A DNA stretch of 49,053 bases, taken from Gemmatimonadota bacterium. Its GTDB lineage: Bacteria; Gemmatimonadota; Gemmatimonadetes; Longimicrobiales; RSA9. This document shows positions 1 to 49,053 of this stretch, one piece after another (positions within the stretch are counted from its first letter, which is position 1; each line of letters begins with the position of its first letter). The notes beneath the pieces were generated by a model that made no database searches, was not told the DNA's origin, and saw only the letters and a list, made by a program, of their open reading frames with translations. The stretch covers positions 1 to 49,053 of the forward strand of contig SLCC01000035.1 in assembly GCA_007126035.1 (NCBI GenBank), read 5' to 3'. The translations under genes were made by a program, and so were the position numbers.

Positions 1-200
1 CCCCACCGAAGCCCGGCAACCGGCGGCCAGGTGGCGGCTGGGCGGTCGGAGCTCGGAGCTCGAAGCTCGGACCTCGAAGCTCGAATTCGAGCGCCCGACA
101 CCCCACCCCCGCCCGCCACCCCACCGAAGCCCGGCAACCGGCGGCCGGGTGGTGGTGGGGCGGTCGGAGCTCGGAGCTCGGAGCTCGGAGCTTGCGTGTA
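1..200. repeat. Heptamer (GRAGCTC) repeat array, two 118-bp units
   Basis: Two copies of a roughly 118-bp unit begin near positions 1 and 119. Each has a GC-rich core (CCCCACCGAAGCCCGGCAAC...) followed by a run of 7-bp repeats of the form GGAGCTC/GAAGCTC. The array ends a few bases before the arsR promoter. The same unit type recurs in reverse orientation at 24333-24630. The pattern resembles short tandemly repeated heptanucleotides known from cyanobacteria; no coding role is seen. Confidence 0.85.
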
Positions 201-220
201 CCCGCTTAGACGATTATAAT
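192..220 (+). promoter_or_regulatory. Sigma70-type promoter of the arsR operon
   Basis: A TTGCGT -35 element (192-197) and a perfect TATAAT -10 element (215-220) are separated by exactly 17 bases. Transcription would start near 227, about 20 bases before the arsR ATG at 247, leaving room for the GGAGAGGTGG ribosome-binding site. The promoter touches the end of the heptamer array. ArsR itself would be expected to bind around here, but I see no clear operator palindrome. Confidence 0.7.
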
Positions 221-246
221 GAGGCTCGCAGCGATGGAGAGGTGGA

Positions 247-708
247 ATGGAGCAACTGGGACGGGTGTTCAAGGCGCTGGCGGACGAGACCAGGCTGACC
301 ATCATGGCGCTGGTGTTCCGTCACGGGCCGCTGTGCGTGTGCGAGGTGGAGCAGGTTCTGGGTGTGACGCAGTCGAAGGCGTCACGACACATGCGTTATC
401 TCCGTGATGCTGGCGTTCTGGAGGACGAGCGGGACGGGGTCGTCGTGAACTACCGTCTGCCGGAGCGGCCGAGCCCGGAGTTGTCGGCCATACTGGTCCT
501 GCTGCGGGGTCTTCTCGCCACGCGTCCTCTTCCGGAAGCTTCGCCCGTGCTAGTTCGGATCCGGTCCGTGCGTTCGAACGGCGGGGACGGGGCGATTCCT
601 GAGCCATCAGGCGGGGCGACCGCGGCGCCGACAGTCGGCGAGGAGTCGAAGGCGAGTCGTGCTCATGGTGGCGGGAGCGGACGTGCGGAGGGGGCATCAG
701 AGCGATGA
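247..708 (+). CDS. arsR: ArsR-family metalloregulator
   Basis: This is a winged-helix repressor of the ArsR/SmtB family, which releases DNA when it binds As(III), Sb(III) or a similar thiophilic metal(loid). Residues 1-80 carry the family fold: FKALADETRL at the start, then a recognition helix GVTQSKASRHMRYLRDAG and a wing with DGVVVNYRL. CVCEVEQVL matches the ELCVCDL metal box of As-sensing ArsR proteins and supplies a vicinal Cys pair. The last 50 or so residues are a Gly/Ala/Ser-rich tail with no recognisable fold, making the protein longer (153 aa) than the usual 100-120. The start follows GGAGAGGTGG. The stop overlaps the next start as ATGA, so the gene is translationally coupled to the permease and probably autoregulated with it. 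Confidence 0.9.
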   Translation: MEQLGRVFKALADETRLTIMALVFRHGPLCVCEVEQVLGVTQSKASRHMRYLRDAGVLEDERDGVVVNYRLPERPSPELSAILVLLRGLLATRPLPEASPVLVRIRSVRSNGGDGAIPEPSGGATAAPTVGEESKASRAHGGGSGRAEGASER

Positions 709-2201
709 GCGACTCGTCGGCCCGGAGCAGAGTGGCTGCCGCGGGTTGTAAGGCGGCCGTGTCGGTAGGGGTGGCATCCGGGGAGGAGGCCGGGCCGGCC
801 GCCGGGGTGGGCCGGGAGGTGGACGCAGGCAGTGGCACGTTTGCTGGCCGGGCAGCGAGCCTGTCTCGTTGGTGGCGTCGTGGCCGGGGGGCTGGGGCGA
901 CAGACTGGTCGGCTGAGTGGAAGCCTCTGGCCTGGGTGGTGGCCATCTTCCTGGTGTTCTACTTCCTGCCAGTGGGCCAGGCCCGGTTCGACGGCGCGGT
1001 GGCGGAGTCGCTGGCGTTGACGAAGTGGTACGCGCGGGAGCATGTACTGCTTTGCCTGATACCCGCCTTCTTCATAGCCGGAGCGATCTCGGTGTTCATC
1101 AGCGCAGGGTCGGTGCTGAAGTACCTGGGCCCGTCCGCGCCCAAGCCTGTGGCCTACGGTGTGGCCTCGGTCTCGGGCACCCTGCTGGCGGTCTGTTCGT
1201 GCACGGTGCTACCGCTGTTTGCCGGCATCTACGCCACCGGCGCGGGTCTCGGTCCCGCGGCGGCCTTCCTGTACGCGGGTCCGGCCATCAACGCGCTGGC
1301 CATCATCCTGACGGCGAACGTGCTGGGCGTTCAGCTGGGGCTGGCCCGGGCGGTGAGCGCGATCCTGTTCGCCCTAGTTATCGGTCTGCTCATGCACCTG
1401 GTCTTCCGGCGCAGCGAGGCGGAGCGGGCGCGTGCCGGCATGGGGGCGCCAGAGGAGGCGGACGAGGCTCGTCCCCTGTGGCAGACCGGTATCTTCTTCG
1501 GTTCGCTGGTGGCCATCCTGGTGTTCGCCAACTGGGGCGCGTCGGAGGCGACGGCCGGCTTCTGGTACTCGGTGCACGCGCTCAAGTGGCAGCTCACCGC
1601 CGCCTCGGCGCTGGTCCTGGCCGTCGCGCTGGTGCGGTGGATCGGGCTGAGCGCCCTCGAGGTCGGCGGCGTGGCGGCGGTCACGGTGGTGCTGGCGCTC
1701 CTGTTCCCGGGTGAGCCGCTGGTCCCGTTCGCCGCGGCCACGGTGGGGCTGTCCCTGGTGGCGAGCACCAGCGGCGGCGAGGCGGGTGAGTGGTTTTCGG
1801 CGTCGTGGGGCTTCGCCAAGCAGATCTTCCCACTTCTGCTGATCGGGGTCCTGGCGGCGGGACTGCTCCTGGGTCGACCGGGTCACGAGGGCCTGATCCC
1901 GTCCACGTGGGTGGCGGACGCCGTCGGCGGCAACTCGGTGGCCGCGAACCTGTTCGCGTCGGTGGCCGGCGCCGTCATGTACTTCGCCACGCTGACCGAG
2001 GTACCCATACTCCAGGGGCTCATGGGCGCCGGGATGGGCGACGGTCCGTCCCTCACACTGCTGCTGGCGGGCCCCGCGCTGTCGATCCCCAGCATCCTGG
2101 TGATCCGGAGCATACTCGGCACCCGGAAGACCGCCGTCTTCCTGGCCCTGGTAGTGGCCACCGCCACCTCGGCGGGCCTGATCTACGGCGCTCTGGTCTG
2201 A
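705..2201 (+). CDS. ArsP/YraQ-family permease (putative organoarsenical or metal efflux)
   Basis: This integral membrane permease belongs to the PF03773 (ArsP_1, formerly DUF318) family. Some members export trivalent organoarsenicals; others are linked to metal efflux. Residues 1-65 form a low-complexity, probably cytoplasmic extension. About ten hydrophobic segments follow, starting with WKPLAWVVAIFLVFYFLPVG. The hallmark is AVCSCTVLPLFAGIYATGAG (around residue 160), whose Cys pair is typical of the family, followed by FLYAGPAINALAII. A second half with TLTEVPILQGLMGAGMG mirrors the first, consistent with an inverted duplication. The ATGA overlap with arsR and a thioredoxin-like gene 39 bases downstream form a recognised arsR-arsP-thioredoxin arrangement. 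The exact substrate cannot be read from the sequence. Confidence 0.85.
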   Translation: MSDSSARSRVAAAGCKAAVSVGVASGEEAGPAAGVGREVDAGSGTFAGRAASLSRWWRRGRGAGATDWSAEWKPLAWVVAIFLVFYFLPVGQARFDGAVAESLALTKWYAREHVLLCLIPAFFIAGAISVFISAGSVLKYLGPSAPKPVAYGVASVSGTLLAVCSCTVLPLFAGIYATGAGLGPAAAFLYAGPAINALAIILTANVLGVQLGLARAVSAILFALVIGLLMHLVFRRSEAERARAGMGAPEEADEARPLWQTGIFFGSLVAILVFANWGASEATAGFWYSVHALKWQLTAASALVLAVALVRWIGLSALEVGGVAAVTVVLALLFPGEPLVPFAAATVGLSLVASTSGGEAGEWFSASWGFAKQIFPLLLIGVLAAGLLLGRPGHEGLIPSTWVADAVGGNSVAANLFASVAGAVMYFATLTEVPILQGLMGAGMGDGPSLTLLLAGPALSIPSILVIRSILGTRKTAVFLALVVATATSAGLIYGALV

Positions 2202-2240
2202 GCGCCACGTTCGGCAACAATCGATACGGAGGACAGAGAT

Positions 2241-2483
2241 ATGAAGGTACAGATCCTAGGCACCGGCTGCGCCAAGTGCAGGACGCTGGCGGCCAACGCG
2301 GAGACAGCCATCCAGGAGCTCGGGCTGGACGCGGAGATCGAGAAGGTGGAGCAGATAGCCGACATAGCCCGCATGGGCGCCATGATGACTCCGGCCCTGG
2401 CGATCGACGGGCAGCTCAGGTCCACCGGCCTCATACCCGTGGCACAGATCAAGGAGATCCTGGAAGTCGATGTCGGTAAGTAG
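2241..2483 (+). CDS. Small thioredoxin-like redox protein (TM0996/MTH895 type)
   Basis: This 80-residue single-domain thioredoxin-fold protein belongs to the redox-active disulfide protein 2 group. The N-terminus KVQILGTGCAKCRTLAAN holds a CAKC active site directly after the first beta strand. MMTPALAIDGQL gives the cis-proline loop, and a short helix closes the fold. A strong GGAGG lies eight bases before the ATG. As the last gene of the arsR operon it probably keeps thiols of the permease or its substrate reduced, or delivers the metal(loid); this role is inferred from context. Confidence 0.85.
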   Translation: MKVQILGTGCAKCRTLAANAETAIQELGLDAEIEKVEQIADIARMGAMMTPALAIDGQLRSTGLIPVAQIKEILEVDVGK

Positions 2484-2552
2484 CCCCGAGTCGCGATTTC
2501 CAGTTTCCGATTTCCGGGAGGCTGTCTGGCACCCCCCGGCTTCGAGGGCAGC

Positions 2553-2590
2553 ACAATCTTCGAACGGCGTGACAATCTTCGAACGGCGTG
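2553..2590. repeat. Perfect 19-bp tandem duplication
   Basis: Two identical 19-bp copies (ACAATCTTCGAACGGCGTG) lie back to back just outside the putative left end of the IS110-type remnant. Their position suggests a slippage or insertion-associated event, or a duplicated target segment. No other function is apparent. Confidence 0.8.
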
Positions 2591-2599
2591 ACGGATATT

Positions 2600-3812
2600 G
2601 AGAGCACGCCCCTTGGCGGTATCATGGAAGCGCGAACCAACCATGGATACCAGCAAGGAGCGGCCCTCATGAAACGGAGCGCGAAGTATGTCGGCCTGGA
2701 CGTTCATCAAGCTACGACGACTGTGGCGGTGCGGGAAGGGAGTGGGCGGGTGATTGCTCGGTGTGTGCTGCCGACGGAGGAGTCGGCGCTGGTGGAGTTC
2801 TTCGAAGGGATGCGAGGTCCCATTCATGTGGTGTTCGAGGAAGGCACGCAGGCGCAGTGGCTGCACGATCTCCTGAATCCCTTACGCCGAGCTCGACCTG
2901 CTGCGCACGCTGCGACCGAAAGCGAAGGGGGCGATGATCGCGGAGGCGAGGCGGCATGCGCCGTGGGAGCTGCTGCAGACGATTCCCTTCGTGGGGCCGG
3001 TGCGTGCGTCCCTGCTCCTGGCGACGATGCGAACGCCGTGGCGCTTCCGGACGAAGCGGAACCTCTGGGCGTACGCGGGCTTGGCGGTCGTGACCCGCTC
3101 GAGCGCGGACTATGAGTGGGAGGACGGTCGAGCCAAGCGCCGCCGGCGCCAGCCCATGACCCGTGGACTGAATCGCAATCACAACCGGGCTCTGAAGAAC
3201 GTCTTCAAGAGCATGGCCGCGGCGGCCACGGGCCGGCCCGGGCCTCTTCAGGATCTGTATCAGGGAATGATCGATCGCGGCATGCGCGAGGAGCTGGCGC
3301 GGGTGACGCTGGCTCGCAAGCTCGCGGCCGTGACGTTGCGCGTCTGGAAATCAGGAGAGCCTTACGATCCGAGCAAGCTGACACAGCAAGCGCGCTAAGG
3401 ACCGGAGCCGAGGCGGCAGTGCGGGACGTTTCCCCCCTGCGCAGCCTCAGATCCGGGACGAGGGTGCGGGAGAGAGTCTCGTCCTCCGTGTTTTGCCCGG
3501 CCGCTGTCCGCCGAGGCACTCGCGTGACCACAGGCCCTCCCGCAGAACCCGAAAATGCGTCAGGCCGGCTTCTCAGCCGAGTCTCAGATAGGGGTCTGGT
3601 TCGCTTCGACGACCTGTGGTGCGCTTGAAACCGTCCTGCTTGGATCTGTGGCATGGAGGAGGAGAACGAATGCGGAAGAAGACAGCTCCGCCATCCCGGC
3701 GGCACCCACGATCCTCGTCTCCCCAATCATCATCGGGGCTGATCGCCAAGGGCCAGAACCCTGGGCAATCAGAGGGGGCGGAGCCCGCTCTTGACAATCG
3801 CTCTCATAGAAC
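2600..3812 (+). mobile_element. Decayed IS110-family element (IS1111-like layout)
   Basis: The element is defined by a broken IS110-type transposase with a very short 5' leader and a roughly 400-bp non-coding 3' region. TTGAGAGC near 2598 and GCTCTCAT at 3800-3807 look like imperfect subterminal inverted repeats. The right end carries TTGACA (3791-3796). The left end carries TATCAT (2620-2625). These are the two halves of a promoter that would be joined in a circular intermediate. A short left end with a long right end resembles the IS1111 subgroup, in which the guide (bridge/seek) RNA is encoded 3' of the gene. The ends are approximate, and the element cannot be autonomous because its transposase is broken. 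Confidence 0.6.
2669..3398 (+). pseudogene. IS110-family transposase, internally deleted and frameshifted
   Basis: The first 70 or so codons (start at 2669 after AAGGAG) encode the beginning of the RuvC-like DEDD domain: YVGLDVHQATTTVAVREGSG and VVFEEGTQAQWLHDLL. The frame then breaks near 2880 and resumes in another frame as YAELDLLRTLRPKAKG, running to 3398 as an intact C-terminal Tnp_20 domain. That part has the helix-hairpin-helix-like TIPFVGPVRASLLLA and the Ser-containing GLAVVTRSSADYEW. Usual family members are around 330-400 residues. Here only about 245 codons are left, so roughly 100-130 residues of the middle, with the later acidic catalytic residues, are missing. It is a pseudogene by deletion rather than a simple sequencing frameshift. 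Confidence 0.85.
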
Positions 3813-3905
3813 ACGGAGGGCCCGGACGAGTCGGAGGACGCGGAGTGGGCATGGGTATGGCAATGCTCGGTGCGGACTGGATTGCCGCTTCGAGGAGGTT
3901 ACGTG
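3399..3905. other. Non-coding right end of the IS110 remnant and flank
   Basis: No convincing gene is present. Open frames here lack family features and good ribosome-binding sites. The segment up to about 3812 is the likely right end of the IS110-type element, where IS1111-subgroup elements encode their guide RNA. TTGACA at 3791 precedes the presumed terminus. The remaining 90 bases to the tandem repeat show nothing recognisable. Confidence 0.45.
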
Positions 3906-4081
3906 ATTCCGTTTTCCGTTTTCCGGCTTCTCGACTTCCGTTTTTCCGGCTTCTCGACTTCCGTTTTTCCGGCTTCTCGACTTCCGTTTTTCCGGCTGCT
4001 CGACTTCCGCTTTTCCGGCTTTTCGACTTCCGTTTTCCGGCTTTTCGACTTCCGTTTTCCGTTTTCCGGCTTCTCGATTTT
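3906..4081. repeat. Tandem array of about 23-bp units (CTTCCGTTTTTCCGGCTTCT type)
   Basis: Seven to eight imperfect copies of a 22-24 bp unit alternate pyrimidine-rich TTCCG and CCGGCTT words, ending four bases before the stop codon of the MFS gene. The array is strongly strand-asymmetric (pyrimidine-rich on plus). A short similar motif (GATTTCCAGTTTCCGATTTC) occurs at 2498-2517, so the family may be dispersed. Frames through it give Arg/Phe/Ser-rich or Lys/Arg-rich strings that are not proteins. Confidence 0.85.
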
Positions 4082-4085
4082 GACC

Positions 4086-5477
4086 TTAATACTCCTCCGC
4101 CCTTCTCCGCCCTCTTTCCTGGTCGACGCGAGAGCCGACGACGATGGCGGCGGCGAAGAGCGCGGCGCAGAAGAGGATGGCGGACTGGAGGCCGAACCAG
4201 GCCTGGAGGGCGCCCAGGCCCAGGAGCCCGAAGACGGCGGCCAGCTTGGCGGCCATGCCCCAGAAGCCGAAGAACTCGGCGGCCTTGTCCTGGGGTGAGA
4301 GGATGGCGACGAGGGCCCTGCCGGCTGACTGGCTGGATCCCAGGCTCAGGCCGGCCAGGCAGCCCGCCACCAGGAACACGTGCTGAGCTTCCCAGCTCAC
4401 ACCCAGGACCCGTGCCGCCGCGGTCGCCAGCCAGGGCGTGCCCCAGATGGCGACGATGGCCACGATCCACAGGGCCAGGGTGGTGAGGTAGGTGGTCTTG
4501 GCCCCGATCCGGTCCTGGAGCATACCGAAGCCGAAGGCACCGGCGGCGGCGGTGATCTGGACCACGACGAACATGAGCTGCCTCACCCCCTCGTCCCAGC
4601 CGATGACCTGGGCGCCATAGATGAAGGCGAAGGTGATGACGATGTAGATCCCGGCCATGGTGAAGAAGATGGAGCCCAGAAGGGTGGCCAGGTCCTTGAA
4701 GCCTGCCAGGTCGACTGTGGTCTGGCGGAGGCGCTGGATGCCCACCGACAAGTAGGTCCATCCAGGCGGCAGCGCCTGCCGTGCCCCCCGCTCCCGGACC
4801 CAGATGAAGGTGGGGATGGCGGCGATCATGAAGAAGGCCGCGGCGAAGGGCCCGACCCAGCGGACCCGCTCGAAGTTCTCGAGGCTCACCTGGCCCAGGA
4901 AGACCAGGGCGAAGCCGGCTGAGACCAGACCGCCCACGTAGCCCAGCGACCAGCCGAAGCCCGAGATCTTGCCCAGGTCGTCGGGCGGGCCCAGGCCGGG
5001 CAGGAAGCTGGCGATGAACGACTCGCCCACGGCGTAGCCGAAGTTCGAGATCACCAGGAGCAGGACGCCCAGGAGGATGTAGCCGGGTGCCACGAAGTAG
5101 AGGAGCGTGGTGGCGACGACGGTCAGGGCGTAGCTGGCGAAGAGGAACCGCTTGCGGGCGGCGGAGAAATCCATGATGGCCCCCAGCAGGGGCGCCGCCA
5201 CCACCACCATGAGGTAGCTGGTTGCCAGGCCCACACTCCAGAGCAGGTTGCCCAGACGGTAGTCGTCGCCCCGGTCGCCCACGATCACGCGGGTGAAGAG
5301 GTCACCGAAGATTACGGTGATGATGAGGAGGGTGTAGGCCTGGTTCGCGAAGTCGAACATGGCCCAGCCGAAGATCTCCCGCTTCGGAGCCCGCTGGCGG
5401 GGCGCCCATGCGGCGGCCAGCGGCCGGAGGGGCCTGGGTGCGGGCGGAGTGGCGCCGCCTTCCGTCTCTCTGGTCAT
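4086..5477 (-). CDS. MFS transporter, UMF1/Atg22-like family
   Basis: This 463-residue major facilitator has about twelve hydrophobic segments after a 35-residue soluble N-terminus. FGWAMFDFANQAYTLLIITV is the signature of the UMF1 family (Atg22-like, PF11700), whose fungal relatives export amino acids from the vacuole. The Gly/Ser-rich NFGYAVGESFIASFLPGLGP and GKISGFGWSLGYVGGLVS segments fit the same family. Substrate is unknown; amino acids are the default guess. It sits 109 bases downstream of the kamA-like gene on the same strand, possibly in one transcript. The 23-bp repeat array follows its stop directly. Confidence 0.85.
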   Translation of the reverse strand: MTRETEGGATPPAPRPLRPLAAAWAPRQRAPKREIFGWAMFDFANQAYTLLIITVIFGDLFTRVIVGDRGDDYRLGNLLWSVGLATSYLMVVVAAPLLGAIMDFSAARKRFLFASYALTVVATTLLYFVAPGYILLGVLLLVISNFGYAVGESFIASFLPGLGPPDDLGKISGFGWSLGYVGGLVSAGFALVFLGQVSLENFERVRWVGPFAAAFFMIAAIPTFIWVRERGARQALPPGWTYLSVGIQRLRQTTVDLAGFKDLATLLGSIFFTMAGIYIVITFAFIYGAQVIGWDEGVRQLMFVVVQITAAAGAFGFGMLQDRIGAKTTYLTTLALWIVAIVAIWGTPWLATAAARVLGVSWEAQHVFLVAGCLAGLSLGSSQSAGRALVAILSPQDKAAEFFGFWGMAAKLAAVFGLLGLGALQAWFGLQSAILFCAALFAAAIVVGSRVDQERGRRRAEEY

Positions 5478-5586
5478 GGCATCATGGCGACGGTCGCGGG
5501 AGTCGCAGGAGCTGGACGGCGGGGAAGATCAGCCGTCGGGGCGGGCCGCGCCAGGTTGCGCGACCCACCACCGTCGGGTTCGCGTG

Positions 5587-6879
5587 TTACAGCAACCGGA
5601 ACTCGTCGCCCTCCAGGGGGCGGAGCTGGTCGAACCAGGTGGCCTCGGGATCGTACCTGGCGAAGAAGGGCCGCCGGACCAGCGACGGGTCCCGTGCCTG
5701 GAGGTAGTCCAGGACGAAGACGCGCTCGCCGTCCACCTCCTGCACGCCCAGCACCCTCACCTTCCCTGGCGTGGCAGACATCACCGGGCCCCGGACCGAC
5801 CTGGCCAGTCCGGTTACCTTGGAGTACGCTTCCTGGTAAATCTCGTGCACCTTGACCAGCGGCAGCTCGAAGTAGGCCTTGGCACCCGTGTCACGGCCGA
5901 CGAACATGTAGTACGGCGTGATTCCCAGCCGCACTGCGCTGCTCCACAGCTCCGCCCAGACCGCCGGGTCGTCGTTGATGTGCCGGAGAACGGGCGCCTG
6001 GGTCCGGATCACCGCCCCGGTATTCCGCAGCCGTTCGATGGCCTCCTCCGCCTCCAGCGTCGACAGCTCCACCGGATGGGAAATGTGCACCATGAGCGCC
6101 AGGCTCCGCACCTTCGCGACCCGCTCCAGCAGGCGCAGCAGGTCGTCTGAATCCTCCTCGGCGAAGAACCTCAGCGGATAGCTGGCCGGCGCCTTGGTCC
6201 CGATCCGGATATTCTGGACATGCTCCAGATCCGGGGCCAGCAGCGGCTCGATGTAGTCCTGGAGACGCCTCGCCGACATGGTCATGGGATCGCCGCCGGT
6301 GACCAGGACGTCCGTCACTTCCGGTGTCCGCCGGAGGTACTCCACCAGCTCCGAGGTGTCCGGTGCGGCGAACAGCAGGTCCGGATCGCCCACGAACTGG
6401 GCCCAGCGGAAGCAATAGGTACAGTTGGTGAAGCAGGTCTGCCCTGCGGCCGGGAAGAGTAGTGCAGTCTCGTGGTACTTGTGCTGGACCCCGGCCATCC
6501 TGCGGCCATCCAGCAGCGGCACGTTCAGGGTGGACTGACCCTGCGAGTTGGGGTTCAAATGGGCCCTGGCTTCAGTCACCGCCAGTGCAAACTCCGCCGG
6601 GCTCCCCCGCCGCCGGACATCCCGCAGCCGCTCGTACTCCGACGGCTCGAGCATATCCCGATGGGGGAAAGTCAGACGGTATATCGGGTCATCTGGCGCG
6701 CTATCCCAGTCTATCAACCGACTCAACACGTAGGAATTGGTGCGGAACGGGAGCACCGGGGCCACTATTTCCAGCGCCTCCTGCGTCTCTCCGTCCAGCA
6801 GCTGCCAAAACTCCGTACTGGCAATGTTCTCCTGCGTGATCGGTCGGTTCGAGGGATGCGCAGCTACATCACAGCGCAT
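5587..6879 (-). CDS. KamA-family radical SAM protein (lysine 2,3-aminomutase-like)
   Basis: This radical SAM enzyme is related to lysine 2,3-aminomutase. CFTNCTYCFRW (around residue 150) gives the CxxxCxxC [4Fe-4S] site, VLVTGGDPMTMSARRL is the SAM-binding GGDP region, and TPGKVRVL near residue 375 corresponds to the loop holding the PLP lysine of KamA. The KamA Arg-rich segment after the cluster and the lysine-binding aspartate context (LPGGGGK) are not conserved, so the substrate is probably not free lysine. I chose the ATG at 6879 because AAGGAGG lies five bases upstream; an in-frame GTG at 6885 overlaps that ribosome-binding site. No elongation factor P partner is nearby. Family confident, reaction unknown. 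Confidence 0.8.
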   Translation of the reverse strand: MRCDVAAHPSNRPITQENIASTEFWQLLDGETQEALEIVAPVLPFRTNSYVLSRLIDWDSAPDDPIYRLTFPHRDMLEPSEYERLRDVRRRGSPAEFALAVTEARAHLNPNSQGQSTLNVPLLDGRRMAGVQHKYHETALLFPAAGQTCFTNCTYCFRWAQFVGDPDLLFAAPDTSELVEYLRRTPEVTDVLVTGGDPMTMSARRLQDYIEPLLAPDLEHVQNIRIGTKAPASYPLRFFAEEDSDDLLRLLERVAKVRSLALMVHISHPVELSTLEAEEAIERLRNTGAVIRTQAPVLRHINDDPAVWAELWSSAVRLGITPYYMFVGRDTGAKAYFELPLVKVHEIYQEAYSKVTGLARSVRGPVMSATPGKVRVLGVQEVDGERVFVLDYLQARDPSLVRRPFFARYDPEATWFDQLRPLEGDEFRLL

Positions 6880-6946
6880 AGTCACCTCCTTGCGGTTGCC
6901 GTTCCCTACACCCGACCGTTCCGCGGGGTCCGGCCTGGTACGGCTC

Positions 6947-8755
6947 TCACCTGAAGGTAACGGTCTCCACCCACTCGTCCACTCGCCGCTCGAGCAGCGT
7001 CAGCGGCATGGCCCCGCCGGTGAGGACCACGTCGTGGAACTCCGCCAGGTCGAAGCTCTCGCCCAGCCTGGCCCGGGCCGCCTCCCGCAGCCCGAGGATC
7101 TTCAGCCGACCGACCATGTAGGCGGTGGCCTGGCCCGGCATGACTATGTAGCGCTCGATCTCGGCGACCACATCGCTCTCCGGGACACCGGTGTTCGCCG
7201 CCATGTAGTCGATTGCCTGCTCCCGGGTCCAGCGCTTGGCGTGGATACCCGTGTCAACAACCAGGCGGACGGCCCGGAAGAGCTGGGCGGCCAGGTAGCC
7301 GAGCCGGTCGTACGGGTCGTCCTGGAACCCGTGTTCCGCCGCCACCTGCTCGGCGTACAGGGCCCAGCCTTCCGTATAGGCGGTGAACGGCAGCACCCGC
7401 CGGAAGAAGGGCATGCCCGTCTGCTCCTGGGCCAAAGCCATCTGGAAATGATGGCCCGGGACCGCCTCGTGGTAGGCCAGCGTACGCATGGTGAAGCGGG
7501 CATGCTCCTCCACGTTGCGCAGGTTGGCCCAGAAGATTCCGGGACGGGATCCGTCCAGGGGCGGAGGCGTGTAATACGCGCCGGCCGTGTTGGCCTCCCG
7601 GAATACCGGCACCCGCTCGACCCGGACCGGAGCGGCTGGACGACTCCGGAACAGACCGTCCAGTCCCTGGCTGATCTCGTCGACCAGCTCCTGGTAGTGG
7701 GCCAGGATGGCGGCACGACCCTCCTCGGTATCCGGCCAGGTGAACCGATCGTCCCGGTGCAGCGCCTGCATGGCGGCGCCCAGGTCCGCGGCAGCGTAGC
7801 CCTCCGCCTCCAGGATCCCGCGCATCTCCGCCTGGATCCTGGCCACCTCCGACAGCCCCACACCGTGGATCTCCGCTGCGGTCATCGTAGTCGTCGTGTA
7901 GTGGCGCAGGAGATGGGCATAGTAGTCGTCGCCGGCGGGAAGCTTCCACACACCAGCGTCTGTGGTGGCGACGTTCTCCAGCCGCTCGAGCTCGCCGATC
8001 AGCCTCCGGTACGCCGGGTAGACCGTGCCCTCGACCTCCGCCAGCGACTCCGCTATCAGCCGCTCCCGCCGCTCGGCGGACAGATCGTCCAGTGCGGCGG
8101 TCGCCTCCACGAAATGGGTGTGGAGGACATGCTCCGCAGGCGACGACGCGACGAACTCCCGCACCTGGGCCAGAACCCGCTCGATGACGAAGCGAGGCGG
8201 GACCACCCCCAGCTCCTCCCGGTACCTGCCACCTTCCATCACCTGGTCCATGTAGTCGCCCACCGCCGACAGCCGGCGGACATAGTTCCGCGCGTCCCGG
8301 CGCCCGTTGATCTGGTGCACGTTCAGGAGGAAGTCGGGGAGGTTGGTCTGTTCCCCGAACATCTGGTTCACCGGGTAGTTGTGGAACATGAACCGGCTGC
8401 CATCCACCCCGTCCACCAGGAACCACTCCAGCACATCGTACGATAGAGGATCCCGGAGCCGGTCCCGGTCGTACGATCGGAGGATCGCCAGCTGCCGCTC
8501 CAGCCACCGGGCCTGCTCCTGCCGGAACTCCACCGACCGATCGTCCAGACGGTGCGAGTAGAAATCCAGCCGGGACGGCACCACACGCAACTGGGACATC
8601 AGCATGGGACTGTCGAGCCCCGCCTTCAAGAACGTCCGGCCATAAAAGTGCTCCACCGACCACGGCTTGAACCAGATCGTGGGTACGATGAAAGCGGCCA
8701 GGGCAAGGACAACGGCAGCGGAGAGTCCGAGGACCCATTTCCTGGTTCTGGTCAT
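6947..8755 (-). CDS. DUF885-family metallohydrolase, membrane-anchored or secreted
   Basis: This protein of about 602 residues belongs to the DUF885 family, putative zinc peptidases common in Gemmatimonadota, Acidobacteria and Proteobacteria. The N-terminus MTRTRKWVLGLSAAVVLALA is a signal peptide or anchor. The helical body ends in the metal site YHEAVPGHHFQ (HExxxGHH) followed 32 residues later by the EGWALY motif, both diagnostic of the family. I used the ATG at 8755 because the upstream in-frame extension lacks family similarity and would place a charged stretch before the signal peptide. The likely role is periplasmic peptide or ester hydrolysis. It is 67 bases upstream of the kamA-like gene on the same strand. 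Confidence 0.85.
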   Translation of the reverse strand: MTRTRKWVLGLSAAVVLALAAFIVPTIWFKPWSVEHFYGRTFLKAGLDSPMLMSQLRVVPSRLDFYSHRLDDRSVEFRQEQARWLERQLAILRSYDRDRLRDPLSYDVLEWFLVDGVDGSRFMFHNYPVNQMFGEQTNLPDFLLNVHQINGRRDARNYVRRLSAVGDYMDQVMEGGRYREELGVVPPRFVIERVLAQVREFVASSPAEHVLHTHFVEATAALDDLSAERRERLIAESLAEVEGTVYPAYRRLIGELERLENVATTDAGVWKLPAGDDYYAHLLRHYTTTTMTAAEIHGVGLSEVARIQAEMRGILEAEGYAAADLGAAMQALHRDDRFTWPDTEEGRAAILAHYQELVDEISQGLDGLFRSRPAAPVRVERVPVFREANTAGAYYTPPPLDGSRPGIFWANLRNVEEHARFTMRTLAYHEAVPGHHFQMALAQEQTGMPFFRRVLPFTAYTEGWALYAEQVAAEHGFQDDPYDRLGYLAAQLFRAVRLVVDTGIHAKRWTREQAIDYMAANTGVPESDVVAEIERYIVMPGQATAYMVGRLKILGLREAARARLGESFDLAEFHDVVLTGGAMPLTLLERRVDEWVETVTFR

Positions 8756-9023
8756 TGCGGCGCGTGGCAGAGGTGTGTAGGGACCTTTCGACGATCGCCG
8801 CCGGAAAGCTACGTGCGCGAGCGTGCCGTGACCAGTCGGGTTACCCCCATACCGCCACCCCACGGCGTGGAGATATGGTTCGACGTGGAAGTATCCGGTT
8901 CTCGAGGGACCACACGACGTCGATGGGGCCCGGGGGCAGCTGGCGACGGGCGCATCTGGTCAGGACCAGGTGCGGGCGGTAGTCTGTTCTTGATCCGTCA
9001 GGACAACATACAGGAGAAGACCC
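8756..9023. other. Divergent intergenic region between DUF885 and M28 genes
   Basis: The 268-base spacer should hold the two divergent promoters. A good ribosome-binding site (AGGAGAAGACCC) precedes the M28 start. No RNA gene, terminator or clear -35/-10 pair is visible. Confidence 0.4.
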
Positions 9024-11147
9024 ATGCAGCGCCGCATGATCCAAGCAGTCGCCGTCGTCGTCGCCACTCTCCTCGCGCTCCTGGTCGCGCCTGACGCCGG
9101 CACCGGCCAGGCCATCCCATTCGTCCCGGCCGACCAGGTTCGGCTGATAGGACAGGAGATATCGGGGGACGCGGCCTTCGAGCACATCCGTCACAACACG
9201 GCGTTCCATCGTCCTCGTGGCGGAGCTGACGGTCTCTGGGAAGTAGCGGAGTATTACGCGGAGAAGGCGCGGGAGGCGGGTCTGGTGGACGTGCGCCTGA
9301 TCCGGCAGCCGTACGGGATCCCGCCGTGGAACGCCCGTTTCGCCGATCTCTGGATCGAGGGTGCCGAGCCGGAGCGGATAGCCAGCACGATCCAGTCTCA
9401 ACTTCACCTGGCTGACTACAGCCGCGCGACGGACGTGACGGCGGAGCTGGTGGACGTCGGTGCGGGCAGCTCGGGGGACTACGAGGGTGTGGAGGTAGCT
9501 GGCCGGATCGTGCTGACGTACGGCCCGCTGGCGGCGGTGATGCGGGAGGCGGTCGGCAATCGTGGTGCTCTTGGAGTGGTCTGGTATCCGAGTCCGTTCT
9601 TCGAGGGGACGGGCACGGTGCCGCCGGGGTTCGACCGGCCTGATCAGCTCCGGTGGATCTCGGTCCCTTCAATTGGCACTGCCGATTACGAGCCCACGTT
9701 TGCGTTTGGTGTGTCACTGCGGCAGGGTATCGCGCTGAGGAACCGTCTGGAGCGGGCGAGGGAGCCGGTGCTGGTGCGGGCGTTGGTGGACGCGGGTTTC
9801 GACTCGTCGCAGGGCAGTGAGCCGTGGCAGGTGATGGTGGAGGCGCACATCCGTGGCACGGAGCCGGGCATCGCTCAGGACGTCATGCTGACGGGCCACA
9901 TCCAGGAGGAGAAGTTCTCGGCGAACGACAACGCCAGCGGGTCGGCCACGATTTTGGAGATCGGGCGGGCCTTGACCAAGCTGATCGAGGAGGGCCGCCT
10001 CCCACGTCCCCGGCGCGACATCCGGTTCTGGTGGGTCACGGAGTTCTCGAGCCAGCGTCAGTACTTCGCCGATCACCCCGAGGCGCATCACCGGATGTGG
10101 GTGAACGTGAACCAGGACATGGTGGGAGCGGACCAGTCGCAGGACGTGGGTCGGAAGCAGAACATCACCCGTCTTCCCGCCAGCCGGTTCCACTTCCTGA
10201 ACGACGTGACGGAGACGGTGATCGAGCACATGGTGGTGGGCAACACGTACGAGATCGCCCAGAGCCAGGCCGGTCATCCCGGTTATCCCTGGCCGCATCT
10301 GTCGAAGCTGGGCAGCAGGTTCAGGTACAACGCTGAGATGGTCTTCTACCACCGGAACACGGACCACACGGCGTTCAACGAGGCCCCCATCGGCGTGCCC
10401 GGCGTCACGTTCACGAACATGCCGGACCGTTACATCCATTCCAGCGACGACGACCTGTGGAACGTGGACCCGACGCAGCTGGGTCGTAACGCGGTGGCGG
10501 CGGCGCTCATCGCGTACGCCATGGCGAACGCCGACGCGGAGTCGGCCCCGGCCCTGACGGCGGTGACGGTGGGTCGCGGCGCGGAGCGACTGGGCCGGAA
10601 CCTGCGCCTGGGGATGAGCTGGATCGCGTCGTCGTCTGATCCCGTGCGTGCGTACCACGACGCGGTGGACCAGGTCTGGTACGCGGCGGAGCGGGAGCGT
10701 CGGGCGATCCGTTCGCTGGAGGAGGTCGGCGGTGGCGCGGCGGTCCCGGTGTCCGAGCTGCTGGGCCAGGTTGGTCGGAAGGAAGAGCAGGCGGTGCGTA
10801 GCCTGGCGGTCGCGTACCGTCAGGCCACTGGCTCGTCGGATCTCCCGTCCCGGCCGGCGTCCGCGGCGGATGACGAGCTGCATGGGGTCAGGCCGGTCCC
10901 GGTGGGTGGTCCCCGGGAGTTCCTGACCGGTCGGCGTCGCATAGGCGGTGTCCCGGGCCTCCACGGCATCATGGCGGAGGAGATCCTGAGCCTGGTGGAC
11001 GGCGATCGGACTGGCGCCGAGATCTACCGCACGGTGGCGGCGCAGGCCCGGGAGGCGGGGCCCCACTACTACGGCACGGTGTCTCCCGAGGCTGTGCGCA
11101 GGTACCTGGAGAACGCGGCGGCGGCGGGGCTGATCCGACTGGACTGA
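9024..11147 (+). CDS. Secreted M28-family peptidase with PA-like insert and C-terminal extension
   Basis: This 707-residue exported metallopeptidase starts with a signal peptide (hydrophobic residues 7-22, cleavage near GTGQA). A protease-associated-like segment (VDVGAGSSGDYEGVEVAGRI, around residues 140-200) precedes the M28 core. Metal ligands visible are H292 (TGHIQEEK), the Asp of SANDNASG, the Asp of NQDMVG and the His of YIHSSDDD. The normal adjacent Glu-Glu pair is TE at residue 340 (WWVTEFSS), so either the general base or a zinc ligand is replaced. Residues after about 520 form a helical region ending in a small winged-helix-like segment (LVDGDRTGAEIYRTVA). Family is confident; catalytic competence is uncertain. 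Confidence 0.85.
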   Translation: MQRRMIQAVAVVVATLLALLVAPDAGTGQAIPFVPADQVRLIGQEISGDAAFEHIRHNTAFHRPRGGADGLWEVAEYYAEKAREAGLVDVRLIRQPYGIPPWNARFADLWIEGAEPERIASTIQSQLHLADYSRATDVTAELVDVGAGSSGDYEGVEVAGRIVLTYGPLAAVMREAVGNRGALGVVWYPSPFFEGTGTVPPGFDRPDQLRWISVPSIGTADYEPTFAFGVSLRQGIALRNRLERAREPVLVRALVDAGFDSSQGSEPWQVMVEAHIRGTEPGIAQDVMLTGHIQEEKFSANDNASGSATILEIGRALTKLIEEGRLPRPRRDIRFWWVTEFSSQRQYFADHPEAHHRMWVNVNQDMVGADQSQDVGRKQNITRLPASRFHFLNDVTETVIEHMVVGNTYEIAQSQAGHPGYPWPHLSKLGSRFRYNAEMVFYHRNTDHTAFNEAPIGVPGVTFTNMPDRYIHSSDDDLWNVDPTQLGRNAVAAALIAYAMANADAESAPALTAVTVGRGAERLGRNLRLGMSWIASSSDPVRAYHDAVDQVWYAAERERRAIRSLEEVGGGAAVPVSELLGQVGRKEEQAVRSLAVAYRQATGSSDLPSRPASAADDELHGVRPVPVGGPREFLTGRRRIGGVPGLHGIMAEEILSLVDGDRTGAEIYRTVAAQAREAGPHYYGTVSPEAVRRYLENAAAAGLIRLD

Positions 11148-11246
11148 GCCATCCGCCGTGGTGATCCCGGGTTCATGGAACTTGCGACGCTGGGGCATGG
11201 GTGAAGCGCGTCGAGCGCGCCGCGGACCTATCGTAGCGGAGGATTC

Positions 11247-11606
11247 ATGATGTACCGGAGATTCGACGACGGCAACAGCCAGGTCCTGGCCTACCGTCTG
11301 AGCGGCAAGGTCACGGACGACGAGGTAGAGGAGATCAAGCGGGAGCTGAGCCAGGTGGTGGACACCCGGGGCAAGGCCCGTCTCCTGGTGGAGCTGGGTG
11401 ACCTGGCGGCGCCGGAGCCGTCTGCCGTCTGGGAGGACCTCAAGGCCACCCCCACCTATGTCAAGGACGTGGAGCGGTTCGCCATCGTCGGTGACAGACG
11501 CTGGCACGAGTGGGCCGCGGCGCTGTCGGACAAGCTGACCGCCGCTGACTCGGAGTTCTTCGAGTCAGCCCGGCTGGACGAGGCCTGGGACTGGATCCGT
11601 AGCTGA
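11247..11606 (+). CDS. SpoIIAA-like (STAS-fold) protein
   Basis: This 119-residue soluble protein matches the SpoIIAA-like group (PF11964, DUF3478), a STAS-related fold of unknown role. Visible features are LSGKVTDDEVEEIKREL at the N-terminus, a central RLLVELGDL strand, then RFAIVGDRRWHEWAAAL and a C-terminal ARLDEAWDWI helix, all typical of the family. It lies 99 bases after the M28 gene, preceded by CGGAGG, and is followed by a strong intrinsic terminator. Confidence 0.8.
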   Translation: MMYRRFDDGNSQVLAYRLSGKVTDDEVEEIKRELSQVVDTRGKARLLVELGDLAAPEPSAVWEDLKATPTYVKDVERFAIVGDRRWHEWAAALSDKLTAADSEFFESARLDEAWDWIRS

Positions 11607-11633
11607 GCCGCAACTCTGGTTCAGGCAAGATGA

Positions 11634-11679
11634 CAGCCGCGAGGCTGGTCCGAATGCCCTCCTCGCGGCTGCGTCTTTT
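11634..11679 (+). terminator. Intrinsic terminator after the SpoIIAA-like gene
   Basis: An 11-bp perfect stem (CAGCCGCGAGG / CCTCGCGGCTG) with a 16-base loop is followed by CGTCTTTT. It ends the plus-strand transcript and lies 50 bases before the stop of the convergent minus-strand gene. Confidence 0.85.
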
Positions 11680-11728
11680 GCTACACGAATGGCGCCCTGG
11701 CGCCTTCCCTGGCCTGGTGCCCGGGTGG

Positions 11729-12865
11729 TCAGTCGTCCTGGTTCCGGTTCCGCGGCTGTGCTCGCCGGGGCTCGGCGGTCCGGGTGCCGCTACCGCTGGT
11801 GGCGGCGGGCTGGGACGAGCCGCCCCGTCGGGGTGCCCTGGCCGCGGCCCCTGAAGGCTGGCTGCCCGAGGACCCCGATGAGGCGCCCGGTCGCGTATAG
11901 CCCTGTCCCCGCACTGCGGTCAGCCGGTCGAAGCGGCTGCGGGGCTGGACCACGACCACGGTGGGCCGGTAGTAACCCCAGCCACGGCCCCAGTAGCCCC
12001 AGCCCCCGTACGGGTCCCAGTACCCGGGGTACATACCAGGGCGACGGACGGGCATCCGGGCGCGGGGGTAGTAGGGCTCGTCCCGGGCCACGGCGAAGCG
12101 CTCGGGATAGGCAACCGCGACCGCCACGTCGATGACCTCTTCGGAGACGCCTGCATCTGCCAACCGGAGCAGGCCCTGCGCGTCCAGATACAGCGGCTGT
12201 AGCTGCTCGGCGATCCAGACCCTGACCGCCTCGGCGTCGGTGCGCTGGTAGGCCTCGATGATGTCGTCCACGCTGATGGGGTCGGCGGCCACGGCACGGG
12301 CGGCGGCTATGACGCCCCTGCGGCTGTCGACCTCCGCCAGTATCTCCGCCTGTCCCAGTGCCTGGACGCGGGCACGTGGTGCCGGCTCGTAGCGCTGCAT
12401 CCACGCCGTGGTGCGACCCCGCACCTCCATGGCCTGGGCCTCGATCCAGCGGTCCTGGTCCAGCATGGCGATGAGCCCGCGACTGGCCCGCGGCGCGTCG
12501 CCGGGGCAGGTGCGCTCCGCCTCCAGATAGACCCGGGCGCCGTCGTGGGAGAACTCGGCCTGCTCGGTGCCGGGACAGCCGCCCACAGTCGAGTGACGGG
12601 GCACGCCGTCGGCGACCAGGTGGCGCCTTTCCACGATCCCTTCCTCGGAGACGGTCAGCATCAGGATGCCGCCGCCGGGGGCTGGCCGCACGCATGTGAG
12701 CGGCGCGTCGGCGGGCGCGTCCAGCGCCTGCCAGCAGCCCAGCCAGGGTAGCCATTCATCGGCCATGGGGTCCTGGGCAGCCGCCGGTTGTGACACCGCC
12801 CCTACGAGGATCGCCGAGAACACTAGCGCTGACGCGCCCTTCAAACTTCTGCGTAGCTCGCTCAT
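11729..12865 (-). CDS. Exported protein of unknown function, Tyr/Gly-rich C-terminus
   Basis: This 378-residue protein has an N-terminal signal peptide (cleavage near PAAAQD). The first half contains a compact domain with four Cys (LGCWQAL, LTCVRP, GGCPGTE, ERTCPGD) that could form two disulfides. The middle is helical (ISVDDIIEAYQRTDAEAVRVW). The C-terminal third is low-complexity: PGMYPGYWDPYGGWGYWGRG, then Ser/Pro/Arg-rich residues. No catalytic motif is recognised. Only 15 bases separate it from the upstream barrel gene, and it has its own AGGAAGAGAG ribosome-binding site, so the two are likely one operon. A cell-surface or envelope role is inferred from export and context. Confidence 0.7.
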   Translation of the reverse strand: MSELRRSLKGASALVFSAILVGAVSQPAAAQDPMADEWLPWLGCWQALDAPADAPLTCVRPAPGGGILMLTVSEEGIVERRHLVADGVPRHSTVGGCPGTEQAEFSHDGARVYLEAERTCPGDAPRASRGLIAMLDQDRWIEAQAMEVRGRTTAWMQRYEPAPRARVQALGQAEILAEVDSRRGVIAAARAVAADPISVDDIIEAYQRTDAEAVRVWIAEQLQPLYLDAQGLLRLADAGVSEEVIDVAVAVAYPERFAVARDEPYYPRARMPVRRPGMYPGYWDPYGGWGYWGRGWGYYRPTVVVVQPRSRFDRLTAVRGQGYTRPGASSGSSGSQPSGAAARAPRRGGSSQPAATSGSGTRTAEPRRAQPRNRNQDD

Positions 12866-12880
12866 GGCGTACTCTCTTCC

Positions 12881-13651
12881 TCAGAACCTGGTGGCGATGC
12901 CGATCGTGGCGCGGTGGCCGGCGAGATCGAACGGCTCGAACCCGCGGAAGTCGCGCGCGTCCACCGGCGCCGTACCCCAATAGTAACGGTACTCGCCGCG
13001 CAGGGCGAGGCGCGGTGTGAGGGTGATCTCGAGCCCTGCCAGGGCATGCAGGCTGCCACCGTTGCCGCTGGTACGGAGTGTTCCCGTGACGATCTCCGGC
13101 CCCAACGGGTCATCGATGGTCGTGTAGTCGATGAAGTCGCCGTACTGCTCGAAGCTGTACCAGGCGATGCCGCCACCACCGCCTACGAAGGCGGACCAGC
13201 GTGCGGGCACCCAGGCGTGGGTCCCGACGGTGTGGCCCCGATCCAGCAGATAGACCCTGCCGCTGGCGTTGAGGCGGGTCCAGCCGAACTCGGTGGTCTG
13301 TTCGATGGGCCAGCCGTCCTCGACCCAGTCAAGGAGCTCCGAGTGGCGGGTGGCCCTGGCGCCCTCGACACCGAGCACCACGTCCAGGTGGTTGGTCAGG
13401 CTGAAAGCCAGGTCGGCGCCCAGCAACGGCGCGTCGAAATCGCCCTGCTGGATGGTCATCTCCTCCCGGACGTGGTCGAAGATGTCGCTGCCCTCACGGG
13501 GCATGGACCAGCCGCCGTAGAGTCCTATGGATATGCTCGGACGGGAGAACAGGAAATCGGGGGCCTGGGCGGACGTCAGTGCGGTGGTCGAAACGAGCAG
13601 CGCCAACGTCAACGCCAGACCGCGCAAGACGATTCGGATCGGTTCGGTCAT
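12881..13651 (-). CDS. Outer-membrane beta-barrel protein
   Basis: This 256-residue OmpA/OmpW-like barrel has a signal peptide (cleavage near TSAQA) followed by alternating amphipathic strands. The first strand is SISIGLYGGWSMP and the last, HRATIGIATRF, ends in the C-terminal Phe needed for BAM recognition. Segments such as LRGEYRYYWG are typical transmembrane strands. GGAGG lies five bases before the ATG. It is the first gene of a likely two-gene operon with the exported protein downstream. Specific function is unknown. Confidence 0.8.
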   Translation of the reverse strand: MTEPIRIVLRGLALTLALLVSTTALTSAQAPDFLFSRPSISIGLYGGWSMPREGSDIFDHVREEMTIQQGDFDAPLLGADLAFSLTNHLDVVLGVEGARATRHSELLDWVEDGWPIEQTTEFGWTRLNASGRVYLLDRGHTVGTHAWVPARWSAFVGGGGGIAWYSFEQYGDFIDYTTIDDPLGPEIVTGTLRTSGNGGSLHALAGLEITLTPRLALRGEYRYYWGTAPVDARDFRGFEPFDLAGHRATIGIATRF

Positions 13652-13732
13652 ACGGGCCTCCAGCTGATGAGGGCGAGCCTCTGCCGCGCGCCCCTTGAAT
13701 CCTCTACAGCCGCTCCAGTGCCCGTGTTCCCC

Positions 13733-15106
13733 TCAGTCGCCGGTTCCCGGTGACTCCTGCGCCCTCTCCCGCTCTTGCGCCTCAACGGCGGCCCCGGCCT
13801 TCTCGGCCCGGGCCTCCTCCTTCTCCTCCTCCTCCGGCTCCACGGCGGCCGTCTCCTCGTAGGGCATGATCAGGCGTAGCGGCGGCTGGGCGAAGACGTA
13901 GTCGGCGGCCCAGTTCAGCATGACGCCGAGTCGGTTGCGGAAGCCGACGAGCTTGCCCACGTGGACCAGGGCCCAGGCGGGCCAGGCGGGCATACCCGTC
14001 AGGGTCCGGCCTTTCAGCTCCACCACGGCACGAGTCCTCCCGACGGCGGCCATGTAGCCAAGGTCCCGGTACGAGAACGGCTCGAGCGGCTCGCCGCGGA
14101 TCTCACGGAGGATGTTCTCGGCGGCGTGGCGTCCCCCCTGGATGGCGCCCTGTGCCACCATGGGCACCGGCTCGCCATCGGATTCCACTTGAGCCATGTC
14201 ACCCACCACGAAGGTGCTGCTGTCGTCGGGGCTCCGGAGGAATGCGTCCACGGGCACCGTCGCCTTCTTGGTCACGGGCAGGCCGCACGCCTCCGCCAGA
14301 GGGTTGCCCTTCACGCCGGCGGCCCAGACCACGGCGTCCGACGAGATCTCCTGTCCGCCCTTCAGCTTGATGGAGGTCGGGGTCACCTCCTCCACCATCT
14401 CGCCCGTCCTGACGTGGACGCCGAGCTTGTCGAGTCGCTTCTCAGTGTACCTGCTGGCCTTTTCGCTGAAGGTGGGCAGCAGGCGGTCCAGGGCTTCCAC
14501 GATGATGATCCGGACCTCGGCCATGTCCAGGTCGGGGAAGTCCCGGGAGAGCGGCTTCCGTACCAGCTCCGCCAGCGCCCCCGCCAGCTCCACTCCCGTG
14601 GGGCCACCGCCGACGATCACGAAGGTGAGCAGGCCTCGCCGCTTTCGGGGGCTGGCCGCCGCGGCCGCTCGCTCCACGCGGTTCAGGATCCAGTTCCGCA
14701 CCGCAAGGGCGTGATGGACCGTCTTGAATGGCAGGGCATGCTCCCGGGCGCCGGTCACGCCCAGGTAATTGGTCTGGCTGCCCGGCGCCAGGACCAGGTA
14801 GTCGTAGGGGACCTGGATCCCGTTGCCGGTCACCACCTTCCGCTCCCGGTCCAGGCGGTCCACCCGCATCATCCCGAACTGTATGTTCTCCTTGCCCCGG
14901 AAGATGGCCCGGACCGGGTGCACGATGTCGCTGGCCTCGATCTGCGCCGCGCCCACCTGGTAGAGGAGGGGCAGGAAGGCGTGGTAGTTGTTCCGGTCCA
15001 GCACCACCACCTCCACCTCCTCGCCAGCCAGCCCCTTCGCCACCTGGAGCCCCGCGAAACCCGCACCCACCACCACCACCCGGGGCCGCTCTCCTCGATC
15101 AGTCAT
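13733..15106 (-). CDS. ndh: Type II NADH:quinone oxidoreductase (NDH-2)
   Basis: This single-subunit FAD enzyme oxidises NADH with quinone reduction at the membrane without pumping protons. The first dinucleotide fold VVVVGAGFAGLQVAKGL binds FAD, and VIVGGGPTGVELAGALAEL, near residue 165, binds NADH. FLPLLYQVGAAQIEASDI and the family GDMAQVESDG motif are also present. The C-terminus has a membrane-associating segment followed by an unusual 40-residue Glu/Lys/Ala-rich tail (VEPEEEEKEEARAEKAG). The start at 15106 follows AAGGAGGT; the 12 extra upstream codons do not belong. It is a monocistronic-looking gene. Confidence 0.88.
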   Translation of the reverse strand: MTDRGERPRVVVVGAGFAGLQVAKGLAGEEVEVVVLDRNNYHAFLPLLYQVGAAQIEASDIVHPVRAIFRGKENIQFGMMRVDRLDRERKVVTGNGIQVPYDYLVLAPGSQTNYLGVTGAREHALPFKTVHHALAVRNWILNRVERAAAAASPRKRRGLLTFVIVGGGPTGVELAGALAELVRKPLSRDFPDLDMAEVRIIIVEALDRLLPTFSEKASRYTEKRLDKLGVHVRTGEMVEEVTPTSIKLKGGQEISSDAVVWAAGVKGNPLAEACGLPVTKKATVPVDAFLRSPDDSSTFVVGDMAQVESDGEPVPMVAQGAIQGGRHAAENILREIRGEPLEPFSYRDLGYMAAVGRTRAVVELKGRTLTGMPAWPAWALVHVGKLVGFRNRLGVMLNWAADYVFAQPPLRLIMPYEETAAVEPEEEEKEEARAEKAGAAVEAQERERAQESPGTGD

Positions 15107-15227
15107 GCGCACACCTCCTTGACTCGCTGGATCCAGGTCCACGCCTGCACGATCCGATCCGCAGGATAGCGTCCGCGAGTGAGTGCCAGTATTGAGAGGC
15201 GGGGCCTGCGGGGGCCCGCAGGGCGGC

Positions 15228-16046
15228 TCAGCTGTTGGCGGCGTTCGGCGCGGCCCGCAGCGAGATCTCCTCAGCCGCTGCGGCTGGCGATGTGGCCTCC
15301 AGCAGAGCCTGCTTCCGGCGGCGCGCCACCTCGGCTCTCACGGCCTCGGGGGTGCCCGGCGCGATGGGGGTGTGGATGTCCCGGCGGCGGGTGATGTCGC
15401 GAATGACCGCATCGGTGAACGGTCCGTCCTCGGCCGTCCGTTCCGCCACGTACCGGGCGATGTCCAGGCTCTCTACCCGTAGCTCCAGGGGCTTGAACAG
15501 CCGGGGGTAGCTGGCCCCGGGTGGGAATACGTGGTGCAGACCGCCACTGTAGGCCAGGATCATGCGACCCCGCCCCAGCGCCTGGAGAACTTCGGCGATG
15601 CCAGGCTTCACGGTCATGGCGTCGCCCCGCTTGTCCCGGCCGTCGGGTCGCATCATGCGGCCCTCGGGGCACATGGCCACAATGGCCTGCGGGTCGTCCA
15701 CCTGCTCCATGACCCTGGCCCAGCTGTTGTCACGACGACGGGTGATGGGCACGGAGTTCGCCACCACCAGGCGGAAGAGGCGGCCTGCCACGGGGCGCGC
15801 CATGGTCTCGTCCGCGATGGGCGCCACACCATGCCGGGCCATGCGCCGCAGCATCCTGTCAGGCACGGCTGGCAGGTAGATGGGCTCCGCCAGACTCGTG
15901 TGGTGGAGGATGGCGATGAGCCGGACATCCTCCCACGGGTCCTCCGGCACGTCGCCCACCCATTCGATGGCGGCGCTCCACAAGCTACGGCTTGCGAACC
16001 GCCCCAACAGCAGGATCAGGTATGTCAGCCAGGTTGGTCGGCGCAT
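15228..16046 (-). CDS. PlsC-like lysophospholipid/glycerolipid acyltransferase family protein
   Basis: This acyltransferase-fold protein of about 272 residues contains HHTSLAEP, the H-x4-acidic catalytic motif (Glu in place of Asp), and MCPEGRM, matching the FPEGT substrate motif of 1-acylglycerol-phosphate acyltransferases. The N-terminus (WLTYLILLLGRFAS) may associate with the membrane. Two starts are plausible: ATG 16046, used here, and ATG 16097. A TTGACA at 16079-16084 (minus strand) would lie inside the longer version, which favours the shorter start, but neither has a strong ribosome-binding site. The substrate could be lysophosphatidate or another acyl acceptor. Confidence 0.7.
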   Translation of the reverse strand: MRRPTWLTYLILLLGRFASRSLWSAAIEWVGDVPEDPWEDVRLIAILHHTSLAEPIYLPAVPDRMLRRMARHGVAPIADETMARPVAGRLFRLVVANSVPITRRRDNSWARVMEQVDDPQAIVAMCPEGRMMRPDGRDKRGDAMTVKPGIAEVLQALGRGRMILAYSGGLHHVFPPGASYPRLFKPLELRVESLDIARYVAERTAEDGPFTDAVIRDITRRRDIHTPIAPGTPEAVRAEVARRRKQALLEATSPAAAAEEISLRAAPNAANS

Positions 16047-16185
16047 AACTCCATAAGTCGACGGTACGGGCGCGCGCTTGTCAAGATCTGCTTCCATCAG
16101 CAAGCACAGGTATACCGCCGAGCGGCCAGAACGATCCTTGCGTCGGGGACGGTGATCTGTCCACACACAACAAGGGCGAGGCACG

Positions 16186-16773
16186 ATGAACGGAATCACC
16201 CCACTGGCGACGGCAGCGCTCGTTGCGCTGGCTGCCGGACTGAACGCCCAGGAGCCCCTCACCGCCCGGGCGGAGCTCCTGGACCGCGACGGCGCCCATG
16301 TCGGCACTGTCGAGCTGACCCAGACACCGGGCCACGGAGTCCTCCTCCATATCGACGTCTGGGGCATCGAGCCCGGCGGCCGGGCCATCCATATCCACGA
16401 GACGGGCAGGTGCGACCCGCCCGATTTCATGTCCTCCGGCGGCCACTTCAACCCCGGGGACGCGGCTCACGGGGTCATGCACCGGGATGGAATGCACGCC
16501 GGTGACCTGCTCAACCTGCACATTCCCGATGACGGTCGGCTCGTGTCCGAGCAGTTGGCTCGGAAGGTGACGCTTCACGAGAGCGAGCCGGCCTCGCTCC
16601 TGGGCGGCGACGGCACGGCCATCGTGATCCACGTCTCGCCCGACGACTACGTGAGCCAGCCAACCGGCGATGCGGGCGACCGGATCGCCTGCGGTGTCAT
16701 TCGCCCGGCTAGCGCGGCTCCCGCTGGTAGGCCTTATGAACGATCTTCCAGTCCCCGTCAACCCGGTGCATGA
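16186..16773 (+). CDS. sodC: Cu/Zn superoxide dismutase, periplasmic
   Basis: This copper-zinc SOD detoxifies superoxide in the periplasm. After a signal peptide (cleavage near GLNAQ), the copper ligands H69 and H71 lie in IHIHETGRC. The bridging His is in SSGGHFNP, further His in VMHRDGMHAGDL, and the last copper His in IVIHVSPDDY. GDAGDRIACGVI holds the catalytic Arg and second disulfide Cys. GAGG lies four bases before the ATG. The C-terminus extends about 20 residues past the usual end and overlaps the convergent NTF2-like gene by 65 bases. Confidence 0.9.
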   Translation: MNGITPLATAALVALAAGLNAQEPLTARAELLDRDGAHVGTVELTQTPGHGVLLHIDVWGIEPGGRAIHIHETGRCDPPDFMSSGGHFNPGDAAHGVMHRDGMHAGDLLNLHIPDDGRLVSEQLARKVTLHESEPASLLGGDGTAIVIHVSPDDYVSQPTGDAGDRIACGVIRPASAAPAGRPYERSSSPRQPGA

Positions 16774-17173
16774 CCATGTAGTCCACGATACGCAGGCCCG
16801 GGTGCAGGAGGATGATCTCCGCCAGGGCCAGGTCCCCGACCACCGTCACCGACTCGACCCAGCGCTGGCGATCCGCCTCGTCGGGGGCGGGCTGCCCGGG
16901 CCAGCCTGCCAGGTAGTCGGCCGCATGCCCGATGTGCAGCTGGCCGTCCACCACCACGCTGAGCCGGGCCTCCTCGAAGAAAGCCGGGGCCATGACCTCA
17001 CCGCGCCCGGCGGCATGGCCGTCCAGGTACGGCTGGAGGGCCGCCCTCACCGCTCCCTCGTCCGGGGTGGGGGCGGTCGCGACGTCGTCGCTCCTCAGGC
17101 TCAGGGTGAAGGCAGCTACCACGGCGGCGGCCAGTAGCAGCAGGAGGACGGACGTCCATCTCTTCACTGGCAT
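16709..17173 (-). CDS. NTF2/SnoaL-like (lumazine-binding-type) protein, membrane-anchored
   Basis: This 154-residue protein starts with a hydrophobic anchor or signal (WTSVLLLLLAAAVVAAFTL). A cone-shaped NTF2-like domain follows: an N-terminal helix VRAALQPYLDGHAAG, then strands ending in DYMVMHRVDGDWKIVHKAYQ, the classic last-strand pattern of the Lumazine_bd_2/SnoaL families. No catalytic residues can be assigned. AGGAGAAGAG precedes ATG 17173. The 3' end overlaps sodC in convergent orientation. It could be the distal gene of the citrate lyase transcript, 32 bases after the small Cys protein. Confidence 0.7.
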   Translation of the reverse strand: MPVKRWTSVLLLLLAAAVVAAFTLSLRSDDVATAPTPDEGAVRAALQPYLDGHAAGRGEVMAPAFFEEARLSVVVDGQLHIGHAADYLAGWPGQPAPDEADRQRWVESVTVVGDLALAEIILLHPGLRIVDYMVMHRVDGDWKIVHKAYQREPR

Positions 17174-17205
17174 GGTGCTCTTCTCCTGTCGTGGGTCGTC
17201 GGAGG

Positions 17206-17463
17206 TCAGGCGCCGGCGCGCCACTCCCCCGAGTCCGGGTCCACGCCGAGCGCCACCTCGCGGTCACGCTGCTCCCGGCGGAGGCGATCGACGTCGATGG
17301 CGTCCGCCAGGGCGGCGAGGAAGGCGCGCACCTCGTCGGTATGACGGCAACATTCGGGTACGCTGCGTTCGATGCACTCGATACAGCGACCTCTCAGGGC
17401 CTTGCTGATGTTCTCCAGCTCCTCCAGCGAGAGCCGGCTGGTGTCCATCCGAACCGTCAACAT
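17206..17463 (-). CDS. Small Cys-containing protein of unknown function
   Basis: This 85-residue soluble protein has a strong AGGAGG five bases before its ATG, so it is very likely translated. The N-terminal half is helical with RLSLEELENISKAL and then GRCIECIERSVPECCRHTDE, which has four Cys in a C-x2-C...CC pattern that could bind a metal or form disulfides. The C-terminal half is a charged helix. It starts 60 bases after citF in the same direction, suggesting co-transcription with the citrate lyase block. I do not recognise the family. Confidence 0.65.
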   Translation of the reverse strand: MLTVRMDTSRLSLEELENISKALRGRCIECIERSVPECCRHTDEVRAFLAALADAIDVDRLRREQRDREVALGVDPDSGEWRAGA

Positions 17464-17522
17464 CCGATCCTCCTCTCTGCCGGCCGCCGGATTGGCGACC
17501 GGCTCCCCGTCCGCCGCTCAGC

Positions 17523-19127
17523 TCATGGCTCCACCTGCCAGACCGTGTCCAGCACGGTGCCGTCCACCCACTTGATCACCGCCACCGGCCGGTCCGTGGT
17601 CCGCGGCGGCGAAGGCGGCCCGCCGGACATGGCCTCGACTTCCGCCTTGATGTCGGCTATGGGCCGGACGGGCAGAGTCGAGCCTTCGACCGCCCGGAGC
17701 AGGTCCTCTCGCCGGGGGTTGATGGCGATGCCGCGCTCGGTCACCACCACGTCCACCAGCTCGCCCGGGCCGGTGAGCGTTGTTACCCGCTCGACCAAAA
17801 CCGGGATCCGATCGCGGAATGACGGCACGGCCAAGATGGTGCAGCCGCTGAACAGGCAGTTCTGCCAGCCGCCGATGCCGTGGAGCAGCATGCCGTCGGA
17901 ATGGGTGACCACGTTGGCGTTGAAGTCCACGTCCACCTCGGTGGCGCCCAGGACCACCGCGTCCACCATGGAGGCGAAGTTGCCCTTGCCGTGGTAGTTG
18001 TAGGACGTGAGCGGGGTGCTGGCCACGTGGCGCGGATCGGAGCCGATGGACTGGACCCCCGCCAGGTCGAAGGTCTGGCCGTCCAGGATGTAGTCGGTGA
18101 GCCCCTCCTGGAGGAGCTCCACCAGGTACTGGGTCGAGCCGCCCCGTACGAACCGGGCCTTCACCCCGTCCTGCTTCATGAGCTCCTTCAGGTAGGCGAC
18201 GAAGGCCAGGGCGATCCCGCCCGCGCCCGCCTGGAAGCTGAACCCGTCACGCATGATGCCCGCCTCCTTGATGAAGCGGGCCACGTGCTCGGCTATGAGC
18301 AGCCGGTCAGGGCTCCTGGTGATCTGGGTGGTGCCCGACACGATCTTCGACGGGTCGCCCACCGAGTCCACCACCACCACCGAGTCCACGTGGTTGCCCT
18401 GGATCTGCCAGGGGATGCACGGGAACGGGACCAGGTTGTCCGTCACCACGATGACGTGGTCCGCGTACATGGAGTCCGCCAGGGCGAAGCCCAGGGACCC
18501 GCACGCCGAGGGGCCGTGGGACCCATCCGAGTTGCCGAACGGGTCGGCGCTGGGCGCCGCGATCACCGCGATGTCGATATGGACCTCGCCGTCCTGTACG
18601 GCCTGGAACCGGCCGCCGTGGGAGCGGAGCACGCCCAGGCCCGGCATACGGCCGCGGGAGGTGAAGTCACCCAGCGGGCCGTTCATGCTGCCTTCCATGT
18701 GGTGCACCACGCCCTGCTCCATGAGCTGGATCACCGGCTCGTGGACCGGGAAGGACGCGCTGGGGAACCAGCGTAGACCCTTCACGCCCATCTCCGCCGC
18801 GGCCTGGAGCACCATCAGGGCCACCTTGTCCCCGTTGCGGAAGTGGTGGTGGCTCGAGATGGTCATGCCATCCCGGAGACCCGCCTTCTCGAGCGCCGCC
18901 TTGATGTCCGGTACCCGCTTGTCCCCGTCCGCCGGGTAGTCCCGGGCCGATCGGATGGGCGGGCCGTGCCTCGCGCCCTCGGGGGCGTAGCCGCCCACTC
19001 CCTGGAAGGGTACCTGCTCCTGGCCGTTGATGACGGTTGGCACCCGCCGGCCCGCGGCATTATCCGCCAGCCCGTCCGCCGCCGGCCCGTCGAGCCAGGG
19101 CGCCCGGGGCATAGTGACCACGTTCAT
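17523..19127 (-). CDS. citF: Citrate lyase alpha subunit (citrate:acetyl-ACP transferase)
   Basis: CitF swaps citrate for the acetyl group on the acyl carrier protein during citrate cleavage to acetate and oxaloacetate. The protein (534 aa, usual about 510) follows the family along its length: LRDGMTISSHHHFRNGD, IAAPSADPFGNSDG, GSLGFALADS, DGFSFQAGAGGIALA, DVDFNANVVTHSDG and a C-terminal PVAVIKWVDGTVLDTVWQV. The start overlaps the citDE stop by four bases (ATGA), so subunit synthesis is coupled. No citC, citX or citG is present in the window to ligate or make the prosthetic group. A 2-methyl- or homocitrate substrate cannot be excluded from sequence alone. Confidence 0.9.
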   Translation of the reverse strand: MNVVTMPRAPWLDGPAADGLADNAAGRRVPTVINGQEQVPFQGVGGYAPEGARHGPPIRSARDYPADGDKRVPDIKAALEKAGLRDGMTISSHHHFRNGDKVALMVLQAAAEMGVKGLRWFPSASFPVHEPVIQLMEQGVVHHMEGSMNGPLGDFTSRGRMPGLGVLRSHGGRFQAVQDGEVHIDIAVIAAPSADPFGNSDGSHGPSACGSLGFALADSMYADHVIVVTDNLVPFPCIPWQIQGNHVDSVVVVDSVGDPSKIVSGTTQITRSPDRLLIAEHVARFIKEAGIMRDGFSFQAGAGGIALAFVAYLKELMKQDGVKARFVRGGSTQYLVELLQEGLTDYILDGQTFDLAGVQSIGSDPRHVASTPLTSYNYHGKGNFASMVDAVVLGATEVDVDFNANVVTHSDGMLLHGIGGWQNCLFSGCTILAVPSFRDRIPVLVERVTTLTGPGELVDVVVTERGIAINPRREDLLRAVEGSTLPVRPIADIKAEVEAMSGGPPSPPRTTDRPVAVIKWVDGTVLDTVWQVEP

Positions 19128-20359
19128 TCCTCACCTCCATCCAATAGCCCCAGCTCCCGCGCCCGCTCGACGAGGCGCCGGGCCCGGGTCACCACGGGCG
19201 GGTCGATCATCTTGCTGCCCAGACTCACCACGCTCAGACCCCGGGCCTCGGCCTCACGGAAGGCCTCCACGATACGGAGCGCCTTCTCGATCTCCTCCGT
19301 CGTGGGCGCGAACGCCTGGTGGATCACCCGGATCTGGCGAGGATGTACGCAGCCCATGCCGGCAAAGCCCATGGCCCTGGAAGCGTGGCCCCAGGCCAGC
19401 AGGCCTTCCTCGTCCTGGACGTCGCCATAGACCGAGTCGATGGCCTGGACGCCGGCGGCCCTGGCAGCGTTCACCAGCCGCTGCCGGGCCCAGAGCGTTT
19501 CCAGCCCCTCCCGGGTCTTCACCACGCCCAGATCAGTGGTGTAATCCTCGAGGCCGACGGTCAGGGCCACCACCGCAGGCGAAGCGGAAGCGATGGCGAA
19601 GGCGTTCTCCACACCCACCGCCGACTCCAGGATGGGCATGAGCCATATGCCCGGCTCGGCCTGGCCCAGGATCGCGGCGATCCGGTCCGCCACCTCCACC
19701 ACCTGATCGGGACGCTCCGCCTTCGGGATCAGGATCAGCTCCGGCCGCTCCGGCACCACCGCGTCCAGGTCCTCAAGGCCCAGGGGCAGCTGGTTGATCC
19801 GGACCATGCGCTCGGCGCCGCCGAAGTCCACCTGCCGAAGGGCGTTGCGGACCAGCAGCCGGGCCGCCGGCTTGGCGTCCGGGTGGACCGAGTCCTCCAG
19901 GTCCAGGATCACTCCGTCAGGGCGATGCAGCCCGGCGTTCAGCATGAACTTCGGCTCGTTGCCCGGCAGATAGAGCCGGGACCGGCGGAGCAGGTGGCGG
20001 GCCGTGGCCGGCGGCGCCGGCGCGGCGGGAGAAGGCGACGGCGCGCCCTCACCGGTGGCGGCCGGCGGCAGGCCCGCCGCCCGGACAGCCGCCTCGACCC
20101 GGGCTTCGATCACCCACGGCAGGGCGCCCGCGTCCTCCACCTCGACCCGGGCAGCCTCGACCCCCAGACCGCGGAGCGTGGACTCGACCGTCTCCCGGAT
20201 GCTGTCCCCGTACAGCGCCGCCACCCGGGACTCGAGCGACACCTCCAGTCCGGCTCCGCCCGCCTCCACCGCCACATAGAGGTCGGAGCGGACGTCCCCG
20301 CCGCGGCGCCCTGCCTCACCACGGCGGACTCCGGCGGCGGGGGCCGTCCCGGTGCTCAC
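19124..20359 (-). CDS. citDE: Citrate lyase gamma-beta fusion (CitD acyl carrier protein + CitE lyase)
   Basis: This 411-residue protein joins two subunits that are normally separate. Residues 14-95 match CitD: SDLYVAVEAGG, then YGDSIRETVESTLRGLGVE and EDAGALPWVIEARVEAAVRA. S25 in VRSDL is in the place of the Ser that carries the phosphoribosyl-dephospho-CoA arm. A Pro/Ala linker (residues 96-118) leads to CitE: SRLYLPGNEPKFMLNA, VILDLEDSV, ILIPKAERPDQV, VGLEDYTTDLG and GFAGMGCVHPRQI, giving a complete HpcH/HpaI-type barrel with its Mg-binding acidic residues. Both neighbours overlap by four bases. The fusion would fix a 1:1 stoichiometry and tether the swinging arm. Confidence 0.88.
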   Translation of the reverse strand: MSTGTAPAAGVRRGEAGRRGGDVRSDLYVAVEAGGAGLEVSLESRVAALYGDSIRETVESTLRGLGVEAARVEVEDAGALPWVIEARVEAAVRAAGLPPAATGEGAPSPSPAAPAPPATARHLLRRSRLYLPGNEPKFMLNAGLHRPDGVILDLEDSVHPDAKPAARLLVRNALRQVDFGGAERMVRINQLPLGLEDLDAVVPERPELILIPKAERPDQVVEVADRIAAILGQAEPGIWLMPILESAVGVENAFAIASASPAVVALTVGLEDYTTDLGVVKTREGLETLWARQRLVNAARAAGVQAIDSVYGDVQDEEGLLAWGHASRAMGFAGMGCVHPRQIRVIHQAFAPTTEEIEKALRIVEAFREAEARGLSVVSLGSKMIDPPVVTRARRLVERARELGLLDGGEE

Positions 20360-21573
20360 GACCCGTCGCCGCCTGCGGCCACGCCGCTGGCCAGCGCGGC
20401 CAGGATGGCGTCCACCATCTCGGTGGTGGTGGCAGCGCCCTGCTCGATAGACCTGGGACCGCCAGGTATGCGCATCATGTCATACGTGCGGACGTTGCCC
20501 TCCTTCACCACCGCGGCCACGGCGGCGCGAATCTGCTCGGCCTTGTCCGTCTCGCCCACATGATCCAGGAGCATGGCCCCGGTCAGGACCATGGCGATGG
20601 GGTTCACGATGGGCGGGTCCAGCTGGGCGTACTTGGGCGCGGAGCCGTGGGTCGGCTCGAAGACCGCCACCTCGTCTCCGATGTTGGCGGAGCAGGCGAA
20701 GCCCAGGCCACCGACCAGACCCGCGTACGCGTCGCTCACGATGTCGCCGAACATGTTGCCCGACACGATGGCCCCGTAGTCCTCGGGGTTCTTGGTCATC
20801 CACATCATCTGGGCATCGATGTTGGTCGACCAGAGCTCGATGTCCGGGAAGTCCTGCTGGACCTTGCGGGCCTCCTCCTCCATCATGCCAGACGTCTCGC
20901 GCAGCACGTTGGGCTTCTCGCACACCGTCACCGACTTGTAGCCATGGGCCACGGCGTACTCGAACGCGGCCCGCACGATCCGGTAGCACGCCCGGCGGGT
21001 GAAGACGCGGGTCGAGATGGCCATGTCGTGGGGCGGCGTGGCAGCGAAGAACTTGAACTTGGGATGCGTGTTCAGCGCGTCCCGCACCACCTTGGGCGGA
21101 TTCGTCCACTCGATGCCCGCATAAAGACCCTCGGTGTTCTGCCGGAAGACGGCCACGTCTACCTCCGGCTCCTCCACAGTGTCTCCGGGCCCGCGACGGA
21201 TGAAGTTGAGCGGGTTGCCCGGGAACGAGCGGCAGGGGCGGACGCACACGTCCAGGTTGAACCGCTGCCGCAACGCCACGATGGGACTGTAGTAGACATA
21301 GCCCTCGTCCCGCAGCTCGGGGCTCAGCTCGAGCGCAGCCTCGTTCTTCGGTTTGGAGGTGATGGCGCCGAACAGGGCCAGCTTGTGCTTATCGATCAGC
21401 TCGACCGTCCGCTCCGGCAGAGCGTTGCCCTCATGGATCCAGAACTCCCAGCCGATGTCCCCGTGGACGTACTCGGCATCGAAACCAACGGCATCCAGCA
21501 CCCGGATCGCCTCGGGAAGAACGACCTCGCCGATCCCGTCACCAGGCATCGCCACCACAGTGTACTTCGCCAT
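20356..21573 (-). CDS. NAD-type isocitrate/3-alkylmalate dehydrogenase
   Basis: This is a beta-decarboxylating dehydrogenase of the isocitrate/isopropylmalate family (405 aa). Motifs include PGDGIG, RQNTEGLYAGIE, a catalytic Lys in VCEKPNVLRE, NMFGDIVSDAYAGLVGGLG and the adenine loop FEPTHGSAPKYA. In E. coli isocitrate dehydrogenase the substrate loop reads SLNVALRQ; here it is SPIVALRQ, keeping Ser (S96) but replacing the carboxylate-binding Asn with Ile. Isocitrate is therefore likely but not certain; homoisocitrate is an alternative. GAGAGGAG precedes the ATG. It lies 21 bases after the dehydratase gene and overlaps citDE by four bases. Confidence 0.85.
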   Translation of the reverse strand: MAKYTVVAMPGDGIGEVVLPEAIRVLDAVGFDAEYVHGDIGWEFWIHEGNALPERTVELIDKHKLALFGAITSKPKNEAALELSPELRDEGYVYYSPIVALRQRFNLDVCVRPCRSFPGNPLNFIRRGPGDTVEEPEVDVAVFRQNTEGLYAGIEWTNPPKVVRDALNTHPKFKFFAATPPHDMAISTRVFTRRACYRIVRAAFEYAVAHGYKSVTVCEKPNVLRETSGMMEEEARKVQQDFPDIELWSTNIDAQMMWMTKNPEDYGAIVSGNMFGDIVSDAYAGLVGGLGFACSANIGDEVAVFEPTHGSAPKYAQLDPPIVNPIAMVLTGAMLLDHVGETDKAEQIRAAVAAVVKEGNVRTYDMMRIPGGPRSIEQGAATTTEMVDAILAALASGVAAGGDGS

Positions 21574-21594
21574 TTCACTCCTCTCGTGGATATG

Positions 21595-23583
21595 TCAGTC
21601 AGACTGCGCTATCACTTTGGTACCGCCCTGCTCCGCCCCGTTGCCCAGGCCGAGCCGCTCCTTCACCTGGGCCTCCGCACCGCCGGCCACTATCAGCGCC
21701 TGCGGCACCCGGCCCAGGGCCGGGAACGGATGTTCTTCGCCCCGCCAGCGGGCCACGCTGCGGGCGAAATCGAGCTCGACCTCGTCACCAGGTATGATCG
21801 TCGCCTCGCCCGCCGCCAGCTCCGAAGCCAACGCCGCCTCCACGCTACGGACAAGACCGGGGCACTCGATGCAGATCAACCCGTTGTTGAACGCGTTCCG
21901 CTTGTACGTCTGGGACAGGGTCTCGGCGATCAGGAGAGCGATCCCCTTGGCCTGGAGCGCCGTCGCCGCCTGCTCCCGGCTCGAGCCCGTGCCGAAGTTG
22001 CGCGTACCCACCAGCACGTCGCCGGCCACGGTGCGCTCCGCGAAGGACGGGTCGTAATTGGCCATCACCACCTCGGCCATCTCCGGAGCGCTGAGTTCAC
22101 GGTACGTGTAGTCCTTGCCGTAGATGCCGTCGGTGTTGAGGTTCTCCCGCGGCACGAAGACCAGCCGGCCCACCACCTGGTCCGGGAAGCCGGGCAGGAT
22201 GTCCACCGTCTCCGGGGTAGGCGACCCGTCAGCCAGACGCTCGAACGTGGTGGCAGGCTCACCGGCACCCACCTGGCCGTCCGTGATCCGTCCAGCCAGC
22301 GCTGACGCCGCCACCACCGCGGGACTGGCCAGGTAGACCTTCGCGTCAAGGGAGCCCATGCGGCCCTTGAAGTTCCGGTTCGTGGCCGAGATGCCCACCT
22401 CCCCCGGCTCCAGGAGGCCCTCACCCAGCCCGATACACGGCCCGCAGCCCGGCGGCAGCGGCGTGGCACCGGCGGCCAGCAGGTCGCCCCACACCCCAGC
22501 CTGCTCCGCCCGCTCCTGGATCTCGTGGCTGGCCGCGGCGATATAGAGCGACACGCCGTCGGCTATCCGCTTGCCACGCAGCTTGGCCGCCGCCACCGCC
22601 AGGTCCTCGAAGCGACCGTTCACGCACGACAACAGGTAGGCCTTATGGATCGGAATCCCTTCCGACTCCACCTCCGCCACCGGTTGACCCTTCTGCACCG
22701 TGTCAGGCCCCGCCAGGAACGGGGTCACCGTGGACAGGTCCAGCGTGAGCCGGGCCGCGTACTCGGCGCCGGCGTCAGGGCCTGGTGGGGACTCGGCGAA
22801 CCCCCAGATCTGGGCCTCGGTGATCCGGTGATGACCCGCCGCCTCGAGCCGGACCTTCCGCTCCTTCAGATAGGCCACCGTGTGCTCGTCCACCGGGAAC
22901 CAGCCCGTCAGGGCGCCCCACTCGGTGGTCATGTTGGCGATGGTCATACGGGCCGCCATGTCCAGGGAAGCGACACCGGGCCCGGCGAACTCCACCGCAG
23001 CGTTCAGGACCTGACCACCGCCGTAGAGGGCGCACAGCGTCAGGATCACATCCTTGCCGGCCACACCCGGCCGCAGCTCACCCTCGAGCACCACCTGGAC
23101 CGTGGGCGGGATCTGCCACCAGAACTCGCCCGTGGCCCATATCGCCGCCGCGTCCGTCCGGACCACTGGCGTGCCCAGAGCGCCCACCGCGCCATACGTG
23201 TTGGCGTGGGAGTCCGACGCCACCACCAGCCTGCCGGGCAGGGCGTAGCCCCGGTCCATGATGATCTGGTGACCGATACCGGTGCCCGCAGGATGGAAAT
23301 CCAGACCGTGCTCCCGGCAGAAGGCCCGGATGAGAGTGTACTTCTCCACGTTCTCCGGGGACTTGTTCTGGATGTCGTGGTCCAGGGCAATCACCGGCTG
23401 ACGGGGATCATGGATCCGGGCTACCCCGATGGAGCGGACCTTGGATATGACCGCCGACGTGTTGTCGTGCGTCATGATGTGACGGGGCCGCAGTGAGACC
23501 ATGTCCCCGGGCCGGAGCTCACGCGCCGGGCCCTCCACCATGTGCGCCCGAGCTATCTTCTCGACTATCGTCGCGCCCATCAT
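21595..23583 (-). CDS. Aconitase-superfamily dehydratase, homoaconitase-like single chain
   Basis: This [4Fe-4S] hydro-lyase (662 aa) interconverts a tricarboxylic acid and its 2-hydroxy isomer. LRPRHIMTHDNTSAV, VVASDSHANTYGAVGALGTP, RTDAAAIWATGEFWWQIPP and IANMTTEWGALTGWFPVDE resemble fungal homoaconitase (Lys4) more than classical AcnA/AcnB. The cluster cysteines are in LLSCVNGRFEDL and PPGCGPCIGLGEG. The C-terminal swivel domain is fused (GTRNFGTGSSREQAATAL). Substrate may be citrate, fitting the citrate lyase downstream, or homocitrate. Two adjacent ATGs exist; the second (23580) has the better spacing to GGAGG. It is the first gene of the overlapping block. Confidence 0.82.
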   Translation of the reverse strand: MMGATIVEKIARAHMVEGPARELRPGDMVSLRPRHIMTHDNTSAVISKVRSIGVARIHDPRQPVIALDHDIQNKSPENVEKYTLIRAFCREHGLDFHPAGTGIGHQIIMDRGYALPGRLVVASDSHANTYGAVGALGTPVVRTDAAAIWATGEFWWQIPPTVQVVLEGELRPGVAGKDVILTLCALYGGGQVLNAAVEFAGPGVASLDMAARMTIANMTTEWGALTGWFPVDEHTVAYLKERKVRLEAAGHHRITEAQIWGFAESPPGPDAGAEYAARLTLDLSTVTPFLAGPDTVQKGQPVAEVESEGIPIHKAYLLSCVNGRFEDLAVAAAKLRGKRIADGVSLYIAAASHEIQERAEQAGVWGDLLAAGATPLPPGCGPCIGLGEGLLEPGEVGISATNRNFKGRMGSLDAKVYLASPAVVAASALAGRITDGQVGAGEPATTFERLADGSPTPETVDILPGFPDQVVGRLVFVPRENLNTDGIYGKDYTYRELSAPEMAEVVMANYDPSFAERTVAGDVLVGTRNFGTGSSREQAATALQAKGIALLIAETLSQTYKRNAFNNGLICIECPGLVRSVEAALASELAAGEATIIPGDEVELDFARSVARWRGEEHPFPALGRVPQALIVAGGAEAQVKERLGLGNGAEQGGTKVIAQSD

Positions 23584-23723
23584 GCCTCCAGATTAGTGGC
23601 CGCCGTCCCCGCATTCCCGCATTCCCGCAAATGCGATATTACGTGGCGGCGGTCCACGAATCTGTGGGGAATCCCTTGAATCGGGCCGGGGTCCCGACCC
23701 GCTGTTTCCCTACCTGCAAACCC

Positions 23724-24260
23724 CTACAGGTTCTTGAACGGCACGTATGCCATGAAGTCGGCGTGATGGACGATGACCGCTTCCGTCGACCGCTTCACCA
23801 GGTCGCCCTCGCCGGCGTGGGCGGCGATGATATGACAGACCTCGTCGGGGACCCCCGCCTCCATGGCCAGGGCCACACCCGTGAACGGGTGGCGCAAGGC
23901 CTTGCCCAGAGCGCTCTGGCGCGTCGCGCCGCCCACCTTCTCGTACTCCAGCAGCTTGCCCACGTCCGCCAGGATGGCGCCCGCGATCACCACGTCCATG
24001 TCAATGGGCAGGGCGTGGCCCATGAAGTCGGCCATGGCCTCAGCGCCCCGACGGGCGATGTGGACCACGCACCGCTTGTGCTCCATGAACGTGGCCTTGC
24101 AGTCCTTGACCAGCAACGTGAAGGGAATCCGCTCCAGGTCATCCGCGTCCAGCGGGCTCAACTCCAGCGCCCGCTCCCACGTCCGCGCCACCTTCTCCCG
24201 CAGCTCCTCGTCCTCGATCCATTCCAGCTCCGGCCACAGCCGGTCCACAGCCTCTCGCAT
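23724..24260 (-). CDS. HD-domain-like protein with degenerate His-Asp dyad
   Basis: This 178-residue all-helical protein resembles HD-superfamily phosphohydrolases: MEHKRCVVHIARRGAEAM, then AGAILADVGKLLEYE, HPFTGVALAMEAG, CHIIAAHAGEGD and IVHHADFM. The central motif reads ALA-Asp (LADVGK) rather than His-Asp because the codon is GCG, so one metal ligand is missing. Other His residues remain, and a different metal arrangement is possible. It is encoded 140 bases upstream of the dehydratase gene in the same direction and could be co-transcribed with the citrate block; a regulatory or repair role is only a guess. Confidence 0.7.
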   Translation of the reverse strand: MREAVDRLWPELEWIEDEELREKVARTWERALELSPLDADDLERIPFTLLVKDCKATFMEHKRCVVHIARRGAEAMADFMGHALPIDMDVVIAGAILADVGKLLEYEKVGGATRQSALGKALRHPFTGVALAMEAGVPDEVCHIIAAHAGEGDLVKRSTEAVIVHHADFMAYVPFKNL

Positions 24261-24727
24261 AGCCAGTCTTCTCCAGGGTAGTGGGGCCTCGCGGGAGATA
24301 TGATATCACCACCAGCCCCCTGCACAACAGGATTCGAGCTCAGAGCTCCGAACTCCGAGCTCCGAACTCCGACCGCCCTGCAACCATGCCCCTCCGCTTG
24401 GCGGGCTTCGGAGGGCTGCCGGGCGGCGGACAGTGCCGGGCGCTCGGCTCGAGCTCAGAGCTCCGAGCTCCGAGCTCCGACCGCCCAGCAACCATGCCCC
24501 TCCGCTTGGTGGGCTTCGGAGGGCTGCCGGGCGGCGGACAGTGCCGGGCGCTCGGCTCGAGCTCCGAACTCCGAGCTCCGAGCTCCGAGCTCCGACCGCC
24601 CTGCAACCACGCCCCTCCGCTTGGCACTCGCCGTCGCGCGGCTGGGCAGGTCGCGGGGTGGACGGGGTGGAAGAGCCGGCGAGTTTGCAAGACGGCTCGC
24701 GGAACTCGATGTTCGAAGCTCGGGCTG
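24261..24727. other. Intergenic region dominated by repeats
   Basis: No gene is supported between the HD-like gene and ctaB. Most of it is the 108-115 bp repeat array described separately. The last 90 bases contain a decayed version of the same heptamers (GAACTCGATGTTCGAAGCTC). Confidence 0.6.
24333..24630. repeat. Heptamer-flanked tandem repeat array, inverted copy of the 1-200 family
   Basis: Three copies of a unit starting GACCGCCC(T/A)GCAACCA begin at 24371, 24479 and 24594, giving unit lengths of 108 and 115. The third is truncated near 24630. Between cores are runs of the 7-bp repeat GAGCTCC/GAACTCC. Read on the minus strand, the core and heptamers align with the array at 1-200 (GAGCGCCCG, CGAAGCCC, GGCGGTCGGAGCTC), so it is one dispersed family in opposite orientations. 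Confidence 0.88.
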
Positions 24728-25681
24728 TCAGAGCAGGAAGCGGTCAACCAGCATCAGGGCCAGGATGATGGGCAGGTAGGTGATGGAGCCGAAGAAGAGC
24801 TGCCACGCCCGCTGGTCGTTGCGCACGAGCCAGAGCCGCAGGCTGAGGGCGACCATGGCCAGGCCGAGGGGGGCGGCGCCGGCGGCGTAGAGCCAGCCAA
24901 TGAGCCCGGTGGCCACGGGCACGAGGCTCACCGCCAGGAGCGCGACGGAGTAGAGGAAGCTCTCGAGCCCTATCCGGGTGCCCTGGGGGTCGATCACGCT
25001 GAGCATGCGCAGGCCGCCGCTGCCGTAGTCCTCCCGGTAGACCCAGGCCAGGGCGTAGAAGTGGGGCATCTGCCAGAAGAAGACAATGCCGGTGATGGCC
25101 AGGGCCGCGGCGCCCACGGGCTCGCCGGCGGCGGTCCAGCCGGCCAGGGCTGGGAGCGAGCCTGGCAGGGCGCCGACGAGGGTGGCGTGGTGCGTTCGTC
25201 GCTTGAGCGGCGTGTAGACCAGGACGTAGGTGACCAGGCTGATGGTCACCAGCAGGAGCGTCGGGATGTTGACGAATACCCCCAGGTGCAGCAGTCCCAG
25301 GGCCGACAGCGCGATGGCGAACGTCAGGGCCTGGCGGGCCGGGACGCGACCGGCGGGAATGGGCCGTCGGCGGGTGCGGGCCATCATGGCGTCGCTGTCC
25401 CGCTCCCACCACATGTTGAGGGCATTGGCACCGGAAGCCGCCAGCGCCGCGCCTATCACCGTGTTGAGGACGCGGAAGAACTCGGCGTCCCCACCGGCGG
25501 CCATGAGGTAGCCCGCCGCCGTGGTGAAGACCACCAGGCGGGTGATTCCCGGCTTCGTGAGTGCGGCCAGGTCACCCAGGACGGTGCGGTAGCTGAGGGC
25601 TCCCGGCGCGTCCGGCGCGCGATCGGATGAGGTAGCTGCGTCCACGCCGCGGAAGGTAACCAAAAACGTGTCCCGCGTCAT
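24728..25681 (-). CDS. ctaB: Protoheme IX farnesyltransferase (heme O synthase)
   Basis: This UbiA-type prenyltransferase (317 aa) adds a farnesyl group to heme B to make heme O for terminal oxidases. The first Asp motif is NMWWERDSDAMMARTRRRPI and the conserved loop YTPLKRRTHHATLVGALPGS is family-specific. The second acidic loop follows HFYALAWVYREDYGSGG. About nine transmembrane segments are present. Residues 1-35 are soluble and variable, so the true start may be slightly downstream; no strong ribosome-binding site is visible at 25681. No oxidase subunits are next to it in the window. Confidence 0.9.
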   Translation of the reverse strand: MTRDTFLVTFRGVDAATSSDRAPDAPGALSYRTVLGDLAALTKPGITRLVVFTTAAGYLMAAGGDAEFFRVLNTVIGAALAASGANALNMWWERDSDAMMARTRRRPIPAGRVPARQALTFAIALSALGLLHLGVFVNIPTLLLVTISLVTYVLVYTPLKRRTHHATLVGALPGSLPALAGWTAAGEPVGAAALAITGIVFFWQMPHFYALAWVYREDYGSGGLRMLSVIDPQGTRIGLESFLYSVALLAVSLVPVATGLIGWLYAAGAAPLGLAMVALSLRLWLVRNDQRAWQLFFGSITYLPIILALMLVDRFLL

Positions 25682-25709
25682 GATATGGCGGGCCGGATCC
25701 GAACGGATC

Positions 25710-25753
25710 GGGAGGCGGGCCCGGACCGGATCTTCGGTCCGGGCCCGCCTCCC
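25710..25753 (-). terminator. Perfect 19-bp hairpin after pntB
   Basis: GGGAGGCGGGCCCGGACCG (25710-25728), a six-base loop and the exact reverse complement (25735-25753) form a very stable hairpin. It sits 59 bases past the pntB stop and just upstream of ctaB on the same strand. No T-run follows on either strand, so it may act with Rho, as an attenuator, or protect the pnt mRNA 3' end. Confidence 0.65.
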
Positions 25754-25811
25754 GGGCTCGGGCTCCAGGATGGGCCGGCCACGGGCGGCAGGCGCCGCCC
25801 GCGCCGCAGCG

Positions 25812-27200
25812 CTACATCCTCTTCAGCTCGGACACCAGCGCCGTGAGCACCTTCTTCGCGTCGCCGAAGAGCATCCGGTTGTTGTCCTTGTAGAACAGCG
25901 GATTGTCCGTGCCGGCAAAGCCAGGGTTCAAGCTCCGCTTCACCACGATGGTGTTCTTGGCGTAGTCGGCGTTGATGATGGGCATGCCGTACAGCGGGCT
26001 GTCCTTCTTGGTCCGGGCGTCGGGGTTGACCACGTCGTTGGCGCCCAGGATCAGGACCACGTCGGTGCGCTCCATCTCACCGTTCACGTCGTCCGACTCG
26101 TACAGCTGGTCGTAGGGCACGTTGGCCTCGGCCAGGAGCACGTTCATGTGGCCGGGCATCCGGCCGGCGACGGGGTGCACCGCGAACTTCACGGTGACGC
26201 CCTTCTCGCCCAGCAGGTCCGACATCTCCCGTGCCTGGTGCTGGGCCTGGGCCACGGCCAGACCGTAGCCGGGCACGACCACCACGTTGTTCGAGTACGA
26301 CATGAGGACCGCCGCGTCCTCGGCATTGATCTCCTTGGCGATCTTCGGTCGGCCATCGCCGTCGCCCACCGCCTCGACGTGGGCGCCGAAGGCGCTGAAC
26401 AGCACGTTGGCCAGGGACCGGTTCATGGCCCGGCACATGATGTTCGTCAGGATCAGCCCGGACGCGCCCACCAGGGAGCCGGCGATGATGAGGACGTTGT
26501 TGTCCAGCACGAACCCCGTGGCCGCCGCCGCCAGCCCTGAGAACGAGTTCAGGAGCGCCACCACCACGGGCATGTCCGCGCCGCCGATGGGCATGACGAA
26601 CATGAGGCCGAAGATGAGCGCCAGTACGGCCAGGACGATGAACCATTCAATGGGCACGCCGGGCATCACGGCGATCCAGGCGCCAATGACGATGATGCCC
26701 AGGAACACCAGCCCGTTGACGATGTTGCCGCCAGGATAGGTGATGGCCCGCTCCCAGTGGCCCTCCAGCTTGGCCCAGGCCAGGAAGCTGCCCGAGAAGG
26801 TGATGGACCCGATGAACACCGAGAGTACGATGGTCAGCGAGATCACGAATGTGGGCGCGGCGATCCCTGGCTCCAGGTAACCCAGGAACTCCGCCGATGC
26901 CACCAGCGCCGACGCGCCACCACCGAAGGCGTTGAACACGGCCACCATCTGGGGCATGGCGGTCATGGCTACCCATCGGGCCAGGAACGCCCCGATGGCG
27001 GCGCCGATGACCAGACCGACGATGATCCAGGTCCAGTCCAGGATCTGGGTGAATGCCAGCGTCGCGATGATGGCGAGCAGCATGCCGCTGGCACCCATTA
27101 GGTTGCCGCTGCGCGCCGTCTTCGGCGAGCTCAGTCGCTTGAGTCCGAGGATGAACAGGACAGCGGCGACCAGATACGTGATGTGCATGAGGACCTCCAT
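25812..27200 (-). CDS. pntB: Proton-translocating NAD(P) transhydrogenase subunit beta
   Basis: PntB couples proton flow to hydride transfer from NADH to NADP+. About eight transmembrane helices (from ITYLVAAVLFILGLKRLS) are followed by the NADP-binding domain III with VVVVPGYGLAVAQAQHQA, KFAVHPVAGRMPGHMNVLLAEA and VLILGANDVVNPDA. GNLMGASGML near the N-terminus matches E. coli PntB GNNFGIAGMA, which supports the ATG at 27200 (GGAGG just upstream). A GTG at 27224 and an ATG at 27188 are alternatives. It is the last gene of a pntAa-pntAb-pntB operon. Confidence 0.92.
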   Translation of the reverse strand: MEVLMHITYLVAAVLFILGLKRLSSPKTARSGNLMGASGMLLAIIATLAFTQILDWTWIIVGLVIGAAIGAFLARWVAMTAMPQMVAVFNAFGGGASALVASAEFLGYLEPGIAAPTFVISLTIVLSVFIGSITFSGSFLAWAKLEGHWERAITYPGGNIVNGLVFLGIIVIGAWIAVMPGVPIEWFIVLAVLALIFGLMFVMPIGGADMPVVVALLNSFSGLAAAATGFVLDNNVLIIAGSLVGASGLILTNIMCRAMNRSLANVLFSAFGAHVEAVGDGDGRPKIAKEINAEDAAVLMSYSNNVVVVPGYGLAVAQAQHQAREMSDLLGEKGVTVKFAVHPVAGRMPGHMNVLLAEANVPYDQLYESDDVNGEMERTDVVLILGANDVVNPDARTKKDSPLYGMPIINADYAKNTIVVKRSLNPGFAGTDNPLFYKDNNRMLFGDAKKVLTALVSELKRM

Positions 27201-27225
27201 CGGTCCTCCGACTTGTGCGTTCACG

Positions 27226-27525
27226 TCATGCCTCCCGTTCTTCCTTCTTCTTGAACATCTGGAGCATCCGGTCGGTGACCATGAAGCCGCCCACCACGTT
27301 GATGGTGGCCATGATCAGCGCGATGACGCCCAGGATCGTCCTCGCCGGGTCAGCCACCATGCCTGCCACTACCAGCGAGCCCACGATGGTGATGCCCGAG
27401 ATCGCGTTGGACCCCGACATCAGCGGCGTGTGCAGGATGGTAGGCACTTTGGTGATGACCTCGAAGCCCACGAAGATCGCGAGCACGAGGATATATATCG
27501 AGAACAGCAGATCCAAGCCTTCCAT
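27226..27525 (-). CDS. pntAb: NAD(P) transhydrogenase alpha subunit part 2
   Basis: This 99-residue membrane part of the alpha subunit is a separate gene, as in Rhodospirillum-type three-subunit enzymes. Three helices are visible. The segments VPTILHTPLMSGSNAISGI and TINVVGGFMVTDRMLQMFK are diagnostic of this half of PntA. It is 14 bases after pntAa. Its stop precedes the first possible pntB start by a single base. Confidence 0.92.
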   Translation of the reverse strand: MEGLDLLFSIYILVLAIFVGFEVITKVPTILHTPLMSGSNAISGITIVGSLVVAGMVADPARTILGVIALIMATINVVGGFMVTDRMLQMFKKKEEREA

Positions 27526-27539
27526 ATCCCTCTCCCTGT

Positions 27540-28691
27540 TCAGGCGCTGGCGCCAACCGAGTCGCGCGTGCGCTCGTGCACGATCTCGCCATCATGGGTG
27601 ACGCAGCACTCCCGGGTGATCTCGTCTTCGAAATCCACCTTTAGCGTCTTGCTCTCGGCGTCGACCATGTGCGTGAGCAGCGCGTGTATGTTGCGCGAGT
27701 ACATCTGGCTGGCGTTACGCGGCAGCCCGCTGGCGGCGTTCATGAGTCCGATGACCTTCACGCCGGCGCGCACCACCGTCTCATCGGCGCGGGTGAGCTC
27801 GCAGTTACCGCCCGACTCGGCGGCCAGATCGATGATGACGGAGCCGGCGCGCATGTCGGCGATCATGTCCTCGGTGATGAGGACCGGTGCCGGCCGGCCC
27901 GGGACCTGCGCGGTGGTGATGACCACGTCGGACTCGGCGCAGAGCTTGTGCAGCAGCTCGTGCTCCTGCTTCTTCTGCTCCTCCGTCACCTCCTTGGCAT
28001 AGCCGCCCTCGGTCTCCGCCTCCTCGAGGGTGACACCCACGAACTGCGCGCCCAGGGACTCGACCTGCTCCGCCGCCGCTGGCCGGATGTCGAAACCCTT
28101 GACCCGAGCGCCCAACCGACGGGCGGTGGCGATGGCCTGGAGCCCGGCCACGCCCGCGCCGATGACCAGCACCTTCGCCGGCGGGATGGTGCCCGCCGCC
28201 GTGGTGAGCATGGGGAAGAAGGTGTCCACCTCCTGGGCCGCCAGGAGAGTGGCGATGTAGCCGGTCACCGTCGCCTGGGATGACAGGGCGTCCATCCGCT
28301 GCGCCACCGTGATCCGCGGGACCAGCTCCATGCTGAAGCTCGTGATGTTGGCCGCTGCCAGCGCCCGTATGAGCTCCGGCGAGGTTAGGGGATAGAGTAA
28401 GCCGACGAAGGCGGCGCCAGACTTCAGCCGCTTGACCTCGTCCGCGCCCCCGGCACCGCCAACCTGTGGGGGGGCTACCTTGACCACCACGTCGGAAGCG
28501 AAGACAGCGTTGGCATCAGCCACCGTCGCGCCCGCCGCGGTGTACTCCGAGTCTACAAAGCCAGAGTGTTCACCGGCCCCCTTCTCCACCACCACCTCGA
28601 GGCCAGCGTCCACCAGCTTATTCACCGTTTCAGGGACGACGGCTACACGCCGCTCGCCCTGGAGCACCTCTCGCGGCACACCTACCTTCAT
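27540..28691 (-). CDS. pntAa: NAD(P) transhydrogenase alpha subunit part 1 (NAD-binding)
   Basis: This is the soluble NAD(H)-binding domain I of transhydrogenase (383 aa), related to alanine dehydrogenase. The N-terminus KVGVPREVLQGERRVAVVPE is the family signature. The Rossmann motif VLVIGAGVAGLQAIATARRL lies near residue 170, followed by FDIRPAAAEQVESLGAQFV and the mobile-loop region VITTAQVPGRPAPVLI. AAGGAGG precedes the ATG. First gene of the pnt operon. Confidence 0.93.
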   Translation of the reverse strand: MKVGVPREVLQGERRVAVVPETVNKLVDAGLEVVVEKGAGEHSGFVDSEYTAAGATVADANAVFASDVVVKVAPPQVGGAGGADEVKRLKSGAAFVGLLYPLTSPELIRALAAANITSFSMELVPRITVAQRMDALSSQATVTGYIATLLAAQEVDTFFPMLTTAAGTIPPAKVLVIGAGVAGLQAIATARRLGARVKGFDIRPAAAEQVESLGAQFVGVTLEEAETEGGYAKEVTEEQKKQEHELLHKLCAESDVVITTAQVPGRPAPVLITEDMIADMRAGSVIIDLAAESGGNCELTRADETVVRAGVKVIGLMNAASGLPRNASQMYSRNIHALLTHMVDAESKTLKVDFEDEITRECCVTHDGEIVHERTRDSVGASA

Positions 28692-28743
28692 TGCCCTTCC
28701 TCCTTCGGACTGGCTGAACTTGGCCGCCGAGCGGTTCTGTCGC

Positions 28744-28780
28744 GGCCGGGCCTAATTTAAGCCCGGGGTAAGGCCCGGCC
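28744..28780. promoter_or_regulatory. 9-bp inverted repeat upstream of pntAa
   Basis: GGCCGGGCC and GGCCCGGCC flank a 19-base spacer that contains its own CCCGGG palindrome. It lies between the M16 gene end and the pntAa start, so it could be a Rho-dependent end of the peptidase transcript or part of pnt leader control. No T-run is present. Confidence 0.4.
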
Positions 28781-28859
28781 AGTCTCTGTTCTGTCAGGGA
28801 TTCCCCGATTTTGCTGTAGGAGTTAGTTCGAGCCAGCGCAAGATGTCGCGATGTGCGGC

Positions 28860-30353
28860 TCAGCGATCGGGCAGGATGGTGACCGGTCCGAGGCGACGGG
28901 GATCGAAGGCGGTGGTGTCGCCGACTATGAGGACAGTGAACGCGTCGGGCCGCACCTTGTCCCTGAGGACCCGGGCGACCTGGCGCTGGTTGACGCGGCC
29001 GATGCCCGTCAGGTACCGGACCATCCAGTCGCTGGGCAGGTCGTCCGCCATGTAGCTCACCTGCCGGGCCACGATCTGGGCCGGGCTGCCCACGCCGAAG
29101 ATGAAGCCGTTGCTGATGGACTCCCTGGCCAGCTCGACCTCGTCGCTGGTGGGCGGCTCCGCCACCGATTCGCTCAGGGTGCTGAGGATGAGGCGAGCGG
29201 CGTCGATGGTGGCGTCGGCTCTGGTATGCGTGATGGCGCCGAAGATGCGCTCGTGGTCCCGGGCCACGCCCCACACGGAGGAGGCGGTGTAGGCCAGTCC
29301 CTGCTCCGTCCGGAGCCGGGACGCGAGGCGGCTGGTGACGCCGCTGCCGCCGATGACCCAGTTGGCGATCCGGGACGCGTAGTAGGCGGGCGAGTCCTCC
29401 AGGAGCACACCGCCCGGCTGGCCCACGACGATGGTGCTCTGGGCCAGGGTCTTGGGGATGACGTAGACGGCGGGTCGGGCCCTTACTTCCGGCGGTGGCG
29501 GCAGCTCGAGCAGCCGGCCGCAGGGCCGCCAGTCGGCCAGAGCCTGCTCGAGCACCGACCTGGCCTCCTGGCGAGTCAGGGCTCCGGCCGCGCCCACCAC
29601 GGCCGTCTCCGGGCAGACTGTCTGTCGGTGCATGGCCACCAGGCGTTCCCGGCCCAACCGCTCCCGGGCCAGGTCCGCCTCCTCCAGGATCCAACCGGTG
29701 GGGTGTTCGTCATAGAGGATCTGGTTGAACTTCGCGACGGCGAGGGAGCCGGGGAAATCGCTCAGGTTCCGGACCGCGTCCAGCTCCCGGACGCGCCAGC
29801 GCTCCATGGCCGCCGGGTCGAAGCGAGGCCGCAGGAGCATGTCGGCCCAGAGCTGGATTGCCAGGTCCAGGTGCCGCCGCAGGCCGCGCACTCCCATCAG
29901 CATGCGCGACCCGTTGCCGTAGGTGCTCACCCCGATTGCGTGGTACTCCAGGACTGCGTCCAGGGAGTCGGGCTCCAGGCTGGTCGTCCCGCCGTGTCGC
30001 ATGAGGGACAGGAGCGAGCTGGCGACGCCGAAGTCCTCACGCCCGTGGTACATGTAGCCGCCGCTGAAGTCGACGAACACATCCACGACGGGCAGGGACC
30101 AGTCGGAGAGGAAGACCACGGTCACGCCGTTGGAGAGCTGGAACAGCTCGGGCTCCGGCGGCTGGAACCGGAGTGGCGGGAAGGAGAGGCTGCGCACCGC
30201 GTCGGCGCCACCGATCAGCCTGGCTGGCGCCGCCTGCGCCGCATCCCCTGCCCTGGCCCCGGCGCACCCGCCCAGGCCCAGACCCGCGGCCAGGGCCAGG
30301 ACGAGGGCGGCGACACCGATGGAGGCGGGGTAGACGTGTGGCTGCCGTGTCAT
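28860..30353 (-). CDS. M16-family peptidase homologue, inactive-type lipoprotein
   Basis: This 497-residue M16 (pitrilysin/insulinase fold) protein has a lipobox (GLGLGGCAG) that should place it in the envelope. The zinc motif HxxEH expected after the first strands is absent; the region reads FVDFSGGYMYHGREDFGVAS. Later structural motifs of the family are kept (WVIGGSGVTSRLASRLRTEQ and GLAYTASSVWG). It is therefore the non-catalytic partner of the upstream active M16, as in the mitochondrial processing peptidase pair. I chose ATG 30353 because it overlaps the upstream stop as ATGA and begins the signal peptide. Confidence 0.85.
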   Translation of the reverse strand: MTRQPHVYPASIGVAALVLALAAGLGLGGCAGARAGDAAQAAPARLIGGADAVRSLSFPPLRFQPPEPELFQLSNGVTVVFLSDWSLPVVDVFVDFSGGYMYHGREDFGVASSLLSLMRHGGTTSLEPDSLDAVLEYHAIGVSTYGNGSRMLMGVRGLRRHLDLAIQLWADMLLRPRFDPAAMERWRVRELDAVRNLSDFPGSLAVAKFNQILYDEHPTGWILEEADLARERLGRERLVAMHRQTVCPETAVVGAAGALTRQEARSVLEQALADWRPCGRLLELPPPPEVRARPAVYVIPKTLAQSTIVVGQPGGVLLEDSPAYYASRIANWVIGGSGVTSRLASRLRTEQGLAYTASSVWGVARDHERIFGAITHTRADATIDAARLILSTLSESVAEPPTSDEVELARESISNGFIFGVGSPAQIVARQVSYMADDLPSDWMVRYLTGIGRVNQRQVARVLRDKVRPDAFTVLIVGDTTAFDPRRLGPVTILPDR

Positions 30354-31978
30354 GGCGAGCCTCTCCCTGCGTCCGGCACGTCCAGTCCGGTGGATCCTGG
30401 CTCGGGCCGGACCAGGACAGCGACGGTCCTGTTCTCCCGGACCAGGTACCGGCGGGCGGCCCGCTGCACGTCCTCGGGCGTGACTTCGGTCAACCGCTGG
30501 GACTGGCGGAACGTGTCGCGCCAGTCCCCATGCAGACCGGCGGACTCGGCCAATCGGAGCGCCAGGCCCAGGCTCGACCCCATCCGGGCCACCTCCGCCC
30601 ATTCCATCTGGTTGCGGACGCGCTGGACCTCGTGCCAGGTGGGCGGCTCCCGAGTCAGCCGCCGGACCTCGTCGTCTATGGCCGCCTCGATCTCACCGGT
30701 GGACCTGCCGGACAGAGGCCGCATGCCCAGAACCAGCATCCGGGGGTGGCGGAAGCCCGGGCCCAGCTCGAACGTCACGTTGGTGACCAGGTCGTCCCTG
30801 GTCACGAGCCGGCGGTGCAGCCTGGAGGTGCGCCCGTGGGCCAGGACCTGGGCCAGCACCTCGACGGCAGCGGCCTCGGGATCCGACCCGGCGGGCACGT
30901 GCCAGCCCATCATGATCTCGGGCGCGGCGTCGTATACCACCTCGACCCGCCGCTCACCGCGCTGGGCCGGCTCCGCCGCCAGGAGTGGCGGCGGCGGGTC
31001 GCCCGCCGGGATGGGGCCGAAGTAGCGCCGTGCCCAGCCCATGATCTGGTCGGGATCGATGTCGCCCACCACCGCCACCACCACCCTGGCCGGGACGTAG
31101 TGACGCCTGTGGAAGGCCACCACCCGCTCCCGCGTGTGGGCCTGGATGTCCGACATGTGGCCCAGCACTGGCACGCCATAGGGATGGACACGATACGCGG
31201 CGCCGTAGAACTCCTCGGCCAGACGGCCCGCTGGACTGGAGTCGATCTGCTGACGACGCTCCTCCGCCACCACGTCCCGCTCGGCGAAGAACTCCCGGAA
31301 GACCGGGTTCGCCAGACGGTCCGCCTCCAGGGCAAACCAGAGCTCCGCCCGGTTGGCCGGGAGCTGGACGAAGAAACGGGTCCCATCAGGGCCGGTGGTG
31401 GCGTTGAACGACCTGCCACCCGCCTCCGACAGGATCCGGTCCAGCTCCGCCGGTAGCACGTAAGACCTCGCCCGGTCCTCCAGCGCCCGGATCCGCCGGG
31501 CCAGCCGGTCCTCCTCCTCGGACGACACACCCGCGGCGCGCACGTAGAGCAACGAATCGTGCACCGCGTCCATGGTCCGGAACAGGGTCTGCTCCCGCCG
31601 CAGTGAGCGGGTGCCCAGCGTGGTGGTGCCCTTGAAGAGCAGGTGCTCGAGGAAATGGGCGATCCCAGTCTCGCCCAGCGCCTCGTTGGCAGAGCCGACA
31701 TCGACACGCAGGACGAACGAGGCGGTGGGCGCGCCAGGCCGGCGCAGGGCAAGGACCCGCAGCCCGTTCGGCAGGACCTCCTCCACCACGGGCAGGTCAA
31801 GCCCCCGTGGGTAGTCCTGGACCACCGGAGGCTGGGAGGCGTCGGCGGCCGGGGGCGCGACGTCGCCCGGCAGGGACGACGGCGTGGGCCCGCCGGCACA
31901 CCCGGTCCAGACCCCGACGATGGCGACGACCGATACCCGAAGCGCAAATCCCACTCTCGAGGGCCTCCTCACCTTCAA
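30350..31978 (-). CDS. M16-family zinc peptidase, active-type lipoprotein
   Basis: This 542-residue M16 metallopeptidase has the inverted zinc motif H108-F-L-E-H112 (HFLEHLLFKGT) with downstream NATTGPDGTRFFVQLP and AERDVVAEERRQ, which supplies the second Glu ligand. The N-terminus ends in TGCAGG, an atypical lipobox. It should degrade peptides in the periplasm together with the inactive partner encoded just downstream (4-base overlap). A helical insertion around residues 130-185 is longer than in minimal members of the family. Confidence 0.88.
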   Translation of the reverse strand: MKVRRPSRVGFALRVSVVAIVGVWTGCAGGPTPSSLPGDVAPPAADASQPPVVQDYPRGLDLPVVEEVLPNGLRVLALRRPGAPTASFVLRVDVGSANEALGETGIAHFLEHLLFKGTTTLGTRSLRREQTLFRTMDAVHDSLLYVRAAGVSSEEEDRLARRIRALEDRARSYVLPAELDRILSEAGGRSFNATTGPDGTRFFVQLPANRAELWFALEADRLANPVFREFFAERDVVAEERRQQIDSSPAGRLAEEFYGAAYRVHPYGVPVLGHMSDIQAHTRERVVAFHRRHYVPARVVVAVVGDIDPDQIMGWARRYFGPIPAGDPPPPLLAAEPAQRGERRVEVVYDAAPEIMMGWHVPAGSDPEAAAVEVLAQVLAHGRTSRLHRRLVTRDDLVTNVTFELGPGFRHPRMLVLGMRPLSGRSTGEIEAAIDDEVRRLTREPPTWHEVQRVRNQMEWAEVARMGSSLGLALRLAESAGLHGDWRDTFRQSQRLTEVTPEDVQRAARRYLVRENRTVAVLVRPEPGSTGLDVPDAGRGSP

Positions 31979-32042
31979 TACCTCTACCTCTTGCGTTCCC
32001 CGTCTCTTACCCCAGAAACGCTCAGCCCTCCCGCTTCGTGAC

Positions 32043-32429
32043 TCAGATCACCGCGATCGCCTCGATCTCCACCAGGATGGCCGGGTCCACGAAACCCGCC
32101 ACCTGGACCAGCGTCGTCGCGGGCCGCACATGCCCGAAGACCTCGCCGTGGGCCCTACCCACCTCCGTCCAGTCCGAGGCGTTGCGGACATAGATCCGCG
32201 TCCGCACAACATGCTCAGCCCGGGCACCCGCCTCGCCCAGGGCCCAGACGACGATCTCGAGGCACCGCTTTGCTTGGGCATACGGATCGCCCTCGTGCAT
32301 GACACGGCCCTCCGCGTCCACAGGCGCGGTACCGGCCACATACACCGTGTCACCCACCCGGACCGCCCGGGAATAGCCCACACCCTCGGCCCAGGGCACC
32401 GACGTCGACACCCGTCGTCGTTCCGCCAT
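32043..32429 (-). CDS. RidA/YjgF/YER057c/UK114-family protein
   Basis: This 128-residue chorismate-mutase-fold protein belongs to the RidA superfamily; archetypal members hydrolyse reactive enamine/imine intermediates. GYSRAVRVGDTVYVAGTAP and VVRTRIYVRNASDWTEVG are typical, and an Arg near residue 100 lies in a motif similar to the catalytic one (HVRPATTLVQVAGFVDPAILVEIEAIAVI begins as HVRPATTLVQV). The start at 32429 begins the family-conserved region. Its position next to the M16 operon gives no clear functional link. Confidence 0.85.
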   Translation of the reverse strand: MAERRRVSTSVPWAEGVGYSRAVRVGDTVYVAGTAPVDAEGRVMHEGDPYAQAKRCLEIVVWALGEAGARAEHVVRTRIYVRNASDWTEVGRAHGEVFGHVRPATTLVQVAGFVDPAILVEIEAIAVI

Positions 32430-32480
32430 ACCGGAAAGATGGTGCGTACACCACCCAAAGAACAACTACCGCGCAAGATC

Positions 32481-32915
32481 CTACCCGCGACGGCGCGCCA
32501 AGTCCTCGGCCGACCGGGCCCGGCGCCGGATGACCGACGGGTCCAAGACCAAACGGTCCCGCACCTGCGCCACCCCCGGCACCGCCGAAGCCACCTGCAT
32601 CGCCAGCGACCGCTCCCAGTCATTGGCCACTGAACCGGTGATCTCCACCACCCCGTCCTCGCCCTCCTCCACGTCCAGTCGGCGACGGCCCAGCGCCGGC
32701 TCCTCCCAGAACCGGTCCAGTACCCGGTCCGCCAGAGGCGTCCGGCGCCGGCCCCGGAACGTGTCCGCCACCAGCCGCCGACCCCGCCGCGAAATCAGGA
32801 ACCCGCTGGCCAGAGCACCGAACGCCACCGCGCCACCGAGCGCCAGCCTGGACCCAAGGCCCGAAGACGCCTCCCGCCGCCCACTCTCCTTATCGTCCCG
32901 CCTCTTTCTCAGCAT
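32481..32915 (-). CDS. BON-domain protein with one transmembrane helix
   Basis: This 144-residue protein has a hydrophobic helix (ALGGAVAFGALASGFLIS) after a charged N-terminus, then one BON domain: DVEEGEDGVVEITGSVAND and ASAVPGVAQVRDRLVLD. BON domains bind phospholipids or sit in envelope-stress proteins such as OsmY. The ATG at 32915 begins the charged N-terminus. A 16-bp tandem array occupies the sequence 27-122 bases upstream of the start, where its promoter should be. Confidence 0.75.
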   Translation of the reverse strand: MLRKRRDDKESGRREASSGLGSRLALGGAVAFGALASGFLISRRGRRLVADTFRGRRRTPLADRVLDRFWEEPALGRRRLDVEEGEDGVVEITGSVANDWERSLAMQVASAVPGVAQVRDRLVLDPSVIRRRARSAEDLARRRG

Positions 32916-32941
32916 GATCGCCTCCCTGCAGGCACTCCATC

Positions 32942-33037
32942 GGGCACTATCACCGTCGGGCACTACCACCGTCGGGCACTACCACCGTCGGGCACTACCA
33001 CCGTCGGGCACTACCACCCCCGGGCACTACCACCCCC
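32942..33037. repeat. Six tandem copies of a 16-bp unit (GGGCACTACCACCGTC)
   Basis: Units begin at 32942, 32958, 32974, 32990, 33006 and 33022 with almost no variation: the first has TAT for TAC, and the last two end in CCCC. The array lies in the upstream region of the BON gene and 130 bases from the tRNA. It could be a multi-site operator or a slippage-prone spacer. Confidence 0.9.
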
Positions 33038-33123
33038 GCAAACCTCCGGCCGCAGAAACCACCCTCAGACGCCGACCAGCGACCGCCGCCCTCGGCCCGT
33101 CACCAACCCCCTCCCGGACCGGC

Positions 33124-33152
33124 TTGTAGACCAGGCCCGCAATCGCTATCTT
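33124..33152 (+). promoter_or_regulatory. Putative tRNA-Pro promoter
   Basis: TTGTAG (33124-33129) and TATCTT (33147-33152) are separated by 17 bases. Transcription would begin about 7-9 bases before the tRNA. The match to consensus is moderate. Confidence 0.45.
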
Positions 33153-33167
33153 GACCGTACCGCAAGA

Positions 33168-33241
33168 CGGGACGTGGCGCAGTCCGGTAGCGCACTGCAA
33201 TGGGGTTGCAGGGGTCGCCGGTTCGAATCCGGCCGTCCCGA
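33168..33241 (+). tRNA. tRNA-Pro (anticodon GGG)
   Basis: A full cloverleaf is visible: 7-bp acceptor (CGGGACG/CGTCCCG) with discriminator A, D-arm GCGC...GCGC, anticodon stem CTGCA/TGCAG with loop ATGGGGT giving anticodon GGG at 33202-33204, and T-arm GCCGG TTCGAAT CCGGC. The C1-G72 pair is typical of proline tRNAs. CCA is not encoded (ATACA follows). Confidence 0.95.
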
Positions 33242-33253
33242 TACATGTAGGCC

Positions 33254-33289
33254 GAAGGCCCGGCAACGGTTGGCGTTGTCCGGGCCTTC
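33254..33289. terminator. Hairpin terminator downstream of tRNA-Pro
   Basis: GAAGGCCCGGCAACG and CGTTGTCCGGGCCTTC form a 15-bp stem with one bulge around a short loop, followed by TTG. It is 12 bases after the tRNA and 37 bases before the stop of the convergent lipoprotein gene, so it may serve both strands. Confidence 0.75.
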
Positions 33290-33325
33290 TTGCGGCACTG
33301 GCGCGCCCTGAGCGGCGGCTCCTGA

Positions 33326-34399
33326 TCAGTGTTGGATCCGGAGGTTGGCCACCACCCCTGCGTGGTCCGACGGCCATAGCCCGCCCGGGGTCCGGCCAGC
33401 TGGATCGGTGCCCACCACCTCCGCCGATAATGGAGCGACGGTGCCGCTATACAGGATGAGGTCGATCCTGCTGTACAGGTCACCGGTCAGGTTCAGGAGC
33501 TCTGGGAAGCAGCAGGTCAGTCCCGGGTCGGTGGTGTCCAGGGCGGTCCAGGCGTCTGTGAACGTACCGGTGAGCAACTCGTAGGGCTCATCGCCGGGCC
33601 CGGTGTTCAGGTCGCCGACCAGGACCACCTGGGCGCGCTGGCCGAACTGCTGGATCAGCTCCAGGATCTGGAACGACTGGATGGCGTGGAGCTCACCACC
33701 GGCGCTCACTTCCAGGTGCGTGTTGACGAAGGTGAAGTCGGCCCCGTCCACCGTGGCGTCCACCCACGTGTAGCCGCGCTCGAACCAGATGGTGTCGCCC
33801 GTGACGAGCTCGAACGGAACGATGGCCTGGAACCCCTGAGCGCCAGGGTTCCTGGTGGCCACGTCGGCCCGGGCCAGGATCACGTCCCGGTCCGTCATGC
33901 GCACGTCGAAGAACTCCGTGGGGCTCCGTGCGGCCGGCATCTGGACGTCCGCGTTCACCACCTGGCTCGCCACCTGGTACTGGAGGCCACGAACCTGGAG
34001 GGAGTCCATGAGGACCTCCAAAAAGTCCAAATAGACGTCGGTGGCCGGCGTGGACATGTCGCTCGGGTCCTGGATCCGGTACAGCTCCACCTCCTGGAGG
34101 CCAATGAGGTGAGGCTCATGGGCCTCGATCTCGGCCGCCAGCGCGCCGGCCCGGGCGGGGAAGTCGTTCATCTCCATGATCTGGAAGATCTCGGCCACGA
34201 TCGCCGGGATCTCTTCAGGCGCTGTGGCCTGCGTGACCCGGAAGATATCCGCACCGAGATAGAGGTTCCGCGTCATGACGGTGACGTCCGTGGTCTCGGT
34301 GGGTGGAGTGGTCGTTTCGCCGCACGCCGCAAGGAGCAGGGTGCCGACCAGGAGGAAGAGGGGCGTTCGGATCCAGGGTCTGGGACGTGAGTCGGTCAC
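33326..34399 (-). CDS. Lipoprotein endonuclease/exonuclease/phosphatase-fold protein
   Basis: This 357-residue protein has a clear lipobox (LLLAACGE) followed by an EEP-fold domain: VMTRNLYLGAD at the N-terminus, LIGLQEVELY with the metal-binding Glu, FTFVNTHLEV with catalytic His, VVLVGDLNTGPGD with Asp/Asn, and the final SDHAGVVANLRI with the Asp-His pair. All catalytic residues appear intact. The substrate may be nucleic acid, a phospholipid head group or an inositol phosphate; envelope location favours a nutrient-scavenging phosphodiesterase. Confidence 0.85.
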   Translation of the reverse strand: MTDSRPRPWIRTPLFLLVGTLLLAACGETTTPPTETTDVTVMTRNLYLGADIFRVTQATAPEEIPAIVAEIFQIMEMNDFPARAGALAAEIEAHEPHLIGLQEVELYRIQDPSDMSTPATDVYLDFLEVLMDSLQVRGLQYQVASQVVNADVQMPAARSPTEFFDVRMTDRDVILARADVATRNPGAQGFQAIVPFELVTGDTIWFERGYTWVDATVDGADFTFVNTHLEVSAGGELHAIQSFQILELIQQFGQRAQVVLVGDLNTGPGDEPYELLTGTFTDAWTALDTTDPGLTCCFPELLNLTGDLYSRIDLILYSGTVAPLSAEVVGTDPAGRTPGGLWPSDHAGVVANLRIQH

Positions 34400-34611
34400 G
34401 GTAAGACCTCCGCGGTAGGGGGAGTCGAAGGGATCGGCTGCCGCTCAGGAAGCAATAGCGCCGCTACACCCCTTCGGTCAAGGGGCGCGGGTAATGGCTC
34501 GCAGCACCCCCAACCGGCGGGGAGTGAACGGTTGCGCCGGAGAGTTTGGAATGTCCATCTTTCCTCCGAACGCACGTTCTCCGGTTGAGCCTCTTTTCTG
34601 CAGACAACCCA

Positions 34612-35034
34612 ATGATCGAAGCCCTGGGTATCAACCACATCGGTATCGCGGTCGCCTCGATCGACCAGCGCCGGCAGTTTTACGAGCAGACGCTGGGTGC
34701 CCGTTTCGAAGGCATCGAGGAGGTGCCGAATCAGCAGGTACGGGTTGCCTTCTTCCTGGTGGGCGCCCCCGGTCACGAGGTGCGACTGGAGCTCCTCGAG
34801 CCCACAGCGCGCGATTCTCCGGTGGCCAGGTTCATCGAGAAGCGCGGCGAGGGCATGCACCATATCGCGTACACGGTGGACGATCTGGACGGCAGGCTAG
34901 CGAGCCTGAAGGAGGCGGGCGTGGAGCTCATCGACGATGAGCCTCGCGACGGCGCCCACCACACCCGGATCGCGTTCCTGCACCCGAAGAGCTGCGGCGG
35001 TGTGCTGACCGAGCTGTGCGAGCCGCGGCAATGA
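34612..35034 (+). CDS. mce: Methylmalonyl-CoA epimerase
   Basis: This 140-residue vicinal-oxygen-chelate protein interconverts (R)- and (S)-methylmalonyl-CoA in propionate metabolism. It starts ALGINHIGIAVASID (first metal His), then VRLELLEPTA, EGMHHIAYTVDDLDG (another metal His) and ends FLHPKSCGGVLTELCE (metal Glu). The family start fits ATG 34612, though the ribosome-binding site is weak; 22 extra in-frame codons upstream look non-coding. The mutase subunits are not in the window. Confidence 0.87.
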   Translation: MIEALGINHIGIAVASIDQRRQFYEQTLGARFEGIEEVPNQQVRVAFFLVGAPGHEVRLELLEPTARDSPVARFIEKRGEGMHHIAYTVDDLDGRLASLKEAGVELIDDEPRDGAHHTRIAFLHPKSCGGVLTELCEPRQ

Positions 35035-35219
35035 CTGTGAGGCTCTTCAAGCGTCGCAACCGGATCGCACAGATTCAGGTAGTAGGGCATCCCACCAAAC
35101 ACGCCGTGTGCACGCACCCGCACAAGATCAGGTTCATCGCCTGGTAATGGATGGTCGGCCGGCCTCGGGTCGCCTCCGCTAGGATGGGCGACTTCCAACC
35201 CGCCGGGTGCTTTGCGACA

Positions 35220-35343
35220 GGTCTTCGCGCGGGTCCGGTGGTGGCCCCAGGACCGGCTTTGGCTGTGTTGCCGGGTCTTGTTGGTGGGGAATGGGACAGC
35301 GGCATGTCTGGGCGGGACCAACAACTCCTGCGAACACAGCCTT
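35220..35343. repeat. Direct repeat copy A with 81-nt hairpin element
   Basis: About 124 bases are nearly identical to 36806-36929. Inside, GGCTGTGTT (35261-35269) pairs with AACACAGCC (35333-35341), and TTGTTGGT (35278-35285) pairs with ACCAACAA (35317-35324), forming an interrupted hairpin that could act in DNA or RNA. Confidence 0.85.
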
Positions 35344-35410
35344 AGTGGCATCCTGGGCATGTCTGGGCGGGACCAACAACTCCTGCGAACACAGCCTTAG
35401 AGGTATCCTG
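35301..35410. repeat. 55-bp tandem duplication of the hairpin right arm
   Basis: The segment starting GGCATGTCTGGGCGGGACCA at 35301 is repeated at 35356 with only a few changes, including AACTCCTGCGAACACAGCC. It duplicates only the right half of the hairpin element. Confidence 0.88.
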
Positions 35411-35496
35411 GGGGCTGACGTGGAGGTGAGGCAACACGTGGTCGTGTTCTTCGCACCGCCGCTCTCCCGCAGCACTTCGCCGGCCTACCCCGGGTC

Positions 35497-36525
35497 TCAG
35501 GGCGGGGTCAGCGCCGTGATCAGCTGCCGCTCCGGGTCCAGGTCGGTGAGAATGACCTTGTGGAAGCCCGTCAGCTCGAGCCACTTCTGGTGGTCGTCCA
35601 GGGTATAGGTGTTGCCACCGGACGTGCGCAGGAGCATGACCACGGCGAACCTGGCTGCTCTGGGGCTGCGGCCCCGGAGGAAGTCCGCGATGGCGACGAC
35701 GCCGCCCGGGACCATGGCCGAGCGTGCCTGCCGGAGCAGCGCTACGCTCTGCGCCGGGGAAAGCATGTGGAGGATGTTGCTCAGGAGCACCACGTCGAAA
35801 GGCCCTGCCGGTAGCGGGTCGGCGAGGAAGTCGGCGCCGACGGTACGGAGCCCCGGCACCTGGGCCAGTCCGTACTCGTGGCGGATGAATTCCTCCACCT
35901 CGGGCCGGTCCAGGAGCACGGCGTCGAGGCCCTGGTCGATGAACGCCCGGGCGATGTGGCCCGGTCCCCCGCCCACGTCCAGGATCGTCCGGGCACCGGG
36001 CCGCCGGCCCAGGACCGCGTCCACCAGGCGTTCCACCCGCTCGCCCGGGGCGGCGGCCATGCCGGCCATGAAGCGGGCGATGCGGTCGCGCCTGCGCGCG
36101 TCGTCGCCGGCCTCGTCGTCGCCGGCCTCGTCGTCTACCGGCTCCACGGGCGCGCCGGTCCGCAGCGACTCGGCCAGGCGCGTCCAGGACCGGAGGTTTT
36201 CCAGCCACAAGGGCAACCCCCGGCCCTGGTAGTCCGGCGACCGGGGGTCACCCAGCTCACGCCCGGCTCGCTCGGTCAGCCGGTAACGTGACGCCGACGT
36301 GGTCGCGGCTCCTGCTTCGGGCTCTACCAGCCCCAGCTCCGCCAGCACGGGGAGGATGATCGACACGGCCCGGGCGTCCAGCCCTGATCGGGTGGCCAGC
36401 TCCTCTGCGGACAGCGGGCCCTCATGCAGAGCGTGGAAGAGGCCGGCCTCTGCCGCGGCGGCGACCGTGGCCGCCGCCTCGGCAATGTCCCGGAGCTGGG
36501 CGAGGGCAAGATCGCTGTGGTTCAT
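35497..36525 (-). CDS. SAM-dependent methyltransferase, plant O-methyltransferase-like fold
   Basis: This 342-residue enzyme has an N-terminal winged-helix dimerisation domain (VAAAAEAGLFHALHEGPLSA, ELATRSGLDARAVSIIL) and a C-terminal Rossmann domain with TILDVGGGPGHIARAFI (SAM site), VLLDRPEVEEFI and FDVVLLSNILHMLSP. It resembles bacterial small-molecule O-methyltransferases of the Methyltransf_2 type. An acidic repeat DDEAGDDEAGDD interrupts the linker. ATG 36525 starts the dimerisation helix, but no strong ribosome-binding site is seen. A decayed copy of its 3' part lies at 36967-37075, and both are associated with the 125-bp repeats. The acceptor substrate is unknown. Confidence 0.82.
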   Translation of the reverse strand: MNHSDLALAQLRDIAEAAATVAAAAEAGLFHALHEGPLSAEELATRSGLDARAVSIILPVLAELGLVEPEAGAATTSASRYRLTERAGRELGDPRSPDYQGRGLPLWLENLRSWTRLAESLRTGAPVEPVDDEAGDDEAGDDARRRDRIARFMAGMAAAPGERVERLVDAVLGRRPGARTILDVGGGPGHIARAFIDQGLDAVLLDRPEVEEFIRHEYGLAQVPGLRTVGADFLADPLPAGPFDVVLLSNILHMLSPAQSVALLRQARSAMVPGGVVAIADFLRGRSPRAARFAVVMLLRTSGGNTYTLDDHQKWLELTGFHKVILTDLDPERQLITALTPP

Positions 36526-36966
36526 TCTGGTGCGCTGGTCGGATGGTATCGGTGCCCGGCCGTGAAGCCCGGCCATGGTGTGGCCAGAGGTGCCGCAGGA
36601 TCCTTGCCTTCCGGCAACGGTCACGACTTCACCCGGTTTCCCCCGTCCGGAGCAGATCTCGAAGAGCCGGACGTAGTCGCGGCAGATCCACTCGAACAGC
36701 CGCCCACGTAGTCATCGAGGTGCGGTTCGATCGCGTGCTCCCACACCTGGTCCGCATGCCCCGCTGAGAGGGCGGATGCGCTGGCGTCGCGAACTGCGCG
36801 GGCCGGGTCTTCTCGAGGGTCCGGTGGCGGACCCAGGACCGGCTTTGGCTGTGTTCTCGGGTCTTGTTGGTCGAAATGGGACAGCGGCATGTCCAGGCGG
36901 GACCAACAACTCCTGCGAACACAGCCTCAGTGCTACCCGGGGGTGAGCCCCGGGTGTCGGCCGGTT
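36526..36966. other. Intergenic region with repeat copy B
   Basis: No intact gene. The first 280 bases contain nothing I recognise beyond the methyltransferase upstream region. The second part is repeat copy B. Confidence 0.5.
36806..36929. repeat. Direct repeat copy B with 80-nt hairpin element
   Basis: This matches 35220-35343 closely, including both arms (GGCTGTGTT at 36847-36855, AACACAGCC at 36918-36926). Differences sit mostly in the loop. Unlike copy A it lacks the extra 55-bp duplication. Confidence 0.85.
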
Positions 36967-37075
36967 GATTCGCTCGAGCCACTCCTGTTGGTCTTCCAGC
37001 GTGCAGATGTTGCCACCGGGCGTGGGCAGGAACCTGACCACGGCGCATCTGGCTGCCCTCGGGCCAGGCGCCGCT
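36967..37075 (-). pseudogene. Decayed fragment of a second methyltransferase gene (3' part)
   Basis: Read on the minus strand, the fragment encodes RAARCAVVRFLPTPGGN followed by CTLEDQQEWLE, which aligns with PRAARFAVVMLLRTSGGN and YTLDDHQKWLE of the intact methyltransferase (DNA 35574-35680). Similarity stops on both sides and no SAM-binding domain precedes it. It has the same relation to repeat copy B as the intact gene to copy A, which marks a past tandem duplication. Confidence 0.75.
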
Positions 37076-37198
37076 CGTCCCGGCTCCATCGCGGCCGGCG
37101 GTCCGGAACGCGAGGTGCAGTCTGGGCACCGGGACTGAGGGAGGGACACCGCGGCTTAGGGAGCGACGCGCGGGATCACCGTTCACGGAAGGCGGCAT

Positions 37199-37405
37199 AT
37201 GGGGCCGAAGCAAGATTCGCGGGAGAAGGCAGCCAGCATCCTGGCCGATATGGAGAAGGGGGAAGGGCCAGGTGGCGAGGCCAGGGACGCCAACGTCAGG
37301 GCCCTGATGGCCATCGGGTACAGCGTCCTGGCGCTGTCGGAGCAGATCGCCCGACTCGAGAAGGAGGTGAAGTCTCTGTCCTGGATGATCGAGGACAAGA
37401 CCTGA
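37199..37405 (+). CDS. Small coiled-coil protein of unknown function
   Basis: This 68-residue acidic/basic protein has GGAAGGCGG just before its ATG. The C-terminal 30 residues (LALSEQIARLEKEVKSLSWM) form a heptad pattern consistent with a short coiled coil; the N-terminal half is charged and probably disordered. It resembles no family I can name. Codon use is like that of its neighbours, supporting a real gene, but it is short. Confidence 0.5.
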   Translation: MGPKQDSREKAASILADMEKGEGPGGEARDANVRALMAIGYSVLALSEQIARLEKEVKSLSWMIEDKT

Positions 37406-37469
37406 GCGGTCGGCGGTGGTCGTGAGCGACGCCCGGTCGGCAGGCGGGGCTCGGCAGAATCCTCGTGGC

Positions 37470-40400
37470 TCAGTGGATGATCACCCGGTCCGGGGCTCCC
37501 CGGCCGAAGGTCTCGGGTGCGTACATCTCCTCGGCTCTTGGCGGTGGTGCGATGAACGTGCCATGGCTCGTCGCCCGGGCCAGGTAGGTGTACTCGTGCA
37601 CCCCTGCACGGAGCAGGCTGGTGAAGGCCTCGGCCCGGTCGTCGCGAAGGTTCTGGTGGTCGAACCAGCCGACCCGCCAGGGCGGCGGCGACCAGGGCCC
37701 ACGCTCAACCTCGCCCGGCATGGTCCGGTACCCGACCGGCCGGTTGTCCGGCGGCGAGTCGTGGTGGAACCCCGTCCCCCGCAGCTCGGGGTTCAGGGGC
37801 TCGAGCCCGGCGGGGAGCGGGTCAACGAGCGCCACCTGGCGCCTGACCGACGGCGCGATCATGGAGATCCGGACCCGGACCCTGGCCCCGGCTCGGATGC
37901 GCCAGGCACCGTCGTCGTCTCGACGGACGTCGTCAGGGTCGTCCACCGCCTGGTAGCTCCGCTCCACGGTGAAGCCGCGGTCCAGGGGCGGCAGGTCGTG
38001 TCCGGCGGGCGCGTACCGGAGCCCGGCCCGGTAGTAGAGCCGGCCCGTGCCGTCCCGCTGGATCAGGACCCGGTCGGCCTGGTCCATGGCGGCCAGGTGG
38101 GCCAGCGGCACATCCAGGTGCCAGCGGTCGGCGGAGCGGCCGCGGAACTCCCGGGTGCCGGCGAAGCGGTCGCCGACCCAGAGGCGGGTGACGAAGTCTG
38201 GCTCGACCCGCTCGTATTCCTGGAAGTAGCGGCCCAGGGCCAGGAGTGCCCACGAGTTCTCCTGGGTCGTGCGCCAGCGGCCCCGGCTCCGGTGGTCCAG
38301 GAGCCCGCGGGCGAGCTTGGGCACCAGGTCACTCCCCGGGTCCGCCTGGATCAAAGCCTCCAGGGCCACGGCGTCGGAGCGGCGGTCCGAATGGAGCAGG
38401 ACGTGGGAACCGTCCTCGTAGGAGGTGGCCATGGTCGCGGCGCCCGCGGTCTCGGTCACCCGGTTCACGAGCTGGCGGCGCAGCTCGTCGGCCTGGGCCC
38501 GTGCGTGTGGGTCGCCTGCCAGGGTGTGGAGGAGCCAGCCGGCGGCGGCGACGCCGGCTTCCGCGGTGTAGCCGGCGGATCCAACCTCCCGTACCCGGCG
38601 TCGGGCTGCCGCCACGGCGGCAGGGTCGTCCATGCGGCCGCGGACGTAGAGGGCGTACGCCGCCAGGCCGTGGCGGTCCCGGACGGCGACGTCGCCAGCG
38701 ATCCGCCCGTCCAGGTCGCGCAGGTACTCGGCGGCACGGTCCATGGTGGCGCCGGAGACGGTGAAGCCGGCCTCCCTGGCCCGTTGGAGGGCGTGGGCGG
38801 CGTGGATGCTGACGAATGGGTGCGACGGGCCGTCGCCCCGCCACATGCTCCAGCCGCCGTCGGGCCGCTGGAGCCGGGCCAGCTCGGCCACGTCCCGCAC
38901 AGCGGCGGCGATGATCTCTTCGGGAGTCGGCAGCGCCTCGGCGGCGAACGCCGTCAGCGCGTCCCTGAGCGCGGCCACGGCCAGGAGCCGGGACGCGGCG
39001 GGCTCGGGCCCCTCGAAGGGGTAGCGGTGGAGGTAGAGGAGCGCGTCGCTGAGCGCGTTCAAAGCAGTGCTGGAGACGGTGACGCCAAGGCCGCCGAAGC
39101 CAGGCACCGCGTCGCCAGGGACCGAGAGCGGGAGCGTGGCCAGGTCCGTGTCCTGGAGCTCACCGTAGACGGCGAACGCCTCCGCCGTGGCGGGCTCGTA
39201 CACGGGTATCACCGCCGCGGTGGCATCGCTGCGATCACCCGCAACGGCCACAGCCTCAACTCTCGCCCTGCCGTTACGAACGGCCGCGGCCGGGACACGG
39301 AGCTCCACCCGGTCGCCGGCCGGGACCGTCACGCGACGTCCCTGCCCCTGGTCGAACCGGAGCCCGTCGGCCCGCACCGCCACGTCCACCTCCAGGGCCT
39401 TGTCGGCCAGGTTCTGGACCATCAGGCCCAGCTCCGCCAGGTCGCCGTGGTTCAAGAACCGCGGCAGGGCCAGCCGGACCATGAGGTCACGCCGCGCGGT
39501 CACCGTGGCCTCGCCCCGGCCGAACCGCGTGGCGCCGTCCACCGCCACCGCCACGACCCGGTACCGGGTCAGGGTACCCGGCATCGTGACCGGCACCGTG
39601 ACGCGGCCGTCGGGACCGGTGACCAGGGCAGGCTCGAACAGGGCCAGCGGCCGGAAGTCGTCCCGCACCGCCACGGGCGGGTCCGGCGGCGCCACGCCGC
39701 CACGTCCGGCCACCGCCTCCGCCGCTTCGGCGTCCATCGTTGTCGCCGCGATCGTGACGTCATCGTGCGCCACAGCCCCTCTCAACATCATGCCGGGCGC
39801 CGGCAGGCCCTCCACGCGGTTCTCATCAAACTTGAGCTCCGGATCGTCCCGGTCCAGCAAGACCAGCCGGCGCAGCGAGTGGTCCCGGACTCCGCTGCCG
39901 CGCTGTGTGTAGAAGGCGGCCAGGGGATCGGGCACGGAGTAGTCGCCCAGGGCCAGGATGGCGTCGTCCACCATCCAGAGCGCCACTTCCGCACCGGGGC
40001 GGGGCCGGCCGCGCTGGTCCCGGACCTCGACGGTGACGGACGTGCTGCCGCCCGGCTCGAGGGTGGTGTCGGCGGGCTCGACGGTGACGTCGAGGGTACG
40101 GGCATGGGGCGGGACGCGCAGCGCCACCTGGCCCGCGCGGTAATCGGTCCCGGCCCCGCCGCCGGCAGCCACCAGCTCCACGTGCAGGTCAGTGGCGGGG
40201 ATGTGGGCCTCGGACACGGGGATGAGCAGCTCGTGGGACGGCCCGTCCAGGCGGAACCGGCCCGTCTCCGCCACGCCGTCCCGACGCAGGGTCCAGAGCC
40301 CTTCCGCGGCGTCGAACGGCGACTGGACCAGGACCCGGGCAGTGTCACCGGGCTGGTACTCCTCCCGGTCCGCCACCAGCTCCAGCGGCTCGCCGCCCGG

Positions 40401-43400
40401 CCGGTCTACCACCGGACGGGACACGGCGCCCGCGACCCAGACCGGCAGCTCGGACCGGCTCGACCGGCCCGTGTGGTCGGTGACGTCAACGGTGAGGAGG
40501 TACGACCCCGGCTCGCCCAGGACGACGACGCAGCTCACCGGCTCCTCGCGGCTGGTCGTTTCGCAGATCGGGCCCGACACGCCGTCTTCACCCTGGGCAC
40601 CCTCATCTCCTGCATCCCGGGCCCGGTCGGCCTCCTGCTCCGGACCGGCAGCCCGGGCCAGGCCAGCCACCTGCGCCTGAACTCCCGGCAGCGGCCGGAT
40701 CCCGCCATCCCGCGGCGTCAGTCGGAGCTCCAGCGGTCGTCCGGCCACCGGCTCGCCGTCAAGGTCCACGGCCACCATGCTCACGACCAGGGAGTCACCG
40801 GCCTGGGCCCAGTTGCGGTCGGCCCTGATGCCGGCGTACACCGATCCGGGGTGGACCAGGACGTCCACGCCGCCGGAGCCGGCCTGCCGGTCCACGTCCT
40901 GGACCTGCGCGTCCAGGCGCAGCGACGCGGTGAACGGCGGGTCCGTCTCCAGCAGGGCGACCCGGACGCCGTGCGTCCCGTGGGCGTCCGTCAGGCCCGC
41001 CAGCTCCTGGACCGACGCCTGGCCCGGGCCGCGACCGAAGCCCCAGAACGGGGCCCGACCGAAACGCCACCGGTCCCAGCCGGGCGGCGAGTAGCTGGCG
41101 GACCGGCTCGTGACGCGCCAGTCGACCTCGGCGCCCGCCAACCCGCCGCCGCCGTAATACGCCGCCTCGACGGCCACGGCCACCGTCGCTCCCACCACGT
41201 AGGGCCCCGGGTCCGCCAGCACGCGGACCTCGTATTCCGGCCGGCGGAACTCGTGGACCAGGAACGTGTTGTGCCCGAACTGTCGTCGGGTGGCCGACGG
41301 GACTTCGAACCGGACCCGGCCCCGGCCCGAGTTCAGCTCCCCGGGCAGGTCCACCACGGTGCTGAACCCGCCCAGCGACCCGGGACGCACTTCGCCAGCA
41401 CCCAGCTCCTCGCCGCGGGGTCCGTGGGCGGTGAACCGGAGCCGGTCCGCGCCGGCGGCCAGCCCCAGGTCGCCGGCGGGGCCCGGCGCCGACTCCCGGA
41501 CCCACCCCTTCAGCTGGACCTGCTCGCCGGGCCGGTACAGGCCCCGATCGGTGAAGACCAGCCACCGGAGCGACGGCTCCGGGTCCGTCAACCGCCAGCT
41601 GGCCCTGCCCCAGCCCCACGGGTCCGCCGGGAGCAGTGCCGTATCGTTACCGTGGCGGGCCACCAGCAGATCATCGCCGGAATCCCGCAGCGGCAGCCGT
41701 CCCAGCCCCCGCGCGTCCGTCACCGCCTCCTGGCAGGCGGGCATCAGCGCGAGGCGGACCCCCGGGATGGCACGTCCGTCCGCCAGCGACGTGGCCCAGG
41801 CCTGCACCGCCTGGCCGTCCACCGCCGCGTCGAGCCCGATCCCCGTGGACTGGACCCAGGCCACCGCCTGACCCGACCCGGCACGCCTCACGTCCACCGA
41901 CGGTAGGCCGCGACCCGTCCACGACCGGGCACGGGGTCGAACGACCACCACCGCGTGGCCCAACCCGTCGACGAGGGCGGGGGCCAGGTCCACCCACGAT
42001 CTGCTCAGATCTTCCACCGGCCCGGCAGGCGCGATGGTGGTGTCCAGGACCAGCCTGCCCGGGGCCTTGAACGAGCCGGCCAGCGGCCCCCTGCGCTGCC
42101 GTTCCAGCTCACTGATGAAGTCGGCCCAGTCTTCCACCGCCACGGCGAAGACCCGGGCACGTAGCGCGTCGTGGCCGCTGGAGTGGACGGCGACCCGGGC
42201 CGGTCCCGCCGGATCCAGGACCACCATGGGCGAGCCGGCCAGGGCCAGCGTCGGCGGCATGCTGGCCGTCCGGAACTCGAGCCGGCGCTCCGAGCCCAGG
42301 ACCTGGCCGAAGACGTCCTGGATGTTCGGCTCGAGCACCAGGCGATAGGTGGTCAGGGCCGCGAACCGCCCGCGCACGTGGAGCCTGTCGCCGTGGAGGG
42401 CGACGTCCAGGTCCGGCACCTCCGGCTCGAGCCGGACCAGCTCGTCGGACCATGCGGCCCGATCGAGGTCGTTGTTGAACCGGACCCAGAACGCACCCCG
42501 CGGGGAGCAGCTGCTCGTGGACTGACCGGCGCAGCCGTGCTCAGCCACGGCCAGCGGTCCGTAGGTGCGGAACCGCAGCTCCTGGGTCACCGTGGTCGTC
42601 CGGCTCCCTTCCGCCGACGGGGCGCCCGGACCGATCACCACCCGCACGCCCGCCCCGCCCGGGAGCCGCCTCTCCGGGCGGAGGGCGAGCCACCGCCCGT
42701 CGTCCAGCATCTCCGCGAGCGCGCTCGCCACGGAGTCGCTCGCCACCTCGTCGGGCGTGGCCAGACGGAGGGGCCTCTCCCGCCCGTCGGCGGTGAGCCG
42801 GATGGCGGGCAGCACCGCCGCCGGCTCTACGGCCTGGTCGAAGGCGATGACGATGACCGGGTCCCGTGACGCTGCCGGACCGCTACCCTGCCCCGGGCCA
42901 CGATACGGCCGGCTCACCGGCAGCGGCCCGCGCGGCCAGCGGCTGGCGAAGCCGTCCTGGTGGGGGTAGCCGCCCGTGGCCGCGGGCGCAGGCGTGGCGA
43001 AGTCCGCGCGGAAGGGAGCGCTCAATGCGCCGCCCAGCTCCGAGCGCACGCTGGCCGGCACTTCCACCTCGTAGCTGGTGGCCATGGGGAAGCGCGGGTC
43101 CGGCTCGAAGCGGAGGGTCCGCGTGTCCAGCCAGGACCAGCGGCCAGGCGGCTCCGGCCGCAGACGGGCGGGCACGGGTCCGGCGGCGATCTCACCCAGC
43201 GCCGCCAGCGGGACCATGGGCTGGGAGAACGTGATGCTCAGGTGAGGCGCCAACCCCGTCTCACCGCGGGGCACCACCCGGAGCACCTCCAGCGGGCCGG
43301 CCACCGGCTCGTCGGGCGACGGCGGGAGCAGGCTGTCGGACGGCGGGAACGGTGCCAGGATCGTGGCACCGGGGCGTGGCGGCGGTGGCGACGCTGGCGG

Positions 43401-43805
43401 GAACGGCGAAACCACCGTGTCGTCCGCCGGGCCCGCCGCGGGCAGCCGCGCCAGGAGCCGGCGCGCCGCGTCGTCGGCGAGCAGGGTCATCGAACCCGGG
43501 GCCGTTCCCGGCCCGGGCCGTTGCCCCATCGGCTCCGCTCCTGGCTCCGCTCCCGGCTCCGCTCCCGGTTCCGTCCGCGCCAGGTCCTGCTCCAACCGGA
43601 AGATCAGGCCCCGCTCCACGGCGCCGGGCGGAGGAGCCACGGGCCGTGGCGGCGCCGGCAACGCGGGTACCAGGACCACCTCCTGGTCGCCGCCTCCGCC
43701 CGCTGCCTGCGCGGGGCGGGCCGGCAGGCAGGAGAGAGACGACGCGGTCATGGCCAGCACCGCCACGCCGAGCAGAAGCCGGCGGTTCCGCTCCACAGAG
43801 ATCAT
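37470..43805 (-). CDS. Giant alpha-2-macroglobulin-family protein lacking the thioester
   Basis: This exported protein of 2111 residues has bacterial alpha-2-macroglobulin architecture: a signal sequence ending SLSCLPARPAQA (lipoprotein or Sec type), Ig-like MG domains, the MG2 signature TDRGLYRPGEQVQLKGW near residue 750, the A2M region FRPLALFEPALVTGPDGRVT near 1375, an alpha-helical TED-like domain (ARLQRPDGGWSMW near 1635) and a C-terminal domain ending in RAEEMYAPETFGRG. The normal thioester YPYGCxEQ is YPFEGPEPAASR near residue 1594, so the reactive Cys and Gln are gone. It could still trap proteases by bait-region closure, or act as a scaffold. No PbpC partner is adjacent. ATG 43805 begins the signal peptide. 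Confidence 0.88.
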   Translation of the reverse strand: MISVERNRRLLLGVAVLAMTASSLSCLPARPAQAAGGGGDQEVVLVPALPAPPRPVAPPPGAVERGLIFRLEQDLARTEPGAEPGAEPGAEPMGQRPGPGTAPGSMTLLADDAARRLLARLPAAGPADDTVVSPFPPASPPPPRPGATILAPFPPSDSLLPPSPDEPVAGPLEVLRVVPRGETGLAPHLSITFSQPMVPLAALGEIAAGPVPARLRPEPPGRWSWLDTRTLRFEPDPRFPMATSYEVEVPASVRSELGGALSAPFRADFATPAPAATGGYPHQDGFASRWPRGPLPVSRPYRGPGQGSGPAASRDPVIVIAFDQAVEPAAVLPAIRLTADGRERPLRLATPDEVASDSVASALAEMLDDGRWLALRPERRLPGGAGVRVVIGPGAPSAEGSRTTTVTQELRFRTYGPLAVAEHGCAGQSTSSCSPRGAFWVRFNNDLDRAAWSDELVRLEPEVPDLDVALHGDRLHVRGRFAALTTYRLVLEPNIQDVFGQVLGSERRLEFRTASMPPTLALAGSPMVVLDPAGPARVAVHSSGHDALRARVFAVAVEDWADFISELERQRRGPLAGSFKAPGRLVLDTTIAPAGPVEDLSRSWVDLAPALVDGLGHAVVVVRPRARSWTGRGLPSVDVRRAGSGQAVAWVQSTGIGLDAAVDGQAVQAWATSLADGRAIPGVRLALMPACQEAVTDARGLGRLPLRDSGDDLLVARHGNDTALLPADPWGWGRASWRLTDPEPSLRWLVFTDRGLYRPGEQVQLKGWVRESAPGPAGDLGLAAGADRLRFTAHGPRGEELGAGEVRPGSLGGFSTVVDLPGELNSGRGRVRFEVPSATRRQFGHNTFLVHEFRRPEYEVRVLADPGPYVVGATVAVAVEAAYYGGGGLAGAEVDWRVTSRSASYSPPGWDRWRFGRAPFWGFGRGPGQASVQELAGLTDAHGTHGVRVALLETDPPFTASLRLDAQVQDVDRQAGSGGVDVLVHPGSVYAGIRADRNWAQAGDSLVVSMVAVDLDGEPVAGRPLELRLTPRDGGIRPLPGVQAQVAGLARAAGPEQEADRARDAGDEGAQGEDGVSGPICETTSREEPVSCVVVLGEPGSYLLTVDVTDHTGRSSRSELPVWVAGAVSRPVVDRPGGEPLELVADREEYQPGDTARVLVQSPFDAAEGLWTLRRDGVAETGRFRLDGPSHELLIPVSEAHIPATDLHVELVAAGGGAGTDYRAGQVALRVPPHARTLDVTVEPADTTLEPGGSTSVTVEVRDQRGRPRPGAEVALWMVDDAILALGDYSVPDPLAAFYTQRGSGVRDHSLRRLVLLDRDDPELKFDENRVEGLPAPGMMLRGAVAHDDVTIAATTMDAEAAEAVAGRGGVAPPDPPVAVRDDFRPLALFEPALVTGPDGRVTVPVTMPGTLTRYRVVAVAVDGATRFGRGEATVTARRDLMVRLALPRFLNHGDLAELGLMVQNLADKALEVDVAVRADGLRFDQGQGRRVTVPAGDRVELRVPAAAVRNGRARVEAVAVAGDRSDATAAVIPVYEPATAEAFAVYGELQDTDLATLPLSVPGDAVPGFGGLGVTVSSTALNALSDALLYLHRYPFEGPEPAASRLLAVAALRDALTAFAAEALPTPEEIIAAAVRDVAELARLQRPDGGWSMWRGDGPSHPFVSIHAAHALQRAREAGFTVSGATMDRAAEYLRDLDGRIAGDVAVRDRHGLAAYALYVRGRMDDPAAVAAARRRVREVGSAGYTAEAGVAAAGWLLHTLAGDPHARAQADELRRQLVNRVTETAGAATMATSYEDGSHVLLHSDRRSDAVALEALIQADPGSDLVPKLARGLLDHRSRGRWRTTQENSWALLALGRYFQEYERVEPDFVTRLWVGDRFAGTREFRGRSADRWHLDVPLAHLAAMDQADRVLIQRDGTGRLYYRAGLRYAPAGHDLPPLDRGFTVERSYQAVDDPDDVRRDDDGAWRIRAGARVRVRISMIAPSVRRQVALVDPLPAGLEPLNPELRGTGFHHDSPPDNRPVGYRTMPGEVERGPWSPPPWRVGWFDHQNLRDDRAEAFTSLLRAGVHEYTYLARATSHGTFIAPPPRAEEMYAPETFGRGAPDRVIIH

Positions 43806-43921
43806 GTCGCGCGTGTTCGGGTCAGGCGAGGCCGCGCGGGCTGACGCGGCAGCTGCACATCCTGGTATCCGGCCCAGCCCGTCCAGGTTCCCCTGCTCTA
43901 CTCCGCCGGCCTCCTCCATGG

Positions 43922-43927
43922 TATAAT
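43922..43927 (+). promoter_or_regulatory. Consensus -10 element for the M16/beta-lactamase operon
   Basis: A perfect TATAAT lies 64 bases before the M16 ATG. The -35 region 17 bases upstream (TACTCC) is weak, which suggests an activator or an extended element. The same interval also separates the divergent macroglobulin gene. Confidence 0.5.
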
Positions 43928-43990
43928 CCCCATCCCCGTCATCATGACGGCTTCCGTCTGCGCGTGTGACCCGATCCGGAGGATTAGTCG

Positions 43991-45355
43991 ATGTGGCGAT
44001 TCTCGCGAACCGCTTTCTCTGCCGGGCTGATCCTGCTCCTCCTTGCCGGCGCTCTCGAGGCGCAGGAGGCCAGGTTCGCCGGTGAGATACCCCACGAGAC
44101 GTACCTGCTGGACAACGGGCTCCGGGTGATCCTGGCCCCGGACCCCACGGCCACCGCCGTGGCGGTCAACATCTGGTACGACGTGGGCAGCCGCCACGAG
44201 CCGCCCGGCCGCTCCGGCTTCGGCCACCTGTTCGAGCACCTGATGTTCGAGGGCTCGGAGCGCGTGCCCCGGGGCACCTTCGACCAGCTCATCAACGAGG
44301 CCGGCGGCTCGGCCAACGCGTCGATCACCGAGGACCGGACCAACTACTTCGCCACGGTCCCGTCGAGCCAGTTGGCCCGCGTGCTCTGGCTCGAGGCTGA
44401 CCGGATGGAGGCGCTGCTGGTCACGGAAGAGAGCATGCGCCGGGAGATCGAGGTGGTGAAGGAGGAGCGGCGACTGCGGGTGGACAACGCGCCCTACGGC
44501 CCCGCCAGCCTCCAGGCCCGCTTCTACGCGCCGTACGATTCCACCAACTGTTTCGCCTACGCCCACTCCGTGATCGGCTCCATGGAGGACCTGGACGCGG
44601 CGCAACTCGTTGACGTGCAGGCGTTCTTCGATACCTACTACGTCCCGAACAACGCCACCCTCACACTGGTGGGCGCCTTCGACGCCGACGTGGCCCGGGA
44701 CCTGATCCACCAGTACTTCTCCGCCATCGCTTCGGCCCCGGAGCCGGCGGAGCCCCGGTGCGAGGACCCGTTCCGGCACCTGCCGGTGAACCTGGAGCTG
44801 GACGACGCTGCGGCCCGACTCCCCGGCGCCTTCATCTCCTACGGCAGCGTCGCGGTCGGTCACCCCGACAGCTACGCGCTGAACCTGCTGGGCGCCATCC
44901 TGGGAGCGGGGCAGACGTCCCGGCTCCACCGCCGGCTGGTGCGCGAGGAGCGGGCGGCACTGCAGGCCGGCGCCGCCTCCAACACCCGCCGCGGGCCCGG
45001 CCTCTTCGTGGTCAACACCATCGCCAACCAGGGCGTCACGGCGGAGCGGCTGATCGAGCTGGTCGACGAGGAGATCGACCGGATCAGGCGGGAAGGCGTG
45101 AGCCAGGACGAGCTCGAGCGGGCGAAGAACCGTGCCCGGGCCTCGACCATCATCGGCGGGCAGACCGTGATGGGCCGGGCCGAGGCGCTCCAGCGGGCGA
45201 ACCACTTCCTGGGTGACCCCGGCGCCTACCGCGCCGAGATGGAGAGAACCCAGGCCGTCACGGCGGACCAGATCCAGGCCGTGGCCCAGCGCTACCTGAC
45301 AGAGGCCAACCGGGCGGTGGTGATCGCCCGCCCGGCCACGGAGGAGACGCCATGA
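43991..45355 (+). CDS. M16-family zinc peptidase, active type, periplasmic
   Basis: This 454-residue M16 metallopeptidase has a signal peptide (cleavage near LEAQEA). The zinc site H79-L-F-E-H83 (GHLFEHLMFEGSE) is followed by NASITEDRTNYFATVPSS and the second Glu region REIEVVKEERRLRVDN. The C-terminal half contains the R/Y-loop-type segments GAGQTSRLHRRLVREERAAL. GGAGG lies eight bases before the ATG. It overlaps the next gene by four bases (ATGA), giving a coupled active/inactive pair like the one at 28860-31978. Confidence 0.9.
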   Translation: MWRFSRTAFSAGLILLLLAGALEAQEARFAGEIPHETYLLDNGLRVILAPDPTATAVAVNIWYDVGSRHEPPGRSGFGHLFEHLMFEGSERVPRGTFDQLINEAGGSANASITEDRTNYFATVPSSQLARVLWLEADRMEALLVTEESMRREIEVVKEERRLRVDNAPYGPASLQARFYAPYDSTNCFAYAHSVIGSMEDLDAAQLVDVQAFFDTYYVPNNATLTLVGAFDADVARDLIHQYFSAIASAPEPAEPRCEDPFRHLPVNLELDDAAARLPGAFISYGSVAVGHPDSYALNLLGAILGAGQTSRLHRRLVREERAALQAGAASNTRRGPGLFVVNTIANQGVTAERLIELVDEEIDRIRREGVSQDELERAKNRARASTIIGGQTVMGRAEALQRANHFLGDPGAYRAEMERTQAVTADQIQAVAQRYLTEANRAVVIARPATEETP

Positions 45356-48207
45356 TGCACCGCAACCTGAACGCCGTGCTCCCCGCCGCCGCCCTGGCGC
45401 TGGTGGTGGCCTGCGCGCCCACACCGCCGGTGGCGGCGCCCCAGCCCGTGGGCATCCCCGACCAGCTGCCCGGCCCGCTGCCAGAGCAGCCCATCGCGTT
45501 CCCCGAGTTCGCCGAGTTCACCCTGGACAACGGGCTCGAGGTGATCCACGTGCCCCACCACGTCCAGCCCATCGCCAACCTAACGCTCTACCTGCGCGTG
45601 GGCGGCGCCGACGACCCCGCCGAGCGGGCCGGCCAGGCCATGATCGCCGCGGACCTGCTCCGCCAGGGGACCACGACCCGGACAGCCGAGCAGATCTCCG
45701 AGGCCATCGAGGGCGTGGGCGGCTCCCTCTGGACCAACGCGGACGCCGACTTCCTCACCGTCTCCTCCACCGTGCTGGTGGACGACCTGCCCCTGGCCTT
45801 CGACCTGGTGGCGGACGTGACCCGCCGGCCCACCTTCCCCGCCGACGAGGTCGCCCTGGTCGTGCAACGGACGCTTTCCGGCCTGCGGGCGCAGCTCGGC
45901 CAGCCGGCGGAGATCGCCCGGCGCCGGTTCGTCCAGGAGGTCTACGGCGAGGGCCACCCGTACGGTACGAGCCCTACGCCCGCCAGTGTCCAGGCCATCA
46001 CCCGTGAGGCGCTGGTGGAGCTGCACCGCCGGTCGTTCCGTCCCGATGCCGCCGTTCTCGTCGTCGCCGGCGACGTGGACGCCGCCACCGCCAGGGCCAT
46101 GGCAGAGCAGCACTTCGGCGACTGGCAGCCTGGAGCACCCGCCCGGCCGGTACTGCCACGGCCCATGGAGCCGGGGCCCACCCGCATCGCCCTGGTCCAC
46201 CGGCCGGGCTCGGTGCAGGCCACCATCCGCGTCGGGCACCTGGGCATCCGCGCCGACGAGCCCGACTTCTTCCCGCTCCAGGTCATGAACCGCGTGCTGG
46301 GCGGCGGCTTCACCTCCCGCCTCATGCAGCGGCTCCGCGACGAACTGGGCTGGACCTACGGCGCCGGCTCCGCCTTCACCCTGCCCCGGGACGTGGGGGT
46401 CTTCTCCGCCACCACCGAGGTCCGGAACGCCGTCGCCGACAGCGCCGTAGCCGAGATCCTCTCCCAGCTCAGGGACCTGAGGGACCAGCCCATGGACCCG
46501 GACGAGATGGCCTCCGCCGTCAGCTACCTGGTGGGCAGCTTCCCCCTGACCATCGAGACCGCCGGCCAGATCGCCGGCCAGATCGCCAGGGCCCGGCTCA
46601 TCGGGAGGCCCATCGAGCACATCACCGGGTACCGGGACCGGATCGCCCAGGTGACGCCCCAGGACGTGACCACGGCCGCCCGCCGGCACGTGGACCCGGA
46701 CCGTGCCGTGATCGTGGTGGTGGGCGAGGCGCCCGAGCTGCTGCCACGCCTGCAGGCGATCGCACCCGTGACCCTCTACGACGTGAAAGGCGCGCCGCTG
46801 GACGACCTGGCACCCGAGCCCGCGTCGGCCCAGGCGGAGCCGACCGGCCCCCGAATCGACGCCCCTCGGATCGACGCGATCTTCGCCGAATGGGCCAACC
46901 CGGAATCCCCAGGCTGCGGCCTGTCGGTGGTCGAGGCCGGTCGGCCCGTCTACTCCCGGGGCTACGGCAGCGCCAACCTGGACTACCAGGCCCCCATAAC
47001 GTCCCAGACCGTCTTCTACCTGGCCTCCGTCTCCAAGCAGTTCACCGCCGCCGCCGTGGCCCTGGCGGCGCTACAGGGGTACCTCTCCCTGGACGACGAC
47101 ATCCGAAAATGGTTCCCCGAGCTGCCCGACTACGGAGCGACCATCACGGTGAGCGACCTGGTGCACCACACCAGCGGGCTCAGGGACTACCTGACCCTCA
47201 TGTCCCTGGCAGGCATGTCGTACGGCGACAGCTGGCTCGACGATGAGATCGTAGAGCTCATCGCCCGCCAGCAGGGCCTCAACTTCGAGCCCGGCACCGA
47301 GTACCTCTACAGCAACAGCGGCTACTTCCTCATGTCCGAGCTCGTCGGCCGCGCCACAGGACTGTCCCTACGCGAGTACACGACCCGGGAGATGTTCGAG
47401 CCCCTGGGCATGCACGACACCTGGTTCCACGACGACGCCACCCAGATCGTCAGGAACCGGGCCGTGGCATACGGGCGCGACGGCCACGGATTCCGCATCA
47501 CCCACCTCTTCAACTTCGACAAGGTGGGCTCCGGAGGCCTGTACTCCACACTCGATGACCTGGCCCGGTGGGATGCCAACTTCTACGACGGCCGGATCGG
47601 CGGACCGGACTTCCTCCGCACCATGCACACCCGCGGTGTACTCGCCTCAGGCGACACCCTCCGCTACGCCTTCGGACTCAACATAGGCGACTACAGGGAC
47701 CGGCCGACCGTGGAGCATGGTGGCTCCATGATGGGCTTTCGCACCTCCATGCTCCGGTTCCCCGAGGACCGCACCACCGTCATCGTGCTCTGCAACCTCG
47801 GCAACATCAACCCCGGCCAGCTGGCCCAGCAAGTGGCCGACGTGGTGCTGGCCGACCGGTTGGGACCCGCACCCGAGCCAAGAGGCCGGCCCGCCGCCGC
47901 GCCAGCCGCCGACGAGCCTGACACCGCGCCAAAGCCAGGCTCACCACTGGAAGCCTACGCGGGCTCGTACCACAGCCCCGAGCTGGCGGTGTCGTACCAG
48001 ATCCAGGCAGATGAGAACGGCCTCCTCCTGACACGACCACGCACCGACCACGTGGAGCTGGTCTCCCTCGGCGACGACACCTTCCGGGTCCGCCGCGGCG
48101 GATGGAGCATCCGGTTCATACGGGGGGACGACGAGGCCATCACCAGCTTCGTCCTCGACGCCGGTCGGGTGCGGGGCATCCGGTTCGATCGCGCGGTAGA
48201 TGACTGA
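45352..48207 (+). CDS. Fusion lipoprotein: inactive M16 peptidase + serine beta-lactamase-like hydrolase
   Basis: This 951-residue lipoprotein (lipobox VVACAP) has two enzymes in one chain. Residues 45-485 are an M16 domain without HxxEH (region GGADDPAERAGQAMIAADLL) but with the partner-type GGGFTSRLMQRLRDELGWTY. After a Pro/Ala linker, residues 505-830 form a class C beta-lactamase/DD-peptidase fold: nucleophile S559-V-S-K562, Y653-S-N and the H789-G-G third motif. A C-terminal beta domain (YAGSYHSPELAVSYQI) resembles DUF3471-type appendages. The translational overlap with the active M16 upstream implies a complex in which peptidase and Ser-hydrolase activities are brought together at the membrane. 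The beta-lactamase part could be an esterase, D-aminopeptidase or PBP-like enzyme. Confidence 0.9.
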   Translation: MMHRNLNAVLPAAALALVVACAPTPPVAAPQPVGIPDQLPGPLPEQPIAFPEFAEFTLDNGLEVIHVPHHVQPIANLTLYLRVGGADDPAERAGQAMIAADLLRQGTTTRTAEQISEAIEGVGGSLWTNADADFLTVSSTVLVDDLPLAFDLVADVTRRPTFPADEVALVVQRTLSGLRAQLGQPAEIARRRFVQEVYGEGHPYGTSPTPASVQAITREALVELHRRSFRPDAAVLVVAGDVDAATARAMAEQHFGDWQPGAPARPVLPRPMEPGPTRIALVHRPGSVQATIRVGHLGIRADEPDFFPLQVMNRVLGGGFTSRLMQRLRDELGWTYGAGSAFTLPRDVGVFSATTEVRNAVADSAVAEILSQLRDLRDQPMDPDEMASAVSYLVGSFPLTIETAGQIAGQIARARLIGRPIEHITGYRDRIAQVTPQDVTTAARRHVDPDRAVIVVVGEAPELLPRLQAIAPVTLYDVKGAPLDDLAPEPASAQAEPTGPRIDAPRIDAIFAEWANPESPGCGLSVVEAGRPVYSRGYGSANLDYQAPITSQTVFYLASVSKQFTAAAVALAALQGYLSLDDDIRKWFPELPDYGATITVSDLVHHTSGLRDYLTLMSLAGMSYGDSWLDDEIVELIARQQGLNFEPGTEYLYSNSGYFLMSELVGRATGLSLREYTTREMFEPLGMHDTWFHDDATQIVRNRAVAYGRDGHGFRITHLFNFDKVGSGGLYSTLDDLARWDANFYDGRIGGPDFLRTMHTRGVLASGDTLRYAFGLNIGDYRDRPTVEHGGSMMGFRTSMLRFPEDRTTVIVLCNLGNINPGQLAQQVADVVLADRLGPAPEPRGRPAAAPAADEPDTAPKPGSPLEAYAGSYHSPELAVSYQIQADENGLLLTRPRTDHVELVSLGDDTFRVRRGGWSIRFIRGDDEAITSFVLDAGRVRGIRFDRAVDD

Positions 48208-48481
48208 ACCGATTCGAACCACATGGCCGTAGTCCGGAGGATGACCTGAGCGACCTGGCCTCGGGGACAGGCAGCTATGGTCGCTACAGGTCGTTCTCCG
48301 AGCGAAAAGGGCGAAACCCGCTCGAAATCCCGTGACGGACGCGTTACCTGCTCCCCAGCACCCGGACGGCTGTGTTACCGGGAAGTGTTGGTCACCAGAA
48401 ACCGCCTGTCGCTCCGCCGTAGACAGATCCGCCGGGCAAATCATCAACACCCCTCACGGTCACGCCGAGTCTCACCAGCAG
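48208..48481. other. Intergenic stretch
   Basis: There are 274 bases without a supported gene. No strong hairpin-plus-T terminator is visible after the fusion gene. Small open frames lack ribosome-binding sites. Confidence 0.4.
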
Positions 48482-49053
48482 TCAGGGGAAGGTGCAGGCG
48501 ATGAGGAGGTTGTTGGCCTCGGTGTCGCTGGTGCCGGCCCTGTCGCACATGGTCAGGAAGCGGTGCCAGACCAGGTAATTGGGCAGGTAGCGAGTGGCCA
48601 CGCCCCGGAACGGATAGAGCCACCGTCGGAACAGCGAGCCATAAAGTGCCGCGCCGTGGTCCATCGACTCTGCGACCGTCAGCGGTCGATAGCACAGATC
48701 AGCTGCTCGCGCCCACTCCGACACCGCCTGAAGCCCCGGGTTCGACCGCAATGTGATCGTTCCCGACCCGCCAGCAGCCTCCCGGCCCGGCACCGCCCCC
48801 AGCTCCCGGCTGGAGCCCAGAACCGGATTCCGACCTCCCTCCCGACTCGATTCCCGGCTGGCTCTCCGTCCATGCTCGAGGCCCGGCTCGTCGACGGGAT
48901 CTTGATCCGACGCCTCACACACTGCTGGCGGGCGAGGACGAAGGCGAGGACCGAGCCTCTGATCCATCTCCTGCACACCAGGCCGCTGTCGCCCCACATA
49001 CTCCGACCACGGCGTGCCCCAGGGCCGGTCCCGGGCCAGCAGAACCCACGCCC
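48482..49053 (-). pseudogene. Partial transposase-like reading frame (ISXO2/IS1595-like C-terminus)
   Basis: The C-terminal segment SLFRRWLYPFRGVATRYLPN followed by YLVWHRFLTM resembles the end of ISXO2/IS1595-type DDE transposases (typically FxGVxTKYLxNYLxWF). Upstream residues are Arg/Glu/Gly-rich and do not show a clear DDE core, and the frame stays open to the window edge. It is either a decayed transposase or a diverged partial gene continuing outside the window. Confidence 0.45.

Follow-up and report, generated by a model that had tools for sequence, protein, structure and literature searches.

The physiological substrates of bacterial M16 peptidases are poorly defined, and in M16B enzymes the active site is completed by an R/Y pair of the partner subunit (PMC12731061). 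Among the described systems closest to the gene pair reported here is the M16B heterodimer SPH2681/SPH2682 of Sphingomonas sp. A1 (PDB 3amj), which likewise combines an active subunit containing HxxEH with an inactive R/Y subunit. Its inactive chain, 3amj_B, has 424 residues and comprises the M16 region alone, without the S12 or DUF3471 tail found in the fused protein described below. On the serine hydrolase side, the most relevant enzymes are the D-aminopeptidase DAP of Ochrobactrum anthropi (PDB 1ei5) and Pab87, a D-specific S12 peptidase whose gene lies close to a D-aminoacylase gene and whose family, CubicO, is defined by the motifs YAEAF/L, FFYLN and ERY (PMC2651629). Like the protein studied here, Pab87 (PDB 2qmi) has an S12 domain with SxxK, YxN and HxG followed by a further C-terminal domain, but it has no M16 domain. 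A natural fusion of M16 to a hydrolase of another mechanism offers a clue to what one M16 pair digests.

The window, i.e., the whole stretch of DNA analyzed (49,053 nucleotides from a Gemmatimonadota bacterium), is the entire contig C169; the draft genome to which it belongs measures 3.88 Mb in 218 contigs (estimated completeness 98%, estimated contamination 4.24%). Two genes on its forward strand, overlapping by 4 bp (ATGA), are considered here. The upstream gene, M16a (43991-45355, +), was assigned by Pfam, PDB match and motif as the active subunit of an M16B zinc peptidase with a Sec-type signal peptide; its HLFEH motif occupies residues 79-83 (nucleotides 44225-44239). The downstream gene (45352-48207, +) is one unbroken frame of 951 amino acids, in which Pfam recognizes Peptidase_M16 (E-value 3.7e-11, residues 69-170), Peptidase_M16_C (5.6e-37, 216-391), Beta-lactamase (3e-62, 515-818) and DUF3471 (3.5e-7, 857-944). 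Its product begins with a lipoprotein signal peptide (45352-45414, +) containing the lipobox LVVAC, and lipoboxes are likewise present in the two nearest relatives of the fused protein (L038 and L039); by this motif it is predicted to be a bacterial lipoprotein, with Cys21 expected to be lipidated. The M16 pseudo-peptidase domain, M16i (residues ~49-484; 45496-46803, +), is followed by a Pro/Ala-rich junction linker of ~20 residues (DLAPEPASAQAEPTGPRID; 46804-46860, +), the point at which relatives either continue into DUF3108 or end. The S12 domain (46861-47805, +), delimited by alignment, carries SVSK at 559-562, YSN at 653-655 and HGG at 789-791, and the DUF3471 domain (47920-48183, +) aligns to the end with stand-alone homologues. 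The sequence-only reading had described a single lipoprotein with a non-catalytic M16 domain and an intact S12 enzyme, encoded directly after an overlapping gene for an active M16 peptidase, and our analysis agrees with it on each of these points. Single-sequence AlphaFold2 prediction gave an unusable model (pLDDT 35), and sequence searches found no credible PDB match for the DUF3471 and DUF3108 tails.

Further examination of the M16 pair revealed complementary active-site motifs. In M16i, the HxxEH motif has been lost, MIAAD standing at the position of the HLFEH of its partner, and the R/Y pair is kept (R329/Y336). Of the M16i homologues collected from the class, 51 with the fused protein counted in, none has HxxEH and all 51 have R/Y. 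The best PDB matches follow the same division of roles: M16a matches the active subunit 3amj_C (4.9e-56), and M16i the inactive subunit 3amj_B (1.4e-57). In addition, the M16a and M16i genes lie side by side in nearly every relative examined. Because one protein carries HxxEH and the other R/Y, the sequences strongly imply that M16a and M16i form an ordinary M16B heterodimer. A second overlapping pair of M16 genes is located on the same contig (28860-31954, -); one of its genes encodes HFLEH, and a simple pattern search found no clear R/Y signature in the other.

What sets the fused protein apart is its C-terminal tail. DUF3108 (PF11306) forms the tail in 37 of the 51 homologues, 13 stop near the junction, and S12-DUF3471 occurs once, in the fused protein. 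The DUF3108 tails are ~220 residues long; Pfam recognizes the domain in all four that were tested, and the remaining ones were assigned by similarity. The sequence-only reading had overlooked both DUF3471 and the fact that DUF3108 is the usual tail of M16i relatives. The 37 DUF3108-tailed proteins share the gene pair and the M16i domain with the fused protein, mostly at 42-58% identity (58% for G051). In the M16i tree, the fused protein falls into a group of 26 (support 100/99) that contains 23 proteins with DUF3108 tails and two with short ones, one of which, L046, runs up to the edge of its contig and is perhaps truncated. Since the M16i domain of the fused protein sits within this DUF3108-tailed clade, the simplest history suggested by the sequences is that DUF3108 was lost or replaced. 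No M16i-DUF3108 protein was found anywhere in this genome, either with the Pfam model, the more appropriate test, or with a hand-made consensus of the DUF3108 tails as query; the single DUF3108 protein of the genome is a stand-alone one. As for DUF3108, a domain of unknown function, an S12 hydrolase may be able to take over its part in the M16 pair, or the pair may manage without it. The locus looks like a known pair, the M16B heterodimer, with one C-terminal domain swapped for another enzyme, rather than a new type of system.

We then searched for the same architecture elsewhere. In 154 genomes from the order, 394 from the class and 395 from the phylum (overlapping samples), as well as in 72,556 plasmids, no second M16-S12 fusion was detected, part of the search being run at a strict threshold of 1e-140 that remote fusions may have escaped. 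A scan of further genome contigs returned just two distant S12 matches from Polaribacter. Our literature search for M16-S12 fusions and M16-DUF3108 proteins also found nothing relevant.

The S12 domain scores 211 bits against PF00144 (cut-off 27) and, with SVSK, YSN and HGG intact and conserved with its homologues, belongs to this family; serine catalysis is predicted. As regards its substrate, matches were obtained to D-aminopeptidase, AmpH, PBP4B and carboxylesterase entries, all curated models scoring below their cut-offs. The best NCBIfam model is the D-aminopeptidase model PRK13128, to which DAP of O. anthropi belongs (7.5e-46; 156.7 bits, under the cut-off of 443). Pab87 is among the best PDB matches, yet none of the three CubicO signature motifs is present in the fused protein. 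In a near paralogue from the same genome (L077; G000:C87:4388-7465), the S12 domain is 47% identical and likewise stands C-terminal to another enzyme, but this N-terminal partner is an Amidohydro_3 D-aminoacylase (PDB D-aminoacylase match, 2.5e-80) instead of M16. Such D-aminoacylase-S12 fusions occur in four of the 154 genomes of the order (G000:C87, G009:C60, G166:C18 and G223:C121). Moreover, G250, G042, G040, G060, G058, G056 and G204, and elsewhere in the class G099 and G305, have a D-aminoacylase and an S12 enzyme as separate, neighbouring genes, a context resembling that of Pab87. These fusions and neighbours are in themselves a promising pointer to a D-peptide degradation module. Given this link of sister S12 enzymes with D-aminoacylases, by fusion or by gene neighbourhood, the S12 domain of the fused protein may act on D-peptides as well. 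However, it lies outside the D-aminoacylase-linked subclade, and no D-aminoacylase gene was found beside its nearest stand-alone homologues (G010 and others), so D-peptide specificity has about even odds by this analogy. Around the stand-alone S12 enzymes most similar to this domain, the neighbouring genes are varied and uninformative.

Taken together, we give a probability of about 0.5 to a genuine, rare and lineage-specific exchange of tails, by which an S12 hydrolase became tethered to an envelope M16B peptidase. In this scheme, secreted, active M16a and R/Y-bearing M16i, the latter lipid-anchored in the envelope, would form a clamshell M16B zinc peptidase that encloses and cleaves short peptides. 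The DUF3108 tail would have been replaced by a complete S12-DUF3471 unit, which joined after the S12 enzyme had lost its own signal peptide. Held at the same membrane site, the S12 domain could trim products, or parallel substrates, that are beyond the reach of the zinc peptidase; these would most likely be peptides containing D-amino acids, derived from the cell wall or from environmental material. That the S12 and M16 active sites share substrates is speculative.

Several features of the locus could also be explained by an assembly or binning chimera, in which an M16 gene was joined by the assembler to an unrelated S12 gene: the fusion has been seen once, the gene ends 846 bases from the contig end, S12 paralogues number about a dozen in this genome, and the G+C of the M16 half, 0.73, gives way to 0.67 in the S12 half. 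However, third-position G+C passes from 0.95 to 0.90 with no sharp step, other genes of the genome ranging from 0.86 to 0.94. The join is in frame and respects both domain borders, as the M16 part extends in full to the last conserved motif (LYDVKGAPL), near where short homologues end, and the S12 part opens at the position at which stand-alone homologues have their mature start, with their signal peptide alone missing. No long exact match or repeat was found at the junction, the S12 paralogues of this genome having ~67-71% DNA identity in long stretches. A true repeat does occur past the stop codon (48457-48604), close to the end of this contig; C210 and the end of C139 contain copies that are 97-98% identical to it. 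A mis-join would therefore be expected there rather than at the junction. The sequence-only reading had regarded absence of the architecture elsewhere, combined with a join artefact, as speaking against it; the absence is true of the samples searched, and signs of an artefact were sought and not found. The fusion thus looks real, single so far and unusual, and a chimera is unlikely.

If the fusion is real, what the S12 domain does there can be read in more than one way. The sequence-only reading had offered D-peptide, ester or lactam chemistry, and of these the context of the sister enzymes favours D-peptides. Beta-lactam resistance, by a class C beta-lactamase tethered to a peptidase, draws on a match to the class C model NF033085 with an E-value of 6e-21, but the score is 74.6 bits against a cut-off of 415, HGG replaces KTG (or KSG), and the top model is that of D-aminopeptidase; we regard lactam chemistry as unsupported and this explanation as very improbable. 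A more serious candidate, though still a tentative one, is a real fusion whose S12 domain works independently (esterase or peptidoglycan DD-peptidase activity being examples) and takes no more from the lipoprotein than its export and anchoring. It accords with the breadth of the family, as reflected in the range of entries matched, and the variable tails of M16i (DUF3108, none or S12) are consistent with a permissive C-terminus; the association of sister enzymes with D-aminoacylases argues instead for the use of peptides or amino acids. Beyond the tail swap itself, it is conceivable, if rather doubtful, that the C-terminus of the R/Y subunit serves this lineage as an exchange site for accessory modules (DUF3108, none or S12-DUF3471), and that here a zinc endopeptidase and a D-peptide-type serine hydrolase form one envelope machine acting on the same peptides.

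As for the origin of the gene pair, contamination was considered as a source of the contig and ruled out, since PntB encoded on it is 79% identical to that of G009, a member of the genome's own family. The M16 pair has a different affinity: M16a is 62-63% and M16i 58% identical to the proteins of G051, from another family of the order, versus ~45% to those of own-family members. With its closest matches in families other than the genome's own, the pair was either acquired horizontally or retained as an old paralogue.

Besides the M16 genes, the contig contains other loci of possible interest. The divergent neighbour of the M16 pair (37470-43919, -) encodes a bacterial alpha-2-macroglobulin of 2149 amino acids, as identified by Pfam. 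Alpha-2-macroglobulin is a protease trap. For the nearest relative, G051, a blastp search of its 10-kb contig detected none. Farther away, a row of genes at 17523-23541 (-) encodes citrate lyase alpha (CitF), a protein with an acyl-carrier domain and citrate lyase beta (CitD-CitE like), isocitrate dehydrogenase and aconitase, possibly serving citrate cleavage or a reverse TCA step.
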